A stretch of DNA of 64,000 nucleotides from Phycisphaerae bacterium (GCA_013360585.1 JABWBH010000003.1:1-64000); one strand, 5' to 3'. Shown: positions 1-64,000, counted from the first letter of the stretch. The notes: generated by a model from the letters alone, not told the origin. Numbers and translations: made by a program.

Positions 1-1486
1 CTCCGGCGACCGCTACTGAAGCCGCACCGCCCGCGCCACCGGTGGCGGTCGCCGACCCGCCCGCGCCTGCGTCGCAGCATTCCTCGCCGTCCTCACCGGC
101 GCATCCGCTCGCCGTCGCACCGCCCCCGTTTCCGCCGACCACCAGGTCGATCGACACATTCTCAAGCCCGACGACGTTGCCGCGGACAAACAGCGCCTTG
201 ACGTTGCGGCCGCCGGCGCCCCCCGTGGCGGTCGTATTGACGCCGTCCGCACCGGGACAGCCTTCCGTGAGCACCTCGTCGCTGTTGACCGTCGCTTCGC
301 CGCCGTCGCCCCCGCGACCCGGCCGGATCACCAGCGACCCACCCGCAAGATTGATTCCGCCCGATGCGGTCATGCGAAGGTTGCCGGGCTCCGCGCCCGC
401 GCCGCCGGTGGCCGTCGCGCACACCGTCGTCGCGTCTCCGCCACGACCGCCGTCCGACAGCGCCAACGTTACGGTTCCGGCGATGCGGATTTCGCCGCCC
501 TCATTGCGGAGGTGAAGGTTGCCGCCGCTGCGTCCCGCGCGACCCGTCGCGCGGGTGCCCGCATCACTCGAGTTGTCCTCGCCTTCGCGCGGCGGCGCCG
601 GCGGTCCGTTGTAGGTCCACCCGTCGATGACCAGATCCCGCGCGCCGGTGAAGCGAAAGATCACGATCGGCTGATCCCCGCGGGGGACGACGCCGTCCGG
701 GGGCCACGTCCCGCTCACCGTCACGGGCGGAAGCTCCGCACCCTGTTGCACGAGCGGCCGCCCTTTCCTGAACGCCTGCACACTCGCCGGCGCCGTCTCC
801 GACGGGAACGGAATCAGCGTTGGCAGATCATCCGACCCCACGTCAAGCATCTCTTCCGACAGTTCCTCGGGCGTTCGGTCCAGCACCGAGGACGGATCAT
901 CCGTGACGACGACGCAGCCGGGGGTCGAAAGAACCGCGTTCTCGCCGATCGTCGCTGCCCCGTCACCGACGACGATGAAGATGCCCGTGTCGTGCTCGGA
1001 AAGCGGTGCATCCGCCGGTGCGTCCGCGTCATCATCCGCCGGCGCTTCGAGCGTCCCGGTCACCTCAAGGGCGCCTTCGACGCGCAGGTGCAACGGTCCG
1101 CCGTCGGACGCCAGCGTGCCCGCGATCGTCGCGTCGCCCGTTACCGTCACCACCGCGCCGTTGCGCACCGTCGTTGTGCGCCCCGTCGGGATATTGAGGG
1201 AGTCGAGGGTCGTGTCTTCCGTGATTTCCTCCGGCGCCTCTGCCGCGTTGTCGTTCCCGCCCGATCCGCCGCCGGGCGCACACCCGCCCCAGCCCAGGAC
1301 CAAACCGATCATAAGAACCGCCGACCACCAGCCCCGTCGTAACCCCTTCCCCTGCGCCGCGCCACCTGCGTCCCTGGCGCCGCTCGTGCCCCCCACGCTC
1401 CCCGCACCGCACGCGCCTCCTGCTCCGCCTGCGCCGACCCTCGAACCGAACCGGGATCGCCACCCTCGACCATCACTGCGCATCAT
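1..1486 (-). CDS. Glycine-rich secreted lipoprotein, C-terminus cut by window edge
   Basis: The reading frame is open from an ATG at 1486 to the window edge with no stop, so the protein is partial (at least 495 residues). A Shine-Dalgarno AAAGGAAG lies just upstream of tandem ATG codons. A glycine-rich leader of about 50 residues precedes a hydrophobic stretch ending in LVLGWGGC, followed by APGGGSGG, which looks like an atypical lipobox and linker. The body is full of short beta-like phrases such as GGNLHLRNEGGEIRIAG and TATGGAGG, so a repetitive beta-solenoid or adhesin-like surface protein is likely. I do not recognise a named family. Proline-rich frames on the opposite strand are antisense shadows of this gene. 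The function is unknown. Confidence 0.7.
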   Translation of the reverse strand, partial: MMRSDGRGWRSRFGSRVGAGGAGGACGAGSVGGTSGARDAGGAAQGKGLRRGWWSAVLMIGLVLGWGGCAPGGGSGGNDNAAEAPEEITEDTTLDSLNIPTGRTTTVRNGAVVTVTGDATIAGTLASDGGPLHLRVEGALEVTGTLEAPADDDADAPADAPLSEHDTGIFIVVGDGAATIGENAVLSTPGCVVVTDDPSSVLDRTPEELSEEMLDVGSDDLPTLIPFPSETAPASVQAFRKGRPLVQQGAELPPVTVSGTWPPDGVVPRGDQPIVIFRFTGARDLVIDGWTYNGPPAPPREGEDNSSDAGTRATGRAGRSGGNLHLRNEGGEIRIAGTVTLALSDGGRGGDATTVCATATGGAGAEPGNLRMTASGGINLAGGSLVIRPGRGGDGGEATVNSDEVLTEGCPGADGVNTTATGGAGGRNVKALFVRGNVVGLENVSIDLVVGGNGGGATASGCAGEDGEECCDAGAGGSATATGGAGGAASVAVAG

Positions 1487-1596
1487 CGTGACTTCCTTTC
1501 ACCAGGGAACTGCCTGCGACTCCGTCGTTCACAACGTGCGCAAGGCGCGCCCCCCGCACCCTCGCGCACGTCCGAATCACTACCACCGGCAGCGGC

Positions 1597-1836
1597 TTGG
1601 GGCAAAGAGGCGCCAAGACCACGGGACGGATCAAGCGCATCATTTTCGGCGGCGCCATCGGATTGATCGCCTGCTACAAGGGCTTCCCCTGCCGATCCGG
1701 CGCCGAAGGCGTCGGCCGCGCCTGCACCGAGGCTTTCATCGTCAGCTTCATCGCCATCCTCGCCTCCGGCTTCTTCTTCGCCACGCTCATGCAAGGCCTC
1801 TACAGGACGATCCGGGGATTCCGCTCGTTGATCGGC
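1597..1836 (+). pseudogene. Remnant of an MlaE-type ABC permease (C-terminal part only)
   Basis: About 80 codons from a TTG at 1597 read like the last segment of the MlaE/YrbE permease family, which moves phospholipid between the envelope membranes. The recognisable phrases are IIFGGAIGLIACYKGF, GAEGVGRACTEAFIVSF and a final hydrophobic helix ending LYRTIRG. Full-length family members have about 250 residues, and the N-terminal two thirds is absent. Immediately upstream is the 5' end of a divergent gene. Downstream the frame runs on through a hairpin repeat into unrelated sequence up to 2016. No MlaF ATPase or MlaD partner is nearby. I infer a decayed or rearranged copy. A short functional protein is possible but unlikely. 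Confidence 0.6.
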
Positions 1837-1928
1837 TGCAGGCGGTTCGCCGGACATGGCGTGAATCGTGGACTCGGGGTTCCTTCGTACCTCTTGCCTC
1901 GTTGTCTGTGGTCTTTCTCGAACACTTC

Positions 1929-1974
1929 CTTACGGGCGCAGCTTCAAAACCGAGCCGCGCCCGTAAGAAAGCGG
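1929..1974. repeat. Hairpin copy of a dispersed repeat
   Basis: CTTACGGGCGC at 1929-1939 is the exact reverse complement of GCGCCCGTAAG at 1957-1967, giving an 11-bp stem around a 17-nt loop. The segment 1943-1961 recurs exactly at 17279-17297. The segment 1952-1974 recurs exactly, inverted, at 42790-42812 inside a coding region. It sits just behind the MlaE remnant. It behaves like a REP-like dispersed element. Confidence 0.7.
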
Positions 1975-2012
1975 GGGTTCCGAGTCCTTCAAGCGGGTTA
2001 TGAGACAGCGTC

Positions 2013-3065
2013 TTAGTTCCGCCCGGGGGGGGCGCCTGCGTTCGCGCCGTTCATCACGGCGCGGCGGACCCACTGTCCCTGTTCGTAGGAGAAACGGCGC
2101 AGGGCGACCCGCTCCTTGTTGAGCGGTCCGCCGCCTTTGATGACGCGGTAGAATTCGTCCCAGTCGGGCGTGCTGAACCCCCAGCGGCCGGTCTTTTCGT
2201 CGAGCTTCGCCAGAGGGTCCGGCGTCACGTCGAAGGCGCCGTCCGGCTTGCGCAGAACCATCCCGTCCAGGCCCTTGCGCACGACGTTGATCTTAAGTCC
2301 CAGGTCCAAGGCCGCAGGGGAAAAGCGGTCCACAAATTTCTGGCGCAGCTCGTCATTTGTGGCGGTCTTGATCCGCCAGCGCATAAACGGCGCGGTCTTC
2401 ACCGAATCCTTGTCCGGCGGACCGAAGAACATCACGCAAGGCCACCACCAGCGGTCGAACGCCTCCTGCATCATCTGCTTCTGCCGCTTCGTGCCGCTCA
2501 TGAGCGTGAGCACCATGTCCTCGCCGCTCTTGAAGTGAAACGCCTCCTCCATGTTGATGCGCTTCATCGTGCGGACATAAGGCCCGTAGCTGCCGTCGGC
2601 GAGCGACTTCTGGTTCATGATCGCGGCGCCATCGACCAGCCACTGGATCGCGGCAACGTCCGCCCAGGTCGGCGCGGGGTAGTTGAAGACGTTGTGATAG
2701 CGGGTGCGCCCGGTGATCAGGTCGCGGAGCATCGCGTCGCGCGATTTGCCCAGATCCTGCGAGACGCGGTAGAGCATCTGTCCGTGGCCGACTTCGTCCT
2801 GCACCTTGGCGATCAGCGCGAGCTTCCGCCGCAGACAGGGCGCCCGCGTGATCCACTCCCCCTCCGGTAGCGCCCCGACGATCTCGCTGTTGGCGTGATG
2901 CTCGGCCATCTTGAGCATCCCCGCGCGATAATTGTGCGGCATCCAGTCGCCCGGTTCGATCAACTCGCCGCGGTCGATCCGCGCCTCGAACGCCGCGAGC
3001 TTCTCCGGATCTTCCTGGAGGTTCCAGTCCACCTTGATCTGCTCCGTTCCGCCGCCGCAACTCAT
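2013..3065 (-). CDS. paaA: 1,2-phenylacetyl-CoA epoxidase subunit PaaA-like di-iron protein
   Basis: PaaA is the catalytic subunit of the multicomponent mono-oxygenase that epoxidises phenylacetyl-CoA in the cytoplasm. The 350-residue protein matches the family along its length (E. coli PaaA is a little over 300). Expected ferritin-like di-iron ligands are visible: E61 in HANSEIVG, E91 and H94 in QDEVGHGQ, D145 in WLVDGAAIMNQ, and E174 and H177 in EEAFHF. The PaaA phrases EGEWITRAP and NDELRQKFVDRFSP are present. The start at 3065 is chosen because GAGGAG lies 8 nt upstream; a 20-codon extension is open but lacks a Shine-Dalgarno. No paaB, C, D or E is in the window, so the redox and structural partners are missing locally. 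It follows the RND pump genes on the same strand after a 236-bp gap. Confidence 0.85.
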   Translation of the reverse strand: MSCGGGTEQIKVDWNLQEDPEKLAAFEARIDRGELIEPGDWMPHNYRAGMLKMAEHHANSEIVGALPEGEWITRAPCLRRKLALIAKVQDEVGHGQMLYRVSQDLGKSRDAMLRDLITGRTRYHNVFNYPAPTWADVAAIQWLVDGAAIMNQKSLADGSYGPYVRTMKRINMEEAFHFKSGEDMVLTLMSGTKRQKQMMQEAFDRWWWPCVMFFGPPDKDSVKTAPFMRWRIKTATNDELRQKFVDRFSPAALDLGLKINVVRKGLDGMVLRKPDGAFDVTPDPLAKLDEKTGRWGFSTPDWDEFYRVIKGGGPLNKERVALRRFSYEQGQWVRRAVMNGANAGAPPGRN

Positions 3066-3243
3066 CTCGGTTCTCCTCGTTTTTCCGCCCGAATTCTGAA
3101 CTTCGGCTCGGAGGGACGACGTCAATCACCGCCAGATGAACCAGGGCGATGTCTATCGTGCCAACGTGCCCGCATCATCAAATGACCCCGCAGCGCCTGG
3201 TTTCTCCCCGACCCAGGGGGTACGCCGGAACACCTTGCCTCTG

Positions 3244-3272
3244 ATTATACGTTTCAACGGGGTTCGTCGATA
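3244..3272 (-). promoter_or_regulatory. Possible promoter for the paaA-like gene
   Basis: Read on the minus strand, a perfect TATAAT occupies 3244-3249. The -35 position (TATCGA at 3267-3272, 17-bp spacer) is poor. The predicted leader is about 170 nt. The gap between the RND gene and the paaA-like gene is long enough to hold its own promoter. Confidence 0.35.
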
Positions 3273-3301
3273 CCGCGTCCCTGGCGGAGAGGACGCCTGC
3301 C

Positions 3302-6300
3302 TCACACCGCCGACGGGTCCGGCGCCGTCGGCGGCGCGGGCGCCAGCGGCGGATGATGAGACGCGGGAGGGGTGCCGTCTTCGCGGGAGGGGATCGCGCC
3401 GCGCGCCGCGCCGGACGCGATGACGGGTGACCCGGTTCCGGCGGCGTGACCTGCTTCCGGGCGAGACCCCGCCGCGGGTCTGATCTTCGTCTCGGTCGGC
3501 GCATCCGCGCCTGCCGAAGCATGCCGTTCCTCCGGCAACGGTTCGCCGTAAATCCAGACCTTCAGGTCCATGAACAGCGAGAAGAGCGCCGGAACGAGCA
3601 CCAGCGTGAAGATCGTCGAAGCGGTCAGCCCGCCGGTCATGACGCTGCCGATCCCCCGGTACAACTCGCTGCCCGGACCGGTCATAAGCACCAGGGGGAG
3701 CGTGCCGAACACCGTGGTCATCGCGGTCATGAAGATCGGGCGGGTGCGCGTCCGCACCGACTTGATGACGGCGTCGGTGTGCGAAAGCCCGCCCTCGCGC
3801 ATTTCGTTAAGCGACTGATGCACGATCAGGATCGCGTTGTTCACCACCACGCCGATGAGGATGACGAACCCGAGCATCGTCACGACGTCGAGCTGCTGAA
3901 TCGGCGTGTAAGGATCGTAGGAACTCCGCCAGCTCACCCACCGCAGCGTCGCAAACCCGCCGACCACCGCCAGCGGAACCGAGAAGAGAATCACAAAGGG
4001 GTACGCGAACGACTCAAACAGCGCAGCCATCAGCAGGTAGGTGATGATCACCGCGAGCATCATGCGCGACTGAATCAGCTCGAACGTCAGGTGATAGTTG
4101 TACGCAAAGAACCCCAGCGCCAGCAGACACGCGGCAAGTACGATCGCCCGCATCCCCCAGCGTCGTCCGTACCGCGCGCCGACGGCCAGCGATCCGATGA
4201 CCGCCAGCAGCCCCAGCGCCGCCATCGTCAGGGTCGCCGACCCGGCGAGCAGGCGCGGACCGCGGACCAACCCCTGAAAATCGCCGATCAAAGCGTGCCG
4301 CGTCTGCGTCAGCTTCCCCGCCGTCCCGGACAGAGACACGAACACCGACGGCGGAATCACCCCCGCCGTGCGCATCGGCGCGATCACTTCGTTGCTCAGG
4401 TCGTCCATCGTCGTCTGAAGCGGGACGCCGGGCTTCGGCTGCACGGAGAGCGTCACGGAAGGCATCTGTTCGATGTGGTTGATCTGCTGCGGCGCGGTGG
4501 TGCGCTCGATGAGGACAACGCTCGACAGCGGCACGATGTGCTGGCGCGGGGTGAAGATCGGCGTTCCGGCGATCGTCTCGAGCGGGGCGCGCTCGTCGCG
4601 GGCGATCTTGATCGCCATGTCGATCTTGTCGCCGCGATCGTTGTACTCGCCGACGAAGGCGCCCTCGACGCAGGCGCGCAGGATGAACCCCACGTCGGAC
4701 GTGGTCAGCCCGACGTCGGCGGCCTGCGCCCGCTTCGGCGTCATGCGGATCTCGGGGCGGCCGAGGTCGAAGTTGCCCGGGTTGGGCTGCGGGTAGTTGT
4801 ATCCGCGTCCCATGATGGCGCCCTGGAGGGCGGACGCGACCGACACCACCTGTCCGAGGTTGTCGCCGCGGATGTCCACGTCGACCGCGTTGCCCGATCC
4901 GGTCCCGCTGTTGAACAGGGAGAACTGAAAGAAGACGGGGAATACGCCGGGGACGCGCATCGCCGCGTGGCTCATGTAGTTCACCAGGGGGCGCACGCGC
5001 ATCTCGTCCTTCGAGGTGCAACCCATGAAGGCTCCGCCGCCGAACGACACAAAGAAGAAATCCTGGATCGGAGGAGGGACGATCTGCACCGGAACCGTGC
5101 CGCCCGGTCCCAGCATCATTTCCACCGGCGGGAGCGCCGCCGCCTCCGCCGAACCGGGCGCCGCCTCCCACGAATGCCGCACGCCGTCGGTCGGATCCTC
5201 AGGCGCGCCGTCCTCGACGATCGCCGCCATCTGCTTGAACTCCTCCACCGAGTAACCGGGCGGAGAGATCAGGAATCCGAAGACCAGGTTGCGGTTGCCT
5301 TCGGGCAGGTAATCCAGATCCGGGGCGAGCAGCCAGCTCCCCACGATCGACAGTGCGGTCAAACCGAGCACTACCGCGACGCGCGACCCCGCGCGCCTCA
5401 GGATCAGGCGGTTCAACGAGCCGACCCACTCGGCGAAGAACCACGGCTTGTCGCCACGCAACACCGACGCCTCCCCGCCCAGCACCCGCGCCGCCAGCGT
5501 CGGAATCACCAGCACCGACACCAGCAGCGACAACCCCACCGCAGCCGAAATCGCGATCGCGATGTCCTTGAAGAGCTGGCCCGTCTCCTCCTGGATCGTG
5601 ACGACCGGGATGAACACCGCCATCGTCGTCAGCGTGCTGGCGAGCACCGCCGTCCAGACTTCGCGAGCGCCGTCGAACGCGGCCTGAAAGCGCGGCTTGC
5701 CCATCATGCGGTGGCGGTACGTGTTCTCCAGCACGACAATCGCGTTGTCCACGACCATCCCCACCGCGAACGCCAGCCCCGCGAGCATCACGACGTTGAG
5801 CGTGCGCCCCAGGGCGTGAATCACCAGGAACGTGCCGATGATCGAGATCGGGATCGCCACGGCGATGACGCCCGTCGCGCTGGGACTGCGCAGGAAGAGA
5901 AAGAGGACGACGATCGTCAGCAACCCGCCCACCCAGATGTTCTGGATCACCAGATCGATCGCGCCGTTGATGTACGTCGTCTCGTCGTAGACCTGCGATA
6001 ACGAAAGATCCAGCCCCATCGGACGCAGAATGTCCCGGTTGACCACCTCGATCTGGCGCTTGAGGTTGTCCATCGCGGTCAGCACATTCGCGCCCGTCTC
6101 CTTCCGCGCGGGCATCGCGATGACGAACTCGCCCTTGCTCTTGACGAAGCTGATCGGCTTCTTGAACCCGTCCACCACCGTCGCCACGTCGCGCACCAGC
6201 ACCGGTCCACCCTCGCGGTAGGCGATGACGGTCTCCTCGATCTCGCGCAGGCTGGTGAACTCCCCGACCGTCCGGTAAGCGAAGTCACGCTTGCCCTGAA

Positions 6301-6961
6301 GGATCGTGCCCGCGGAGACGTTGCGGTTCTGGCGGCGCAGGGCGCTGTCCAGATCGCTGAAGGTCAGGCCGCGCGCCGCCAGCTTCGGCGCGTCCACGAC
6401 GACCTGCACCTCGCGCTCCAATCCGCCGTAAACGTCCACCTCCGCGATGCCCTCGGCACGCTCCAGCAGCGGCTTGACGTTGTCCTCCACGAACGTCTTG
6501 ATCTTCGCAACGTCAAAGTCCTTGCCGCTGCTTAAGATCATCCACGCGATCGTGTTCTCCATGTCGTCGTCGGTGGCGACGACGGTCGGCTCGTCCACCT
6601 CCTCCGGATACGCCTCGACCTGCCGCAGCTTATCCGACACGTCGCGCAGCGCGGCGTTCTTGTCGACGCCGACGGGAAACTCAAGCTTGACGACGGCCAT
6701 CCCCTCCTGCGCCGTCGAAGTCATCTTGACGACGTTCTTGACGCTCTTGAGCTTCTCCTCCTGGCGGTCGATGATCTCGCTTTCGACTTCCTGCGGACTG
6801 GCGCCGGTCCACATCGTCGTGACCGTGACGAAGGGACGGTCCACGTCCGGCGTAAGCTGCTTCGGAATCTCGAAGACGCTGCGGAACCCGAAAAGCACGA
6901 TCAGCGCAACGCCGACCGCCACCTTGACGGGGTTGTGAATGACGAACTTGATCGGGTCCAA
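3302..6961 (-). CDS. RND-family efflux transporter, inner-membrane pump subunit
   Basis: This is a proton-driven export pump of the HAE/AcrB-like RND superfamily, 1219 residues. The N-terminus DPIKFVIHNPVKVAVGV is the usual first helix. The TM4 relay region AVGMVVDNAIVVLEN sits near residue 400, and the second-half core SRMMLAVIITYLLMAALFESF is followed by GVVVNNAILIVHQ. The start is a TTG that follows the adaptor stop codon directly, with AAGGAGG 8 nt upstream, so the two genes are translationally coupled. Two oddities stand out. Two extra hydrophobic segments (LLAGSATLTMAALGLLAVIG and MRAIVLAACLLALGFFAYN) precede the canonical C-terminal membrane block, and a Pro/Ala-rich tail of about 75 residues ends the protein. 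No outer-membrane TolC partner is present. The substrate cannot be read from sequence. Confidence 0.93.
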   Translation of the reverse strand: MDPIKFVIHNPVKVAVGVALIVLFGFRSVFEIPKQLTPDVDRPFVTVTTMWTGASPQEVESEIIDRQEEKLKSVKNVVKMTSTAQEGMAVVKLEFPVGVDKNAALRDVSDKLRQVEAYPEEVDEPTVVATDDDMENTIAWMILSSGKDFDVAKIKTFVEDNVKPLLERAEGIAEVDVYGGLEREVQVVVDAPKLAARGLTFSDLDSALRRQNRNVSAGTILQGKRDFAYRTVGEFTSLREIEETVIAYREGGPVLVRDVATVVDGFKKPISFVKSKGEFVIAMPARKETGANVLTAMDNLKRQIEVVNRDILRPMGLDLSLSQVYDETTYINGAIDLVIQNIWVGGLLTIVVLFLFLRSPSATGVIAVAIPISIIGTFLVIHALGRTLNVVMLAGLAFAVGMVVDNAIVVLENTYRHRMMGKPRFQAAFDGAREVWTAVLASTLTTMAVFIPVVTIQEETGQLFKDIAIAISAAVGLSLLVSVLVIPTLAARVLGGEASVLRGDKPWFFAEWVGSLNRLILRRAGSRVAVVLGLTALSIVGSWLLAPDLDYLPEGNRNLVFGFLISPPGYSVEEFKQMAAIVEDGAPEDPTDGVRHSWEAAPGSAEAAALPPVEMMLGPGGTVPVQIVPPPIQDFFFVSFGGGAFMGCTSKDEMRVRPLVNYMSHAAMRVPGVFPVFFQFSLFNSGTGSGNAVDVDIRGDNLGQVVSVASALQGAIMGRGYNYPQPNPGNFDLGRPEIRMTPKRAQAADVGLTTSDVGFILRACVEGAFVGEYNDRGDKIDMAIKIARDERAPLETIAGTPIFTPRQHIVPLSSVVLIERTTAPQQINHIEQMPSVTLSVQPKPGVPLQTTMDDLSNEVIAPMRTAGVIPPSVFVSLSGTAGKLTQTRHALIGDFQGLVRGPRLLAGSATLTMAALGLLAVIGSLAVGARYGRRWGMRAIVLAACLLALGFFAYNYHLTFELIQSRMMLAVIITYLLMAALFESFAYPFVILFSVPLAVVGGFATLRWVSWRSSYDPYTPIQQLDVVTMLGFVILIGVVVNNAILIVHQSLNEMREGGLSHTDAVIKSVRTRTRPIFMTAMTTVFGTLPLVLMTGPGSELYRGIGSVMTGGLTASTIFTLVLVPALFSLFMDLKVWIYGEPLPEERHASAGADAPTETKIRPAAGSRPEAGHAAGTGSPVIASGAARGAIPSREDGTPPASHHPPLAPAPPTAPDPSAV

Positions 6962-8317
6962 CTAGCGACCCTCCTTGCGCTCGCCGGTGCGGGATTCCGC
7001 TCCTTTCGCGTCACCGGGCTGACCCTCGGGTGGTCTGCCCGGCGGTGGGGGGGCGGGCGTCGGTGTTCCGAAGGCGTCCACCGGGATGACGGGCATCGGA
7101 AACGCGATGCGCTCGTTCCCCCGGCTGGCGACCTGCGCTCCCGGCGCGATGTTCCCCGACGTGATCGTGATCCACTCTTCCACGCCCAGACCGGTCGTCA
7201 CGGGCGTCGGCATGCCCATCACGCCGCCTTCGCGTCCCGGAACGATCAACGTGACGTAATCCACGCCGTCCCGCTGCACGACCGCGTCCTTCGGAACCGC
7301 GACCGACTCTCGCTTCGGACCGCCCGCCAGCGTGACCCGCGCGAACATTCCCGCCGCGAGACGACCGTCCGCGTTCGGCGCCTCGATCTCGACCGGAAAC
7401 GTCCGCGCCTGCTCATTGCCCTGCGGAATGATGTGTTTCACCCGGCCCGTGATTGTCTCGCCCAGCGCTTCGACGCGGATCGCCGCCTCGTCGCCGACCT
7501 GAATGAAAGGCAGCGCCGACTCCGGTGCATCCACGCGCACCAGCACGCTGCCCAGATCCGCCAGATCGATGACCCTTCCGCCCGCGTTAACCCACTCCCC
7601 AACCTCGACGACTCGGCTCACCACGTGTCCGGCAAAAGGCGCTTCGATCGTCGTCTTCTCGACCTCGCGGGCGAGGCGATCCACCACCGCCTGCTGTTCG
7701 GCGACCTCGTTGGCCGCCCGCGCGATCGTCTCCGCTCGCGGACCGCGCTGCGCCATCTCGAACTCCGCCCGCGCCGCAAGATGCCGCTGCGCCGCCATCT
7801 CGTATTCCGCTCGCGCGTCGTAGACCTCACGCATCGACCCCGCCTCGGACCCGGTGTACAACTTCTCCACCCGTTCCTGCTCGAACTTCCAGCGTGTGAC
7901 CCGCGCCTCGGCTTCCTTCGACATCGCTTCAAGCCGACGCAAGTCCTCCTCGCGGGTTCCCGCCAGAAGTTCGCCGTGAATGTCCTTCAACGCCGCCAGC
8001 CGCGCCCTCGCCTCCGCCAGCCGAAGCTCAAGCACGTCCGCGTTCAGCCGGCAGATCAATTGCCCCCGTTCCAGGCGGTCACCCTGCCGCGCCGGCATAT
8101 CCGCCACCAACCCGGCCACTTCCGACCCGATCTGGCTTCGACGCACCGGAGCCAGCGTCCCGACCAGCGTGACGGGCATCTCGGTCTCGATCACCCGGGT
8201 TTCGGCGACGACGACCTTCGTCGGCGGCATCTGTGCATTTGACCGCCCCTCAAGAAGGAACGCCGCAATGACGCCCGCCCAAGCCCAGCAAGAGAATCTC
8301 GGTTTTGTATTAAACAT
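6962..8317 (-). CDS. RND efflux periplasmic adaptor (HlyD-like membrane fusion protein)
   Basis: The periplasmic adaptor links the RND pump to an outer-membrane channel. A signal-like segment WAWAGVIAAFLLEGRSNA is followed by a lipoyl/barrel-sandwich start (EMPVTLVGTLAPVRRSQIGS), a long charged coiled-coil hairpin (about residues 95-205), a second barrel half (IEAPFAGHVVSRVVEVGEWV) and beta-barrel domains. I chose ATG 8317 because GGTGA lies 8 nt upstream; an in-frame GTG at 8329 would add four residues. The stop abuts the TTG of the pump gene, so adaptor and pump form one operon. The promoter at 8425-8453 points into it. The C-terminus is Pro/Gly rich. Confidence 0.92.
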   Translation of the reverse strand: MFNTKPRFSCWAWAGVIAAFLLEGRSNAQMPPTKVVVAETRVIETEMPVTLVGTLAPVRRSQIGSEVAGLVADMPARQGDRLERGQLICRLNADVLELRLAEARARLAALKDIHGELLAGTREEDLRRLEAMSKEAEARVTRWKFEQERVEKLYTGSEAGSMREVYDARAEYEMAAQRHLAARAEFEMAQRGPRAETIARAANEVAEQQAVVDRLAREVEKTTIEAPFAGHVVSRVVEVGEWVNAGGRVIDLADLGSVLVRVDAPESALPFIQVGDEAAIRVEALGETITGRVKHIIPQGNEQARTFPVEIEAPNADGRLAAGMFARVTLAGGPKRESVAVPKDAVVQRDGVDYVTLIVPGREGGVMGMPTPVTTGLGVEEWITITSGNIAPGAQVASRGNERIAFPMPVIPVDAFGTPTPAPPPPGRPPEGQPGDAKGAESRTGERKEGR

Positions 8318-8424
8318 CTGTGAATTCACCAGAAACCGGTGGAGCGCCCCCGCGTTTATCCCCGGCGAGAACGCAACCCCTCGAAGCGTCGAGAGGAAAT
8401 TAAACGCGTCGCAATTATTTCAGG

Positions 8425-8453
8425 ATGGTAGCAATCGACTTAAGGCGTGGCAA
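8425..8453 (-). promoter_or_regulatory. Sigma-70-like promoter of the RND efflux operon
   Basis: On the minus strand TTGCCA (8448-8453) and TACCAT (8425-8430) are separated by 17 bp, with a TG one base before the -10. It predicts a leader of about 100 nt. The 313-bp gap between the adaptor and comF is AT-richer than its surroundings and holds no gene that I can support. A small hairpin (CTCGA...TCGAG, near 8380) lies in the leader. No operator palindrome was identified. Confidence 0.5.
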
Positions 8454-8616
8454 TTCGTCAACCCAGCAATGCGCAAACCGATCGACTTGCACGACATGCT
8501 AACACCCCCGACCAGCGCACTCGAACTATCATACCTCAATACTTCCTGAGTCATTAACCGCAGTCCGTTGCCCCACGAATTGCGACAATCGTCGGCGTTC
8601 CGCTCCGCGTCCCGGT

Positions 8617-8622
8617 TACAAT
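8617..8622 (+). promoter_or_regulatory. Possible -10 element for leaderless comF transcript
   Basis: TACAAT ends 8 nt before the chosen comF ATG at 8631 and there is no Shine-Dalgarno in between. This spacing would put the transcript start at or next to the start codon. The -35 region is not recognisable. Confidence 0.3.
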
Positions 8623-8630
8623 CCTGCAAG

Positions 8631-9434
8631 ATGGCACGAACCGCGATCAACCCGGTCCGACGTCTCCTCACCGACCAACTCGGGAGAGCGACGCATGCGA
8701 TCCTCGAGGCTGTCTACCCTCGATGTTGCCTGATCTGTCGGACGGGGGCACCCGAGCCGGGAACCGAGTTCTGCAAGCCGTGCGGTGAGGGCTGGGCGGA
8801 TGATATCGGCGTCCCCGGCTGTCCCTCGTGCGGATCGGTTGTCCCGCCGGTTCCTTCGCGGGACCGTCGTTGTCCCGCATGTCGTGACATGACCCTCCCG
8901 GTACACGGCGCGGTGCGCCTCGGCGCATACGGACCGGCCCTGCGAAGGCTCATCACCGGCGCCAAGTACGAAGGCCGCAGCGAGGTGCTCGCGCTACTGG
9001 GAGAGGAACTCGCCCGATCCGTCCTTCGCGAGCCGTGGGGGACGACGGTGGACGCCGTGATTCCGGTGCCCAGTTCCTGGTCGCGCCGAGTGAGCCGCCC
9101 GCTGCACCTGCCCAGCGAGTTGGCGCACGTCCTCAGCCGAAGACTGCACCGGCCTGTGATGCGGTTGCTGGAGCGCGTCGGTCACCCCCGACCGCAAACC
9201 GGCCTGACGATCACGGCCCGACGGAACAACGTGCGCGGCACCTTCCGGCTGGCGCGCGGGGTGACGATCGAAGGCAGCTCGCTCCTCGTGGTGGACGACG
9301 TGATGACCAGCCGAGCCACGGTGTTCGAATGCGCCCGGGTGCTGCGTCGCGCCGGCGCGGAGAGCGTGTATGCGGCGACCGTTGCAAAGACCGAGCCGCC
9401 TCGGGCGCTTCCTTTTATCGGCATGCCCTCGTGA
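8631..9434 (+). CDS. comF: ComF family phosphoribosyltransferase-like protein
   Basis: ComF/GntX proteins are cytoplasmic PRTase-fold proteins linked in some bacteria to DNA uptake. This one has 267 residues. Cys pairs form a zinc-ribbon-like start (CCLIC, FCKPC, CPSCG and CPACRD, residues about 32-85). The PRPP-binding loop LLVVDDVMTSRAT lies near residue 220, and the family phrase RPQTGLTITARRNNVRGTF precedes it. The ATG at 8631 fits the family; the longer open frame from 8568 would add 21 unlikely residues. It is divergent from the RND operon and stands alone, followed by about 300 bp without a gene. No competence genes are nearby, so the role is inferred from the family only. Confidence 0.88.
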   Translation: MARTAINPVRRLLTDQLGRATHAILEAVYPRCCLICRTGAPEPGTEFCKPCGEGWADDIGVPGCPSCGSVVPPVPSRDRRCPACRDMTLPVHGAVRLGAYGPALRRLITGAKYEGRSEVLALLGEELARSVLREPWGTTVDAVIPVPSSWSRRVSRPLHLPSELAHVLSRRLHRPVMRLLERVGHPRPQTGLTITARRNNVRGTFRLARGVTIEGSSLLVVDDVMTSRATVFECARVLRRAGAESVYAATVAKTEPPRALPFIGMPS

Positions 9435-9730
9435 GACAGAAATGCGGGCCGAGAACTCCGTGACCGGCGGGACGTCTCAAAATGCCTCAGATCGTTCGTC
9501 AAGGCTTGCGCCGCTGCTCAGTCCTCCGCGCCCGATCACGTGGTCAACTACAGATGTCGAAACTCCCGGAAAACGTCGCCTTAATCCCGCCTTAGACGAT
9601 CCGGCAAGCCGTCGCTCATCATTATGATGGCGCTTGACGCGAGGAGAGCCGGGCAGGTTCGCTGCGTCACATGCCGACATGGTTTCCGCGACCTCGGCGG
9701 GCTAGGATTTGCTTGAGGCGTTCCGCGGTG

Positions 9731-11269
9731 ATGCGTACCAGAAACAGATTCAATACAGGGGGGACATTCGGCTGCGCCTCACCCGGAAACACGCGGATCG
9801 GGTGGGTGCTTTGCGCATACCTGCTGGTCGCCGGCGCTGCGGTCGGTCATGCGCAGTCGGAGCGGGTGTTTCACGATCCGGTTGAGGACGCCCGCATCCG
9901 CCGCACCGATGTCGGCGACGACGGTCCGTATGATCCGCTGGAGCACGCCCCCGCCGAACTGACCTCGATCGCCCTCGGCGCGTGGGCGCCGCTGAATCCG
10001 TCGCGTCATCTCTTCGAGGGGCGCTTCGACCGGCAGGGGGGGTTCGTCCGCCTCGACCTGATCCTTGCCGGATTAATGAATCCGCCCGGGCAGGTCGCCA
10101 AGTTTTTCGACCCTTATGCGTTCGGACCGAACCCGGTCATCGGCTTCGTCGAGATCGACGTGGACGCGGACGTGCGGACCGGCGGCGAACTGCGCTCGCC
10201 GATGCAGCGCTATCTTGGCGCGGCGGCGCGCTTCGGGGGACTTCCGTCAGAGCCGCGCTTTCACGACCGGGCGGCGCGCTGGTTCGAGGATTTCCTCCTC
10301 GGATTCAACGAGCCGCCTTTCACGAAGCGCCACGGCGAGGAGTTTCACCTAGACTTCGTCGGCGAGTTCGTCGCCGACGGATCGATCCTCATCATCGACG
10401 GCGACGACGACCGTCTGTTTGAATGCGGCGAGACGTGGTGGGTCGTCGCGCCGCTCTTTCACCGAGCGCACGGGTACGAGCGCTACAGCTTCGCCTCCGG
10501 CTGCGGGCGACCGGGGCAGTACATGCCGTCCGAGTCGGTCGTCCAGTTCTCGCACGATGACAACCTTAATCAGACGACGATCTCGCTCGTCTTCCCGCTG
10601 ACCAACGAAGCTGACGCTGAGCGCCGCAACGAAACGCCGCAGCGCAACGACGGAAACGCCTGCAACCAGTCCTCGGTTCTGGAGGCTCTCGCCGACCTGG
10701 TGATCGGAGCACAGTGGTACTTCGAGCATCCCAGCGGCGAACCGGAGGAGGACATCATCCTCGCCTGGCGCGACAAGAACCCGCGGGATCACCTTGACCC
10801 CCACGGTTGGACCCTCACCGCCACGCTCGGTGTGCCTTACTCGCGCGAGGATCCGGATAGCCTGCTGGTCGTCTACACCGACGTGTTCCCGAACCCCGTG
10901 CTCGGCGACGTTAACGGCGACGGTGCGTCCGACGAGTCCGACCGGGCGGCTACCGCCGAGTTTGTACGTCTCCACGGAGACGGGGGCACGTTCACGATCC
11001 GGCGTTTCGCGTACGACTTCAACGTTTTCGACATCAACTACGACGGCGCGGTGGACGCTTTTGACGTCAACCAGCGCCCGCGCCCCGGCGACGCCGACGG
11101 CGACGACGACGTGGATCTCTTCGACGCCCGCGCGTTCTGGATCTGCTTCGGAGAGCAAGGCCCGATGCCGCCGCCCTGCCGTCTGATGGACTTCGACCAG
11201 GACGAGCGGATCACGCTGCGCGACTACCGCCGCTTTGTCCAGCAGATGCGCGGTCCGCGCAGACGGTAG
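9731..11269 (+). CDS. Secreted protein with dockerin-like EF-hand tail
   Basis: A 512-residue exported protein of unknown function. The N-terminus has a signal peptide (VLCAYLLVAGAAVGHAQ). The middle (residues about 40-370) is acidic and shows no fold I can name. The end carries EF-hand-like loops DVNGDGASDESD, DINYDGAVDAFD, DADGDDDVDLFD and DFDQDERITLRD, typical of planctomycete dockerin type I-like tails. The start at 9731 is chosen to give a plain signal peptide; the frame is open 20 codons further upstream. The next gene, a cytochrome, starts 257 bp downstream behind its own promoter and has a related tail. The preceding gap 9435-9730 holds nothing that I can identify. Confidence 0.75.
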   Translation: MRTRNRFNTGGTFGCASPGNTRIGWVLCAYLLVAGAAVGHAQSERVFHDPVEDARIRRTDVGDDGPYDPLEHAPAELTSIALGAWAPLNPSRHLFEGRFDRQGGFVRLDLILAGLMNPPGQVAKFFDPYAFGPNPVIGFVEIDVDADVRTGGELRSPMQRYLGAAARFGGLPSEPRFHDRAARWFEDFLLGFNEPPFTKRHGEEFHLDFVGEFVADGSILIIDGDDDRLFECGETWWVVAPLFHRAHGYERYSFASGCGRPGQYMPSESVVQFSHDDNLNQTTISLVFPLTNEADAERRNETPQRNDGNACNQSSVLEALADLVIGAQWYFEHPSGEPEEDIILAWRDKNPRDHLDPHGWTLTATLGVPYSREDPDSLLVVYTDVFPNPVLGDVNGDGASDESDRAATAEFVRLHGDGGTFTIRRFAYDFNVFDINYDGAVDAFDVNQRPRPGDADGDDDVDLFDARAFWICFGEQGPMPPPCRLMDFDQDERITLRDYRRFVQQMRGPRRR

Positions 11270-11431
11270 GCGGACCTGCGTCCTTGCCGTCGCAGCGGCG
11301 ACGCGCGGCGGGATCCCGGGCGAGACGGCCGGTCCTGCGAAGATCCCGCCCCGTCGGGGCGTTCGAACCTCCCGCCCGGCGTCGAGGAGCAGCGCGGAAT
11401 CACGCGGTGCGGATGATAACCGGAAAATTCC

Positions 11432-11461
11432 TTGGCGCAGGCCGAGTGCGCCTGCTACAAT
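11432..11461 (+). promoter_or_regulatory. Sigma-70-like promoter upstream of pentahaem cytochrome
   Basis: TTGGCG (11432-11437) and TACAAT (11456-11461) are separated by 18 bp. The predicted transcript start is near 11468, giving a leader of about 60 nt to the cytochrome ATG. Confidence 0.5.
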
Positions 11462-11526
11462 AGAAGATAAGAAGATGGTTATATATTGAATACGCCGTCC
11501 GGGGCCGGTCTTGCGGAGCAAGCGTC

Positions 11527-13398
11527 ATGCGTCAATCTCGACGATGGAAATCCCTGAAAGCCCGTCTTGGGTTCCGAACCGCCGGGCGTGCGCGTGTCGC
11601 GCTGGCCGCAGGTGCCCTGGTTGTCGGGATCGCCGCAGCGGCGGTTGTCCCCACCACGCTGCGGGACTTTCACCTTCCGGGAACGCAGGTCGGCGACGTC
11701 GCCGTCGACGTGATCCGTCCTTCCCGGTATTGCGCGGAGTGTCACGCCTTTTACGACCGGGACGTCGAGCCGTACTCGACGTGGTCGGGCAGTCTGATGG
11801 CGCATGCGGGGCGGGATCCTCTCTTTTACGCCCAGATGACGCTTGCCAACCAGGACGTGGGGGAAGTCGGGTACTTCTGCCTGCGCTGTCACGTTCCGAT
11901 GTCGATGGTGACGGGTCACGCTCTGGACGCGGACGGGAGCACCCTCGACGCGGTGGACCGCGAGGGCGTCTCGTGCCACTTCTGTCACAGTCTGGTCGAT
12001 CCGGTGTACCGCCCGGACGTCAGCCCGGCGGAGGACAAGGCCGTGCTCACGGCGCTCGCGGAGGTTCCGGCGCATTACGGGAACGCGATGTTCGTGCTGG
12101 ATCCCTCGGGAACGCGTCGCGGTCCGCGCGAGGACGCGGACTCGGGTCATCCGGTCGTGCCCTCGCCGTTTCATCGCAGCGCCGACCTGTGCGGCACGTG
12201 CCACGACGTCGGCAACGTCACACTCGAACGCCGCTCGGACGGCACGTTCAAGTTCAACGAGATTGACTTCCCCGTTTCGGATACGGATCCGACGCATCAC
12301 TTTCCTCTCGAACGCACGTACACGGAGTGGAAGCTCAGCGCCTTTGCCGCCGGCGGGGTGGACATGGGCGGACGGTTCGGCGGCGATGGGGGAGGCGTCG
12401 TCAGCACGTGTCAGGACTGTCACATGCCGCGCACGACGGGTCAGGCGTGCTTCTTCGGCCCGACGCGAGAGGATCTCGCGCGGCATACGTTCGCCGGGGC
12501 GTCCGCCTGGGTGCTTGAAATCATCGCGGATTACTACGGTGATGATCCCGACGTCGACGAAGACGCGCTGCGCGACGGGCGCGAGCGCGCCGTGGATATG
12601 CTGCGCCGCGCCGCCACCCTCGAACCGCGTCAGGAAGGTGGAACACTGGTCGCGCGCGTGATCAACGAGTCCGGTCACAAGCTGCCGACCGGGCACATCG
12701 AGGGACGACGCGTGTTTCTTCAGGTTCGCGTGTTCGACGCCGAAGGGTCGCTGCTCCGCGAGTACGGCGCTTACGACGCAAATCGCGCCGAACTCGACGA
12801 GGCGTCGACCACCGTCTACGAGATGCACGTTGGTCTGAGCGACCGCATGTCCGAGTCGACCGGATATCCCGCCGGCGAGACGACGCACATGGCGCTCGCC
12901 GACCTGATCGTCAAGGACAACCGGATCCCTCCCCGGGGCTTCAACCGCGCCGCCTTCGCCGCCGCCGGCGCGCCGGTCGTCGGACACGAGTACGCCGACG
13001 GTGAGCACTGGGACGACGCGCCTTACTGGCTTCCGCAGCGCGCCGCTTATGCGGAGGTCCGCCTTTACTATCAGACGGTCACGCGACATTACATCGAGGC
13101 GCTGCGCGACGGGAACAGCACCGATCACTGGGGGGAGACGTTGCACCGCCTCTGGCGCCGGTCGGGCAAGGGTGCGCCGATTCTGATGGCGGCCGGGAGG
13201 ATCGAGCTTTCCGAATTCCTGCGCGGCGACGCGGACGGCGACGGCGATCTTGACCTCGGCGACTACGCGCGGTTCGCCGACTGCCTCGGCCGGACCGTCG
13301 CGCGCGACGAGCCATGCCGGACCTTCGATTTCGACGGAGACGGGCGGGCGGACCTCCGCGATTTCGCGGCGCTGTCCAACGCCCTGACGCGTCCGTGA
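11527..13398 (+). CDS. Pentahaem cytochrome c with dockerin-like C-terminus
   Basis: A 623-residue exported cytochrome. After a signal anchor (VALAAGALVVGIAAAAVV) come five haem-binding motifs: CAECH, CLRCH, CHFCH, CGTCH and CQDCH, the last near residue 300. The phrases REGVSCHFCHS and CGTCHDVGN resemble the multihaem cytochrome c554-like family. Residues about 370-560 form a haem-free domain. The last 55 residues hold two EF-hand-like loops (DADGDGDLDLGD and DFDGDGRADLRD), the tail shared with the preceding gene and with the propeller gene at 32.8 kb. The NapH-like gene starts 9 bp after the stop, so an electron path from quinol through the Fe-S protein to this cytochrome is plausible (inference). 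The direction of electron flow is unknown. Confidence 0.88.
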   Translation: MRQSRRWKSLKARLGFRTAGRARVALAAGALVVGIAAAAVVPTTLRDFHLPGTQVGDVAVDVIRPSRYCAECHAFYDRDVEPYSTWSGSLMAHAGRDPLFYAQMTLANQDVGEVGYFCLRCHVPMSMVTGHALDADGSTLDAVDREGVSCHFCHSLVDPVYRPDVSPAEDKAVLTALAEVPAHYGNAMFVLDPSGTRRGPREDADSGHPVVPSPFHRSADLCGTCHDVGNVTLERRSDGTFKFNEIDFPVSDTDPTHHFPLERTYTEWKLSAFAAGGVDMGGRFGGDGGGVVSTCQDCHMPRTTGQACFFGPTREDLARHTFAGASAWVLEIIADYYGDDPDVDEDALRDGRERAVDMLRRAATLEPRQEGGTLVARVINESGHKLPTGHIEGRRVFLQVRVFDAEGSLLREYGAYDANRAELDEASTTVYEMHVGLSDRMSESTGYPAGETTHMALADLIVKDNRIPPRGFNRAAFAAAGAPVVGHEYADGEHWDDAPYWLPQRAAYAEVRLYYQTVTRHYIEALRDGNSTDHWGETLHRLWRRSGKGAPILMAAGRIELSEFLRGDADGDGDLDLGDYARFADCLGRTVARDEPCRTFDFDGDGRADLRDFAALSNALTRP

Positions 13399-13407
13399 GG
13401 CACGGCC

Positions 13408-15210
13408 GTGAGACGACGTTCTGACGAAAGACCACGGGAGCCTCGCGGCGTGCGTCACGGACGGGGGAGCGTTCGGACGCCGCGCGGCACGGCATCCGCT
13501 GCGGGACCGGCGTCCGAGCCTGCGCCCGACCGCGTCCGGCCGCTGCAATCGCGGTTCAGCCGGTGGCGCGCTCTTTCTCTGGGAGTTGTTCACCTTCTGA
13601 TCGCGGCGCACATCGCCCACGCCCTGCTTGCGCCGCACACCCTGGCGCCGCTCGAACTCAACGAAATCGTTTACGCCCTCGAGGCCGGCATCGTGACGGC
13701 CGGATTTCTTTTCATGATCCTGGCCGTCGCGGCGACCGCCGTGTTCGGTCGCTTCTTCTGCTCCTGGGGCTGTCATTTCCTGGCGCTTCAGGATCTTTGC
13801 GCCGTCGCGCTTCACCGCCTCGGCGTTCGTCCGAAGGCGATCCGCAGCCGGCTGCTGGCGTGGGCTCCGGCGTGCGTGGCGTTGTACATGTTCGTCTGGC
13901 CCGTCGCGCTGCGCTGGCTGAGCGGCCGGACGGGACCGCAGTGGCGCGTCACGACGGACGCCGAAGGCTGGGCGTCGTTCTGGACGGAGCACTTCTGGCG
14001 CAACCTGCCCGGACCCGGGATTGCGGCGTTGACCTTTCTGGTTTGCGGCGCCATGTTGATCTACGTCTTCGGTTCACGCGGGTTCTGCACGTATGTCTGC
14101 CCTTACGGCGCTGTTTTCGCGTGGGCGGATCGGGCGGCACCGGGGCGGATTCGCCTCGCCGACCGATCGTGCAGCGATTGCGGGCGATGTACTGCGGTAT
14201 GCGGTTCTCACGTTCGCGTCGCCGACGAGCTTCAGCGCTACGGGATGGTCGTGAACCCGGCCTGCCTGAAAGACCTGGACTGCGTGGGCGTCTGCCCCGA
14301 CGGCGCGGTCCACTACGGCTTCGGACCGCCGGCGCTGGCGAAGGTGACGGTGCGCGATCAGCCCGTGCGCGCCCGGTACGATTTCTCGTGGACGGAGGAA
14401 GCGCTGCTGGCGGCAGGGGGGATCGCCGGTGTTGTCATCTTTCGAGGGTTGTATGAAAAGGTGTCGTTCTTCATGAGCCTGGCGCTGGGATTGCTCGGCG
14501 GGTATCAGGCCGTGCTGATCGCGCGTCTTGTCAGGCGACCGACGGTCTTTTTCAATCGCTGGCCTCTGAAGCGCGAGGGGCGCTGGCTTCCGGCGGGTAA
14601 AATCTTCGCCGGACTGACCTTCGTTTGCGTGGGCTTCGCCGCGCATAGCGCCGCGATTCGGTATCTGGTCTGGACGGGCCTGCGCGACCTCGACGCCCTC
14701 AGCGGAACCCCGGCGCTTTCGGATGCCGACACGGAAGAGACGCGCGCCCGGCTGGAAGAAGTTCTGCGACGGTTGGAGGCCGCGTATCGCTGGGGATTCC
14801 ACCGTCCCCCGAACCAGACCGACGCCCTCGCCCGCGCTCACGCTGCTCAGGGCACCTCCCTGATCGCCGCGGGGCGGGCTCGTCCGGCGATTCCGCATCT
14901 GCGACGGGCGATCGACCTGCGCCCGGATTTCGCCGCCGCCCACGCGGAACTCGGCGCAGCGCTGTCCGGCCTGAATGACGTCGCCGGCGGATTGCGCCAC
15001 CTTCGCATCGCCGTCCGGCTGGATCCGCAGTCCGCCAAGGCACAATACAATCTCGGCGTCGTCCTGGCCGCGACCGGACGCCCCGTCGAAGCGCGACAAG
15101 CGCTGACCGAAGCCCACCGCCTCGATCCGAACGACGCTCAAACCCGCGAGTGTCTGCGCCTCCTCGGAGAGACGCCGACGAATGCGCCGTCGGTCCCCGA
15201 CCGTCCGTAG
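13408..15210 (+). CDS. NapH-like 4Fe-4S membrane protein fused to TPR repeats
   Basis: Read from a GTG, 600 residues. Membrane helices (about residues 50-230) surround two Cys clusters typical of NapH/CcoG-like quinol-dehydrogenase components: FCSWGCHF and FCTYVCPYG. They are followed by a ferredoxin-like part CSDCGRCTAVC with CLKDLDCVGVCP. More helices follow, then from about residue 440 a soluble C-terminal domain of TPR-like repeats (RPAIPHLRRAIDLRPDFAAAHAELG; AKAQYNLGVVLAATGRPVEA). This fusion is not usual for NapH. The gene is 9 bp from the pentahaem cytochrome and surely co-transcribed. It is likely to pass electrons from the quinone pool to periplasmic haem proteins. A NapG-like ferredoxin is encoded separately at 34.4 kb. 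Confidence 0.82.
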   Translation: MRRRSDERPREPRGVRHGRGSVRTPRGTASAAGPASEPAPDRVRPLQSRFSRWRALSLGVVHLLIAAHIAHALLAPHTLAPLELNEIVYALEAGIVTAGFLFMILAVAATAVFGRFFCSWGCHFLALQDLCAVALHRLGVRPKAIRSRLLAWAPACVALYMFVWPVALRWLSGRTGPQWRVTTDAEGWASFWTEHFWRNLPGPGIAALTFLVCGAMLIYVFGSRGFCTYVCPYGAVFAWADRAAPGRIRLADRSCSDCGRCTAVCGSHVRVADELQRYGMVVNPACLKDLDCVGVCPDGAVHYGFGPPALAKVTVRDQPVRARYDFSWTEEALLAAGGIAGVVIFRGLYEKVSFFMSLALGLLGGYQAVLIARLVRRPTVFFNRWPLKREGRWLPAGKIFAGLTFVCVGFAAHSAAIRYLVWTGLRDLDALSGTPALSDADTEETRARLEEVLRRLEAAYRWGFHRPPNQTDALARAHAAQGTSLIAAGRARPAIPHLRRAIDLRPDFAAAHAELGAALSGLNDVAGGLRHLRIAVRLDPQSAKAQYNLGVVLAATGRPVEARQALTEAHRLDPNDAQTRECLRLLGETPTNAPSVPDRP

Positions 15211-15265
15211 TCGCCCGTCCTGGCGGGTTGAAGGCGGCGGACCGGCGCTGCGGCGGGACCGAAGC

Positions 15266-15294
15266 TTGTCATCCCGGATTCGCGGCGGCATAGT
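15266..15294 (+). promoter_or_regulatory. Possible promoter for the small lipoprotein at 15355
   Basis: TTGTCA (15266-15271) and CATAGT (15289-15294) are separated by 17 bp, predicting a leader of about 55 nt. Confidence 0.4.
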
Positions 15295-15354
15295 CCCCAC
15301 CGGCAAAAGGTCCGCCGCGTCGTCAGGCGGACGGCGATGCCGGGAACTTCGAGA

Positions 15355-15552
15355 ATGCGTGGGATCAGGAGAAGCGGTGCGGTCGTGGGCAGGCTCGCAG
15401 GGCGCTCGGGCGTCCTTCTGCCGCTGTTGCAGGTGGGCGGGTGCTCGGCCACGGAATTTCGCGAGCTGTTGATCAACGAAGTGACAAGTCAGTTCGCCAC
15501 CGTGGTGTTCACCGCCGCCGAGACCGTGCTCTTGAATTTGTTCAACGTCTGA
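15355..15552 (+). CDS. Small LQVGGC lipoprotein-like peptide, copy 1
   Basis: A 65-residue protein: basic N-terminus, hydrophobic stretch, lipobox-like LLQVGGC at about residue 30, then a short amphipathic or hydrophobic tail ending [12 protein letters not shown]. The same layout and the same LQVGGC box recur in the 55-residue protein at 51299-51466, which supports both as real genes. The start at ATG 15355 matches the MRG start of the second copy; the frame extends to 15337. No known function. It probably resides in a membrane, either lipidated or as a tail-anchored peptide. Confidence 0.6.
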
Positions 15553-15751
15553 CGCCTCGCGAGCTTGGCGCCACGAGGCTCGGCCTCTGTCGGTGCGTCG
15601 AGTTTCCGAAGCACTGGCGGTGAACCGCAGGAGGACACCCGTCTGCAATCGCTCTGGGCGGGTTTGCAATACGCAGGGCAGCACCGCGAATACGCAGGAA
15701 ACTTCGGCGGCGATGTCGCGCCGGACCCGGGTGCAGGAAAGGAAACATCTC

Positions 15752-16747
15752 ATGTCGGCTGAACACGGCTGGTATTACGTGAAGGACGGACAGACGGTCG
15801 GACCGGTGACGCGCGAGGAGTTGCAGCGCCTTCTGCCCCAGGTCGGGGGGTCGCACACGCTCGTCTGGGGTCCGGGCGCGCCGCAGTGGGTCGAAGCGCG
15901 ACATATCGCGGCGTTCGCCGGCGCCCCCGTCGGTCCCCCGCCTTCGCCCGGCGCCGCCCGCAAACGCGCCGACGAGATTGACTACGAGATCTTCGGCGAC
16001 GACATGCAGTTCGTCGAGATCACGCTCGATCCCGGCGAGGTGGTTATCGCCGAAGCCGGTTCGATGATGTACATGACCGACGGGATCCAGATGCAGACTG
16101 TTTTCGGAGATCCGAGCAAGCAGCAGGGCTTTTTCGGAAAACTCTTCGAGGCCGGAAAACGGATGATTACCGGCGAGTCGCTCTTCCTGACCACCTTCGG
16201 TGCGACGGGGACAAAGCGCGAACGCGTCGCCTTCGCCTCCCCCTACCCTGGCAAGATCGTTCCGATGGACCTGGTGGGGTTGGGCGGCGAGATCATCTGC
16301 CAGAAGGACGCCTTCCTCTGCGCGGCGCGCGGCGTGCAGGTGGGGATCGCGTTTCAGAAGAAGATCCTCACCGGCCTTTTCGGCGGTGAGGGCTTCATCC
16401 TTCAGCGGCTCACCGGCGACGGGTGGTCGTTCGTCCACGCGGGCGGGACGATCCAGCGCGTCGAACTATCCTCCGGGCAGACGCTGCGCATCGACACCGG
16501 CTGCCTCGTCGCGTTTCAACCCTCGATCAACTATGACATTCAGATGCAGCGCGGGATCAAGAACGCGATCTTCGGTGGGGAAGGCTTGTTTCTCGCCACG
16601 CTCACCGGTCCCGGCGTGGTCTGGGTGCAGTCGCTGCCTTTCTCGAAACTCGCCGGGCGCGTCCTGGCTAACGCCCGCGGACTTAGCAGCAAGGACCAGG
16701 GATCCCTCCTCGGCGGTTTGGGCTCCCTCTTCGAGGCAGGGGATTAA
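15752..16747 (+). CDS. GYF-domain plus AIM24/TIGR00266-family protein
   Basis: 331 residues. Residues 1-60 form a GYF_2-like domain ([22 protein letters not shown] with WVEARH), common in planctomycetes and thought to bind peptides or membranes. From about residue 75 the AIM24/TIGR00266 beta-structured domain follows ([58 protein letters not shown]). Bacterial members have no settled function. The start at 15752 is chosen because GGAAAGGAA lies just upstream and the protein then begins at the GYF domain; an upstream extension of 53 codons is open but unlike protein. There are no clear partners, and a repeat-filled gap follows. Confidence 0.85.
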
Positions 16748-16840
16748 GACGTTGCGTGAGTCTCCTCTGGACTCCGGTTGGCGGGCTTTGAATTCGCATG
16801 AACGTACGATCATGCGCGGGAAATCGACGGGCTTTCCTGA

Positions 16841-16921
16841 CCCCGCAAGATCATCCGGCAGTCTTTGCCCCGGAGGATCATCCGGCGGTCCCGGCCCCGG
16901 AGGATCATCCGCAAGTCCCTG
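16841..16921. repeat. Three 27-bp tandem repeat units
   Basis: Units start at 16841, 16868 and 16895. Each begins CCCC and contains GATCATCCG, and a degraded fourth begins at 16922. The period is a multiple of three, so the translated frame looks repetitive (PEDHPAVPA), but no gene context supports translation. Confidence 0.8.
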
Positions 16922-17083
16922 CCCCGGTAGGGGCGTCGGAAAACAGCCCAGCCCGCCAGGGCTGCGAAGCCCGCGCGGAGAAACCGAAGTCCCGGAGGGA
17001 CGAAAGAAGCTCCGCAAGGACGCATACCCCTCGCGCCGCCGATCAGCCGTCCCTCCGGGCCTGCGTGGTCCAGCGCCAAGTTC

Positions 17084-17103
17084 CCCAGCGATAAATCGCT
17101 GGG
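17084..17103. repeat. Perfect 8-bp hairpin with TAAA loop
   Basis: CCCAGCGA at 17084-17091 pairs with TCGCTGGG at 17096-17103 across a TAAA loop. It lies among other repeats and resembles short palindromic elements scattered in planctomycete genomes. Confidence 0.6.
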
Positions 17104-17111
17104 CTACTCTC

Positions 17112-17155
17112 GGCTGCCCCTCCGGAGCACAAGGGCTGCCCCTCCGGAGCACAAG
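17112..17155. repeat. Two exact 22-bp tandem repeat units
   Basis: The unit starting GGCTGCCCCTCCGG occurs at 17112-17133 and again without change at 17134-17155. Confidence 0.85.
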
Positions 17156-17278
17156 GACGCGCCGTGCCGCCTTCAAGGTTCGTCCAGAAATGCGGAGCGC
17201 CGGGCTGCCTTCGAGGCGGGACGAGGGATGTCGCACGCCGCTACGCACCGGGGTTCGATGAGACTCAGGAGACGTTGT

Positions 17279-17297
17279 TTCAAAACCGAGCCGCGCC
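17279..17297. repeat. Copy of dispersed repeat
   Basis: Nineteen bases identical to 1943-1961. The similarity then decays, so this copy lacks the intact second arm of the hairpin seen at 1929-1967. Confidence 0.7.
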
Positions 17298-17399
17298 TGT
17301 TACAAGGGCTTGCATCTCGTTGTCGCCGCCCCGACAAGGATGTTGCGCTCAACCAACCCCTTGCTTTTGTAAACGCGGCTGCGCAATCCGCCGGCGTCG

Positions 17400-20243
17400 T
17401 CACGACTTGCCGGGCGGTCCCTCGCGCTGCGCCAGGAATCGGCCGGTGCGGCTTTCGGGGCGGCGGGCGAGGTCCTCGGGCGGGCCTTCAGCGACGAGGC
17501 GGCCGCCGGCGGGACCAGCTTCGGGACCGAGGTCGATGACCCAGTCAGCGCTGCGGATGAAGTCGAGGTGGTGCTCGATGACGAGGACGGAGCCGCCGCG
17601 TTCGATGAGGCGGGCGAGGACGCCGAGAAGGACGTTGACATCGGCGGGATGCAGTCCGCGGGTCGGTTCGTCGAGGATGTAGAGGGTGTGCTCCGCCGCG
17701 GGTCTGGCGAGTTCGGCGGCGAGCTTGAGGCGCTGGGCCTCGCCGCCGGAGAGGGTGTCGCTGGGTTGTCCGAGGGCGATGTAGCCGAGGCCGACGGCTT
17801 TGAGCGTGCCGAGGAGGCGGTGCAGCTTCGGGAAGCTGGCGAAAAGACCAGCGGCCTCCTCGACGCGAAGGTCAAGCACGTCGGCGATGGTGCGCCCTCG
17901 GAAGCGGACGTCGAGGGTCTCCCGGTTGAAACGGCGCCCGCCGCAGGACTCGCAGGTGACGTAGACGTCAGGAAGGAAGTGCATCTCGATGCGCTTCTCG
18001 CCCTGTCCGGCGCAGGCCTCGCAGCGCCCGCCGCCGGCGTTGAAGCTGAAGCGAGCCGGACCGTATCCGCGGACCTTGGCCTCGCGCGTGGCGGCGAAGA
18101 GGCGGCGCAGCTCGTCCAACGCGCCGACGTAGGTCGCGGGGTTGCTGCGCGAGGAGCGTCCCAGCGGGGTCTGGTCGATGCGGATGACCTTGTCTACGTG
18201 TTCGGCGCCGAGGAGCTCGTCATGTTCGCCGGGCAGCGGTCCGGACCCGTCCAGCCGCCGGCGCAGGGCGGGGTAGAGGACGTGATTGACGAGCGTGCTC
18301 TTGCCGCTACCGGAGACGCCGGTGACGCAGACAAGTCCGCCGAGAGGGATGCGCACGTCGAGATTCGCCAGGTTGTGGGCGCGGACGCCGCGGAGCGCGA
18401 GGTTGCTGCGCTCGGGGTCGAAGGCGCGGCGAGCGGCGCGGCGCGGGATCGCCAGATCGCCGGAAAGATAGCGGCCCGTGAGGGAGTCTTTACAGGCGCG
18501 GAGCGCGTCGACGGAGCCCTCGAAGACGACGCGGCCGCCGCTGTCACCCGGACCGGGACCGAAGTCGATGACGTGATCCGCGGCGGCGATGACGCGATCA
18601 TCGTGCTCGACGATGACGACGGTGTTGTCGGACCGGGTAAGGGCGCGGATCGTGTTGAGGAGGCGGTCCGTGTCGCGCGGGTGCAGGCCGACGGTGGGTT
18701 CGTCCAGGACGTAACAGACGCCGACGAGTCCGGTTCCGACGTGGGTGGCGAGCCGGATGCGCTGCGCCTCGCCGCCGGAGAGCGTCTCGCTGCGACGGTC
18801 GAGGGTGAGGTAATCAACGCCGACGTCGGCGAGGAAGGCGAGGCGGTGGCGAATCTCGTTGAGGAGCGGGTCGGCGACGGGGCGGATCGAGGGCGTCACG
18901 TTGAACTCGTCAAAAAAGCGTCGGGCGTCGCCGATCGTCATGCGGCAGACCTCCGCGATGTTGCATCCGCCGAGGCGCAGGCTGAGCGCTTCGACGCCGA
19001 GCCGGGCGCCGTGACAGGCGGGACAGGTTCGCTCGCCGCGGAAGGGCGCGAGCGCCCTGCGCGTGGCGGAAGACGGGTCTTCAGTCCAGGTGCGGGCCAG
19101 CGTGGGGAGGACGCCGTCGAAGGATGCCCCTTGTCGCCGGGCGTCTGACGCCGTGGTCCCGTGCAGGAGCATCCGGCGTCGCCCGGATTCCAGGGTGCGG
19201 AAGGGCGCGTCGAGCGAGATGCCCGCGGCGCTGCAGAACTCGCGGAGGCGGCGGTCGGCCTCTTTGCGTAAACCGCGCGGCAGTCGTCGCCAGGGTTCGA
19301 TCGCCCCCTCAGCCAGGGAACGCTGCGGATCAGGCACGACCAGCGACTCGTCGAAATCAAAGATGACCCCCAGACCGGTGCAGGTGCGGCAGGATCCCTG
19401 TGGCGCGTTGAAGCTCAGCAGCGCTGGGGAGACCTCTTCGATTGCGACGGATTCATGCTCCGGGCAGGCGAAGGTCGTGCTGAAGAATTGCTCCCGAGGG
19501 GCGTCCTCCCTTTCCGTCACAACCAGAATGCGCCCGCCGGAAAGGCGTGCTGCGGATTCGAGGCTCTCGGCGAGGCGCGGGGCGACGTCGTCCTTGATGA
19601 CAAGACGGTCGGTGACGATCTGGACGGGGACGGCGTCGCCCTTCGGCCAGTCCTGAAGCTCCTCGATCTGGCGAACCTCCCCATCAATCCGGGCGCGAAC
19701 AAAACCGAGTTTGATCGCCGCGTCGGGAGTCGGGAGCGCCGCGGCGCGGACGGCTGCGGAAAGAGGCGCCAGCAGGAGCACGCGCGTTCCCCGGGGGGCG
19801 GATCGGACGGCGTCCACAATCCGAGCGATCGAGGATCGGACGATCGCCCGGCCGCACACCCAGCAATGCGGCTGGCCGACACGGGCAAAAAGCACGCGCA
19901 GAAAGTCGTAGATCTCGGTGACGGTGCCGACGGTGGAGCGGGGTCCGGCGACGGCGAGGCGTTGCTCGACGGCGAGGGTCGGGGGCAGACCGTCGATGCG
20001 GTCTACGTCGGGACGGGCGAGTTGCTCCAGAAACTGGCGGGCGCGGGTGGACAGCGCCTCAACGTAGCGGCGCTGCCCCTCGGCGTAGAGGGTGTCGAAG
20101 GCAAGAGAGCTTTTTCCCGAACCGGAGACGCCGGTGACGACGGTGAGGCGTCCGCGCGGGATGTTGACAGTGACGCCGGCGAGGTTGTGCGCGCGAGCGC
20201 CGACGACACGAATGACAGGAGTGCTGTCGCCGCGGTCGTCCAT
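17400..20243 (-). CDS. uvrA: Excinuclease ABC subunit A
   Basis: UvrA is the damage-recognition ATPase of nucleotide excision repair in the cytoplasm. About 947 residues, normal for the family. Two ABC cassettes are complete: Walker A GVSGSGKSS near residue 37 and GVSGSGKST near 645, signatures LSGGEAQR near 490 and 835, and Walker B phrases YVLDEPTVGLHP and YILDEPTRGLHP. The C-terminal zinc module CEACAGQG...CESCGG is intact. In the first-half module the usual CPxC is CPEH, so one Cys is replaced by His. The start is ATG 20243; two GTG codons just upstream are also possible. Alone on this strand and divergent from the S41 protease gene. Confidence 0.96.
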   Translation of the reverse strand: MDDRGDSTPVIRVVGARAHNLAGVTVNIPRGRLTVVTGVSGSGKSSLAFDTLYAEGQRRYVEALSTRARQFLEQLARPDVDRIDGLPPTLAVEQRLAVAGPRSTVGTVTEIYDFLRVLFARVGQPHCWVCGRAIVRSSIARIVDAVRSAPRGTRVLLLAPLSAAVRAAALPTPDAAIKLGFVRARIDGEVRQIEELQDWPKGDAVPVQIVTDRLVIKDDVAPRLAESLESAARLSGGRILVVTEREDAPREQFFSTTFACPEHESVAIEEVSPALLSFNAPQGSCRTCTGLGVIFDFDESLVVPDPQRSLAEGAIEPWRRLPRGLRKEADRRLREFCSAAGISLDAPFRTLESGRRRMLLHGTTASDARRQGASFDGVLPTLARTWTEDPSSATRRALAPFRGERTCPACHGARLGVEALSLRLGGCNIAEVCRMTIGDARRFFDEFNVTPSIRPVADPLLNEIRHRLAFLADVGVDYLTLDRRSETLSGGEAQRIRLATHVGTGLVGVCYVLDEPTVGLHPRDTDRLLNTIRALTRSDNTVVIVEHDDRVIAAADHVIDFGPGPGDSGGRVVFEGSVDALRACKDSLTGRYLSGDLAIPRRAARRAFDPERSNLALRGVRAHNLANLDVRIPLGGLVCVTGVSGSGKSTLVNHVLYPALRRRLDGSGPLPGEHDELLGAEHVDKVIRIDQTPLGRSSRSNPATYVGALDELRRLFAATREAKVRGYGPARFSFNAGGGRCEACAGQGEKRIEMHFLPDVYVTCESCGGRRFNRETLDVRFRGRTIADVLDLRVEEAAGLFASFPKLHRLLGTLKAVGLGYIALGQPSDTLSGGEAQRLKLAAELARPAAEHTLYILDEPTRGLHPADVNVLLGVLARLIERGGSVLVIEHHLDFIRSADWVIDLGPEAGPAGGRLVAEGPPEDLARRPESRTGRFLAQREGPPGKS

Positions 20244-20441
20244 CACCACGGTCCGCTGGGATTGAAAAGGATACGGCGAACGCCCGGTGTCATATCACCC
20301 GACGAGAATACGCGCATTGAGTCCGGGGTTGAAGGGGGAGGTAAAGGTGATCGCAGCGGCGTCGGTGTTTGTCCGAAAACGTCAAGGTGGTCCGTGACGC
20401 GCGGTGTTGCAGCGGGCGCGCGTTGCCAGGGTAACAGGATA

Positions 20442-20471
20442 TTGGACCCGGCTGCGCAGGAACAATATACT
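20442..20471 (+). promoter_or_regulatory. Sigma-70-like promoter of the S41 protease gene
   Basis: TTGGAC (20442-20447) and TATACT (20466-20471) are separated by 18 bp. The transcript would start near 20478 and carry a leader of about 160 nt. The 397-bp divergent region back to uvrA shows no other feature I can support, and no convincing uvrA promoter or SOS box was found. Confidence 0.55.
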
Positions 20472-20640
20472 TTGAAAGAATCTCCGTCGGCGCCGTCAAG
20501 GGACGACCAAGAGGGGCCGACGATATTCAAGCCGAGTCGACGCTCGCCGGCCGGGAACGTTCGGAAGGCGGCGGGAAGAAGCATCGTGGGCGTCGGTCCG
20601 CCGGATCGGGCCTGCACGAATCACGGAAGAAGGCGGAAAC

Positions 20641-22920
20641 ATGAATCAGACGCGCAACCGCTGGGCGATGGGTCTGGGGACGGGGTGGTTTCTTGCGGCG
20701 GCGATGATGATCGCGCCGGTCCGAGGGCAGCAACTGGCGTCGGCCTCGACGGCGAAGGACGATGAGCTTTGGAAGCGCACGATCGAGCTGGTGCAGCAGG
20801 GCGATCTCTCGAAGGCGGCGGCGAACGCGCAGACGCTCCCGCCGACTGACCTGACGCAGAAGGTGCGCGGCTGGCTCGAGGAGTACGAGAAAGTCCAGGC
20901 GCAGCGGAAAGAGCTGGATCGCCAGGACTTCGAGATGTATGTGCGCTACGCGAAGGAGCGCATCGAGCGGAAGGAATACGCCCTCGCCCTCGAGAAGGCG
21001 GTCCGGGCGCAGGATAACGCGTCGGACGGGGCGTTGTTTCTGAAAGAGCCTTGGCTGGAAAGCCTGGTGAAAGACTCGCTGACCGAGGCGCAGCGGCTGG
21101 AGGGCGAATCCGAGTGGGAGAAGGCGTGGGAGATTTATTATTACCTCGGGATGCTCTTTGAGAACCACGCCGAGTATCAGAAGCGAGAGCGCGTCTGCCT
21201 GAATCACCTGCGCCTGGAGCGCATCTTCGAGAAAGACAATAAGTGGGACGAGCCGCTGCGCGATATCCGCCTCGACATGGCGGCGCACACGCTGGAGAAG
21301 CTCGGGGAGTATTACGTTGATGAGAATCTGGACTTCCGGCAGTTGACGCAGGCGGCGCTGGAGCAGTTGCTGCTGCTGACGGAGTCGAAATCCGCGCAGG
21401 AGCGCTTCGCCGGTCTGGGCGACGAGGCGAAGCGGCGTGAATGTCAGGATCGTCTGCGCGAGCGCCTGCGTCAGGTGACGCAGTCCGCGAAGCTGGATCC
21501 CCGCGGTGCGGCGGAGTATTTCGCCCGCGCGCTGGACGCGGTGCGCAAGACGGTGGACCTGCCGGAGAACCTCGTCGTCAGCGAGATGATGCGCGGGGCG
21601 CTGGAGAACGTGGACGACTTCACGTCCAACATCTGGCCGGCGGACTGGGACGAGTTCGCGAAGCATACGCAGGGCGACTTCATCGGCGTGGGTATCTCGA
21701 TCATCAAGAACGCGAAGCTCGGGTTGGTCGAAGTGGTGTCGCCGCTGGAGGACACGCCCGCGTACCGAGCCGGAGTGCAGCCGGGCGACTTTATCCTGAA
21801 AGTCAACGGACAGGACATTTCCGAATACAGCATCAACCGCGTGGTGGACACGATCACCGGTCCGAAGGGAACGCAGGTAACGCTTTCGATGCGCCGCGGG
21901 TCGGAGGAGTTCGACCTGACGCTGACGCGCGAGCAGGTTGTGATTCACACCGTCAAGGGCGTGCAGCGCGACGCGTCGGATCCGCAGCGCTGGAATTTCT
22001 GGTTGGACAAGGAGCACGGCGTCGCCCACGTGCGCGTCACGTCGTTCGCGAAGAATACGGTCAGCGAGCTGGAGGCCGTTCTGTCTCAGCTCCGCACCGA
22101 GGGGATGCGCGGGTTGATCCTCGATCTGCGGGGCAACCCCGGCGGTCTGCTCGACCAGGCCGAGAACATGTCGGCGCTTTTTCTGGAATCCGGACAGAAG
22201 GTTCACAGCATCAACGGGCGGATTCCGAAGGACAACAAGGTGTTTACGGTGAAGGCGCCGGGCGCCTTCCGCGATCTGCCGCTGACCGTGCTGGTGGATG
22301 AAAACAGCGCCAGCGCGTCGGAAATCGTCTCCGGAGCGCTGCGTGACAACAAGGCGGCGCTGGTTGTCGGCGAGCGCACTTACGGCAAGTTCAGCGTGCA
22401 GAACCTGATCCCGGTGAGCCGGGTTCCCCCTGCGGCGCTGAAGGTCACCACGGCGCATTATTACCTGCCCAGCGGCGCGTCCCTGCACCGCGCGCCGGGG
22501 GCGAAGACCTGGGGCGTCGAACCGAACATCAGTGTTCCGCTTGTGCGGAAGGAGATGTTCAAGGTCTACCAGATGCGGCGCAAGGCCGACGTCATCGGCG
22601 TGGCGAAAGAAGAGGAGGATCCTCTGGCCGAGCCTGCCGCCGACGCCGGTGAAGAAGGCGACGCGGGCATGGGCGAGGGCGATGCGGGGGAGAAGACCGG
22701 CACCGAGTCCGCCGATGACGCGGACAAGAAGGCGGCCGAGGAAAACCTCGAGGAGGACAAGCCGAAGCTTCCGCCGCTGGAGCAGCCGGACAAGAACGAC
22801 CGCCCCGAGGTCGATCCGCAACTGGACACCGCGCTGCTGATCCTGCGCGTAACGCTGCTGGGACAGGATTTCCCGACGCTGGCGACGGCGGCGACGAAGA
22901 CGCCGGCGGTGCATGACTGA
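20641..22920 (+). CDS. S41-family C-terminal processing peptidase (PDZ protease)
   Basis: A 759-residue exported serine protease of the Ctp/Prc type. Signal peptide (WFLAAAMMIAPVRGQQ), then a long helical charged domain (about residues 35-300), a PDZ domain (GVGISIIKNAKLGLVEVVSP to about residue 435) and the S41 catalytic core. The nucleophile is Ser560 in NSASASEIVSG and the general base Lys583 in ERTYGKFSVQ, a spacing normal for the family. The family phrase LILDLRGNPGGLL is present. After about residue 650 comes an acidic Glu/Asp/Ala-rich tail. It probably trims or degrades envelope proteins. Single gene with its own promoter. Confidence 0.93.
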   Translation: MNQTRNRWAMGLGTGWFLAAAMMIAPVRGQQLASASTAKDDELWKRTIELVQQGDLSKAAANAQTLPPTDLTQKVRGWLEEYEKVQAQRKELDRQDFEMYVRYAKERIERKEYALALEKAVRAQDNASDGALFLKEPWLESLVKDSLTEAQRLEGESEWEKAWEIYYYLGMLFENHAEYQKRERVCLNHLRLERIFEKDNKWDEPLRDIRLDMAAHTLEKLGEYYVDENLDFRQLTQAALEQLLLLTESKSAQERFAGLGDEAKRRECQDRLRERLRQVTQSAKLDPRGAAEYFARALDAVRKTVDLPENLVVSEMMRGALENVDDFTSNIWPADWDEFAKHTQGDFIGVGISIIKNAKLGLVEVVSPLEDTPAYRAGVQPGDFILKVNGQDISEYSINRVVDTITGPKGTQVTLSMRRGSEEFDLTLTREQVVIHTVKGVQRDASDPQRWNFWLDKEHGVAHVRVTSFAKNTVSELEAVLSQLRTEGMRGLILDLRGNPGGLLDQAENMSALFLESGQKVHSINGRIPKDNKVFTVKAPGAFRDLPLTVLVDENSASASEIVSGALRDNKAALVVGERTYGKFSVQNLIPVSRVPPAALKVTTAHYYLPSGASLHRAPGAKTWGVEPNISVPLVRKEMFKVYQMRRKADVIGVAKEEEDPLAEPAADAGEEGDAGMGEGDAGEKTGTESADDADKKAAEENLEEDKPKLPPLEQPDKNDRPEVDPQLDTALLILRVTLLGQDFPTLATAATKTPAVHD

Positions 22921-23047
22921 CGCCGCGCATGCGGGGAGATCGCGATTTATCCGAGCCGCGACGATGAGGGTGCGGCGGTTGGATTCATGACGTGAGAATC
23001 AAGAGTCAAGGACGGCGATCTTGAATCGATCGTGACCGTGCGCCGGG

Positions 23048-24610
23048 TCAGTGTTCCACCGGTTTGCCGAGATCTTTCGCAATCAGGTTCAGTTTTTCCG
23101 CAAGAAGCTCCGGGGTCGCGGCCTCGAGGTTGAGGCGCAGCAGCGGTTCGGTGTTGGATTTCCGCACATTGAACCACCAGGTTTCGTACTGGACGGTGAT
23201 TCCGTCGACGAAGTCCACCCGCGCGTCCTTGAAACGTTCGGCAAGGCGCTGGATGGCGCCGTCCTTGTCCTCGTTTTCAAAGTTGCGCTCGCCGCTGGCG
23301 GCGTAGCGCTTCAGCGGGGCGAGCAGTTCTCCGAGCGGCTTGCCCTCGCGGGTCAGGACGTTGAGGACATGCGCGAAGGCCAGCATTCCGGAGTCGCAGA
23401 ACCAGTTGTCGCGGAAGTAGAAGTGTCCGGACAGTTCGCCGCCGAAAACGCCCTTCGTTTCGGACAACGCTTTTTTCATGAAGGCATGCCCGACGCGCTC
23501 GCGGCGCGGACGCCCGCCGGCGGAGCGGATCTCCTCGGCGACGACCCGGCTCGACCGCAGATCGTACACCACGGTCGCCCCCGGCGACGTGCGGAGAAAC
23601 TCCCGCGCCAGCAGCGCGGTGAGCAGGTCGCAGCGCACGGGCGCGGCGTGCTCGTCCACGAGAATGAGGCGGTCTGCGTCGCCGTCGAAGCAGACGCCGA
23701 AGTCCGCGCCGATCCGGCGAACCTCGTCGCGCAACTGGCGGAGATTCGCCTCAACGAGCGGGTTCGGCTCATGCACGAATTCGCCGTTGTGCTCGAGGTT
23801 CAGCCACGTCACGTCGAGAGCGTCGAGGTCACCGAAAAGGATCGGCGCCCACTTTCCAGCCATCCCGTTTGAGGCGTCCACGACGACGCGCATCGGGCGC
23901 GGGGGATGAAGGAAGCCGCGGACGAACGCCTTGTACGGCGCGGTCAGGTCGATTTCGCTGACAGGCGCCTTCGCTTCGTCCCGGCGGACGACCGTCTGTG
24001 CAAGGCGTTTGATGTCGGCGAGGCCGGTGTCCGACCCGACCGGCGCGCCGCCGCGTCCGGATATCTTGAATCCGTTGTAGTGGCCGGGGTTGTGGCTGGC
24101 GGTCGTCTGCACGCCGCCGGCGCATCGCAGATGATTGACGGCGAAGTAGACCTGCGGCGTGTCGATCATGCCGATGTTCACTACCGCCGATCCCGCCGCC
24201 CGCGCGCCTTCGCTGAAAGCTGCGCACAGCGCCGGACCGCTCTTGCGCATGTCCCGCCCGAGGATGAGACGCGCCGCATCCGGGTCGCCGCGTTCGACGC
24301 CGCGAAGCTGGGACTGAAGGAACATGGCGGTTCCCTGTCCGATCTTGTACGCGAGATCCTCGTTGAGCTGGTTCGGAACGGTTCCGCGCACGTCGTAGGC
24401 CTTGAAAATCGCGTCGAGCATTCGCGTCGTCTCTTGAACCCTTGCGGCGCCTCCGGCGGAGGCGGCTGCCTTCTTCTCATCGTCGTTAAACTGGCAGCCC
24501 GGACAGTAAGGATAGTGCGAGCGTCGCCGACCGAGGCAGACCGCGTCCGAGATCGGGATCTTCGGCTCGTTCGGACAGAATCGTGTATACTGGCTGACCC
24601 GCTGCTGCAT
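23048..24610 (-). CDS. Phosphomannomutase/phosphoglucomutase family enzyme
   Basis: An alpha-D-phosphohexomutase that interconverts hexose 1- and 6-phosphates for cell-envelope sugars; whether it prefers mannose or glucose cannot be told. The phosphoserine loop TTASHNP, the metal loop GDADR and the sugar-binding GELSGHFYF are all present. The conserved core starts at MLDAIFKAYDVRG (ATG 24421). The frame is open 63 codons further, and this extension contains CPNEP, AVC and PYCPGCQF, spaced like a four-Cys zinc site, which suggests it is translated. I therefore give ATG 24610, though no Shine-Dalgarno precedes it. The start is the least certain part. Confidence 0.88.
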   Translation of the reverse strand: MQQRVSQYTRFCPNEPKIPISDAVCLGRRRSHYPYCPGCQFNDDEKKAAASAGGAARVQETTRMLDAIFKAYDVRGTVPNQLNEDLAYKIGQGTAMFLQSQLRGVERGDPDAARLILGRDMRKSGPALCAAFSEGARAAGSAVVNIGMIDTPQVYFAVNHLRCAGGVQTTASHNPGHYNGFKISGRGGAPVGSDTGLADIKRLAQTVVRRDEAKAPVSEIDLTAPYKAFVRGFLHPPRPMRVVVDASNGMAGKWAPILFGDLDALDVTWLNLEHNGEFVHEPNPLVEANLRQLRDEVRRIGADFGVCFDGDADRLILVDEHAAPVRCDLLTALLAREFLRTSPGATVVYDLRSSRVVAEEIRSAGGRPRRERVGHAFMKKALSETKGVFGGELSGHFYFRDNWFCDSGMLAFAHVLNVLTREGKPLGELLAPLKRYAASGERNFENEDKDGAIQRLAERFKDARVDFVDGITVQYETWWFNVRKSNTEPLLRLNLEAATPELLAEKLNLIAKDLGKPVEH

Positions 24611-24835
24611 CAGACGATCATGCTAGATACGCGCCGCGGGAATCGCAACGCACCTCGGGACGCTGGACCGCCGTGGGGCAAGGGGCGGGGTAGTCGAAAA
24701 CGACATCACGGCCTAGGATCGGGTAGTTCGTGCGGGCTGAGCGGTCGGTCCCGAAGCGGGCTGGCGGACTGCGCCGGCGCAGGAGGCGACGGTCCGGGGG
24801 GCGAGGATTTTCGGCGGGCGGCGGCGGTGGAGCAC

Positions 24836-26194
24836 ATGACGCGACTGAGGTGGATGACGCTGGCGATCCTTCCGGCGCTGGGAATCGGCTGCACCGTGGG
24901 ACAACCCGCGGGCGACGGGCGCACGCTGAAGTTGCGCGAAGAGAGCATCGGCGCGGCCTACCGCCTTTATCTGCCGCACGGATACCGCCCCGGTGGTCCG
25001 CCTCATCCCTTGGTGGTCACGTTCCACGGCATGAAGCCCTTCGACACCGCCGGGGCGCAGATCCGGGAGTGGCAGGACGAGGCGGACCGCTACGGGTACG
25101 TCGTACTCGCGCCGAGCCTGAGCGTGTCCTCCTTCGGACACGAGCTGCCGCTGTCGAGCGTCTCAGGAAGCCTTCAGGCGGACGAGCAGGCGACCCTGGC
25201 TGTGATGGACGAGGTTTTCCGGACGACCAACGTCGACCCCGGGGCGGTGCTCGTGACGAGCTGGTCCTACGGCGGGTATGTCGCGCATTACATGTTCAAC
25301 CGTCATCCGGACCGCTTCTCCTGCCTGGCGGTCAAGCAGAGCAATTTCAACGCGGATCTGCTGATCGACGCCTCGGTTCCGGCTTACGCGCATAAGCCCA
25401 TCGCGATCTTTTACACCGAGAACGACTTCCGGCGCAATCGTTTCGAGTCGCAGCAGGCGGCGCAGTGGTACGCACGGCGCGGTTTTGACGTGACGCTCGC
25501 GCGTTTTGTCGGTCGGGGACATGAGCGGACGCCCGGCCCGGCGGCGGCGTTTTTCGCCCGGACCTGCGGAGCGGCGGCGAAGTCTCCGCCGTGGGAGCTG
25601 GCGTTCCTCCAGGTGGTCGATCCGCTGACGGTGAACGATCTGGACGGCAAGGTGCGATCGTCCGCGCCAGGGGGGCTGCACATCAACGGATCGGACCGGA
25701 CCGCTCAGTCCGCAGCCGCCCAACCTCCCTCATCAGGACACGTAGCCCCTCGGCTCACCGGTGTGCCCCCGACTTCGTCCGCTCCGGGCGCGACACGTGA
25801 GTCTTCGGACGCTCGAACGCGCATGACGCCGGGCGCCGTGCCTGTGCGCACGCAGAACGCCCCAGCGCCTGAGCCGGCGCCTGCGCCGACGGAACCGCGG
25901 ACCGAGCGGGAGGTCGTCAGCATCAGCGTGACCCCGGCGATCGCCGTCGCGCCCCTGAAGGCGACCTTCCGCGCGTTTGTCCCGCAGGCGTTCCGCCAGG
26001 GTTGCGCCTACCGCTGGACGCTTGCTGACCGGGAGATTTCGCAGCAGGTCTCCGGAAGCCTCACGCTCAATGTCCCGGGCGAATACGTGCTGCGCTTGAT
26101 TGTCGTCGATGCGGCTGGACGTCGGCATGAAGCCGTCCGACCGCTGACGGTCCTCGAACGTCTCGACGAGCGTAAGGAAGGAGGCCGGCGTTGA
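24836..26194 (+). CDS. Alpha/beta-hydrolase lipoprotein (esterase/depolymerase-like) with PKD-like tail
   Basis: 452 residues. A lipoprotein signal (MTRLRWMTLAILPALGIGC) leads into an alpha/beta-hydrolase resembling polyhydroxybutyrate depolymerase/LpqC esterases: HPLVVTFHGMKPFD for the oxyanion region and TSWSYGGYVAHYM for the nucleophile, where Ser replaces the usual first Gly of GxSxG. A candidate catalytic His is in VGRGHERTPG. From about residue 270 a Pro/Ala/Thr-rich linker leads to a PKD/Ig-like domain (VSISVTPAIAVAPLKATF). The substrate is unknown. The start is chosen at the lipobox-bearing ATG; the same frame is open for hundreds of codons upstream without protein-like content. The stop overlaps the yidD start by 4 bp. 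Confidence 0.75.
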   Translation: MTRLRWMTLAILPALGIGCTVGQPAGDGRTLKLREESIGAAYRLYLPHGYRPGGPPHPLVVTFHGMKPFDTAGAQIREWQDEADRYGYVVLAPSLSVSSFGHELPLSSVSGSLQADEQATLAVMDEVFRTTNVDPGAVLVTSWSYGGYVAHYMFNRHPDRFSCLAVKQSNFNADLLIDASVPAYAHKPIAIFYTENDFRRNRFESQQAAQWYARRGFDVTLARFVGRGHERTPGPAAAFFARTCGAAAKSPPWELAFLQVVDPLTVNDLDGKVRSSAPGGLHINGSDRTAQSAAAQPPSSGHVAPRLTGVPPTSSAPGATRESSDARTRMTPGAVPVRTQNAPAPEPAPAPTEPRTEREVVSISVTPAIAVAPLKATFRAFVPQAFRQGCAYRWTLADREISQQVSGSLTLNVPGEYVLRLIVVDAAGRRHEAVRPLTVLERLDERKEGGRR

Positions 26195-26523
26195 CTTCGC
26201 GGGAAAGTCGCGCGGGCAACCCTTCCGATCTGCCGCCGCCGGCGCTGAACGCCGGAGGAGGCCGCCGCTCCGCCGTGACGCTGCTCGACGCCGCACTTCC
26301 CGTGATCGTGTTGATCCGCGCGTATCAGCTTCTCTTGCGGCCGTTTCTAGCCGGATCGTGCAAGTACTGTCCGACGTGCAGCGAGTACGCGATCGAGGCG
26401 GTGCGCCGTTACGGCCCGATGCGCGGAGGCTGGTTGGCCGTGCGACGCCTTGCGCGCTGTGTCCCCTTCCGACCGGGCGGTTATGACCCGGTGCCCGACG
26501 CGGCGGAGCGGAGCGATGACTGA
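26191..26523 (+). CDS. yidD: YidD membrane protein insertion efficiency factor
   Basis: A 110-residue YidD/DUF37 protein that helps YidC-dependent insertion at the inner membrane. The family core is plain: RAYQLLLRPFLAGSCKYCPTCSEYAIEAVRRYG with three Cys, then RCVPFRPGGYDPVP. The TTG start lies in TTGA overlapping the stop of the esterase gene, so translation is coupled. An internal start would shorten the basic N-terminus. The usual rpmH-rnpA-yidC neighbours are absent. Confidence 0.9.
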   Translation: MTSRESRAGNPSDLPPPALNAGGGRRSAVTLLDAALPVIVLIRAYQLLLRPFLAGSCKYCPTCSEYAIEAVRRYGPMRGGWLAVRRLARCVPFRPGGYDPVPDAAERSDD

Positions 26524-26544
26524 CGCTTTCCTGTGCAGCGAAGA

Positions 26545-27576
26545 TCAGGGCCAGCGCCGTGTGGATTCAGGATCAAGCGTCGAACCGCGCCGGCCGGACT
26601 GAGGCTCTCGGGCACAGCGCACGTTCAGGACGATCTGCCCCGTGTCTCCCTTGTAGCCCGCCACGCGGAAGACGTACTCGCCGTCGCGCTGAACCCGAAT
26701 CCGTCGCAGACGCGATGATGTCTCTCGTTGGCATTGCGGGTCGTCGTCGTTGCACCCCAGCTCCGCTCCGCCGCACCCGTCATAGACGGTAAGCACGGTG
26801 TCGAAGTCGCTTCCGCAAAGACTGACGTCCGCAAACGAGGTGCAATCCGACCGCCAGCGGAACCAGATATCCCGCTGGTCGTCCCCGCACGCCGCCAGCC
26901 CGTGACCGGTCGCGTTCACGTTGCTCGCGGCGACCGGCTGGCCGGTGAAGACTTCCGTCGCGTCCGCGCACAAGTCGTTCGGCGGTCGCGGCGACGAGCA
27001 GTCCAACCCGTTGCAGCTCTCGTCCGGAATGAACTCCCCGCCGCGCGCGGCGCAGTCATCGGCGCTGGTCGCTACGCACGCGCCGCCTGGCAGGCAGCAC
27101 GCGCCGTATCCGCCCTCGAAGCAGGTCGCCAGCAGGGTGTATTCTCCCGTCTGTCCGGTCGCACCGGACACGCGGATCCAGTACCGCGTCCGGCGAACGA
27201 CGGGGAAATTGACCAGCACCGAGCGGTCCTCCTGCGTGCAATGCTGAGGAGAGTCGTTCACACAGGCGAGCTGCATGCCGTCGCAGGCGTCGTAGACGGC
27301 GAGCACGGTGTCGAAGGCGCTTCCGCACAAACTGATCGTCGCCGGACCGCTGCAATCCGGTCGCCAGGTGTGCCAGACATCCGCCGTGTCGCCGCGCCCG
27401 CAGGTCGTCAGATCGACCCCCGTCGCTCCCGCCGTGGTGCCCGACCACGGCTCATCGGACTGGATCGCGATCGCGTCGCGGCACTCATCGTGGGCGGGCT
27501 GGCCGAAAGCGGTGCTGACTCCGGCACCAGCAAACATCACGATCACCAGGACGGTCTTGATGCTGCGGGACTGCAT
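26545..27576 (-). CDS. Secreted Cys-rich protein with two related beta domains
   Basis: 343 residues with signal peptide (VLVIVMFAGAGVSTAFGQ). Two similar domains of about 110 residues (CRDAIAIQS...VWHTWRPDCSGPATISLCG and LCADATEVFT...IWFRWRSDCTSFADVSLCG) each contain SLCGSxFDTVLxVYD, suggesting internal duplication. Between them is a Cys-rich insert, GACCLPGGACV...C...C, a motif seen again and again in planctomycete secreted proteins. No catalytic signature; a surface or binding role is a guess. AGGTG lies about 9 nt before the ATG. A TACAAT on the minus strand at 27643-27648 could be a -10 element. Convergent with yidD. Confidence 0.75.
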   Translation of the reverse strand: MQSRSIKTVLVIVMFAGAGVSTAFGQPAHDECRDAIAIQSDEPWSGTTAGATGVDLTTCGRGDTADVWHTWRPDCSGPATISLCGSAFDTVLAVYDACDGMQLACVNDSPQHCTQEDRSVLVNFPVVRRTRYWIRVSGATGQTGEYTLLATCFEGGYGACCLPGGACVATSADDCAARGGEFIPDESCNGLDCSSPRPPNDLCADATEVFTGQPVAASNVNATGHGLAACGDDQRDIWFRWRSDCTSFADVSLCGSDFDTVLTVYDGCGGAELGCNDDDPQCQRETSSRLRRIRVQRDGEYVFRVAGYKGDTGQIVLNVRCAREPQSGRRGSTLDPESTRRWP

Positions 27577-27764
27577 GCGATCACACCTTTCTTCTGTGAA
27601 TCTGGGGCACGACGAATACGAAGCCCCTCTGACTGGCCGGGGATTGTATCAGGTCTTTTCCTCAGGGGAATGCTGAGTGAGCGGCGCCAACCGCGGACAC
27701 GGTGAGGCGGGGCGCTGGCGAAGAACCCCTCCTGCGCTAACGAACCCAACGAACCTGGGGTTAT

Positions 27765-28637
27765 TCAGGCGCGGTCGCCGAGCAGGATCGTCAGGCACAC
27801 GAGCTGGAGGAAGCATGCCAGCAGAAGTCGTGGAGCTGCGTCCGCGCTCGGTCCGGCGAGCAGACCCACCAACCCCCACCCCGCCGACACCACCGCCAGA
27901 AGCTGCGCCAGCGTTCCGATCAACCTCAGATACGAGAAGTCGCCCTGCCGCTGGCGGCGCTGCATGAGATCGAGTTGCCGGTGAATGTCGCGCAGCAGTT
28001 CCGCGGACCCCGGCTCCTGCGGCGCGTCCGGTTTGCTTCCCTGTTGTTCGTTCACGAATCCCTCCACGATGTCCGCGGCGTCCCGAAGCGTCGCGACGAC
28101 ATGATCCGCCTCGCCGACGTCCGCATCCGGCGCGCCGTCCGGAGCGAGAAGAATCGTGCGACACCCCGCCCGCCGCCCGGCCTCGACGTCACGCAGTGCG
28201 TCGCCGATCATCCACGACCGCGTCAGGTCGATCCCGTGCTCCTGTGCCGCCGCCAGCAACATGCCCGGTTTCGGCTTGCGCCAGTCGCTGTCGTGGCGGT
28301 ACGCCTCGACGACGGCCTCATGACCGTCCAGATACGGACAGTAGTAGAAAGCATCCGGAGCGGCTTCGCCACCGAGAAGGCTTGTGATTCGGGCGTTTAC
28401 CTCATCCACGGTGCGCTCGTCGAACAAACCGCGAGCAACCCCCGACTGATTCGACGCCACGATCAGCGCGTACCCCGCACGGCGCATCCGCCGCAGCGCC
28501 TCCCGTGCCCCGCTGCACAACTGCACTTTGTCCGGGTGATCAATGTATCCGCCGTCCTCGATGATCGTGCCGTCGCGGTCAAGGAACACCGCCGGTCTGC
28601 GCAAGCCCGGTGAGCCGCTTGTCGTGTCGTTCGTCAT
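27765..28637 (-). CDS. HAD phosphatase, GmhB/HisB-N-like, with membrane tail
   Basis: 290 residues. The first 170 match the histidinol-phosphate/heptose-bisphosphate phosphatase branch of the HAD family: motif I VFLDRDGTI, motif II VASNQSGVARG, motif III KPKPGM and WMIGDALRDVEAG. The usual zinc loop (CPHxP...CxC) is degraded to CPYLDGHEAV with no CxC, so zinc binding is doubtful. After a charged helix (ELLRDIHRQLDLMQRRQRQ) the protein ends with two hydrophobic helices, an unusual anchor for this enzyme. No heptose or LPS genes are beside it, so the substrate is open. The start at ATG 28637 is chosen over 28655; neither has a strong Shine-Dalgarno. Confidence 0.82.
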   Translation of the reverse strand: MTNDTTSGSPGLRRPAVFLDRDGTIIEDGGYIDHPDKVQLCSGAREALRRMRRAGYALIVASNQSGVARGLFDERTVDEVNARITSLLGGEAAPDAFYYCPYLDGHEAVVEAYRHDSDWRKPKPGMLLAAAQEHGIDLTRSWMIGDALRDVEAGRRAGCRTILLAPDGAPDADVGEADHVVATLRDAADIVEGFVNEQQGSKPDAPQEPGSAELLRDIHRQLDLMQRRQRQGDFSYLRLIGTLAQLLAVVSAGWGLVGLLAGPSADAAPRLLLACFLQLVCLTILLGDRA

Positions 28638-28671
28638 CGCGCAATCCGCGGGCACGATCCGCTGAACCCAC

Positions 28672-30105
28672 TTACACCAGTTTCGTTTCCCCCGGCACGG
28701 GAACCGGCGCGATCGGCAACGCGCTGAACTCGTAATGCGGCGGCGTCAGGTCAAGCTGCGAAGCATTCATCGCCCACTTCCACGACACCTCGCGCCCTGT
28801 GTACGCCGACATTCGCCCCATGATGGCCGTCAGCGTGCTTTCCGCGACGCGCTTCCCCTCGTTGATCGGGCAACCGTCGCGGATGCTCTTGATGAGCGCG
28901 GCGTGCTCCAGTTCATAAGGGTTCGGCGCCTCGCCCGCCAACTCGTATTTCCACGTCCGCGCCTTCGACCAGCCGTGCTTGTTGACGTGGATCGTCCCGG
29001 CTGGGTCCGCCCACCCGCGCGTCCCGACGAGGCGCTCGCTGACCCGGTCCGAGCACCCGGCGATCTGGCGGCACTGGCTCGAGACGCGGCGCCCTCCGGA
29101 ATATTCGTATTCCACGGCGAAATGATCGAAGATGTTGCCGAACTTCGGATCGACGCGGACCTGCCGCCCCCCCATGCCGACGCACTTCTCCGGAGGTCCG
29201 CCCATCGCCCAGTTCATGATGTCGAGGTTATGAATGTGCTGCTCGACGATGTGATCGCCCGAAAGCCAGCAGAAATACAGCCAGTTCCGGCACTGCCACT
29301 CCATGTCGGACATCTCGGGCGTCCGCTCGATCACCCACAGCGCGCCCTGATTCCAGTAACACTGCCCGGCGACGATCTCACCCATCTCACCGTCGAGCAC
29401 GCGTTTCATCGTCTCGCGGTAGGCCGGGTCGTGCCGCCGCTGCGTGCCCGCGACGATCGCCAGCCCGTTGGCATGCGCCAGTTCCGACGCGGCGATCACG
29501 CTGCGCACGCCGACCGGATCCACCGCGACGGGCTTCTCCATGAAAACGTGCTTGCCGGCTTCGACAGCCGCCTGAAGGTGGCGCGGGCGGAAGTGCGGCG
29601 GCGTGGCGAGGATGACCATCTCGAGGTCGCACGCCAGGACGCCCTTGTAATTATCGAACCCGGTGAAGCAGCGGTCGTCGGTGACTTTGCACGCATCGCC
29701 CAGTTCCTTGAGGCTTTCCCGGCAGCTTTTCACCCGCTCTTCCAGCAGGTCGCCGAGCGCCACGATCTCGACGTTCGGCGCCGCCCGCACCGCGTCTTTC
29801 GCCGCCCCGGTCCCGCGACCGCCGCATCCGATCACGCCGACCCGGATGCGCTCCGCCCGCTCCGCCCTTCCAGCCAGAACCGCCGGTCCCTTCCGGGCGC
29901 CCGTCCCCGCGCACCCGCCGACCGCAACCACCGCCGACGCCGCAGCCGACGCCGCGATGAACGAGCGACGGGAAACGGGGACCGAGGCAGGTTCCATCAT
30001 CGAAGGGGACGCGGAGGTCCGGGAGGGCGGGTCGCCGCTTGGCGCAAGATGAGAGGCTCCTTGTCCGTGATCTGTGCCGCCGTGTACCGTTTCAGTCGTC
30101 GCCAT
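28672..30105 (-). CDS. Gfo/Idh/MocA-family oxidoreductase, Tat-exported
   Basis: 477 residues. A Tat-type signal (SRRSFIAASAAASAVVAVGGC) also ends in a lipobox-like Cys. The mature part opens with the NAD(P)-binding fold RIRVGVIGCGGRGTGAAKDA, followed by the family Lys motif EKPVAVD and the C-terminal substrate domain (GDHIVEQHIHNLDIMNWAMGG). Such exported members are abundant in planctomycetes and are linked to sugar or glycoside transformations, but the substrate is unknown. The start at 30105 is firm: AGGAGG lies 7 nt upstream. A longer open frame to 30306 is not coding. The HAD gene follows 34 bp downstream on the same strand, so co-transcription is likely. Confidence 0.9.
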   Translation of the reverse strand: MATTETVHGGTDHGQGASHLAPSGDPPSRTSASPSMMEPASVPVSRRSFIAASAAASAVVAVGGCAGTGARKGPAVLAGRAERAERIRVGVIGCGGRGTGAAKDAVRAAPNVEIVALGDLLEERVKSCRESLKELGDACKVTDDRCFTGFDNYKGVLACDLEMVILATPPHFRPRHLQAAVEAGKHVFMEKPVAVDPVGVRSVIAASELAHANGLAIVAGTQRRHDPAYRETMKRVLDGEMGEIVAGQCYWNQGALWVIERTPEMSDMEWQCRNWLYFCWLSGDHIVEQHIHNLDIMNWAMGGPPEKCVGMGGRQVRVDPKFGNIFDHFAVEYEYSGGRRVSSQCRQIAGCSDRVSERLVGTRGWADPAGTIHVNKHGWSKARTWKYELAGEAPNPYELEHAALIKSIRDGCPINEGKRVAESTLTAIMGRMSAYTGREVSWKWAMNASQLDLTPPHYEFSALPIAPVPVPGETKLV

Positions 30106-30362
30106 CGTCAGCCTCCTGTTTGGATGACTTGTGTGAATCCTCCGGCATGATACGAGGCCGATGCGTGGGTGGGTAGACGCGTGGCCTTGCGGATTCTTCG
30201 ACGTGCATGAATCGGGGCCGTGAAGGGGGTCGCGTCCCGGGGGAGCGCAGCCATGTCCTGGGAGGCGGGTTTCGCGGGACGCCGTCAATCGGCGGTCGTT
30301 TGTCACTTCGAGCGTTCGTGAGATCGCCGGCCCGGGCGATGGGAGGGGGACCGATCGAAGAT

Positions 30363-32555
30363 CTACCGGCTGGCAAGATACGCGATTTCGAAGCTGTCGC
30401 CGGCGGTGATCGGCGTGGTGACGCCGACATCCACGGTGGCGTACATCGCGTCCACCGAGCCGATCGGCTCGAGTGTGTACGACGTCGCGGCGGAGGCCTT
30501 GCGGGCCTGTTGAAGCACGTCGGCACCCGCGCCGACGGCGAAGTAAAGGCCCAACTTCGCGGTGTTGCCGATCGAGACCGTCTGTCCCGGTGCGGATTGC
30601 GCCGGAAGGATGATCTTGCTGACCGTCTTGAACGGTTTGACGCCGGAGGCGAGCGTCGTTCCGTTGAGCGCGATGACGTCCGTGATGCGCTCATTGGCGA
30701 AGTTCGTGCCGATCAGAATGACGTTCTGCGTCATTCCGCCCTGGTTGCCCTTCACGGACAGCACACGATAAGCATCGGGCTGGGTGATACCGGTCGTGAT
30801 CGTTTGTTCCGAAGCGGTCAACGCCGTAGCGGCGAGGATCGCCGTGTTCGAAACGGCGGCGACGTTGATCAGGCGCTGCGTCATCGACGCCGGTTGCAGC
30901 GTCGCGGACACCGGACCTTTCCACCTGGAGAACTTCACGCCGGAGGTCTTGACGGCAGGTCCGCCGCCCGAGTTGTTGTAAACATCGAACTGGACGCTCT
31001 CTCGCTCATCACGGTCGAATGACGCGATCGATCCTCCGTCCAGATTCACGGCGTCCGCTTCGTCTGCCACGACTCCGAAGGCTCGTGCCTGGTCTGCGTC
31101 CTGCGCATCCGTGACCGTGACCCGCGCGGAGATGTTGCAATCCTTGAAAACCACGGGGCCGTCGGAGCTTGCGGGGGAAGCCTTAACATAGACGCCGCGC
31201 GCATCCAGATTCTCCTCATGCGACGCGGCGCGGATGGTGCATCCGGTGAACGAAATGGATCCCGGCTCGCAGGTCGGCGTCGAATCCTTGTCGTCAATGA
31301 AGACGCCGTGGTATTCCGGGGGCGACGTGGCGAGTTTGCCGTTGGCGGAGTCGCCGATGATCGTGCAGTTCTCGAATCGGATGTTGTCGCCGCATTCCAG
31401 GAAGACGCCATAGTGTGAGCTGATCATCTCACTGTTGCTGACGACCACGTCCGTGCAATTATTGTCCAGTCGCAAACCCCACTGAAGGGCCTGGAGGCAG
31501 GAATTGAATATCCTGAGTCCGCTGGCGCCACTTCCGTAAACTGCGGAAGAATCATATTGCGCGATGGGCGGGTCCACGGCGGCTCGATCTACGACGATCG
31601 AGGTGTTCTGAATGTGAGTGTCCGTTCCGACATAGACACACGTATAGGGCGAGTCCGCGTCCAGCAGGTCGGAGTTGGCAAGCCGTGTCCGCGTGGATCC
31701 CCGAAGATCGAGCATGGGGAACGCTCCGAAGTTGCGCACCGTGATATGCTCCAATCCAAGGTACTGGGTGCCATCCGCGCCAGACTCGAGATTGATGGCT
31801 AACCCTAACCCGTCCGTTTGCAGGTAAGCGTCTTGAATCACCCCATAGAGGAGCGGATGGTCCACTCGAATGGCATCGCTGTCATTGTTGATGCCGCCGG
31901 ATGATCCGCCCCGCGCGAGGAATTGAGAATTGAAAACCTGGAGATTGCGGATTTCGTCCATCCCGGAAGAGGCTCGCAGAAGCAGGGCATGGGATCCGGT
32001 ACTTATCGTCTCGACCCGGCAATTGCGGATCGTCAACCCATCTTCAAGATACTGCACGTCGATGCCGTTGCTGCCGTGGGCCTGAGTCTTGATGGCCACA
32101 CCGTCAATGGTGATGTTGCTCAGGTTGTCTCCCGTGCCTTCCTTCTTAATGACAATGCCACGCCCTTCGTCGGCCGTGCTGTCATTCGTGAGGATCGTCA
32201 GGTTGCGAATGGAGTTGTTGCGCGCGCCGACGCCTTTGATGGTGATCGCGTCCTTGTTGGCCGGGGCCTGAATGATGACCGCGTCGCGGTCCGCGCCGAC
32301 GAGGTCGATGTTCTCCTTGCTGTCGTCGAGCACGACCTCCTCCGTGTAGGTTCCGGCGTAAATTAACACTGTCCATTTTGCGGTCGGGCTGTTTCCGATA
32401 AACGACAGTGCGCCAGCGATAGTTTGGTGGTCCGCGCGGCCGCTCTCGGGATCCACGGTTCTGGTCTGCGTCGTTGGTTGGCCGAGCACCGAAGGCGCAA
32501 AGACAGCGAGCAAGCACAACCCGACAGCAGGGACCGAACTTCTGGAAGAGAACAT
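30363..32555 (-). CDS. Secreted parallel beta-helix protein with phage-like C-terminal domain
   Basis: 730 residues with signal peptide (VGLCLLAVFAPSVLGQ). Residues about 30-520 are a pectate-lyase-like right-handed beta-helix with recurrent phrases such as NSIRNLTILTN, LTIRNCRVETIS, TDVVVSNSEM and IRFENCTIIGDS. The last 180 residues are different: AATALTASEQTITTGITQPD, LIGTNFANERITDVIALNGT and PFKTVSKIILPAQ resemble a domain I know from phage and prophage structural proteins. The gene reads AT-richer than its neighbours. The start at 32555 has AAGGGGT 9 nt upstream. A good promoter lies at 32639-32668. No polysaccharide-lyase catalytic residues could be assigned. Binding or adhesion is more likely than catalysis. 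Confidence 0.78.
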   Translation of the reverse strand: MFSSRSSVPAVGLCLLAVFAPSVLGQPTTQTRTVDPESGRADHQTIAGALSFIGNSPTAKWTVLIYAGTYTEEVVLDDSKENIDLVGADRDAVIIQAPANKDAITIKGVGARNNSIRNLTILTNDSTADEGRGIVIKKEGTGDNLSNITIDGVAIKTQAHGSNGIDVQYLEDGLTIRNCRVETISTGSHALLLRASSGMDEIRNLQVFNSQFLARGGSSGGINNDSDAIRVDHPLLYGVIQDAYLQTDGLGLAINLESGADGTQYLGLEHITVRNFGAFPMLDLRGSTRTRLANSDLLDADSPYTCVYVGTDTHIQNTSIVVDRAAVDPPIAQYDSSAVYGSGASGLRIFNSCLQALQWGLRLDNNCTDVVVSNSEMISSHYGVFLECGDNIRFENCTIIGDSANGKLATSPPEYHGVFIDDKDSTPTCEPGSISFTGCTIRAASHEENLDARGVYVKASPASSDGPVVFKDCNISARVTVTDAQDADQARAFGVVADEADAVNLDGGSIASFDRDERESVQFDVYNNSGGGPAVKTSGVKFSRWKGPVSATLQPASMTQRLINVAAVSNTAILAATALTASEQTITTGITQPDAYRVLSVKGNQGGMTQNVILIGTNFANERITDVIALNGTTLASGVKPFKTVSKIILPAQSAPGQTVSIGNTAKLGLYFAVGAGADVLQQARKASAATSYTLEPIGSVDAMYATVDVGVTTPITAGDSFEIAYLASR

Positions 32556-32638
32556 GAGCGCGACCCCTTGAGAAAAGGACAACGAACCGATGCCCGTATC
32601 CGCTGGGACGGCTCGATGCCGTCCGTCCGCCTCGGGGT

Positions 32639-32668
32639 ATTCTAGGACCGTGGAAACTGGCTGGTCAA
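32639..32668 (-). promoter_or_regulatory. Sigma-70-like promoter of the beta-helix gene
   Basis: On the minus strand TTGACC (32663-32668) and TAGAAT (32639-32644) are separated by 18 bp, predicting a leader of about 80 nt. This is one of the best consensus matches in the window. For the divergent propeller gene only a weak TTGAAT...GATGAT pair is seen after 32670. Confidence 0.55.
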
Positions 32669-32789
32669 GCCGCTTCCCTGAAAACCTTGAATTCTTCTTC
32701 GACAGAGGAGATGATGCGCGGCGGGAGACTACTGGCCTCCCCGACACGTCCTTTGCAACCCTGTGAAGGCAGGCTAAGGAGCACGCACG

Positions 32790-34169
32790 ATGACGTCTCG
32801 CCTGTCCAGGACCATAACCGTGCTGAGCCTGTTGGCATCTTGTGGGCTGCGCGCCGCCTGGGCGCAGGATCAAGTGCATCCCTGGCCGACGTGGGGCCGG
32901 ACGACGACGAGGCTTGGCAACACGGAAACCTTCGGACCGAGGACATCCAATATTGATTGGGCCATTCAAGCCGACTTCTGGGTCGGGGAGTCTCTGATTT
33001 ATTCGAGTTGCGCTATGGACGCGTACGGTCGAGTGTTTCAGGGACAGCTCAGGGGCGTAACGACCATCGATTCGTTCCGACGCGAAGTTCTCTGGACGGT
33101 CGAGGCGGAAGACCTCGTGGATTCCAGCCCCACCGTTTACGGCGATCGGGTCTTCTGGGGCGTTACGGCGCTGAATGGCCCACTCAGATGCTCAGACGCG
33201 GAAACTGGGGCGGAAATGTGGAAGGCGGACGCCGAATGGGGCTTCAGAGTTTCTCCGGTGTTCGATCCCGCGGGTCTGATCTATTTTAATGACCAGAAAT
33301 CGAACGTTTACGCTCGTCGGGCAAGTGACGGCGCTGAGGTCTGGACGGTCATGATCAACGCCAATTGCTTCTGCCCGCTCGCACTTGATCCGAGGCACAC
33401 GCTTCTGGGCGGCAAGGGCTCTGGCATAGCGGCATTGCACCCCGCCGAGGGCTCACTCCCGTGGGAGGTTAATTGGGTATTCCAGACTAGCCGGGAGGTG
33501 TTCGGCGTGGTTGTGATTGCCGCAGACGTCGTATATATCGCATCCAGCGACCGGTATTTGTACGCGGTCAGTCGCTCAGACGGCGCTCAATTGTGGCGCT
33601 TTAACTGTGAGGATGCCAATCGCGGCGCGCTCGCCATAGGTCACGACGGGACAATTTACACGGCGACGTCGGGCAGCTTTGGGTGGCTCTTCGCCATCTC
33701 TCCCGAAGGGCGTGAACTTTGGCGTTTTCGTATGCGAGGCCTGGCGCTCAACAGCCCCATCGTCGGTGGAGACGGAACGATCTATGCGACCGCAACAAAC
33801 CTTGACGGCAACGAAAACCTGGGTTACGTGCATGCGGTCCGACCCGACGGCACCGAGCTGTGGACCAAGCAAATGCCTTGGAGCGTGGTTGCCTCGCCGA
33901 TGCTCGCTCCCGACGGCACGCTCTACGTTATGTGCCGCGACAAGTTCCTCTACGCCTTCCGCGACCCGGCCGGGGATATCAACTATGACGAGGTGATTGA
34001 CCTCGCCGACTACGCCCGCTTCGACGAGTGTATGACCGACCCGCGGCTCTGGGGCACGAAGTCCAACACCTCCCCTGGCTGCGAACTCCTCGACTTCGAC
34101 CGCGACTGGGACGTGGACCTTGCCGACTATGCGGCGTTCCAGAACCGGATGGGCACGCCAGCACCTTGA
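32790..34169 (+). CDS. Secreted PQQ-like beta-propeller protein with dockerin-like tail
   Basis: 459 residues. Signal peptide (ITVLSLLASCGLRAAWAQ), then an eight-bladed-type propeller built from PQQ-like repeats: DSFRREVLWTVEAED, DAETGAEMWKADAE, RSDGAQLWRF, SPEGRELWRFRM and RPDGTELWTKQM. No PQQ-dehydrogenase catalytic residues are evident, so it is probably a binding or assembly module. The last 60 residues carry two EF-hand-like loops (DINYDEVIDLAD and DFDRDWDVDLAD), the tail shared with the genes at 9.7 and 11.5 kb. AAGGAG lies 10 nt before the ATG. A strong hairpin follows the stop at 34244-34273. Confidence 0.82.
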   Translation: MTSRLSRTITVLSLLASCGLRAAWAQDQVHPWPTWGRTTTRLGNTETFGPRTSNIDWAIQADFWVGESLIYSSCAMDAYGRVFQGQLRGVTTIDSFRREVLWTVEAEDLVDSSPTVYGDRVFWGVTALNGPLRCSDAETGAEMWKADAEWGFRVSPVFDPAGLIYFNDQKSNVYARRASDGAEVWTVMINANCFCPLALDPRHTLLGGKGSGIAALHPAEGSLPWEVNWVFQTSREVFGVVVIAADVVYIASSDRYLYAVSRSDGAQLWRFNCEDANRGALAIGHDGTIYTATSGSFGWLFAISPEGRELWRFRMRGLALNSPIVGGDGTIYATATNLDGNENLGYVHAVRPDGTELWTKQMPWSVVASPMLAPDGTLYVMCRDKFLYAFRDPAGDINYDEVIDLADYARFDECMTDPRLWGTKSNTSPGCELLDFDRDWDVDLADYAAFQNRMGTPAP

Positions 34170-34243
34170 ATCATCCTCTCGGATCGAAACTCAGTCGCGG
34201 GTTTAACGCCTCCGGGGCATCGCGGAAGAGGAATCCTTCCTGA

Positions 34244-34273
34244 CCCTTGACATCGCTTGCGCGACGTCAAGGG
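34244..34273. terminator. 13-bp stem hairpin after the propeller gene (no T-tract)
   Basis: CCCTTGACATCGC pairs with GCGACGTCAAGGG around a TTGC loop with one A-C mismatch. It lies 75 bp after a stop and 112 bp before the next start. Without a T-run it is not a classical intrinsic terminator. It could stabilise the 3' end or be a binding palindrome. Confidence 0.35.
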
Positions 34274-34384
34274 CGGGCTGGCGGGGGTGGCTCGGTCTTC
34301 AGACCGCGACCTGCGGAAGGACGCGCGCCTGTCCCGATGCGGTTCGCTGGCGATCGACGCGACCGCGCCCTATCGTGGTGCAGG

Positions 34385-34996
34385 ATGGGCGGAGGCGGAT
34401 CAGACGGATTCGGACGGCGCGGGTTCTTCCAGGAGGCCCTGGCGCGGATGCTCAAACCGGTGGTCGAGGCCATCGAGGAGCGACTGCCGCAGATCCTCCC
34501 GCCGGAGGAGCCTCCGCCGCGTCCGCGCATCGTCCTGCGGCCCCCTGGTGCGCTGGATGAAGGGCTTTTCAATGACACCTGCCGCCGATGCGGGGCTTGC
34601 GTGGCGATCTGTCCGGCGAAGGCGATCTTCGCCTTCGAGGGGAAGCACGAGGGCGACCGGGCCCGCGGGACCCCGGTCATCGACGCGGACCTGGCGGCGT
34701 GCGTCATCTGCGACGGTCTGCTCTGCACGACGGTCTGCCCCAGCGGAGCGCTCCGCAGACTGACGCACCCGAGCGAGATTCGGATGGGCACCGCCGAGGT
34801 CTACGCGCCGCTGTGCGTCCGCTCCGACGGCGAAGACTGCACCGAGTGCGTGACGAAGTGTCCGATCGGTCCGACGGCGATCCGCTTCGATCACGCCGGT
34901 CCGCCCGTCGTGCTCCCGGACGGCTGCACAGGGTGCGGCGTGTGCCAGCTCTACTGCCCGACCTCGCCGAAGGCGATCGTCGTGCGACCGGCGTGA
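34385..34996 (+). CDS. NapG-like four-cluster ferredoxin
   Basis: 203 residues with four Cys clusters: CRRCGACVAICP, CVICDGLLCTTVCP, CTECVTKCP and CTGCGVCQLYCP. The layout fits NapG/MauM-type 4[4Fe-4S] ferredoxins that relay electrons from quinol dehydrogenases. The N-terminus GRRGFFQEALARMLKPVVEA has the twin-Arg look of NapG but no hydrophobic export segment, so it is probably cytoplasmic. ATG 34385 is chosen because it places this conserved start first; the frame opens at 34247. Its likely membrane partner, the NapH-like protein, is 20 kb away. Convergent with the following gene (13 bp between stops). Confidence 0.82.
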   Translation: MGGGGSDGFGRRGFFQEALARMLKPVVEAIEERLPQILPPEEPPPRPRIVLRPPGALDEGLFNDTCRRCGACVAICPAKAIFAFEGKHEGDRARGTPVIDADLAACVICDGLLCTTVCPSGALRRLTHPSEIRMGTAEVYAPLCVRSDGEDCTECVTKCPIGPTAIRFDHAGPPVVLPDGCTGCGVCQLYCPTSPKAIVVRPA

Positions 34997-35009
34997 CGAC
35001 CTCCTGGGC

Positions 35010-35882
35010 TTACGGTGGGGCGGACGATTGAGAGGGTGAAGGCGCGTCGTTCGACGGCGTGGCGGCCTTCCGTGGAAACATCGCCGCGACGACGGCGGAG
35101 AGCAGCAATCCCGCGCCGATCGCCTGTCCGGCAAGATTCGACGACATCCAGTCCTTTCCCGCCTGCCGGATCACCCCCAGCCCCGCGACCAGCAGGATCA
35201 GCACGATGATGCGCCGGATCCAGCCGTGTCCCGGCGAAATCAGCAGCAGCCACGCGACGGCGACGATGATCAGTTCGCGATGCAGATAAAAAACGTGAAC
35301 GCCGTAGGACAGCGCCCGGGGCAATTGCGCCAGCGCAGACGGCTGAACCGCCAGCCCGCCTTCGTCCGCGGTAATCGCCTGCACCGGTCCCGGCGACATC
35401 GTCTCTCCTTGCGGGGTGTCGACCCAGACGTGAGCGAAATCCGTGACGAGCTTCGCCTCATACCCGACCGCCTGAAGGATGGACGCGGCGATCAGCGCCC
35501 GTCCGTCACAGTCCTCGCGTCCCGCCTCGAGGATTTCCTCCACCGTCGGCAGGTAGTCCGCGTTGCTCCAGGTCATCCAGTCCCACTCATAAGGAATGCG
35601 CTCCGTCACGAAGGCATCCACGTGACCGAGCACTTCGCCGGGCGGACAATCCGGCGCGAGCCTCCCCCGAAACGCCTCGACCAGCGGTTGAAGGGCCGGC
35701 GCGTTCGGCGCGATGAGCGCGTTCGGATCGCGCCAGTGGCGCACATGCCTGACGAGACGGTCGACACGGGGGAAGCAGGCGATCGCGACCGTCGCGCCGA
35801 ATATCGCCAGCTTCAACGGGACGCGCAGCAGCCATCGCGGACGGTTAAGCGGGTCCAGGATCCGCGGCACACGCATCGGCAT
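35010..35882 (-). CDS. Membrane protein with transglutaminase-like domain
   Basis: About 290 residues. One hydrophobic segment near the N-terminus (VPLKLAIFGATVAIACFP) precedes a transglutaminase-like cysteine-protease fold with a visible triad: Cys in REDCDGRALIAAS, His in FAHVWVDT and the Asp of that last phrase. Three C-terminal hydrophobic helices follow (LIIVAVAWLLLIS, IIVLILLVAGLGV, AIGAGLLLSAVVAAMF). A periplasmic peptidase or cross-linking role is a guess. The ATG at 35882 is chosen to remove a basic leader; CATAAT sits 6 nt upstream and could drive a leaderless transcript. Confidence 0.7.
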   Translation of the reverse strand: MPMRVPRILDPLNRPRWLLRVPLKLAIFGATVAIACFPRVDRLVRHVRHWRDPNALIAPNAPALQPLVEAFRGRLAPDCPPGEVLGHVDAFVTERIPYEWDWMTWSNADYLPTVEEILEAGREDCDGRALIAASILQAVGYEAKLVTDFAHVWVDTPQGETMSPGPVQAITADEGGLAVQPSALAQLPRALSYGVHVFYLHRELIIVAVAWLLLISPGHGWIRRIIVLILLVAGLGVIRQAGKDWMSSNLAGQAIGAGLLLSAVVAAMFPRKAATPSNDAPSPSQSSAPP

Positions 35883-36097
35883 CCCGGGATTATGCCGGAA
35901 CGGTCGATGCGCCGACAGGGCAGGCGGCGCTGCGACAAGGCGGTTGCCGGCTTTTTCTCGGGCGCCCGCGCCTTCTGCCCCGGTCTTGCCCCGGTCGCGC
36001 CGGTCCATCAGGATAGACGCTCGCGCAGCAGAACACCCTCACGGTCGGAATCTCGTGGGTGAGAACCGAAACGGGGGGCAGACAACGGGAGAACCGA

Positions 36098-36568
36098 ATG
36101 AACGTGCTGGCGGAAGTGGATATCGTGTTGCTGGCGTCGCGGGCGGTTCACATCGCGGCGGCGATCGTCGCCGTGGGCGGAGCGTTCTTTGCTCGCAGCG
36201 CGCTGCTGCCGGGGCTGCGCGAGGCGCTGGACGAGTGCGGCCGCGAGCGCGTCCACGAGGCGGTTCGCCGTCGCTGGGCGAAGGTCGTCCACGTCTGCAT
36301 CGCGCTGCTCCTGATTACCGGCGGATTCAATTTCTGGCGCCTGGCGCTCGAACCGAAGATATCGCCGATGCCGTATCACCCGATTTTCGGGGTCAAGCTT
36401 CTGACCGCGCTGTTCATCTTCTTTGCAGCGACGGCGCTGGTGGGCACCAGCCCCGGTTTTGCGGGAATCCGTGCAAAGCGCGCGGGTTGGCTGGGGGCGG
36501 TGATCGCCGCAGGGGCGCTGATCGTCATCCTCTCCGGAGTGCTCAGCCAGGTGCGGCAAGGCGGATAG
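36098..36568 (+). CDS. Four-helix integral membrane protein, CopD-like
   Basis: 156 residues with four hydrophobic segments (AVHIAAAIVAVGGAFFA, VVHVCIALLLITGGFNFW, LLTALFIFFAATALV, LGAVIAAGALIVILSGVL). Conserved His residues in the first two helices suggest a haem- or copper-linked CopD/DUF-type protein. GGGAG lies 7 nt before ATG 36098. No partner is evident. A terminal-inverted-repeat element follows the gene. Confidence 0.6.
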   Translation: MNVLAEVDIVLLASRAVHIAAAIVAVGGAFFARSALLPGLREALDECGRERVHEAVRRRWAKVVHVCIALLLITGGFNFWRLALEPKISPMPYHPIFGVKLLTALFIFFAATALVGTSPGFAGIRAKRAGWLGAVIAAGALIVILSGVLSQVRQGG

Positions 36569-36602
36569 CCGCGGAATGCAAAATGCCCGGATGAGGTTGG
36601 TG

Positions 36603-36674
36603 TAGGGCGGACCGGCGAGTCTGCCGTGGGGCGACCGGAAACCGGAAGACAGACGGCGGGCGAAGCCCGCCCTA
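36603..36674. repeat. 72-bp element with 8-bp terminal inverted repeats
   Basis: TAGGGCGG (36603-36610) and CCGCCCTA (36667-36674) are perfect inverted ends. The right half holds a GGCGGGC-GAA-GCCCGCC hairpin. It looks like a small REP/BIME or non-autonomous element placed between two genes. Confidence 0.5.
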
Positions 36675-36764
36675 GGGATTGCGACCGCATCTTGTCGGAC
36701 TCGAGGACATCTTAACCGCATCCCGGCAATGAAGGGATTTCAACTCCGAGGGGAGAACCAGATC

Positions 36765-37550
36765 ATGCCTGAATTCATAAGGGTCGAGCAGGCGTCCGGC
36801 GTGGGGCGCGTGACGCTGGCGCGGGCTGAGCGACACAATTGCTTCAACGAAGTCATGATGGGCGAAATCACGGCGGCCTTTCGAGACCTCGGCGGGGATC
36901 GGAAAGTGCGGGTGGTCGTCCTTGCGTCCGACGGCGACTCGTTCAGCGCCGGCGCCGACGTGAACTGGATGCGCCGGATGGTGGATTACTCGTTCGACGA
37001 GAACGTCAGCGATGCGATGGTGCTGGCGCGGATGCTGCGGACGATCCACGACTGTCCAAAACCGGTGATCGCCCGCGTGCAGGGCGCGGCGCTGGGCGGC
37101 GGCGTGGGGCTGACCGCGGCCTGCGACATGGCGGTGGCGGCGGAGCGGGCGTTCTTCGCGCTCACCGAGGTGAAGCTCGGCATCATCCCCGCGGTGATCT
37201 CTCCCTTCGTGCTGGAGAAGATCGGGATGGGGGCGATGCGGCGCTACGCGCTCACCGCCGAGCGCTTCGACGCCGAGGAGGCCAAGCGCATCGGGCTTAT
37301 CAGCGAAGTCGAGAGAAGCGACGCCGAGATGGACGCCTGGATCGCCGATCGCGTCAAAGCGCTGTCAGGCAACTCGCCGGAAGCGCTCGCCGCATGCAAG
37401 GCGGTCCTGCGCGAAGTCTCCGAGTACGACTGGGACAAGGCCGCGACGATCACCGCGAAGCGCATCGCCGAGCGTCGGGTCTCCGCGGACGGCCAGGAGG
37501 GCCTGCGGGCCTTCCTGGAGAAACGTCCGCCGGCGTGGACGAAGGGGTGA
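36765..37550 (+). CDS. Enoyl-CoA hydratase/isomerase family (crotonase) protein
   Basis: 261 residues of the crotonase fold. The first oxyanion loop SFSAGADVNWM and the second VQGAALGGGVGLTAACDMAV are intact, and LTEVKLGIIPAVISPFVLEKIG resembles methylglutaconyl-CoA hydratase (leucine breakdown) more than classical FadB. The exact substrate is inferred. ATG 36765 follows GAGGGGAG; a start 12 codons earlier is open. It is a single gene with no other beta-oxidation gene adjacent; the paaA-like gene is 34 kb away. Convergent with metG. Confidence 0.85.
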   Translation: MPEFIRVEQASGVGRVTLARAERHNCFNEVMMGEITAAFRDLGGDRKVRVVVLASDGDSFSAGADVNWMRRMVDYSFDENVSDAMVLARMLRTIHDCPKPVIARVQGAALGGGVGLTAACDMAVAAERAFFALTEVKLGIIPAVISPFVLEKIGMGAMRRYALTAERFDAEEAKRIGLISEVERSDAEMDAWIADRVKALSGNSPEALAACKAVLREVSEYDWDKAATITAKRIAERRVSADGQEGLRAFLEKRPPAWTKG

Positions 37551-37616
37551 CGGAAGGCGCCCGTCAGAGCGGTGCGGGCGATAAGCAGGACTCTGGGCTG
37601 CGTTTTCTGAATCCGG

Positions 37617-39335
37617 TCATGTCGTTTCGCCCTCGAGTCGGGGGAAAAGGACGACGGCGTCCGCCAGGGGCCGGCCCTGGGGGAGTTCGCACGTCGCCGC
37701 GGACCAGGTCTGGTGATCCGTGAGCCCCAGCATCGTCGCCGCCTTTTCGGCTGATTCGGGAAGGAACGGCGCTATCAGCGTCGTCAGGGTGCGGGCGGTC
37801 TGGAGGCAGACGTTGATGGCGCGGGCGCAGGCGGCCAGGTCCGTCTTGCGCGACAGGAAAGGCTTGGTCTGATCGAAGTAGAGGTTGCCCGCACGGGCGA
37901 GAGCCATCATTTCGCCCAGCGCGGCCTTGAAGTGGCAGCCCTCCAGTTCCGCGCCGACCTTCTCGACGGCTTCCCGGCAGCGGGCGAGCTGGGCGCGGTC
38001 CGCGTCGTCGCGTTCGCCAGCGGGGGGAACCTTGCCTTCGAAATACTTGTGGGCGAACGAGATGCAGCGGTTGAAGAAGTTGCCGAGGGCGTTGCCGAGT
38101 TCGCCGTTGTTGCGGGCGAGGAAGTCGTCGAACTCAAAGGCGGTGCGCTGCGTCTCCGGGGCGATCGCCGTGAGGTAGTAGCGCAGCGGATCGGCGGCGA
38201 AGCTCTGAAGATAATCCTCGATCCAGACCGCCGTGCCGCGGCTCTTGCTGATCTTTTCCTCTTCCTTGCCGGGGAACTTGATGTTGAGGAAGCAGTTGGC
38301 CACGACGTTGTGCGGGAGCTGATACTCGCCGACGACGCCCTGGATGGAATCGCTGTCGTGCGTGGCGAGCATCATCGCCGGCCAAGTGATGGCGTGGAAG
38401 ACGATGTTGTCCTCGCCGATGAAGTGGACAACTTTGCAGTCGGGAGACTTCCACCAGTGGTCATATTGTTCAGCGCCGGTTCGTTGCAGCAGGGCCGCGG
38501 TGAAAGAGACGTATCCGATCGGCGCGTCGAACCAGACGTAGAGGGATTTTCCTTTTGCATCCGGGTCGTCGAGCGGGACCGGCACGCCCCAGGTGAGGTC
38601 GCGGGTCATCGCGCGCTCGGGAAGACCCTCGGCTTCGATGCGCCCGAGCGACTGATTGATGACCACCGGGCGCCAGTGCGCTCCGCAGGAAACCGGGTCC
38701 TTCTTGGACGCCAGCCACTGCGAGAGTTTTCCCTGAAGCTGGTCGAGGCGCAGGTACCAGTGCTTCGTCTCGCGCAGCTCCGGCTTCGTGCCGGTCAGGA
38801 CGCTGACCGGATTGAGAAGGGCGATTTGCTCCAGGGTTCTTCCGCAGCCTTCGCACTGATCGCCGAAGGCGTTTTCGCTTTTGCAGTGCGGGCAGGTTCC
38901 TTTGACGAAACGGTCGGGGAGGAACTGCTGCGCCTGCACGTCGAAAAGCTGCTTCGAGGTGCGCTTTGTGAAAAGTCCCTTGTCGTAGATTTTTCGGAAA
39001 AAATCCTGGCTGAAGCGCTCGTGGGTCTCGACGAAACCGGGCTGGTGCGTTCCGCCGTAGATGTCGAAGCGGATGTTGAGTCCGTCGAAGGCGCGGCGCT
39101 GGGAGTCGTTGTAGAAAGCGGTGAGTTCCTCGACGGGTTTGCCCTCCTCGCGCGCGGTCTTCAGCGCTGCGACGCCGTTATCGTCGCTTCCGCAGATGAA
39201 GCGGACTTCCGCGCCGGTGGCGCGAAGATAGCGCACGTAGATGTCCGCCGGGAGGTAGGCTCCGGCGATGTGCCCGACGTGCAGGCGACCGTTGGAATAC
39301 GGCAAGGCAGCCGTAACGAGGAATCTTCGGGTCAT
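37617..39335 (-). CDS. metG: Methionine-tRNA ligase
   Basis: Charges tRNA-Met in the cytoplasm. 572 residues, the short form without the C-terminal dimerisation domain. Class I signatures are present: HIGH-like GRLHVGHIAG near residue 18 and KMSKS-like EKISKSRG near residue 360. A four-Cys zinc knuckle CPHCKSE...CEGCGRT lies near residue 150, and the anticodon-binding helical domain follows (NNGELGNALGNFFNRC). The start at 39335 follows GGGATGAAC; an upstream 32-codon extension is Pro-rich and unlikely. The Uma2 gene ends 93 bp upstream on the same strand. Confidence 0.96.
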   Translation of the reverse strand: MTRRFLVTAALPYSNGRLHVGHIAGAYLPADIYVRYLRATGAEVRFICGSDDNGVAALKTAREEGKPVEELTAFYNDSQRRAFDGLNIRFDIYGGTHQPGFVETHERFSQDFFRKIYDKGLFTKRTSKQLFDVQAQQFLPDRFVKGTCPHCKSENAFGDQCEGCGRTLEQIALLNPVSVLTGTKPELRETKHWYLRLDQLQGKLSQWLASKKDPVSCGAHWRPVVINQSLGRIEAEGLPERAMTRDLTWGVPVPLDDPDAKGKSLYVWFDAPIGYVSFTAALLQRTGAEQYDHWWKSPDCKVVHFIGEDNIVFHAITWPAMMLATHDSDSIQGVVGEYQLPHNVVANCFLNIKFPGKEEEKISKSRGTAVWIEDYLQSFAADPLRYYLTAIAPETQRTAFEFDDFLARNNGELGNALGNFFNRCISFAHKYFEGKVPPAGERDDADRAQLARCREAVEKVGAELEGCHFKAALGEMMALARAGNLYFDQTKPFLSRKTDLAACARAINVCLQTARTLTTLIAPFLPESAEKAATMLGLTDHQTWSAATCELPQGRPLADAVVLFPRLEGETT

Positions 39336-39427
39336 GAGTCGTTCATCCCTTTCGGCGCCGCCGCGCAGCGGCTTCAAGGGGCGAATTGTAGGGATGGGCG
39401 ACGGGCGTGGCGAATTCGGCGTGGGGT

Positions 39428-40024
39428 TCAAGCGCCGAGGAGCACCTGCACTATCGGCAGGGCCGGCGGGAGCGGGCGCTGCCAGAGATGGCGGACGTCG
39501 AGGCGGAAGCCGGGCAGAACGGCGCTCTCGAAGACATGATCGGACAAAGGGACGTCGGCGTAGCGGTCGCCGGCGAGGCGCAGGAAAGTCGCGCGGCGCT
39601 CATCGGGGTCGATAATCCAGTATTCTTCGACGCCGGCCTTCTCGTAGGCGCTGCGCTTCAGTTCGTAGTCCCGGTCGACGCTTTCGGGGGAGACGATCTC
39701 GACGGCGAGGTCAGGCGGACCGTCGACGTAGCCGCGTTTCAGGATTCCACTGCGCGAGGCGCGGACGAAGGCGACGTCGGGTTCGGGGGAATACGTGTTT
39801 GACAGCCTGAAAGCAACCTTGCCGAGGGTCACGCGACCCAGTGATCTTGCCTCAGCGAATCCGCCGAGGATCAGCGTCAACCAGCGTTCCAGATCGTTAT
39901 GTTCAAGATTTTCCGGAGACGCCATGTAGATGACTCCGTCCAGGAGGTCGGCCTTCTGGTCCTCGCGGATCAGCTCCAGAAACTCGTGAAACGTGTAGCA
40001 GCCTGTTCTGGCATGCGCCGGCAT
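39428..40024 (-). CDS. Uma2 family (DUF820) putative endonuclease
   Basis: 198 residues. The Uma2/DUF820 family has the PD-(D/E)xK nuclease fold and is greatly expanded in planctomycetes and cyanobacteria; cellular roles are mostly unknown. Core motifs: EPDVAFVRAS, then PDLAVEIVSPESVDRDYELKRSAYEKAGVEEYWIIDP, giving the Asp, Glu-x-Val and Lys of the presumed active site. The start ATG 40024 has GAGG close upstream and a promoter at 40044-40071. No IS or toxin-antitoxin partner is beside it. Confidence 0.88.
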   Translation of the reverse strand: MPAHARTGCYTFHEFLELIREDQKADLLDGVIYMASPENLEHNDLERWLTLILGGFAEARSLGRVTLGKVAFRLSNTYSPEPDVAFVRASRSGILKRGYVDGPPDLAVEIVSPESVDRDYELKRSAYEKAGVEEYWIIDPDERRATFLRLAGDRYADVPLSDHVFESAVLPGFRLDVRHLWQRPLPPALPIVQVLLGA

Positions 40025-40043
40025 GACGTCGCCTCGTACCGGA

Positions 40044-40071
40044 ATTCTAGCTTACTCGCCGGAATTCTCAA
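40044..40071 (-). promoter_or_regulatory. Promoter of the Uma2 gene
   Basis: On the minus strand TTGAGA (40066-40071) and TAGAAT (40044-40049) are 16 bp apart, predicting a very short leader of about 13 nt that still includes GAGG. Confidence 0.45.
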
Positions 40072-40189
40072 GGGTTCAGGACGTGTGCGTTAGGAAACGG
40101 TTATTCTCCGCGGGTCGAAAGAGGGGATCGCTTCCCGGTGCTTGACAAGGTGGTCAGGCGGGCGCGGGTGGGAAAGACGGCGGGGCCGG

Positions 40190-40218
40190 TTGGCGGGGCG
40201 CGGGGCGCGCACTACACT
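40190..40218 (+). promoter_or_regulatory. Promoter of the ketoacyl synthase/ACP operon
   Basis: TTGGCG (40190-40195) and TACACT (40213-40218) are 17 bp apart. The transcript would start near 40225, downstream of the first codons of the longest open frame, which supports the shorter TTG start at 40300. Confidence 0.5.
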
Positions 40219-40299
40219 GCGGGGTCCGGGGCGGGGGATTTGTCCCGGGCGCGACGAACACGGGCGCGCGGCCTCGACGGGACAGAGAGATCGGCCACC

Positions 40300-41547
40300 T
40301 TGAGCGCCTTGCCGGACAATCAGCGGATCGTCATCACCGGGGTGGGGCTGACCTCGCCGCTGGGGGACACGCTTGCGGACTTCCGCCGGAACCTGCTGGA
40401 GGGGCGGTCCGGCGTGACGACGATCGAGACGCGTTTCATGGGGCGGGTTCCGGCGGGGGTGTGCCGGTTCGACGAGCGGAAGCATCAGTCGAACAAGGAG
40501 CGGCGACGCGGGACGCGGGCGGGGGCGATCACGATCTTTTGCGCGCGGGAGGCGCTGGCGGAGGCGGGGATCGAACTGGCGAAGCGCGATCCTTCCCGGA
40601 TCGGCGTGTACGTGGGCGTCACGGAGCACGGGACCGTCGAAACCGAAAACGAGATCGCCGCGATCCGCGAGTACAACTACGACACGAAGTTCTGGTCGCA
40701 TCATCACAACCCCCGGACCGTGGCGAACAACCCGGCGGGCGAGGCGACGATCAACCTCGGGATCACCGGTCCTCATTACACGATCGGTGCGGCGTGTGCG
40801 GCGGGGAACGCGGGGGTCATCCAGGCCGTGCAGATGTTGAGGCTGGGCGAGGTGGACCTGGCGCTGGGTGGGGGGGTGTCCGAAAGCATTCACTCGTTCG
40901 GGATCTTCGCAAGCTTTGCGGCACAGAACGCGCTGGCGGATCACCCGGATCCGACGAAGGCGTCGCGCCCTTTCGACGTGGATCGGAAGGGGATTGTGGT
41001 CTCGGAGGGAGGGGCGTTGTTCGTGCTGGAACGGCTGAGCGACGCGCGGGCGCGGGGGGCGTCGATCGTGTGCGAGGTGGTCGGATACGCGATGAATTCG
41101 GATGCGGGCGACCCTGTGCTTCCGACGCCGGAGCGGTTGGCGCAATGCATGAAGAAGGCCCTGGACCGGGCGCGGCTGAACCCGTCGGACATCGATATCG
41201 TCAACACGCACGCGACAGGGACGGAGCTTGGGGATATTCAGGAGGCGGATGCGGTTCGCGCCGTATTTGGTTCCTGCACCGAGGTTTACGTCAACAACAC
41301 GAAGAGTTATATTGGGCACGCGATGGGGGCGGCAGGCGCGCTCGAACTGGCGGGGAACCTCCCGGCACTCTACGATGGCGTGGTGCATCCGACGATCAAC
41401 GTGGATCGGCTGGATGAGCGATGCGCGATGCCGGGGCTCGTCTTGAAAGAGCCGCGTCGGGCGTCTAAAGTGGACGTCATCCTGAACAATTCATTCGGGA
41501 TGCTGGGGATCAACTCGGTCGTCATCGTCAGACGGGTCACGGATTGA
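40300..41547 (+). CDS. Beta-ketoacyl-ACP synthase (FabF-like)
   Basis: Condenses malonyl-ACP with an acyl-ACP. 415 residues from a TTG start, the normal length for FabF (KAS II); starting at 40138 would add 54 implausible residues ahead of the promoter. Catalytic residues are Cys166 in GAACAAGN, His304 in NTHATGT and His340 in SYIGHAMGAAG. The nucleophile context AACAAGN differs from the common ACAT(S/G), and phrases such as FWSHHHNPRTVANNPAGEA suggest a specialised branch and not housekeeping FabF. The ACP gene starts 59 bp downstream. Likely role: a dedicated acyl or polyketide chain with the ACP and perhaps the CrtI-like enzyme. Confidence 0.88.
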   Translation: MSALPDNQRIVITGVGLTSPLGDTLADFRRNLLEGRSGVTTIETRFMGRVPAGVCRFDERKHQSNKERRRGTRAGAITIFCAREALAEAGIELAKRDPSRIGVYVGVTEHGTVETENEIAAIREYNYDTKFWSHHHNPRTVANNPAGEATINLGITGPHYTIGAACAAGNAGVIQAVQMLRLGEVDLALGGGVSESIHSFGIFASFAAQNALADHPDPTKASRPFDVDRKGIVVSEGGALFVLERLSDARARGASIVCEVVGYAMNSDAGDPVLPTPERLAQCMKKALDRARLNPSDIDIVNTHATGTELGDIQEADAVRAVFGSCTEVYVNNTKSYIGHAMGAAGALELAGNLPALYDGVVHPTINVDRLDERCAMPGLVLKEPRRASKVDVILNNSFGMLGINSVVIVRRVTD

Positions 41548-41606
41548 TCAGCACGGCGGCCTGCGGGCGTACGTGGCATATAAGGTGTTGAGGGTTTGAA
41601 GGTTAC

Positions 41607-41870
41607 ATGACGAAAGACGAAGTGAGGCAGATTGTCCTGAACATCATCGGCGTCGTCGCACCAGATGAGGATCTGAGCGACCTGAAGGGCGACGTACGCC
41701 TGCGCGATCAGCTTGAGATGGACTCGATGGATTTCCTGGACATTGTGATGGAGCTGCGCAAGCGTCATAAGATCGAGGTTCCGAAAGAGGATTATCCCAA
41801 CCTGGCGACCCTTGACGGGTGTGTTGAGTATCTGCTTCCCCGATTCCGGGAGTCGAAGGTCGCGGTGTAG
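41607..41870 (+). CDS. Acyl carrier protein
   Basis: 87 residues. The phosphopantetheine attachment site is Ser40 in EMDSMDFLDIVMEL, a DSM variant of the usual DSL. It is acidic, with the four-helix ACP layout and a basic C-terminus. It is paired with the ketoacyl synthase and followed 34 bp later by an intrinsic terminator, so these two genes form the operon. It is probably a dedicated ACP and not the housekeeping one, since fabD, fabG and fabH are absent. Confidence 0.9.
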   Translation: MTKDEVRQIVLNIIGVVAPDEDLSDLKGDVRLRDQLEMDSMDFLDIVMELRKRHKIEVPKEDYPNLATLDGCVEYLLPRFRESKVAV

Positions 41871-41904
41871 GCGACTGCGACGCAACCGGAAGAGCCTCAC
41901 GTGC

Positions 41905-41930
41905 GGCACCGCAGGTTCGGTGCCTTTTTT
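41905..41930 (+). terminator. Intrinsic terminator after the ACP gene
   Basis: GGCACCG (41905-41911) pairs perfectly with CGGTGCC (41918-41924) across a CAGGTT loop and is followed at once by six T. It is the clearest rho-independent terminator in the window, and it separates the synthase/ACP pair from the CrtI-like gene. Confidence 0.8.
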
Positions 41931-41961
41931 GTTGCGCGAGGATCCCGGGCGCGGACGGACG

Positions 41962-43470
41962 ATGAATTACGACGTCATCATCATCGGAGCGGGGATGAGC
42001 GGGCTGGCGGCGGGGATCCGGCTGGCGCACTTCGGGAAGCGGGTCTGCATCTTCGAGCGGCATTACGCATACGGTGGATTGAACTCGTATTACCGGCTGG
42101 GGGGGCGGGAGTTCGACGTCGGACTGCATGCGCTGACGAACTTCGTTCCAGCGGGACGGCGCGGGGCGCCGCTGAACAAGCTGTTGCGGCAGCTTCGGAT
42201 CGAGCGGGAGGAGTTCGACCTGCGGGAGCAGCTTGGGTCGCAGATCCGGTTTCCGTCGCGGGGGCTTCGGTTCAGCAATGACGTTGAGCTTCTCATCAGC
42301 GAAGTGCGGCGGGAGTTTCCGGATCAGGGGGACCGGTTCCTGCGGCTGATCGAGACGGTGAAGGCGCATGACGACGCGACGCTCGCGCCGACGCCTGTGT
42401 CGGGGCGCAGGGTTCTGGCGGAACATCTGAGCGACCCGATGCTGATCGACATGCTGCTTTGTCCGCTGATGTTTTACGGCTGTCCCGACGAGGACGACAT
42501 CGACTTCACCCACCTGGTGACGTTGTTCAAGAGCCTTTATCTGGAAGGTTTCGCGCGGCCTCGGGAGGGCGTGCGGCGGATCATCAAGACGCTGGTGCGT
42601 CGGTATCGCGGAGCGGGAGGCGAGCTGCGGATGCGTTGCGGAGTGCGGCGGCTGCACGTGTCCGGCGGGGGCGTGCGGGGCGTCGAGCTGGATGGCGGCG
42701 AAGTCGTGACGGCGCCGCTGGTTTTTTCGTGCGCGGGGTATCCGGAGACGATGCGGATGTGCCGAACCGCGGGCGGAGACGGCGGGGAACCGCTTTCTTA
42801 CGGGCGCGGCTCTGATGGGCGCGGTCCTGAGGGGGGCGGCGATGAGGGGCGCGGCGATGCGTCGGAGCGCTTCCTGACGGACGCGGATCGGCTGGCGGGG
42901 CGGTTGTCGTTTATCGAGTCGATCTGCGTGCTGGATCGCAAGCCGGCGGACCTGGGGTACGACCGGACGATCACGTTCTTCTCGACGATCGACCGGTTCG
43001 AGTACCGCGTGCCGGAAGGATTGATCGACCCGCGCAGCGGGGTCATCTGCTGCCCGAACAATTATGCGGATCATGAGCACCTGCCGGAGGGCGTGCTGCG
43101 GTTCACGACGCTGGCGAATTATGATCGCTGGAGGGCGCTGCACCCGCGCGGACCCGAAGGGGATCCGCCGCGCGAATATGTCGCGGCGAAGTTGGCGGCG
43201 CATGCCGAAGCCGTCGGGTACGCGCTGCGCTACCTTCCGGATTTCCGCCCGCACGTGGTGTTCACGGACACGTTCACGCCGCTGACGATCGAGCGTTTCA
43301 CGGGGCACGCGCGGGGGGCGGTATACGGGTCACCGCACAAATGCCGCGACGGGCGGACGCCGGTGGAGAACCTCTTCATCATCGGGACGGATCAGGGATA
43401 TCTGGGTATCATCGGGGCGCTGCTGAGCGGGATTACGATGGCGAACCTGCACGGGCTGGGGGGAGAATAA
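41962..43470 (+). CDS. CrtI-like FAD-dependent oxidoreductase (phytoene desaturase/retinol saturase type)
   Basis: 502 residues. The Rossmann FAD site is MNYDVIIIGAGMSGLAAG with ERHYAYGGLNSYY. The C-terminal FAD contact is NLFIIGTDQGYLGIIGALLSG. Members desaturate or saturate polyene or lipid chains. ATG 41962 is used because the protein then begins at the FAD motif. Residues 281-300 are a low-complexity insert GRGSDGRGPEGGGDEGRGDA encoded by four 15-bp tandem units preceded by a copy of the dispersed repeat. It lies directly behind the KS/ACP terminator, so it could need read-through or its own promoter, which I could not find. Function together with KS and ACP is inferred from proximity. 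Confidence 0.85.
   Translation: MNYDVIIIGAGMSGLAAGIRLAHFGKRVCIFERHYAYGGLNSYYRLGGREFDVGLHALTNFVPAGRRGAPLNKLLRQLRIEREEFDLREQLGSQIRFPSRGLRFSNDVELLISEVRREFPDQGDRFLRLIETVKAHDDATLAPTPVSGRRVLAEHLSDPMLIDMLLCPLMFYGCPDEDDIDFTHLVTLFKSLYLEGFARPREGVRRIIKTLVRRYRGAGGELRMRCGVRRLHVSGGGVRGVELDGGEVVTAPLVFSCAGYPETMRMCRTAGGDGGEPLSYGRGSDGRGPEGGGDEGRGDASERFLTDADRLAGRLSFIESICVLDRKPADLGYDRTITFFSTIDRFEYRVPEGLIDPRSGVICCPNNYADHEHLPEGVLRFTTLANYDRWRALHPRGPEGDPPREYVAAKLAAHAEAVGYALRYLPDFRPHVVFTDTFTPLTIERFTGHARGAVYGSPHKCRDGRTPVENLFIIGTDQGYLGIIGALLSGITMANLHGLGGE
42790..42861. repeat. Dispersed repeat plus 15-bp tandem units inside the CrtI-like gene
   Basis: 42790-42812 is identical to the reverse complement of 1952-1974. 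It runs into four 15-bp units starting at 42802, 42817, 42832 and 42847 (GGGCGCGGC-type). The frame is kept, adding a Gly/Arg/Asp-rich loop to the protein. Confidence 0.8.
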
Positions 43471-43550
43471 CCGCAAAGACCGAATGCGGAATTCGGAATT
43501 CGGAATGACAGCAGGCAACGAGTACTGAGGGTCGTGCTGCGAGGTCGGTA

Positions 43551-43703
43551 GTGGTCGTCCGATGGGTCAGCACGGTTCTGCTGGTTGCATGTTTCGCGGC
43601 GTGGGTTGCGGCTGGGGCGAGCGGGGGCGGGTTGTCGGTGCATCGTTTTCCGCCGGCGTTGACGGCGGCGCTGCTGCCGCGGCACAGCAGGCAGGATGTG
43701 TAA
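43551..43703 (+). CDS. Possible small exported peptide
   Basis: A 50-codon frame from GTG 43551 to TAA 43701. It encodes a basic start, a hydrophobic segment (STVLLVACFAAWVAAGASG) and a tail SVHRFPPALTAALLPRH, which looks like a signal peptide plus short mature part. No Shine-Dalgarno is visible. A direct repeat of CGGAATT near 43487-43503 lies just upstream. It could equally be a chance frame in a roughly 300-bp gap that otherwise holds nothing recognisable. Low confidence. Confidence 0.3.
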   Translation: MVVRWVSTVLLVACFAAWVAAGASGGGLSVHRFPPALTAALLPRHSRQDV

Positions 43704-43770
43704 ATGCTCGCATCATTACTCCCACATCCCGATCGCGTAGCGGCTTGCGTGCCGACGGTGATGCCGTGGG

Positions 43771-43943
43771 TTGCGTAGGTTTCGTGGGCGCGACGGCGAC
43801 GGGCGGCGCGGCAGGGCGTGTGCAGAGTGCGGATATGATCTGACCGGGACGTCTCGGGGGTGTGTCCGGAGTGCGGCACGGCGACAGGCGCCGGGAGGTC
43901 TGAAGGCGGCAAGACGGATGGCGCGGCTGAGACTGCGGGATGA
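43771..43943 (+). pseudogene. Zinc-ribbon small protein split by a one-base frameshift
   Basis: From TTG 43771 the frame reads RACAECGYDLTGTSRG, then leaves the motif. One base over, the sequence continues VCPECGTATGAGRS to TGA at 43941-43943. Joined, they give CxxCGYDLTGTxxGxCPECG, the zinc-ribbon signature very common in planctomycetes. The break falls in a run of five G, where a sixth G would restore the frame. It may be a sequencing indel, a real frameshift or a programmed one. The 3' part overlaps the start of the propeller gene at 43918. Intact length would be about 57 residues. Confidence 0.5.
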
Positions 43944-45087
43944 GGCGTTGTTACTGGGGCTGGCGGGACTTGTGACCGGCGCGTCGTGTGCCGGGCCGCG
44001 GGGAGGTTCAGAGTACCGGTTCCTTGCGGATGCCGACACGAACGAAGAACGCTTTCTGACGGGTGCGACTCGGAAAGAAGCGGATCGGAAAGCCGACGAT
44101 CCGGCGGGCAGGCTGGAGTGGCCGGGGCCTCCCGATGAACCGCGCGTGCGTTATCTGGGCGAGTTTCGGAGTAGCGAAGACGTCGGGGCGCGGACGGGGA
44201 ACTGGTTCGAGCGGGTGCTTTTCGGCGAGGAATCGGGGCATGCGCTGGTGACGCCGCAGAGCGTGGCGGTGGGGAGCGGCTGGGCGGCCGTCGCCGACCC
44301 GAACGTGGGGGTGCATCGGTTCAGCCCGCGCGGCGATTACGAACTGCTTCGCAGTTTCGTCGAAGCTGGGCCAAGTGGGCAGCGAGAGGGATCCGCAGGG
44401 GGAAGCGGCGGGGCGTCGGCGCCGGTGGCGGTTACGGCAGTCGGCGGCGAGACGTTGTGGGTGTCGGATGCAGCGGCCGGGTGCGTGTTTGTTTTGCAGG
44501 GGCAAGGGCGCGCGCGGGAGTTGGGGCGCGGGGTGCTGAAGCGTCCGGGGGGGCTTGCATACTGTCCGGTGAGCGGCGTCGTTCGCGTCGCGGACGCGGG
44601 TGGGCATGAGGTTGTTTTGTTCGACCTGGAAGGGCGGCTGGTCGGACGGGTAGGGCGGCGCGGTGCGGGTGCTGGCGAGTTCAATTATCCTTCCCACGTG
44701 GCGACGGCGGCGGACGGGCGCTGGGCGGTGGCGGATTCGCTGAACTTCCGGGTGCAGGTGTTCGACGCGGATGACCGGTTCATCATGCAGGTCGGCGGAA
44801 AGGGGAACGCGGCGGGGAACCTGGCGCTGCCGAAGGGCGTGGCGTTCGACGCGGACGGGAACCTCTGGGTGGTGGACGCGCAGTTCGAGAATGTTCAGGC
44901 GTTCGACCGCGAGGGGCGGCTGCTGATGGCGTTCGGTCAGGAAGGGCACGGACCGGGGGAGTTCTGGCTTCCGTCAGGGATGTGCATCGACGAGAAGAAC
45001 CGGATGTGGGTGGCGGATACGTATAACCGGAGGGTGCAGGTTTTCCTGATCCTGCGGGAGGGTTCGGGCGCCGACGGCGATGATTAG
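43918..45087 (+). CDS. NHL-type six-bladed beta-propeller lipoprotein 1
   Basis: 389 residues. The lipoprotein signal is EALLLGLAGLVTGASC. The signature LEWPGPPDEPRVRYLGEFRSS followed by NWFERVLFGEE marks the propeller family that accompanies multihaem cytochromes in many anaerobes. NHL repeats follow: GVVRVADAGGHEVVLFDLEG, GRWAVADSLNFRVQVFD, GNLWVVDAQFENVQAFDREG and RMWVADTYNRRVQVF. ATG 43918 is preferred, being the first start that gives a signal peptide. Its end overlaps the next cytochrome gene by 8 bp. It probably sits on the outer face of a membrane as a scaffold for the haem proteins (inference). Confidence 0.85.
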   Translation: MARLRLRDEALLLGLAGLVTGASCAGPRGGSEYRFLADADTNEERFLTGATRKEADRKADDPAGRLEWPGPPDEPRVRYLGEFRSSEDVGARTGNWFERVLFGEESGHALVTPQSVAVGSGWAAVADPNVGVHRFSPRGDYELLRSFVEAGPSGQREGSAGGSGGASAPVAVTAVGGETLWVSDAAAGCVFVLQGQGRARELGRGVLKRPGGLAYCPVSGVVRVADAGGHEVVLFDLEGRLVGRVGRRGAGAGEFNYPSHVATAADGRWAVADSLNFRVQVFDADDRFIMQVGGKGNAAGNLALPKGVAFDADGNLWVVDAQFENVQAFDREGRLLMAFGQEGHGPGEFWLPSGMCIDEKNRMWVADTYNRRVQVFLILREGSGADGDD

Positions 45088-46864
45088 CGAATGTCGAGTT
45101 GCGAATCACGAAGCTGCGGGGAAACCGAAGCGGGTTCTGCGTGTCGGGGTTGTGTTGTCCGTGCTTTCGGCTTGTCCCCCGGTGGCGGCGCAATCCTCGG
45201 TCGTAGGGTCGCCGCATGATTTGTCGGTGAGCGGTCCGGGCGGGGTTCACGCGCTCTTCGAGGAGCAGGTGTGCATCTTCTGTCACGCGCCGCACAACGC
45301 GACGGGGCAGACGCCGCTGTGGAACCGGCATCAACCGCCGACGCACTACCGGATTTATGAGAGTTCGACGACGGATGCGCGGATCGATCAGCCGAGCGGC
45401 CCGTCGAAGATGTGCCTGAGTTGTCATGACGGGTCGATCGCAGTGGGGTTGGTGGCGTCGCGCGAGGATCCGATCGCGATGAGCCGCTCGACGATTCCGC
45501 CGGGGTCTGCGGACCTGACGCAGGATCTGTCGGACGATCACCCGATCGGGTTCCGGTTTGATCGGGCGCTGGCGTCGCGCGACCGGCAATTGAGAAGTCC
45601 GGACGTGGTGACGGACCTGCTGCCGCTGGGTCGTCACGGCGAGCTTCAATGCACGACGTGTCACGACCCGCATAACAACGAACTCGGCGATTTTCTGCGG
45701 ATGCCGACGATGCGCTCTGCGATCTGCACGAGTTGCCACGACATGACAGGGTGGGACACGTGCAGCCACGCGACAAGCCCCGAGCGCATCCTCGGGCGGG
45801 CGGTCGATCCGCGCGAGCCGCTGCCTCATGCGACGGTCGGCGACGCCGCATGCCTCGGCTGTCACAAGATTCACTCGGCGGGATCGAGCGAGCGGCTGCT
45901 GCGCTTCAAGCGGGAGGAGGACAACTGCCTCAACTGCCACAACGGGAGCGTCGGGGCGCTGAACCTGGAGAACGAGTTTCGCAAGCCGAGCGCTCACCCG
46001 GTGTTCCGGTATGCGGGCCGACATGATCCGGCGGAAGATTCGCGTACGCAGCGGCGGCACGTTGAGTGCGCGGATTGTCATAATCCGCATGCGGCGGCGG
46101 GACGGGCGGACGCGGATTTCGGGCTGCCTGCGACGACGCCGGTGCTGGTGCAGCCCGCGATGCGGTTTGTTTCCGGGGTGGACCGAAGCGGGCACCCGAC
46201 GGACGTGGCGCGGTATGAATACGAAGTGTGCTTCAAATGCCACGCGGACGGCCTGTCCCGCGACGTCCGGTCCAACATCGTGCGGCAGGTGACGCAGACG
46301 AACACGCGGCTGGAGTTTCAGACGTCGAATCCGTCGTTTCATCCGGTCCTGGGTGCGCGCCGGAGCAATGACGTGGTGAGCCTGATTCCGCCGATGCAGG
46401 TGGGTTCGGTGCTGGGCTGCACGGATTGTCACAACTCGGATCAGGCGGACTCGGGCAATCCTTTTGCGCCGGCCGGGCCGCACGGGTCGATCTACGAACC
46501 CCTGCTGGCGGCGAATTACGAGACCGGCGAGTTTGTGACGGAAAGCCCGCAGGCGTATGCGCTGTGCTACCGGTGTCACGACCGGCGGAGCATTCTGAAT
46601 GATGAGAGCTTCCCGCTGCACAATATCCACGTGGTGCGCGGGCGGGCGTCGTGCAGCGCGTGTCACGACGCACACGGAATCAGCCGGACGCAGGGAGACG
46701 CGCGGAATCACTCGAACCTGATCAACTTCGACCTGTCGGTGGTGCGTCCCGCGGCGGGGGGGCTGGGTTCGCGGATCGAGTACGTGGACGAGGGGCGTTT
46801 TTCCGGGAGTTGCACGCTGACGTGCCACGGCGTGACGCACGTGCGGTTCCAGTACGGGCGGTAA
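45080..46864 (+). CDS. Large multihaem cytochrome c (11 CXXCH plus one CX3CH)
   Basis: 594 residues with an N-terminal signal (VLRVGVVLSVLSACPPVAAQ). Haem sites in order: CIFCH, CLSCH, CTTCH, CTSCH, CLGCH, CLNCH, CADCH, CFKCH, CTDCH, CYRCH and CSACH, and a terminal CTLTCH with three residues between the Cys. Many are followed by NPH or DPH (CTTCHDPHNN, CADCHNPHAA), typical of the paired-CXXCH family. It begins inside the stop region of the propeller gene (8-bp overlap), so translation is coupled. It is probably the main periplasmic or extracellular haem wire of this operon. Assembly needs cytochrome c maturation genes not in the window. Confidence 0.9.
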   Translation: MISECRVANHEAAGKPKRVLRVGVVLSVLSACPPVAAQSSVVGSPHDLSVSGPGGVHALFEEQVCIFCHAPHNATGQTPLWNRHQPPTHYRIYESSTTDARIDQPSGPSKMCLSCHDGSIAVGLVASREDPIAMSRSTIPPGSADLTQDLSDDHPIGFRFDRALASRDRQLRSPDVVTDLLPLGRHGELQCTTCHDPHNNELGDFLRMPTMRSAICTSCHDMTGWDTCSHATSPERILGRAVDPREPLPHATVGDAACLGCHKIHSAGSSERLLRFKREEDNCLNCHNGSVGALNLENEFRKPSAHPVFRYAGRHDPAEDSRTQRRHVECADCHNPHAAAGRADADFGLPATTPVLVQPAMRFVSGVDRSGHPTDVARYEYEVCFKCHADGLSRDVRSNIVRQVTQTNTRLEFQTSNPSFHPVLGARRSNDVVSLIPPMQVGSVLGCTDCHNSDQADSGNPFAPAGPHGSIYEPLLAANYETGEFVTESPQAYALCYRCHDRRSILNDESFPLHNIHVVRGRASCSACHDAHGISRTQGDARNHSNLINFDLSVVRPAAGGLGSRIEYVDEGRFSGSCTLTCHGVTHVRFQYGR

Positions 46865-46885
46865 GGGAAGTCGCGGAGTTAAGCG

Positions 46886-47680
46886 ATGCGTCGACGTCTG
46901 TCAGGGGTGCTTGTGATCGCGGGGGCGACGGCGCTGCTTTCGGGCGCCGCGGTTCCGTCGCAGGAGGCGAAGCCGGGCGGCGACGCGGTGGATGAGCGAT
47001 CGTCGGGCGCTCAAACCCTGCCGGAGATTCGGCAGGCGACGCACGGTGTGATCGGTGGTCCGCATGACTTCACATCGGCGACCGGAAGGGCGCGCGACGC
47101 TTGCGCCGCGTGCCACGTTCCGCATGTTCTGGGTGTGCGTCCGGTGACGGTCGCCGGTAGAGCAAGCACGGAGGCTGATGCAGGCGTCGCGGATCAGGCG
47201 GAGGCAGCTCCTTCGCCCCCCGACGCAAAGGAAGAGCGCTCCAGGGTTGCAGGAGAAGCGGAGGCGGCGGCTCGTCAGGCGATTCTCGAGATGTACCGGA
47301 TAACCGGACAGTCGCCGGCGCATGAGCCGAACCGGTTCACGCCGGGAGCGACGAGTCTGATCTGCCTCGGTTGTCACGACGGGACGGTCGCCTCATCCAT
47401 GATCGGGACGGCTCATGCGATGCTCGCCGGGGTCCGCGAGGGCTTCGAGGTTCCGGACGGGTTCGTCTGGCGCGATCATCCGATCGGCGTGCCGTATCCG
47501 CAGCGGGAGCGCGGGTACGTGCCGCGGTCGCGGGTGGAGGCGGACGGGCGGATCCGGCTTCCGGAAGGACGCGTCGAATGCGTGTCGTGTCATGACCCGC
47601 ACAATGCGGCGGGCGAACCTTATCTTCTGGCAATGTCGAACCGCCGCAGCGCGCTATGCCTGGCGTGTCACGAAAAATGA
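46886..47680 (+). CDS. Tetrahaem cytochrome c
   Basis: 264 residues. Signal peptide (LVIAGATALLSGAAVPSQ) and haem sites CAACH, CLGCH, CVSCH and CLACH, with the paired-CXXCH phrases ACHVPHVLG, CHDGTVASS and CVSCHDPHNAAGEPY. Between the first and second sites is a charged Ala/Glu-rich stretch (about residues 90-135). It starts 21 bp after the large cytochrome, with GGAG 8 nt before the ATG, and its stop overlaps the second propeller start as ATGA. Confidence 0.9.
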   Translation: MRRRLSGVLVIAGATALLSGAAVPSQEAKPGGDAVDERSSGAQTLPEIRQATHGVIGGPHDFTSATGRARDACAACHVPHVLGVRPVTVAGRASTEADAGVADQAEAAPSPPDAKEERSRVAGEAEAAARQAILEMYRITGQSPAHEPNRFTPGATSLICLGCHDGTVASSMIGTAHAMLAGVREGFEVPDGFVWRDHPIGVPYPQRERGYVPRSRVEADGRIRLPEGRVECVSCHDPHNAAGEPYLLAMSNRRSALCLACHEK

Positions 47681-48882
47681 AACGTCAAAACGTCAATTCA
47701 CCGAAACCCCGAGAGGTTGGAAAGGCGCGGCGTCGCAACGCAGGCGGTGCGACGGTCGGACGAGGATCGTGGACGGCAGGCTGCCTCGCAGGCGTGTTAG
47801 GGTCGGTGTGCGCGATCTGGCTTGCGGGGTGTGCGTCGGCCGGAGGGAGCCCCGGTGGGGCGTTTGAGCCGGCGACGTTCAGTGCGGAGTCGGGTGAGCT
47901 TGAAGCGGTGGTGCGCGGCGATCTTCTCGAGTTCGAACCGGGTCATGATCGCATGCCGAAGCAGAACCTGCTGGACCGGATCATTTTCGGTGAGAGGCGG
48001 TCCGCGAAGCGGCGACTGAGGACGCCGCAGGGCATGAACTTCGACGGCGTGACGCTGCTGGTGTGCGATCAAGGCGGGTCTGGCGTCGCCGCGATCACGA
48101 GGGCGGACTCCGTGGTGCGTTGGATGCCGAATCTGGGGAAGGAGTCCGTCGCGCCGCTGGATGTCTGCACCGATGATTCCGGACGCGTGTTCATTGCGGA
48201 CTCGGTTGCGGGAGTGATGTGCTGTCCGGCGTTGACGGAGGCGTCGGTGGATCGCTGGGAGGTCTTGCTTGCACCGGATGAGGCGCGCCGGCCGGTGAGC
48301 GTCGCGGTGTTCGGCGACGTGCTGGCGGTCGGGGACGCGCGGGCGGGGCGGATCGAGCGGGTCGAAGTGGCGACAGGACGGCGGCTTGAGGCGATCGAAT
48401 ACGGTGCAGGGGGAATGCGGATTGTGTCGCCGACGGGGCTGGCGTTTACGCGGGACGGGAGTCTGCTGGCGGCGGACGCGGTACAGGGGGTGGTGCATCG
48501 GTTTGACGCGGAGGGGACTCCGCTGGAGCCGATCGGGCGTCCCGGGCGGGGCGAGGGGGAATTCGTTCGACCGAAGGACGTGTGTGTGATCCGGTCGGGT
48601 CGCGTTGTCGTGGCGGATGCAGGGCGGCAATCGGTGCTGGTGTTTGATTCGGAAGGGCGTTTCCTGATCGAGGTGCGGGGGGGCGAGGGCTGGTCGGGGT
48701 TCACGATGCCGGGAGGGGTGTGCGCGTACGACATTGCGGCGGGTGATGAGGCGGAGGCGAGCGAGCGGGACGACCGAGGGGGTGATGCCCGGGAATTCAT
48801 CGTCGTCGCGGATACGCTCGGCGCGCCGTCGCTGGTGTTGGTGGAGTTGCGTGAGGTGAAGCCCGGAGGAGAGGAGCATTGA
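47677..48882 (+). CDS. NHL-type beta-propeller lipoprotein 2
   Basis: 401 residues, paralogous to the propeller at 43918. The lipobox segment is LGSVCAIWLAGC. The signature NLLDRIIFGER corresponds to NWFERVLFGEE of the first copy. Propeller repeats: GRVFIADSVAGVMCC, GVVHRFDAEGTPLEPIGRPG and GRVVVADAGRQSVLVFDSEG. The ATG in an ATGA overlap with the tetrahaem stop fixes the start. Its stop forms TTGA with the next gene. It is likely to have the same scaffold role for the adjacent octahaem protein. Confidence 0.85.
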   Translation: MKRQNVNSPKPREVGKARRRNAGGATVGRGSWTAGCLAGVLGSVCAIWLAGCASAGGSPGGAFEPATFSAESGELEAVVRGDLLEFEPGHDRMPKQNLLDRIIFGERRSAKRRLRTPQGMNFDGVTLLVCDQGGSGVAAITRADSVVRWMPNLGKESVAPLDVCTDDSGRVFIADSVAGVMCCPALTEASVDRWEVLLAPDEARRPVSVAVFGDVLAVGDARAGRIERVEVATGRRLEAIEYGAGGMRIVSPTGLAFTRDGSLLAADAVQGVVHRFDAEGTPLEPIGRPGRGEGEFVRPKDVCVIRSGRVVVADAGRQSVLVFDSEGRFLIEVRGGEGWSGFTMPGGVCAYDIAAGDEAEASERDDRGGDAREFIVVADTLGAPSLVLVELREVKPGGEEH

Positions 48883-50009
48883 CGCGGACCGGGTTCAGCG
48901 GAGTCAGGAAGCGACGTGCGGGTCGTCGAGGGAGCGCTTCCCTCGGGGCGCGGCTCTGTTTTGGGGGGGCGGTCGCACTGGCGGTGGAGCTGTCCGCGGC
49001 GCAGGAAGCGAGCTTCAGTCCGCACTGGCGGGCGGACGGCTGCGTGGTGTGTCACGAAGGTGGCGCGAAAGCGCCCGGACCGGTTCCCCGTGAGAAGGTG
49101 GACGTGCTTTGTCTGACCTGTCATGACGGGAAGTCGGCGGTGCGTGAGCGGCATCCGGTGGGGCGCACGTTCTCATCGGATCAGGTCGAGAACCGTGGGA
49201 GCTGGCCGCTGGTGGACGGACGGCTCAGTTGCGTCACATGTCATGATTTTTCGGCGCATTGCCGCGTCGCGCCAGAGCGCCCGCGGGACAATCCACGTTT
49301 TCTGCGCGAGTCGATCTCGGCGGGAGGCTCGGCTGCGAACTGTGGGGTTTGTCACGCCGCTGCACGAGCGTCGCGACATAACCCTCATCTGATGACGGAT
49401 CTGAGGGGCGGAGTGAACGCGTCTTCGTGCGGGTTCTGTCATCCCGAGCCGGTGGCGAGCGGAGCGAGCGCGGTGCGGACGGGGCGCGCGGCGCTGCACA
49501 CGGATGAGGTGACGCTGTGCGGGGCGTGTCACACGCAACACGTGGATTTTTTTGAACCCGGACACACGGGAGCGCCGATGACGGCGTCGCTGGTGGATCA
49601 ACTTCGGCGGTGGACGAGGGAAGCCGCTGCCCAAGCCGGCGGACCTGATCCGGGTGCCGCATCGCGTGCCGGGGCGGAGACCGTGGCGGATTCCGCGACG
49701 TCCGGACTGGGCTTGCCGCTCGACGCGGCAGGCCGGGTTACGTGTTCGACGTGTCATAATCCGCATGAACGCGGCGTGTTTCCGGCGGAAAACCCTCTCG
49801 GGCAAGGAGGGCTTGCGTTTCCGAAAAGCCCGGTCGCGCCCGCACAACTCCGCACGGACGCCGCGACGTTGTGCGGTGCGTGTCACGGAGGGGGCGGGCA
49901 AGCGAAATCTCTTGAGTCGCCGGGAAATGCGGCAGGATCGACGGTTTCAGGTGGAGGACGACCCGCGTGGCCGCCTCTGTCAGGAGATTTGAGCGAAGGC
50001 ATGAGATGA
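48879..50009 (+). CDS. Octahaem cytochrome c
   Basis: 376 residues from TTG 48879, which overlaps the propeller stop as TTGA. After a basic N-terminus and hydrophobic signal (CFGGAVALAVELSAAQ) come eight sites: CVVCH, CLTCH, CVTCH, CGVCH, CGFCH, CGACH, CSTCH and CGACH. His-rich spacers (HNPHLM, HTQHVDFFEPGH) could supply distal ligands. The C-terminal 40 residues are Gly/Ser rich. The stop overlaps the cyclophilin start as ATGA. Part of the same coupled operon. Confidence 0.88.
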   Translation: MTRTGFSGVRKRRAGRRGSASLGARLCFGGAVALAVELSAAQEASFSPHWRADGCVVCHEGGAKAPGPVPREKVDVLCLTCHDGKSAVRERHPVGRTFSSDQVENRGSWPLVDGRLSCVTCHDFSAHCRVAPERPRDNPRFLRESISAGGSAANCGVCHAAARASRHNPHLMTDLRGGVNASSCGFCHPEPVASGASAVRTGRAALHTDEVTLCGACHTQHVDFFEPGHTGAPMTASLVDQLRRWTREAAAQAGGPDPGAASRAGAETVADSATSGLGLPLDAAGRVTCSTCHNPHERGVFPAENPLGQGGLAFPKSPVAPAQLRTDAATLCGACHGGGGQAKSLESPGNAAGSTVSGGGRPAWPPLSGDLSEGMR

Positions 50010-50668
50010 TCGGGACACGAGTCAGTTGGTCGCTGATGCTGCTCGGGATTGCTGCGGGGCTTTGCGGGTGTCGAGCATCCGGTCGGTGCGGCGAGGTGGA
50101 GGGGTCTTCCACTGCGACGGGGCCGCGCGTTGTGTTCGACGTCGGACGTGACGGAGAAGACTGGGGAAGCATCCTCTTTGAGCTTGCTCCGAAGGAGGCG
50201 CCGGAAACGGTGGCGAACTTCCTTCGGTACGTCGATGACGGGTACTACGACGGAACGATCATTCACCGCGTGTTGATCGGCGAACACCAGCGGATCCAGA
50301 TTTTTCAGGGTGGCGGGTACACGGCGCTTCGATCGGACGCAAAACCCGGTCAACGCGCGCCGATTCCGCTGGAGACGCGGCGCGGATTGAGCAACGTCCG
50401 CGGGACGATCGCGATGGCGCGCGACGCCGCGCCGGACACCGCGACGAGTGAGTACTTCGTCAACCTGGGAGACAACACGCGGCTGGACTATCAAAATGAG
50501 GAAAAGCCGGGGTACGCGGTGTTCGGCCGGATTGTCTCGGGGTGGGAGGTCGTTGCGCGGATCATGCAGGTTCAGACGGAGGAGAATCCTGACCCCGTGT
50601 TGAAAGGGGAAGTTTCGACGCCTCTTAAGCCACCGGTTGTGCTGCGGGCGCGCCGTGTGGCGCCATGA
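50006..50668 (+). CDS. Cyclophilin-type peptidyl-prolyl isomerase lipoprotein
   Basis: 220 residues. Lipoprotein signal MLLGIAAGLCGC, then the cyclophilin fold: APKEAPETVANFLRYVDDGYY, IIHRVL (FHR region), IFQGGGY, RGTIAMAR and TSEYFVNLGDN. The start is fixed by the ATGA overlap with the octahaem gene. As the last gene of the cytochrome operon it is likely to assist folding of the exported haem proteins or propellers in the envelope (inference). It is convergent with the thioesterase gene. Confidence 0.9.
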   Translation: MIGTRVSWSLMLLGIAAGLCGCRASGRCGEVEGSSTATGPRVVFDVGRDGEDWGSILFELAPKEAPETVANFLRYVDDGYYDGTIIHRVLIGEHQRIQIFQGGGYTALRSDAKPGQRAPIPLETRRGLSNVRGTIAMARDAAPDTATSEYFVNLGDNTRLDYQNEEKPGYAVFGRIVSGWEVVARIMQVQTEENPDPVLKGEVSTPLKPPVVLRARRVAP

Positions 50669-50684
50669 GGTTGCCTTCCGGGGC

Positions 50685-51077
50685 TTACTCGGGGAACACC
50701 GGAATCGGATTGCCGTCGGCGCTGACGGCGACGAACACGACCTCGCCCTCGGTGACCTGGATGATGACATCCGGCTCGCTGCGGCGCTGAGCCCAGACCG
50801 CGACGTGAATCTGGATGGACGAGCGTCCGATGCGGACGGTGCGGGCGGTGAGCGTGACGATATCGCCGACGAAGACCGGTTTGTGAAATTCGACCTTGTG
50901 AAAGGAGACGGTGACGTAGCGGTGGTAGGCCTGCCGGCAGGCTTCCACGTAGGCGGCCTGGTCCATCAGGGAGAGGATCACGCCGCCGAAGATCGTCCCT
51001 TCTCCGTTAGTGTCGCGGGGCATCATGACGGTTTTGATGGCGGGCTGGTCGGTCGGCGGTTTAATTCGTGGATCCAT
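50685..51077 (-). CDS. Hotdog-fold acyl-CoA thioesterase (YciA-like)
   Basis: 130 residues. The family signature TNGEGTIFGGVILSLMDQAAY is followed by VSFHKVEFHKPVFVGDIVTL and a final strand VVFVAV. It hydrolyses acyl-CoA in the cytoplasm; chain preference is unknown. ATG 51077 gives the normal length; a 26-codon Pro-rich upstream extension is rejected. It lies 16 bp from the cyclophilin stop on the other strand, so it is not part of the cytochrome operon. Confidence 0.9.
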   Translation of the reverse strand: MDPRIKPPTDQPAIKTVMMPRDTNGEGTIFGGVILSLMDQAAYVEACRQAYHRYVTVSFHKVEFHKPVFVGDIVTLTARTVRIGRSSIQIHVAVWAQRRSEPDVIIQVTEGEVVFVAVSADGNPIPVFPE

Positions 51078-51171
51078 CTTGTCGGTCTTCCCTGCGGCGC
51101 ATTCGGGGTGCGCGGCGTCGTGGGGAAGGATACCGGGGCGGTCCGGTCGGCGCAAGGGCGGCAGGGGCGGT

Positions 51172-51199
51172 TTGACGCTGAAGCACGCGCATCTACACT
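51172..51199 (+). promoter_or_regulatory. Promoter of the second small lipoprotein
   Basis: TTGACG (51172-51177) and TACACT (51194-51199) are 16 bp apart, predicting a leader of about 90 nt. It lies between the thioesterase start and the small gene. Confidence 0.55.
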
Positions 51200-51298
51200 G
51201 GGCGCTGCCGGGGGAGGCGCGGCGCGGAAGGGGCTTCGTCGGGTGCGGAAACGCGAATTCCGCGGGGAACCCGGCTTTGTGACAAGGGGGTCGAATAC

Positions 51299-51466
51299 AT
51301 GCGTGGACAGTGGATGCGGATGTTGCAGCGTGTGACGCTGCTGGCGGCAGGGGCGAGCATGCTTCAGGTCGGCGGGTGCAACAGCACGACGGCGCTGGAG
51401 TTCCTTCAGACGGTTTTCCTCGGCGTCTCGGCGGCTGGGGCGTACGCGATCCTTCAGAATATCTGA
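51299..51466 (+). CDS. Small LQVGGC lipoprotein-like peptide, copy 2
   Basis: 55 residues: MRGQWMRMLQRVTLLAAG, then SMLQVGGC and a tail ending AAGAYAILQNI. AAGGGGG lies 9-10 nt before the ATG, and a good promoter lies upstream. It shares the MRG start, hydrophobic lead, LQVGGC box and short hydrophobic tail with the 65-residue protein at 15355. A lipoprotein or tail-anchored membrane peptide is likely. No function known. Confidence 0.65.
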   Translation: MRGQWMRMLQRVTLLAAGASMLQVGGCNSTTALEFLQTVFLGVSAAGAYAILQNI

Positions 51467-51525
51467 GGCTGAGCGGCGGCGGGCTTCCGGCGGCTGCCGC
51501 AGAGGGCTCCTGCCTCCGCGGCGCA

Positions 51526-51555
51526 TTGACGGGTCTCGCGTTTCGCGCTTATGCT
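51526..51555 (+). promoter_or_regulatory. Promoter of the HEAT-repeat gene and purM
   Basis: TTGACG (51526-51531) and TATGCT (51550-51555) are 18 bp apart, with a predicted leader of about 110 nt. Confidence 0.45.
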
Positions 51556-51671
51556 GCGCCGCTTTGATATTTTTCATCCGTCACGATCCGGGCGAGGGTT
51601 TGCAGGACGGTCGAGCCCAGGGACATCCGCGAAGGAGCGCTGAGGCTTGATGAAAGAGTTGGGAGACATTG

Positions 51672-53957
51672 ATGCAAGGCCGGGTACGTAATCTCGGGAG
51701 TGAATCCCTGGTGGTGCGTGTGTCGATCCTTCCCGTGCTCGTCGCGTTGCTGACGAGCCTGATCTCGGGGCGGCAGGTTCTCGCGCAGGATAACGCCGGC
51801 GCTGCGCCAGATCCGGCGACGACGGTGGCGGAAGGCTCGTCGGTTGAATCCTTGTTCGTGGACTTTCTGCATTACGCGACGCTGGGCCGGTTCACGGCGG
51901 CGAACGCGCATGCAGAAGCCCTGCTGAATCATCCGAACCTGGATCCGCGCGAAGTGCTCGCGCTGGCGACAAGCCGCGCCCGAGCCGTCCAGACTCTTCA
52001 GATCCTTGTCGCGAATTCGACGGTGGGTCCGAACGCGGCGCGGGTGCTGGAGCTGATCGAGGAAGGACAGCGGCTGGAGCGGAAGGATGAGCAGCGGATC
52101 CTCAACAACATCAACCTTCTCGGCGGCGACCCGCAGCAGGAGTTCGACGCGACGCGTCACCTGATCGAGTCCGGAGAGTACGCAGTGCCTCTGATGGTGT
52201 CGGCGCTGCTGGACGAGAGTCGGGTCCGTCTGCATCGGCGGATTCTGACGGCGCTGCCGAAACTGGGGCGTGGGGCGGTCGGTCCGCTGGTGATGGCGCT
52301 GAACACGACCCGCGAAGACGTGCGGATCGAAATCGTGCGCGTGCTGGGGGAAATCGGTTACGTGCAGGCCGCGCCGTATCTGATGAAGCTTGCCGGTCAG
52401 GCGAACGTGGCGGATGCGACGCGGCAGGCGGCGAACGACGCGATCGCGCGGATCGCCTCACAATCGGGACGTGCGTCGCCGGCGTCGGCTTCTCAAGGTT
52501 TTTTCGAACTGGCGGACCGGTATTACGCGGAAGATTCGGGGGTCGCCGCGGACAGCCGGGAGCCGACAGCCAACGTCTGGTACTGGAACGCGGGTGAGAA
52601 CCGGATCGACAAGATCGAGGTTGAGACGGGCATCTTCGGTCAGGTGATGGCGATGCGGTGCTGCGAGGAGGCGCTCCAGCTTCAACCGGATCAAACCGAG
52701 GCGATCGCATTGTGGCTGGCCGCGAACATCCGGCGCGAGGGCCGGCTGGGAATGAACGTCGAAAGCGGCGACCCCGGCGAGTCGGGGCGTCCGGACGAGA
52801 CGAGGCCGGCGGAGTTTCCGCGGGCGCTTTACTTCACGCAGGCGGCGGGTCCGAGATATGCGCACATGATTCTTGACCGTGCGGTGCGGGACCGGGATTC
52901 GGCGGTGGCGCTGGGGGCGATCGAAGCGTTGCGGCTGACGGCGGGAGCATCGTCCCTGACCGGTTCGGAGTCCTACAAACAACCGCTGGTTCAGGCGCTG
53001 CAATTTCCCGACGTGCTGGTGCGGATTCGTGCGGCGCTCGCGCTGGGGGCCGCGTTGCCGACGCAGAGCTTCGTGGACAGTGACCGGGTGATTCCGGTCC
53101 TTTCGGAAGCGCTGGCGCTGTCGGGGCGGGTGAAAGTGCTGGTCGTCGCGCCGTCGGAGGAGATGCTCAACCGCGTAACGGGCGGCTTGCGCTCGGGGGA
53201 CTGCGAGGCGATCGGGGAAAAAGGGTTCTTCACGGGAATGTCGCGGGCTCGGCGAGAGTTCGAGCACCTCGGCGGGGTGTTTCTCTCGACGGGGATGTCC
53301 GAACCTGATCTCGCCGGCGCGTTGGCGGAGCTACGTCGTGAATTCGCGTTCAGTCAGACGCCGGTGGTGATCCTGACGGCGCCGGACCAGCGCAAGGCCG
53401 CGGAAGACGCGGCTCGCGGCGATGCTTATTGCGAGCTTGTCGAGGACGGGGCGGACGGCGCGGCGCTTCTTGCCGCGCTGGGGAGCATCCGGTCGCGGAC
53501 ATCGCAAAAGGCGCTCAGCGCGGATGAGGCGTTCGGTCTGGCGCTTCAGGCGGCGCAGACGCTGGAGATGATCGCGGGATTCGGCCGGACGGTTTATGAT
53601 TTTCATCGAGCCGAGCCGGCGCTGATCGGGGCGCTGGCGTCGGGCCGGGAGGAGCTTCAGACGTTGTGTGCGTCGGTGCTGGGGCAGATTCCGTCGGCGT
53701 CGGCGCAGCGCTCGATCGCGCACGTGGCGCTGGATGATGCTCGCAGCGAGTCCTTGCGGGTGGCGGCGTTTGCCGCGTTGGCCCGGTCGGCCCGGAACTT
53801 CGGCAACCAGCTCGAACCGGATCAGGTGACTCGGTTGCTGGAGGTGGCGCGGTCATCGAATCTGACGCTGCGGACGGCGTCGAGCCGGGCGCTGGGGGCG
53901 CTCAACCTGGCGGATAATCAGGCGAGCGCGATCATCCGCGGCGTATCACGGGGTTGA
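51672..53957 (+). CDS. Secreted HEAT-repeat protein with receiver-like insert
   Basis: 761 residues with signal peptide (ILPVLVALLTSLISGRQVLAQ). Helical HEAT/armadillo-like repeats fill residues about 165-270 (VPLMVSALLDESRVRLHRRIL; VGPLVMALNTTREDVRIEIVRVLGEIGY) and return near the C-terminus. Residues about 475-615 read like a response-regulator receiver fold (RVKVLVVAPSEEMLNRVTGGL, TPVVILTAPDQRKAAEDAARG) but lack an obvious phosphoacceptor Asp and would be outside the cytoplasm. GGGAGA lies just before the ATG. purM follows after 57 bp, so the two may be co-transcribed. Function unknown. Confidence 0.78.
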   Translation: MQGRVRNLGSESLVVRVSILPVLVALLTSLISGRQVLAQDNAGAAPDPATTVAEGSSVESLFVDFLHYATLGRFTAANAHAEALLNHPNLDPREVLALATSRARAVQTLQILVANSTVGPNAARVLELIEEGQRLERKDEQRILNNINLLGGDPQQEFDATRHLIESGEYAVPLMVSALLDESRVRLHRRILTALPKLGRGAVGPLVMALNTTREDVRIEIVRVLGEIGYVQAAPYLMKLAGQANVADATRQAANDAIARIASQSGRASPASASQGFFELADRYYAEDSGVAADSREPTANVWYWNAGENRIDKIEVETGIFGQVMAMRCCEEALQLQPDQTEAIALWLAANIRREGRLGMNVESGDPGESGRPDETRPAEFPRALYFTQAAGPRYAHMILDRAVRDRDSAVALGAIEALRLTAGASSLTGSESYKQPLVQALQFPDVLVRIRAALALGAALPTQSFVDSDRVIPVLSEALALSGRVKVLVVAPSEEMLNRVTGGLRSGDCEAIGEKGFFTGMSRARREFEHLGGVFLSTGMSEPDLAGALAELRREFAFSQTPVVILTAPDQRKAAEDAARGDAYCELVEDGADGAALLAALGSIRSRTSQKALSADEAFGLALQAAQTLEMIAGFGRTVYDFHRAEPALIGALASGREELQTLCASVLGQIPSASAQRSIAHVALDDARSESLRVAAFAALARSARNFGNQLEPDQVTRLLEVARSSNLTLRTASSRALGALNLADNQASAIIRGVSRG

Positions 53958-54014
53958 TCCGTCGGGAGATGCGGGTCGCGCCGGAAGCGGCGGCGGCGCA
54001 GGAGGACCGTCGTC

Positions 54015-55073
54015 ATGCCGTCCCTGACGTACAAGGAGGCCGGGGTCAGCATCGCCGCCAATACGCGGTGGGTGGATGCGATCCGCGCGTGCATGACGGC
54101 GACGTATGACCCGCGGGTCATGAACCGTCACAACGCGTTCGCCGGTCTTTATCGCCTCGACTACGACGAGCAGCTTTTTCGCAGGAATTACCGAAAGCCG
54201 GTGCTGGTCGCCTGCGCCGACGGCGTCGGCACCAAGGTGCTGCTTGCGCTTCAGCTCGGGAAGCTTTCGACGCTGGGCATCGACCTGGTGGCGATGAACG
54301 TGAACGATCTGATCACCTGCGGCGCTGAGCCGCTTTTCTTCCTCGATTATCTAGCCGTGCATGAACTGTCTCCTCCGAGGCTGCTGACTCTCATTGAAGG
54401 CGTCGCGGAAGGCTGCCGTCAGGCCGGGTGCGCCCTGCTGGGGGGTGAGACCGCGGAGATGCCGGATGTTTATCGGCGGGGGGACATCGATCTGGCGGGG
54501 TTTGCGGTGGGCGTGGTCGAGTTCGATCGCGTCATTGACGGACGTCGGATCGAGGTGGGGGACGTGTTGATCGGTCTGCCTTCAAGCGGGGTCCACTCCA
54601 ACGGGTACACGCTCGTGCGAAAGCTGATCGAAAAGAGCCGCTGCGACCTTTCCGCGCCGCTGGAGGGCGGAACCGGGACGATCGGTGAAGCCTTGCTGGC
54701 GCCGACGCGCATCTATGTCCGGGCGGTGTCTGCGGTGCTGGAGGCGTTCGGACGGCGGCGCGTCGTGTCCGCGATGGCGCATATCACCGGCGGAGGACTT
54801 CGCGAGAACATCGCGAGGCTCCTGCCGGGAAAGGTGAACGCGGTCATCTCGCGGCGGGCGTGGCGGCCTCCGCCGGTCTTTGATTTTCTCCGGCGGCTGG
54901 GCGTGGCGCGCGGGGAGATGTTCAAAGTCTTCAACATGGGCATCGGCTACGTTTTCGTGGTTCGCCCCCGCAACGCACAGGGTGTGCTGCGCGCGTTGCG
55001 CGGCGTCGGGGAGGATCCGATCATCCTCGGCCGGATCGTGACCGGAAACGGGCGCGTCGTTCTTGAAGGTTGA
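54015..55073 (+). CDS. purM: Phosphoribosylformylglycinamidine cyclo-ligase
   Basis: AIR synthetase of purine biosynthesis, cytoplasmic, 352 residues as usual. It begins SLTYKEAGVSI (family N-terminus), then the ATP-binding ACADGVGTKVLLAL, GIDLVAMNVNDLITCGAEPLFFLDY, LLGGETAEMPDVY, LPSSGVHSNGYTLVR and ITGGGLRENIARLLP. GGAGG lies a few bases before the ATG. It is on the same strand as the HEAT gene 57 bp upstream. Stops are convergent with the giant propeller gene, with 3 bp between. Confidence 0.96.
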   Translation: MPSLTYKEAGVSIAANTRWVDAIRACMTATYDPRVMNRHNAFAGLYRLDYDEQLFRRNYRKPVLVACADGVGTKVLLALQLGKLSTLGIDLVAMNVNDLITCGAEPLFFLDYLAVHELSPPRLLTLIEGVAEGCRQAGCALLGGETAEMPDVYRRGDIDLAGFAVGVVEFDRVIDGRRIEVGDVLIGLPSSGVHSNGYTLVRKLIEKSRCDLSAPLEGGTGTIGEALLAPTRIYVRAVSAVLEAFGRRRVVSAMAHITGGGLRENIARLLPGKVNAVISRRAWRPPPVFDFLRRLGVARGEMFKVFNMGIGYVFVVRPRNAQGVLRALRGVGEDPIILGRIVTGNGRVVLEG

Positions 55074-55076
55074 ACA

Positions 55077-58000
55077 TCAAGGAGCAGGGGGCGCCACAGG
55101 CGGGAGTTCGCTGTCCGTCCAGATGTGAAAGCGGCTTGCGGACTGGACCACGAGAGCGTGATCAATGATGCGGGCGTCGGTGAATTCGCGGACGCCGTCG
55201 AGCGTGAGTACACCACCTTCGCGCGGCAGAACGCCGCTGGCGTTGCGGTGATCGTAAAAGAATACGCGGCAGGGGACGGCGGCGTCAGGCGAGCGGACAT
55301 CGATGGCCGCAACGTAAGCGGACGTGACGGCGCGGAAGTAGAAGTTCGGACGCTCCTCGGGCGTTACGCCTTTCCAGAGCACCCGCCCCGAGAACCCGTC
55401 CAGCGCATGAACTGAGCGAACGTCCGCCACAATGACGTTTCCGTCCTGAACTGTGATCGACATGCCCTCGTCCCCGCGCGGCATCAGCGGCGGCGTGCGC
55501 CAGGCTTCCCGCCCGTCGCTGAGATCGTACCGCGTGATCGAACGTCCGTCGGTCGTTACATAAAGACCGTCGACGTCGGCGGCGAGCGCGGCCTCGCGCA
55601 CGCGTCCTGAGACGCTGGTCGACCAACGTGGGACGCCGAGCACGGGATCGCAGGCGACAATCCGATCGGCGCAGACGAGAAGGAGTTGCCCGTCGAAGGT
55701 GGCGACGCGGCGTGTGACCGGACCGAAAGGATCGAGAGGGAAGCTGCGCATTGACTCGCGGGGCGCCCAACGCAGGGTGTGAAGTCGAAGCTGATCGCGG
55801 ACGGCTGCGGTGTAACTCAGACGGTCATCGCACAGCGGTAGATCTCCGGCCGGGGGCGGGACGAGTCGCAAGCCCCACTGCGGACGCCCGTCTTCGATCG
55901 ACAGACACGCGGCTTCTCCGTCATCGCGGATGCAAAGCAGTTCCCGCTCACGGACCGTGAAGTGTACGAAAGGCGCGAGTCCTTCCCAGTCCCGATCCGG
56001 ATGACCCAGATCGGGAGGAACCTCGCCGAACGCCCAGAGAAGTTGCCCGTCGGCGGCGTTGACGGCTTCGATGCGGTGCGACCCGGCGAGAATCACCCTG
56101 GACGAGGAGACAAGGATCACTTGCGGCGCTCCGATGACCGGTCGCGGAGAATTCCAGAGCGCCCGGCCCGAAGCTGGGTCGTACGCCTGGACCGCGCCGG
56201 ACGCGGCAACGAAGAAAGCCTGCTCGTGATCACCGTCGCCGGTGAAGCGCGGATGCAGGAGCGTCGGGTCATCCGCGAGGTCGAGGACGTGGGCCGGTCG
56301 CAACGGAAGGGTCAACTCCGGACGCGCCGGTTCAACGTGGCGGCGGGCGTCGGCGAAGCGCTCCCGGTACTGAGCGAAGGCGAGGCGCTCGCCGCCGACG
56401 GAGACGGTCGCCGAAGGAAACTCACGAACACCGCGGGTGAGCCAGCCGTAAACCTGGGTTCGTTTGCCCGCGCGGTCGAGCGCGGTGACGATCCGGCGGA
56501 TCGTGTCAACCGGGTCGGACAGGTCGGGGTAGCGGTAGTAGGCGTCGATATAACGACGGGCCGCGTCCTCGTACTTTCCGGCGTTCAGCAAAAGGTCGCC
56601 GGACAGGAGAGTCGCCTCCGCGGCGGCACGGGCGTTGGGATACTGGTCCACCACGGCGTCCATCAATGCAACATCAGCGGCGGCGCGGGCGGATTGAAGG
56701 GCGCGGAGCGCCTGCTCCTCGAAGGGAGCGTAGACCTCGCGCCCGCGTGTCGCGAGAATGCGATCGATCGCGATCATTGCGGCTCGGCCCGCCTTCGGGG
56801 GCAGCGGTCCGGAATGCGGCAGCGCCATGTCTCTTAAGGATCGATCCGCGAGCACCTGCTGGTAGAGATGGATGGCGCGCGCGACGTCGCCCTGCGTCTC
56901 ATACAATTCCGCGAATTTCAGGCGGTATTGCACGCCGGAGGCGGGATCGTAGGTCCAGACCGACGCGATCCGATGCCACGCTTCGAGGCGATCCGGCGTG
57001 ACCAGGCCGGCGGTCGTGAAGCGAGAGGCAATCATCATCGTTGCGGCATAAAGCCGGCGGCGCAGCGCGTCATCGGCAGGGGGGGCGGCGGCAGCGCGGC
57101 GGTCCGCCTCGATGAGGAGCGCTTCGGCGTCGGACCACGCCCGGTCGCGCAGGGCGACTTCAGCAAAATCGAGCGCTGCGGCGGGATCATCCGGGTTGCG
57201 CTGCATCCGGTCGCGCAGTTCCTCCCAGATGTCTTCTCGGCGCATGTAAGCGCTGAGCGAACGATCGCCCGCCACGAGAAGAACGTCGCTCAGCGCCAGC
57301 AGATTCCCGCCGCCTCCGTCCGCGTCCCACGGACGGTCGGTCCGCGCACCGGTTTGAAGGTCGAACGTAGAAAGATGCATTCCGGTCGGAACCAGCACCC
57401 GGTCGGAAAGCAATGCCGGCCTGCCGAGCGGGCTTAGACCGTCGCCGAGGGACGTGGACCAGCGCAGTTCCCGAGCGCCGAGGTCGTAGGCGCACACCGC
57501 CGCGCCGGTGGTCACGAGGACCGAGTCCGCAACACCGACGAGACACTCCGCGTCGCTGAGCTGGGCACGCGGGATCTGCATCCGAGTGGAACCGTCGACG
57601 GCATTCAGCACTAGCAGGTCGTCCGCGTCGGAAGGCAGCACGACGATCCGGTCCCCGAGGCAGAACGGCGGGGAGAAAGTCCACGCCGCAGTTTCCTCGG
57701 AACTCGGCCGCCCGGCGCGCGTGCGTTGTGCGGATTGCCCGTAAACGCGCAGCCAGACTACGTCGCCGGTGATCTCAGATACGGCGGCGATCGTACCGAG
57801 CTGCGGACAGACGAAAACCAGCCCGCGATCGGCGGCGAGGATCGAGTACGTGGCGCGACGGTAGCCGAACGATCCGGTGGATGCGCTGCCGACATGAACG
57901 CGGGAGAGCAGCCGGCCGTCACGCGCCGCAAGGCGGTAGACGTAGGCGTCTTCGAATCCGAAGGCGCGGCGACGCCGGCCGAGGATAAACACCTGATCAC

Positions 58001-59387
58001 GCAGGATCAGCGGTGAGGCGTCGAGCGTTACGTCCGAGTGCTCGCGGCCGAACGAAGCGAGGGTGCGCAGCCAGCGAAGTCGGCCGTCGGCGAGATCGAG
58101 GCACACCAGCGCGCCGGGACCAGGTTGCGCCTCGACGACAAAGGGCGTGTCCGAGGGCGTTGAGACAGCGGCGACCACGATCCCCGCGTGGATTGCGGGA
58201 AGTTCAAGGGCGCCGGTCGGCGCCTCCGACAGGGCTGCGGGCGCCGCCAGCTCCCGGTCAGGCCACGTCCAGACCTTCGTCCCGGAACGGCGCTGGACCG
58301 CGATCAACTCGCCGGCGCGCTGACGAATGACGAGATCGTCGGAAGCGACAGGGATGGTCCGCAGACCGGCAGACCGCTCGAGCGACGATCGTCGTTGCGC
58401 TTCTTCCGAGGCATCGGAGGACGACCACGCAGAGGCGCTGAATCCGTCGTCCTCGTGATGACGCCACAACAGGCCCGGATCTGAGACGTTGCACTCGCCG
58501 AGACGGGTCCGAGAGGGGCTCCCGCCCCACTGCGGCCAGTCCGTCGGATGCAGCGAGCAGGCGTGAAGATCGGCGAAAGTGCGCTCGACCTCGGCCAGGA
58601 CGTCGCGCGCCGGGCGATCCTCGCCCATCCAGCGCAGGCCGGTGTTCAACTCGGCATCATCGACCTCGAGGAGTCTGCGGGCTTCGTCGGCGTCGCCGGT
58701 CATTGCAAGAAGCAGGGCGAGGTGCCGGCGCCAGATCGGCTCGTAACGATCGCGATCCGGATGAAAGCGCAGGGCGTCCTCGTAAAGGCTTCGGGCGGGC
58801 TCAAGGAGACCACGCTCGATCAGCCGCTGGGCCAACTCGTCGGTCACCCTCCCCGCTGCGGCGGAAATGAATCCGCGATCGTAAGCCGCGAGCCAGCTTG
58901 CGGCGGCGTCGGGGCGCTCCGTCCCGAGCGAGGACAACTCGGCGGCGGATTCGGCTTCGTACAATTGTCGCCAGGCGGACACGCCTTCCGGCGGCCAGGA
59001 CGCCAGCGTCTGTCGCACCAACCGGCCGACGCTGGTGTAGGCGCCGGAGCGGCCGGTCGAGGCGACCATCGTCGCGTAACGGGTGGACGCTTCGTGCAGA
59101 ACTTCAGCGGCTTCGGCCCAGCGGTGGTTTCGGGCGAGGACTTGAGCTCGGGCGAAAGCGTCGCGGGACTCAAAGCTGTCGTTGACGTACACGTCGACGG
59201 ATACAGCCGGTTCGGTCGGTGCGGTTTGAGACAGCGCTCCGACACGGGAGCCGAACGTACCCGAATGCGTCAGTGAGAACACGAGAAAATATGCCCCCGC
59301 ACGAACGCCCCGTCGCCGGCAGACCGAGGCGCCGGTTGTCGCAGAGCCCCAACGTTGAAGGCTGTGAGGGATTGCGGTTCTGAACAT
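55077..59387 (-). CDS. Giant exported PQQ-propeller and TPR protein
   Basis: 1436 residues. After an export segment (VRAGAYFLVFSLTHSGTFGS) comes a TPR-like part (ARNHRWAEAAEVLHEASTRYA), then a PQQ-like propeller beginning at WPQWGGSPSRTR (about residue 300) with repeats such as LVCLDLADGRLRWLRTL and AYDLGARELRWSTSL. A second TPR region (about 740-1010, VARAIHLYQQVLADRSLR; KYEDAARRYIDAYYRYP) follows. A second propeller ends the protein (AVQAYDPASGRALWNSP; ITRYDLSDGREAWRTPP). It has no enzyme signature. Large PQQ/TPR proteins are frequent in planctomycetes but of unknown role. ATG 59387 avoids overlap with mtnP, which ends 44 bp upstream, so it is probably the last gene of the serA-rsmG-mtnP operon. 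Confidence 0.82.
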   Translation of the reverse strand: MFRTAIPHSLQRWGSATTGASVCRRRGVRAGAYFLVFSLTHSGTFGSRVGALSQTAPTEPAVSVDVYVNDSFESRDAFARAQVLARNHRWAEAAEVLHEASTRYATMVASTGRSGAYTSVGRLVRQTLASWPPEGVSAWRQLYEAESAAELSSLGTERPDAAASWLAAYDRGFISAAAGRVTDELAQRLIERGLLEPARSLYEDALRFHPDRDRYEPIWRRHLALLLAMTGDADEARRLLEVDDAELNTGLRWMGEDRPARDVLAEVERTFADLHACSLHPTDWPQWGGSPSRTRLGECNVSDPGLLWRHHEDDGFSASAWSSSDASEEAQRRSSLERSAGLRTIPVASDDLVIRQRAGELIAVQRRSGTKVWTWPDRELAAPAALSEAPTGALELPAIHAGIVVAAVSTPSDTPFVVEAQPGPGALVCLDLADGRLRWLRTLASFGREHSDVTLDASPLILRDQVFILGRRRRAFGFEDAYVYRLAARDGRLLSRVHVGSASTGSFGYRRATYSILAADRGLVFVCPQLGTIAAVSEITGDVVWLRVYGQSAQRTRAGRPSSEETAAWTFSPPFCLGDRIVVLPSDADDLLVLNAVDGSTRMQIPRAQLSDAECLVGVADSVLVTTGAAVCAYDLGARELRWSTSLGDGLSPLGRPALLSDRVLVPTGMHLSTFDLQTGARTDRPWDADGGGGNLLALSDVLLVAGDRSLSAYMRREDIWEELRDRMQRNPDDPAAALDFAEVALRDRAWSDAEALLIEADRRAAAAPPADDALRRRLYAATMMIASRFTTAGLVTPDRLEAWHRIASVWTYDPASGVQYRLKFAELYETQGDVARAIHLYQQVLADRSLRDMALPHSGPLPPKAGRAAMIAIDRILATRGREVYAPFEEQALRALQSARAAADVALMDAVVDQYPNARAAAEATLLSGDLLLNAGKYEDAARRYIDAYYRYPDLSDPVDTIRRIVTALDRAGKRTQVYGWLTRGVREFPSATVSVGGERLAFAQYRERFADARRHVEPARPELTLPLRPAHVLDLADDPTLLHPRFTGDGDHEQAFFVAASGAVQAYDPASGRALWNSPRPVIGAPQVILVSSSRVILAGSHRIEAVNAADGQLLWAFGEVPPDLGHPDRDWEGLAPFVHFTVRERELLCIRDDGEAACLSIEDGRPQWGLRLVPPPAGDLPLCDDRLSYTAAVRDQLRLHTLRWAPRESMRSFPLDPFGPVTRRVATFDGQLLLVCADRIVACDPVLGVPRWSTSVSGRVREAALAADVDGLYVTTDGRSITRYDLSDGREAWRTPPLMPRGDEGMSITVQDGNVIVADVRSVHALDGFSGRVLWKGVTPEERPNFYFRAVTSAYVAAIDVRSPDAAVPCRVFFYDHRNASGVLPREGGVLTLDGVREFTDARIIDHALVVQSASRFHIWTDSELPPVAPPAP

Positions 59388-59430
59388 GATTCCCAGCTTC
59401 CGACGGCGATCGCCACCTGCGTCGAGTACG

Positions 59431-60312
59431 TCAGGAAATGTATCGTTCAACCAGCGAGCCGAGGCGCTGCCGCACGGCGGGGGCGAGTCCGTTCAGGTCG
59501 GACCAGATCGCCAGCTTCAGGGCCGATCCGCATCCGCACGTTCGGCTCGAGGGATTATATACCCGCAGAAATTGCCGGATGAGGGTGAGCGCCCGTTGCG
59601 ACGCCAGCTTGAGGTTGCCGAGGATTTCCCGCAGGAGGGCGTCGTGCGGCGGATCGCCGGGGTGCGGTCGCCAGCAGTCGTAATCCGTCGGAAGAGCGAC
59701 GAGGGCGTAACAAAGTTCGGCTTCGCGGGCGAGCTTCGCCTCGGGCATCGCGGTCATGCCGATGACATCGCCGCCCCAGGCCCGGTGAAGATGCGACTCG
59801 GCTCGCGTGGAGAACTGCGGCCCCTCCATGCAAACGTAGGTTCCACCGTCGTGGGTGGTCAGATCCAACTGGGCCGCAGCAGCGACCAGATCGCGGCGCA
59901 GCGTTGGGCAGAAGGGGTCCGCCAGTTCGACGTGGACGGCAAGACCCTCATCAAAGAATGTCGAGGAGCGGCGGGAAGTGCGATCGATGACTTGATCGCA
60001 GACGACCAGTTCGCCGGGGTGGATGTTCTCGCGCAGGCTTCCGGTGGCGCCGCTGGCGATGACGGCCGCGGCGCCGAGTTGCTTCAGGGCGTAGATGTTC
60101 GCGCGGTAGGGGACGTTCGTCGGATTGAAGGTGTGCCCCGCGCCGTGACGGGCGACGAAGGCGACACGGCGCCCCTCCCAGGTGGCGATGATCGGAGGAC
60201 AACTCGGCCTCCCGAAGGGCGTATCCACCTCGGTCGGCGTGCCGCCCGCTTCTTTCAGGAGAATGTCACCCAACCCGGTTCCCCCGATGATTCCGATCTC
60301 AACGTCGCCCAC
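59431..60312 (-). CDS. mtnP: S-methyl-5'-thioadenosine phosphorylase
   Basis: Cleaves methylthioadenosine to adenine and methylthioribose phosphate in methionine salvage. 293 residues from GTG 60312, which has AAGGAG 8 nt upstream; the start lies inside the end of rsmG (14-bp overlap). Family motifs: GIIGGTGLGDI, FVARHGAGHTFNPTNVPYRANI, CMEGPQFSTRAES and GMTAMPEAKLAREAELCYA, with the substrate-determining TDYDCW. A longer frame to 60528 is the overlapping rsmG region read in another frame. Confidence 0.93.
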   Translation of the reverse strand: MGDVEIGIIGGTGLGDILLKEAGGTPTEVDTPFGRPSCPPIIATWEGRRVAFVARHGAGHTFNPTNVPYRANIYALKQLGAAAVIASGATGSLRENIHPGELVVCDQVIDRTSRRSSTFFDEGLAVHVELADPFCPTLRRDLVAAAAQLDLTTHDGGTYVCMEGPQFSTRAESHLHRAWGGDVIGMTAMPEAKLAREAELCYALVALPTDYDCWRPHPGDPPHDALLREILGNLKLASQRALTLIRQFLRVYNPSSRTCGCGSALKLAIWSDLNGLAPAVRQRLGSLVERYIS

Positions 60313-61195
60313 GTTTGCGCTCCTTGTGCTTTTGCGTTCTCGTGTTGGTTCGCCGGCGAGGTTGGCGCGGAGGGGCGTCGGGCGCGCCCTGACCGGCGCC
60401 CGAACCTCGCACGTAAATCCTGAGTTGGCGCATTGCCGGACCGGATTCGTCGGGCAGGTTGTACGAGTACCCCTCGGTTTCAGCCAGGGCCAGCCGCGAG
60501 GCCAGAGCTGCACCGGCGTCGGCTTCATCCGGGGTCAACTCTGCGTTTTTGTAAGCCACGATGAATCCGCCGACGCGGGCCCACGGCGCGAGCCACGTCA
60601 GGAGCGGATCGAGTTTCGCGACGGCGCGGGCGAGAACGAGATCATATTCACCGGTTGAGGCGGCGTGCTCCGCGCGGGCGTGGAGCACGCGCAGGTTGGG
60701 TAGCCCCAGGCTCGCGGCGGTGCGGCCAACGAAGGCGACTTTTTTCCCTGTGCCGTCGATCGCGGTGACGCGCCACGCGGGGCGGGCGATTGCCACCGGA
60801 ATCGCGGGGAAGCCGGCGCCGGTTCCGACGTCGAGGACATTGGCGGCGGCGGGGACGCAGGGTTCGGTTGCGGCCCAGGCGACGACGGACAGCGCGTCCG
60901 CGACGTGCATCACGGCGGCATCTGCGGGCGACACGATCCGCGTCAGGTTCATCACGCGGTTGGTCTCGACGACGGCGTGATAATGCGACAAGAGCAGGGA
61001 TAACTGTCGGGAATCCAGGGCGACCCCCCAGCCGGAAAGCACGGGGGAAAGCGCCTCAAGGAACGCGCGGTCGTCTTCGGCGACCGGCGCCGCGGTCGAG
61101 GTCAGATCAGGAGGCGCGTCGCGCACCGGAGCAGCCTCACCGGACGAACCCGGATCCCCGGCACCGTCAATGCGAGCAGCGGGTCCGGAGATCAC
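60299..61195 (-). CDS. rsmG: 16S rRNA (guanine-527-N7)-methyltransferase
   Basis: RsmG/GidB methylates G527 of 16S rRNA. 298 residues, longer than the usual 200-odd because of an extended N-terminus and a basic tail (QPRRRTNTRTQKHKERKRGRR). The SAM site is VLDVGTGAGFPAIPVAIARP, followed by RVTAIDGTGKKVAFV and GGFIVAYKN; MNLTRI precedes the fold as in the family. GTG 61195 overlaps the serA stop as GTGA, fixing coupled translation. A longer frame to 61327 is rejected. Confidence 0.93.
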   Translation of the reverse strand: MISGPAARIDGAGDPGSSGEAAPVRDAPPDLTSTAAPVAEDDRAFLEALSPVLSGWGVALDSRQLSLLLSHYHAVVETNRVMNLTRIVSPADAAVMHVADALSVVAWAATEPCVPAAANVLDVGTGAGFPAIPVAIARPAWRVTAIDGTGKKVAFVGRTAASLGLPNLRVLHARAEHAASTGEYDLVLARAVAKLDPLLTWLAPWARVGGFIVAYKNAELTPDEADAGAALASRLALAETEGYSYNLPDESGPAMRQLRIYVRGSGAGQGAPDAPPRQPRRRTNTRTQKHKERKRGRR

Positions 61196-62433
61196 CCGTC
61201 GCTCCGCGACACCGCGCCGGCATGCGCGATCGGCTGCTGAGAGACGCCGAGAATGTTTGCATTGCCCTGGCGAATCTGGGCGAGAGCGGCATCGGAAAGG
61301 GCGCCGTCGAGCGCGATCTGGGCGCACGCGGAAACCGCCCCCTCGCAGATGACGTTGCGCATTTCCTCGACGTTGATGTTTGCGTGGCTGATGACGTTGA
61401 GCACGTGGGCGAGGACGCCGGGCTTATTGAGATGCCGCACCAGAAGCATGAAGCCGGCGGGCGTGCGTCCGCAGAGGTTGACGCAGTTGAGGACTTCGCC
61501 GGTGGAGATGTAGTGCTCGACGATGCGCACCGTCTCCTCGGCGATGGCGTCCTGCGCCTGATCGGTGGAGGCGCCGATGTGCGGTGTGGCGTAAACAACA
61601 CCACCGCTTAAAAGGATGCGGTCGGCGATCTCTCCGGTTCCGCCGGCAGGCTCATTCTCGAAGACGTCGAGTCCGACGCGGAGGTTCTTCTCCCGGATTG
61701 CCTTCAGCAGGGCGTCGTAATCGACGACGTCGCCCCGCGAGGTATTGATGAAGTACGCGCCAGGTTTCATGGCTTCAAGCACGGAGGCGCTGATGCAGCG
61801 GCGCGTGTCCGGCGTGGAGGCGACGTGGACGGTCAGTACGTCGCAGGCGGCGGCGCACTCCGCGATCGAGGCGACGCGGCGGACGCCCAGTGCGGCAGCC
61901 TCCTCAAAACTCAGGGACCGGCTCCACGCGACGACGTCCATCTCCAGGGCGCGAGCGCGGTCGATGACAAGGCGTCCGATCTGTCCCTTTCCGACGACGC
62001 CGAGCGTGCGTCCTTTCAGGCCGCGTGCTTCGGAATACCCCTTCTTGTTCCAGACCCCCTTGCGAAGGTCCGCGGTGGCGTCCACGATCCGACGATCGAG
62101 AGCCAGAATCAGTCCGATCGTCAGTTCTGCGACCGCGGCTGCGTTTTTTCCAGGGCAGTTGGCGACAAAGACGCTACGTTGCGAGGCGGCGGCGACGTCG
62201 ATCGAGTCGTACCCGGCGCCCGCGCGGATCACCAGCGCCAGCGCGGGAGCGTCACGGAACACGGGCGCGCCGACCTTCGTTCCGCGGACGATCAGGATGT
62301 TGCACCCGGACCGGGCGACGGCGGCGGCAAGGGCGTCGCCGACCAACCCTGGCTCGGTGACCACGTCGCATCCGGCGGTCTTGAGACGCGCAAGACCGGA
62401 GGATTGAAACTTATCGGCAATAAGCACTTTCAT
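61192..62433 (-). CDS. serA: D-3-phosphoglycerate dehydrogenase
   Basis: First enzyme of serine synthesis. 413 residues. The NAD fold is LKGRTLGVVGKGQIGRLV. Catalytic Arg, Glu and His are in NTSRGDVVDYDALL, DVFENEPAGG and YATPHIGAST. A C-terminal ACT-like domain begins GFMLLVRHLNKPGVLAHVLNVI, probably for serine feedback. ATG 62433 is preferred (MKVLIADK); the frame opens 12 codons earlier. TTGACG at 62464-62469 (minus strand) could be a -35, with a weak -10 near the start codon, hinting at a leaderless message. First gene of a four-gene run. Confidence 0.95.
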   Translation of the reverse strand: MKVLIADKFQSSGLARLKTAGCDVVTEPGLVGDALAAAVARSGCNILIVRGTKVGAPVFRDAPALALVIRAGAGYDSIDVAAASQRSVFVANCPGKNAAAVAELTIGLILALDRRIVDATADLRKGVWNKKGYSEARGLKGRTLGVVGKGQIGRLVIDRARALEMDVVAWSRSLSFEEAAALGVRRVASIAECAAACDVLTVHVASTPDTRRCISASVLEAMKPGAYFINTSRGDVVDYDALLKAIREKNLRVGLDVFENEPAGGTGEIADRILLSGGVVYATPHIGASTDQAQDAIAEETVRIVEHYISTGEVLNCVNLCGRTPAGFMLLVRHLNKPGVLAHVLNVISHANINVEEMRNVICEGAVSACAQIALDGALSDAALAQIRQGNANILGVSQQPIAHAGAVSRSDG

Positions 62434-62522
62434 GCGCGATATCGTGTCGGGAGCGCGTCGGAGCGTCAAGCGCCGGGCGTTCCGGCGAGGTTAACGCGCG
62501 GTCGCGCGGGGCGTCTGCCTTT

Positions 62523-63653
62523 ATGATGAAGAAGTTGGCGGGGAATCCGGGCGAATTCGACGTGTTTGAGTCCGGCGGCGACGGGCAGGTAATGACCTGC
62601 CGTTGCGGGCGTGCGCACGTGCTGCGCGAGGGGGACGACGCGCGTCAGGTGCAATGCTCGAACTGCGGCGAGGTGTTGCGCCTGGCGCCGGGCGCGGAAT
62701 CGTTCGACCCGCTCCCGCTGATCGGAGCGGCGGAAGACGTTGAGCGCCAGTTGGAGGCAAAGCTGTCGCCGCGGCGACCGGGAGCGCTGCTGACGAACAT
62801 CGAGGCGAGGTTCGCGGACGGGCCCCCTGATGCGCAGAACCCGGTGGATGAGGAAGCGATCGCGCAAGCCCGCGCGGTGCGGCGCGGCGCGCTGCTGCGG
62901 CGGGAATTGTTCTGGTCGCTGCTGTTTTTCACGAACGCCTCGGGTGTGCGGACGCTTGTGTTTCTCTGGCTGCTGATGAGCCTCGAACTGATCGCGGTGC
63001 TTGCCTCGATGAACACCGTGTTCTTCCTCTACAAGGCGGCGGCGGTCATGTTGATCCTCAGCATCGAGGGGGTCATGTCCGGGGTGATGCTCAGCGTCGT
63101 GGACGCCGCGAACGACGGCGCGGACGAACTGCCGCCGGTGGGGACGTTCGACGACTTGATCGCAGACTGGCCGCAGCGCGTGCTGACACCGCTGCTGACG
63201 CTCGGCGTGACGTGGGTGTACGCGATCGGACCGGCGTTCCTGGTGTTCAGCGTCGGGTGGGCAACGACACCGGCGGGAGCGTTGCCGTCGATGCCGACAT
63301 GCATCGCCGCGGGTGTGCTGCTGCTGATCGGTCTTTTTTTCTGGCCGATCCTCGTATTGATCGGGGTTCATGCGGAGATGGCCGACTTTTTCCGCCCGGA
63401 CCTGATGATTCGATCCATCCTGGGCACTTTGCGCGGGTATCTTATGACGGTCGTATTCATGTTCGGACTCGTGGCGCTGATGGTCGGCGCCGTGGTCGGC
63501 GTGGCGTTCCTGCCGGGAGCGCTGCGTCCGACCGGTGTCCTGCTGGCGTTGTTGTTGGGATTGATCCGCGTTCTCGGGCAGATCCCGGTGTTTCGGGCGA
63601 TCGGCGTGTTCGGACGGGTTTACCGGGATGAGGTGGCGTGGGACTGGACCTGA
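62523..63653 (+). CDS. Integral membrane protein with N-terminal zinc ribbon
   Basis: 376 residues. The N-terminus has a two-Cys-pair ribbon (CRCGRAHVLREGDD...CSNCGEVL). From about residue 135 there are five or six hydrophobic helices (TLVFLWLLMSLELIAVLAS, AAAVMLILSIEGVMSGVML, LLLIGLFFWPILVLIGVHA, VVFMFGLVALMVGAVVGVAFLP). This ribbon-plus-YIP/DUF-like membrane layout is common in planctomycetes and unassigned. It is divergent from serA with 89 bp between. Two ATG codons (62523 and 62526) are equivalent starts, and no Shine-Dalgarno is seen. Confidence 0.75.
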   Translation: MMKKLAGNPGEFDVFESGGDGQVMTCRCGRAHVLREGDDARQVQCSNCGEVLRLAPGAESFDPLPLIGAAEDVERQLEAKLSPRRPGALLTNIEARFADGPPDAQNPVDEEAIAQARAVRRGALLRRELFWSLLFFTNASGVRTLVFLWLLMSLELIAVLASMNTVFFLYKAAAVMLILSIEGVMSGVMLSVVDAANDGADELPPVGTFDDLIADWPQRVLTPLLTLGVTWVYAIGPAFLVFSVGWATTPAGALPSMPTCIAAGVLLLIGLFFWPILVLIGVHAEMADFFRPDLMIRSILGTLRGYLMTVVFMFGLVALMVGAVVGVAFLPGALRPTGVLLALLLGLIRVLGQIPVFRAIGVFGRVYRDEVAWDWT

Positions 63654-63853
63654 ACCTGAAAGGGTCGGCGGCCCGGTCGCACGGGTAGCGGCGCGTTTTC
63701 AGTCGATAAGAGGGACGGCCGAAGGTCGGAGGCGGACACCGGTCAGAAGCTGTCGTCCAGATTCGACAAGGCGGCAAGGGCCGCTTAAGAAAAGCGGGCC
63801 TGCGGGATCGAGCCTGCGGGAGTCAGGTTGTTCGGGCACGCGGTGGTTTCAGG

Positions 63854-64000
63854 ATGGTTGAGAGCAAAAGTAGCGCAGAAGAGACGGTTACCGGGGCCGA
63901 GAAAGACGCCCCTGCGAAGGCGCCGATGACGTGGGGGCAGCGTACGCGGCACATCTGGCGGGAGTGGATCAGGCCGATCCTGGTCGTCGTGATCGTGCTG
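63854..64000 (+). CDS. N-terminus of a probable signal peptidase I
   Basis: The frame is open from ATG 63854 to the window edge (49 residues). A hydrophilic start (VESKSSAEETVTGAEKDAP) is followed by TRHIWREWIRPILVVVIVL, the type of first membrane helix found in bacterial signal peptidase I. The catalytic Ser and Lys lie beyond the window, so the call is tentative. The 200-bp gap upstream holds an imperfect hairpin (GGCCGCTT...AAGCGGGCC, near 63778-63800) and nothing else that I can name. Confidence 0.5.
   Translation, partial: MVESKSSAEETVTGAEKDAPAKAPMTWGQRTRHIWREWIRPILVVVIVL

Follow-up and report, generated by a model that had tools for sequence, protein, structure and literature searches.

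A cytochrome and beta-propeller gene cluster of a Phycisphaerae bacterium as a likely part of a Uet-type porin-cytochrome conduit

The undecahaem electron transfer (Uet) system is a predicted porin complex of the cathode-oxidizing Tenderiales and of Gallionella (Eddie et al. 2022, as cited in PMC10734462). As summarized in PMC10734462, its parts are UetJ with 11 or 12 haem motifs, the tetrahaem UetA, the trihaem UetDEG, the isomerase UetB, the NHL proteins UetHI and the beta-barrel UetC. The OmcE family forms extracellular filaments, in which a subunit provides a His ligand to a haem of the following one (PMC9473688). It is an open question how such cytochrome nanowires attach to the cell envelope, and their standing as the physiological conduit in Geobacter is disputed, as brought up in PMC11077965. 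Porin-cytochrome complexes have been noted earlier in MAGs of Planctomycetota, including the Phycisphaerae family UBA1845, but not in the detail given here (PMC10732223). An operon of SEEP-SRB1 and Desulfuromonadales (PMC5539420) resembles the present locus in having a propeller, large cytochromes and a peptidyl-prolyl isomerase, but its cytochromes carry 16 and 26 haems against 12, 4 and 8 here, and no porin was identified there.

The window, that is, the whole 64-kb stretch of DNA analyzed (contig C83 of a 4.24-Mb genome), has six plus-strand ORFs (A-F) at 43918-50668, each of them open. Its nearest named relatives are Phycisphaerae, in agreement with the planctomycete origin proposed by an earlier, sequence-only reading. 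The cluster represents the Phycisphaerae form of a probable conduit that has received little study and occurs, with the same gene neighbors, in more than 10 phyla. In functional terms, it is likely to supply the cytochromes and propellers of a Uet-type porin-cytochrome conduit that serves extracellular electron transfer and carries an OmcE-type wire. The features are the following:

43918..45087, + strand: gene A, NHL beta-propeller, probable lipoprotein, UetH/I-like (Pfam NHL 1.4e-18; 6-bladed propeller DUF5128 4.7e-13)
44119..44160, + strand: WPGPPDEPRVRYLG signature within A (read from the sequence)
45080..46864, + strand: gene B, dodecahaem cytochrome, UetJ-like (11 CXXCH and 1 CX3CH)
45191..45742, + strand: OmcE-like tetrahaem domain of B, residues 38-221 (sequence and fold match to 7tfs)
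45743..46861, + strand: octahaem C-terminal domain of B, residues 222-594 (8 motifs, 10 further invariant His)
46811..46828, + strand: CX3CH twelfth haem motif of B, CTLTCH at residue 578 (conservation of C578, C582 and H583)
46886..47680, + strand: gene C, OmcE-like tetrahaem cytochrome, UetA-like, candidate filament subunit (matches to 9yuq and 7tfs)
47677..48882, + strand: gene D, NHL beta-propeller lipoprotein, UetH/I-like (Pfam NHL 9.9e-9; lipobox LAGC)
48879..50009, + strand: gene E, octahaem cytochrome, 8 CXXCH, TTG start (Pfam Cytochrome_C7 5.6e-13)
50006..50668, + strand: gene F, cyclophilin-type peptidyl-prolyl isomerase, lipoprotein (Pfam Pro_isomerase 1.7e-33)

A and B overlap by 8 bp, B and C are separated by 21 bp, and the C/D, D/E and E/F junctions are ATGA, TTGA and ATGA, respectively. 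In profile searches, B, C and E are multihaem cytochromes of the doubled-CXXCH kind, with 11 (plus the CX3CH), 4 and 8 CXXCH motifs. The six coupled genes, their junctions and the total of 23 CXXCH and one CX3CH had been claimed before and were found again when re-read from the sequence. The rest of the window has only six more CXXCH in its six frames, five of which belong to one other cytochrome gene. Promoter and terminator scans within the operon gave no signal above shuffled sequence.

The dN/dS values against congener G003 are 0.26 for A, 0.19 for B, 0.30 for C, 0.40 for D, 0.39 for E and 0.11 for F. Because all six lie within 0.11-0.40, A-F are considered proteins under purifying selection. 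As judged by eye, the lipoboxes of D (LAGC) and F (LCGC) are clean, that of A (GASC) is weaker, and B, C and E begin with ordinary hydrophobic signal sequences. Predicted export signals are present on all six products.

The N-terminal part of B (residues 20-221) matches the OmcE nanowire protein of Geobacter (PDB 7tfs, phmmer E 3.5e-27) as well as 9yuq, another tetrahaem protein (E 3.4e-23). In the AlphaFold2 model of B, for which 72 of its own homologues were the input (mean pLDDT 86.6, pTM 0.86), residues 45-221 align with OmcE at VIA-align Z 12.4 and rmsd 2.7 A over 173 residues, and Foldseek gives E 3.4e-8. Like OmcE of Geobacter sulfurreducens, residues 38-221 of B and gene product C have four CXXCH and four distal His; the B domain is also matched by fold, C by sequence only. 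Unlike OmcE, B runs on into an octahaem domain, and in C haems 1 and 2 are set apart by a long insert. The sequence-only reading had suggested a haem-wire conduit in these cytochromes, but the OmcE-nanowire kinship of B and C and the Uet-like composition had escaped it.

All twelve haem motifs of B, CX3CH included, are invariant among 76 B sequences from more than 10 phyla (Planctomycetota, Nitrospirota, Verrucomicrobiota, Bacteroidota, Pseudomonadota, Thermodesulfobacteriota, Calditrichota, Zixibacteria, Acidobacteriota, Fidelibacterota, and others). The CX3CH residues C578/C582/H583 are found in 75/76, the one exception being cut by a contig end. Since this twelfth motif is constant, the family, which is known as undecahaem, looks dodecahaem, with a strict twelfth haem. 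Fourteen extra His are as invariant as the motifs (46, 72, 154, 198, 230, 265, 306, 337, 421, 468, 514, 517, 532, and 587), ten of them in the octahaem domain, and are therefore enough for bis-His ligation of all 12 haems.

The octahaem remainder of B has weak fold matches, the best being octahaem nitrite reductase and OcwA, together with hydroxylamine oxidoreductase; Z is 2.8-4.1 over all of these and 3.4-4.1 for the octahaem reductases and OcwA. These could point to a catalytic surface complex in place of a wire, where the octahaem part of B, or E, is an enzyme (of the nitrite or hydroxylamine type, or a terminal reductase of metals) that is supplied by the OmcE-like domain. Such Z values, however, are within the background described for the tool, and an octahaem-reductase identity of this domain was set aside for that reason. 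With spare His for every haem of B, there is also no obvious open catalytic haem, and we regard the enzymatic explanation as quite unlikely.

A match to B is found in 52/60 relatives (46/54 genera), so that the Uet-type conduit extends to Phycisphaerae and is common there. Among 392 genomes sampled across the phylum, 41 have a match, many of them weak or partial, and the plasmid collection searched contains no B homologue. In the tree of B, the window's clade (support 100) comprises 12 sequences, all from Planctomycetota apart from the window itself.

C is linked to the OmcE-like group mainly through its match to 9yuq (E 1.3e-8 in the PDB sequence search, against 4.2e-5 for 7tfs). The pattern of four CXXCH and four distal His is common to C, the B domain and 56 other tetrahaem homologues (58 in the comparison set, B domain included), of which C, with its insert, is the most divergent 4-haem member. 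In the case of E, the PDB search gave no match. A scan of genome contigs found 559 relatives, of which 80 loci were kept for neighborhood counts; an E homologue lies downstream of B in eight of these, four belonging to Pseudomonadota.

The neighborhood of B is conserved. Of 60 wide B loci, 55 have a large beta-barrel porin, 51 an OmcE-like tetrahaem gene and 53 at least two propellers. The usual order is 4-haem, NHL, 5-haem, porin, NHL, B, as seen in Planctomycetota, Nitrospirota, Verrucomicrobiota, Bacteroidota, Ignavibacteriota, Calditrichota, Pseudomonadota, Thermodesulfobacteriota, and others. Within the window's B clade (12 rows of the tree) it is porin, A, B, C, D, often followed by E. 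The gene order proposed at first is thus retained in relatives for A-B-C-D-E, with F as the exception.

These counts bear on a second explanation, namely that the cytochromes store or relay electrons in the periplasm, serving a soluble reductase there and anchored by the lipoprotein propellers. The operon itself has no porin, the signal sequences guarantee export to the periplasm only, and octahaem reductases are weak fold neighbors of the B C-terminal domain. Against this, the porin accompanies B in nearly all of the wide loci and lies directly upstream of it in one congener, and the OmcE family makes extracellular filaments (PMC9473688). A purely periplasmic relay is accordingly held to be unlikely.

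The porin of the window's genome is encoded on another contig (C21:151640-153676), divergent from an octahaem lipoprotein gene. This octahaem cytochrome (L195:10056-11345) is conserved in G001, G002 and G003 and is a possible extra conduit subunit. The porin has no useful Pfam match and the PDB sequence search gave no match. A model of the congener's porin (pLDDT 89.9) is a large barrel of ~28 long strands; in the fold search, MtrB of the Mtr complex had the top Z (16.9) and the top TM-score among the matches listed, with other barrels tied within 1 Z. The conduit thereby resembles MtrCAB/MtoAB in its large beta-barrel partner but has OmcE-like cytochromes and NHL propellers in place of MtrC and MtrA. 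None of the six proteins scores above the cut-off of the MtrA/DmsE decahaem family (TIGR03508 at most 53 bits, cut-off 192.2).

In G001 and G003 the porin is likewise apart from the A-F cluster and divergent from the octahaem gene. G002 has the octahaem gene, porin, B, C, D and E together, the porin directly upstream of B. Because G002 keeps the set together, the conduit is concluded to have been split in the window's lineage. In another genus (G019) it is porin-A that stands apart from B-C-D-E (contigs C61 and C22, L197 and L072); since this split point differs, two separate splits are suggested.

A conduit separated from its porin might be a decaying remnant that is losing its function in this genus. 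The separate places of porin and A-F in the window genome, G001 and G003, one congener without A and the break between A and B in the other genus would agree with such decay. On the contrary, all six genes are intact and under purifying selection (dN/dS 0.11-0.40), and none of the three genomes has a damaged copy of the detached porin, which leaves decay as very improbable.

The region just upstream of A (window 40309-43470) encodes a ketoacyl synthase, an acyl carrier protein and an FAD oxidoreductase. An FAD oxidoreductase of similar domain make-up adjoins the detached porin on contig C21 (L195:6159-7598). Judging from this arrangement, recombination between genes of the FAD oxidoreductase regions could have split the conduit. 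Further upstream (window 39428-40024) there is a Uma2-family gene with a putative restriction endonuclease fold.

Of the 73 loci that extend far enough upstream of B, 69 have a propeller gene immediately before it; they come from many phyla, and the overlap is mostly 4 bp. A relaxed form of the propeller signature occurs in 86/130 such propellers versus 46/1788 background ORFs. The strict WPxPPxxPRxRYLG named in the sequence-only reading is present in A (WPGPPDEPRVRYLG) and absent from D. In three planctomycete relatives, D and E form a single ORF, propeller first and octahaem second:

L087, 14299-16269: D-E fusion (NHL model 309 bits, E model 238 bits)
L116, 4295-6505: D-E fusion (NHL model 250 bits, E model 173 bits)
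L122, 3656-5887: D-E fusion (NHL model 280 bits, E model 258 bits)

These fusions indicate that D and E work as a unit. The window's own genome also encodes a single ORF of an NHL propeller with 20 CXXCH (contig C1, L200:6070-9549) and, because of this and the D-E fusions, each propeller is considered to pair with the cytochrome that follows it. The earlier suggestion of functional propeller-cytochrome pairs is in this way borne out, both by the position of A before B across loci and by the fused genes. The natural gene splits and the propeller-cytochrome fusions offer ready-made tests of binding partners.

Only the window and congener G003 have F next to the cluster; among the 80 homologous loci it occurs in one. 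Congener G002 has an F orthologue (68%) on a different contig, and no equally close copy was found in the other relatives examined. The isomerase was regarded as dedicated to a self-contained unit in the sequence-only reading; neither term can be kept, since the linkage of F is so narrow and the porin is encoded elsewhere in the genome. Synteny likewise rules out the isomerase as a core part of the conduit. F is probably an ordinary envelope isomerase that this genus has co-opted. Since Uet clusters and the SEEP-SRB1 operon also include isomerases, the association may reappear through convergence or loss. A literature search for the combination of OmcS, cyclophilin and NHL found no matching report in the collection searched.

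By the component descriptions in PMC10734462, 5/6 Uet components are present at the genome level: an 11/12-haem cytochrome, a tetrahaem, two NHL proteins, an isomerase and a porin, all matched by description. The trihaem ones are missing. B would correspond to UetJ by motif count, with its 11 CXXCH and one CX3CH; C corresponds to UetA with four CXXCH and an OmcE-like character, and A and D to UetHI. The cyclophilin F is compared with UetB as isomerases generally, its linkage being that of the window and one congener. As for the two remaining features so described, the porin does not adjoin the cytochromes at the window cluster as UetC does (it is on C21, and adjacent in G002), and the cluster carries the octahaem E instead of UetDEG. 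Because these two features fail at the locus and UetJ is likened by description, the cluster is called a Uet-type variant and not Uet sensu stricto. B homologues with Uet-like neighbors exist in Gammaproteobacteria; for instance, the genes of locus L180 run NHL, trihaem, trihaem, porin, NHL, B, close to the Uet description in that source.

In the proposed conduit, cytochromes seated in the large beta-barrel porin would carry electrons between the periplasm and the outside of the cell. The porin partner would be the product of the separate locus on C21, together with the octahaem lipoprotein, presumably by co-assembly. B would be the hub, with its tetrahaem domain followed by the octahaem one. 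As the candidate polymerizing subunit, the OmcE-like C would build an extracellular haem wire or lengthen one. A (with B) and D (with E) may act as structural or assembly partners of their neighboring cytochromes, and F as an accessory envelope isomerase with no fixed part.

The direct observations behind this conduit are the genes present and their coupling, their homologies, the conserved haem motifs and His, the synteny, the fusions and a porin elsewhere in the genome; from them we infer location, filament formation, trans-membrane electron transfer and the roles of the propellers. Counting against it are the porin outside the window, the missing tri- or pentahaem partner, whose usual place is taken by E, and the divergence of C. 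The envelope electron conduit first suggested is supported in gene content, homology and synteny, but a self-contained unit and a dedicated isomerase are not.

B may be the meeting point of filament and conduit, because one OmcE-like unit is in line with eight more haems. We tentatively propose, as a possibility still short of an expectation, that B is a nanowire base adaptor: its OmcE-like domain would replace one filament subunit and hold the C polymer, and the octahaem domain would lead the haem chain to the porin. If true, it would explain how OmcE-type filaments join an outer-membrane conduit, with the same gene set in more than 10 phyla. One protein family joins the two kinds of domain throughout, accompanied nearly always by a propeller and in most cases by a porin.

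The window's genome also encodes two COX1-type oxidases and one NapC/NirT-type cytochrome, which are compatible with electron uptake or discharge. Elsewhere in the window, a pentahaem protein with a C-terminal dockerin-like domain (11527-13398) is followed by a 4Fe-4S/TPR membrane protein (13450-15210), and this pair is possibly another redox unit.
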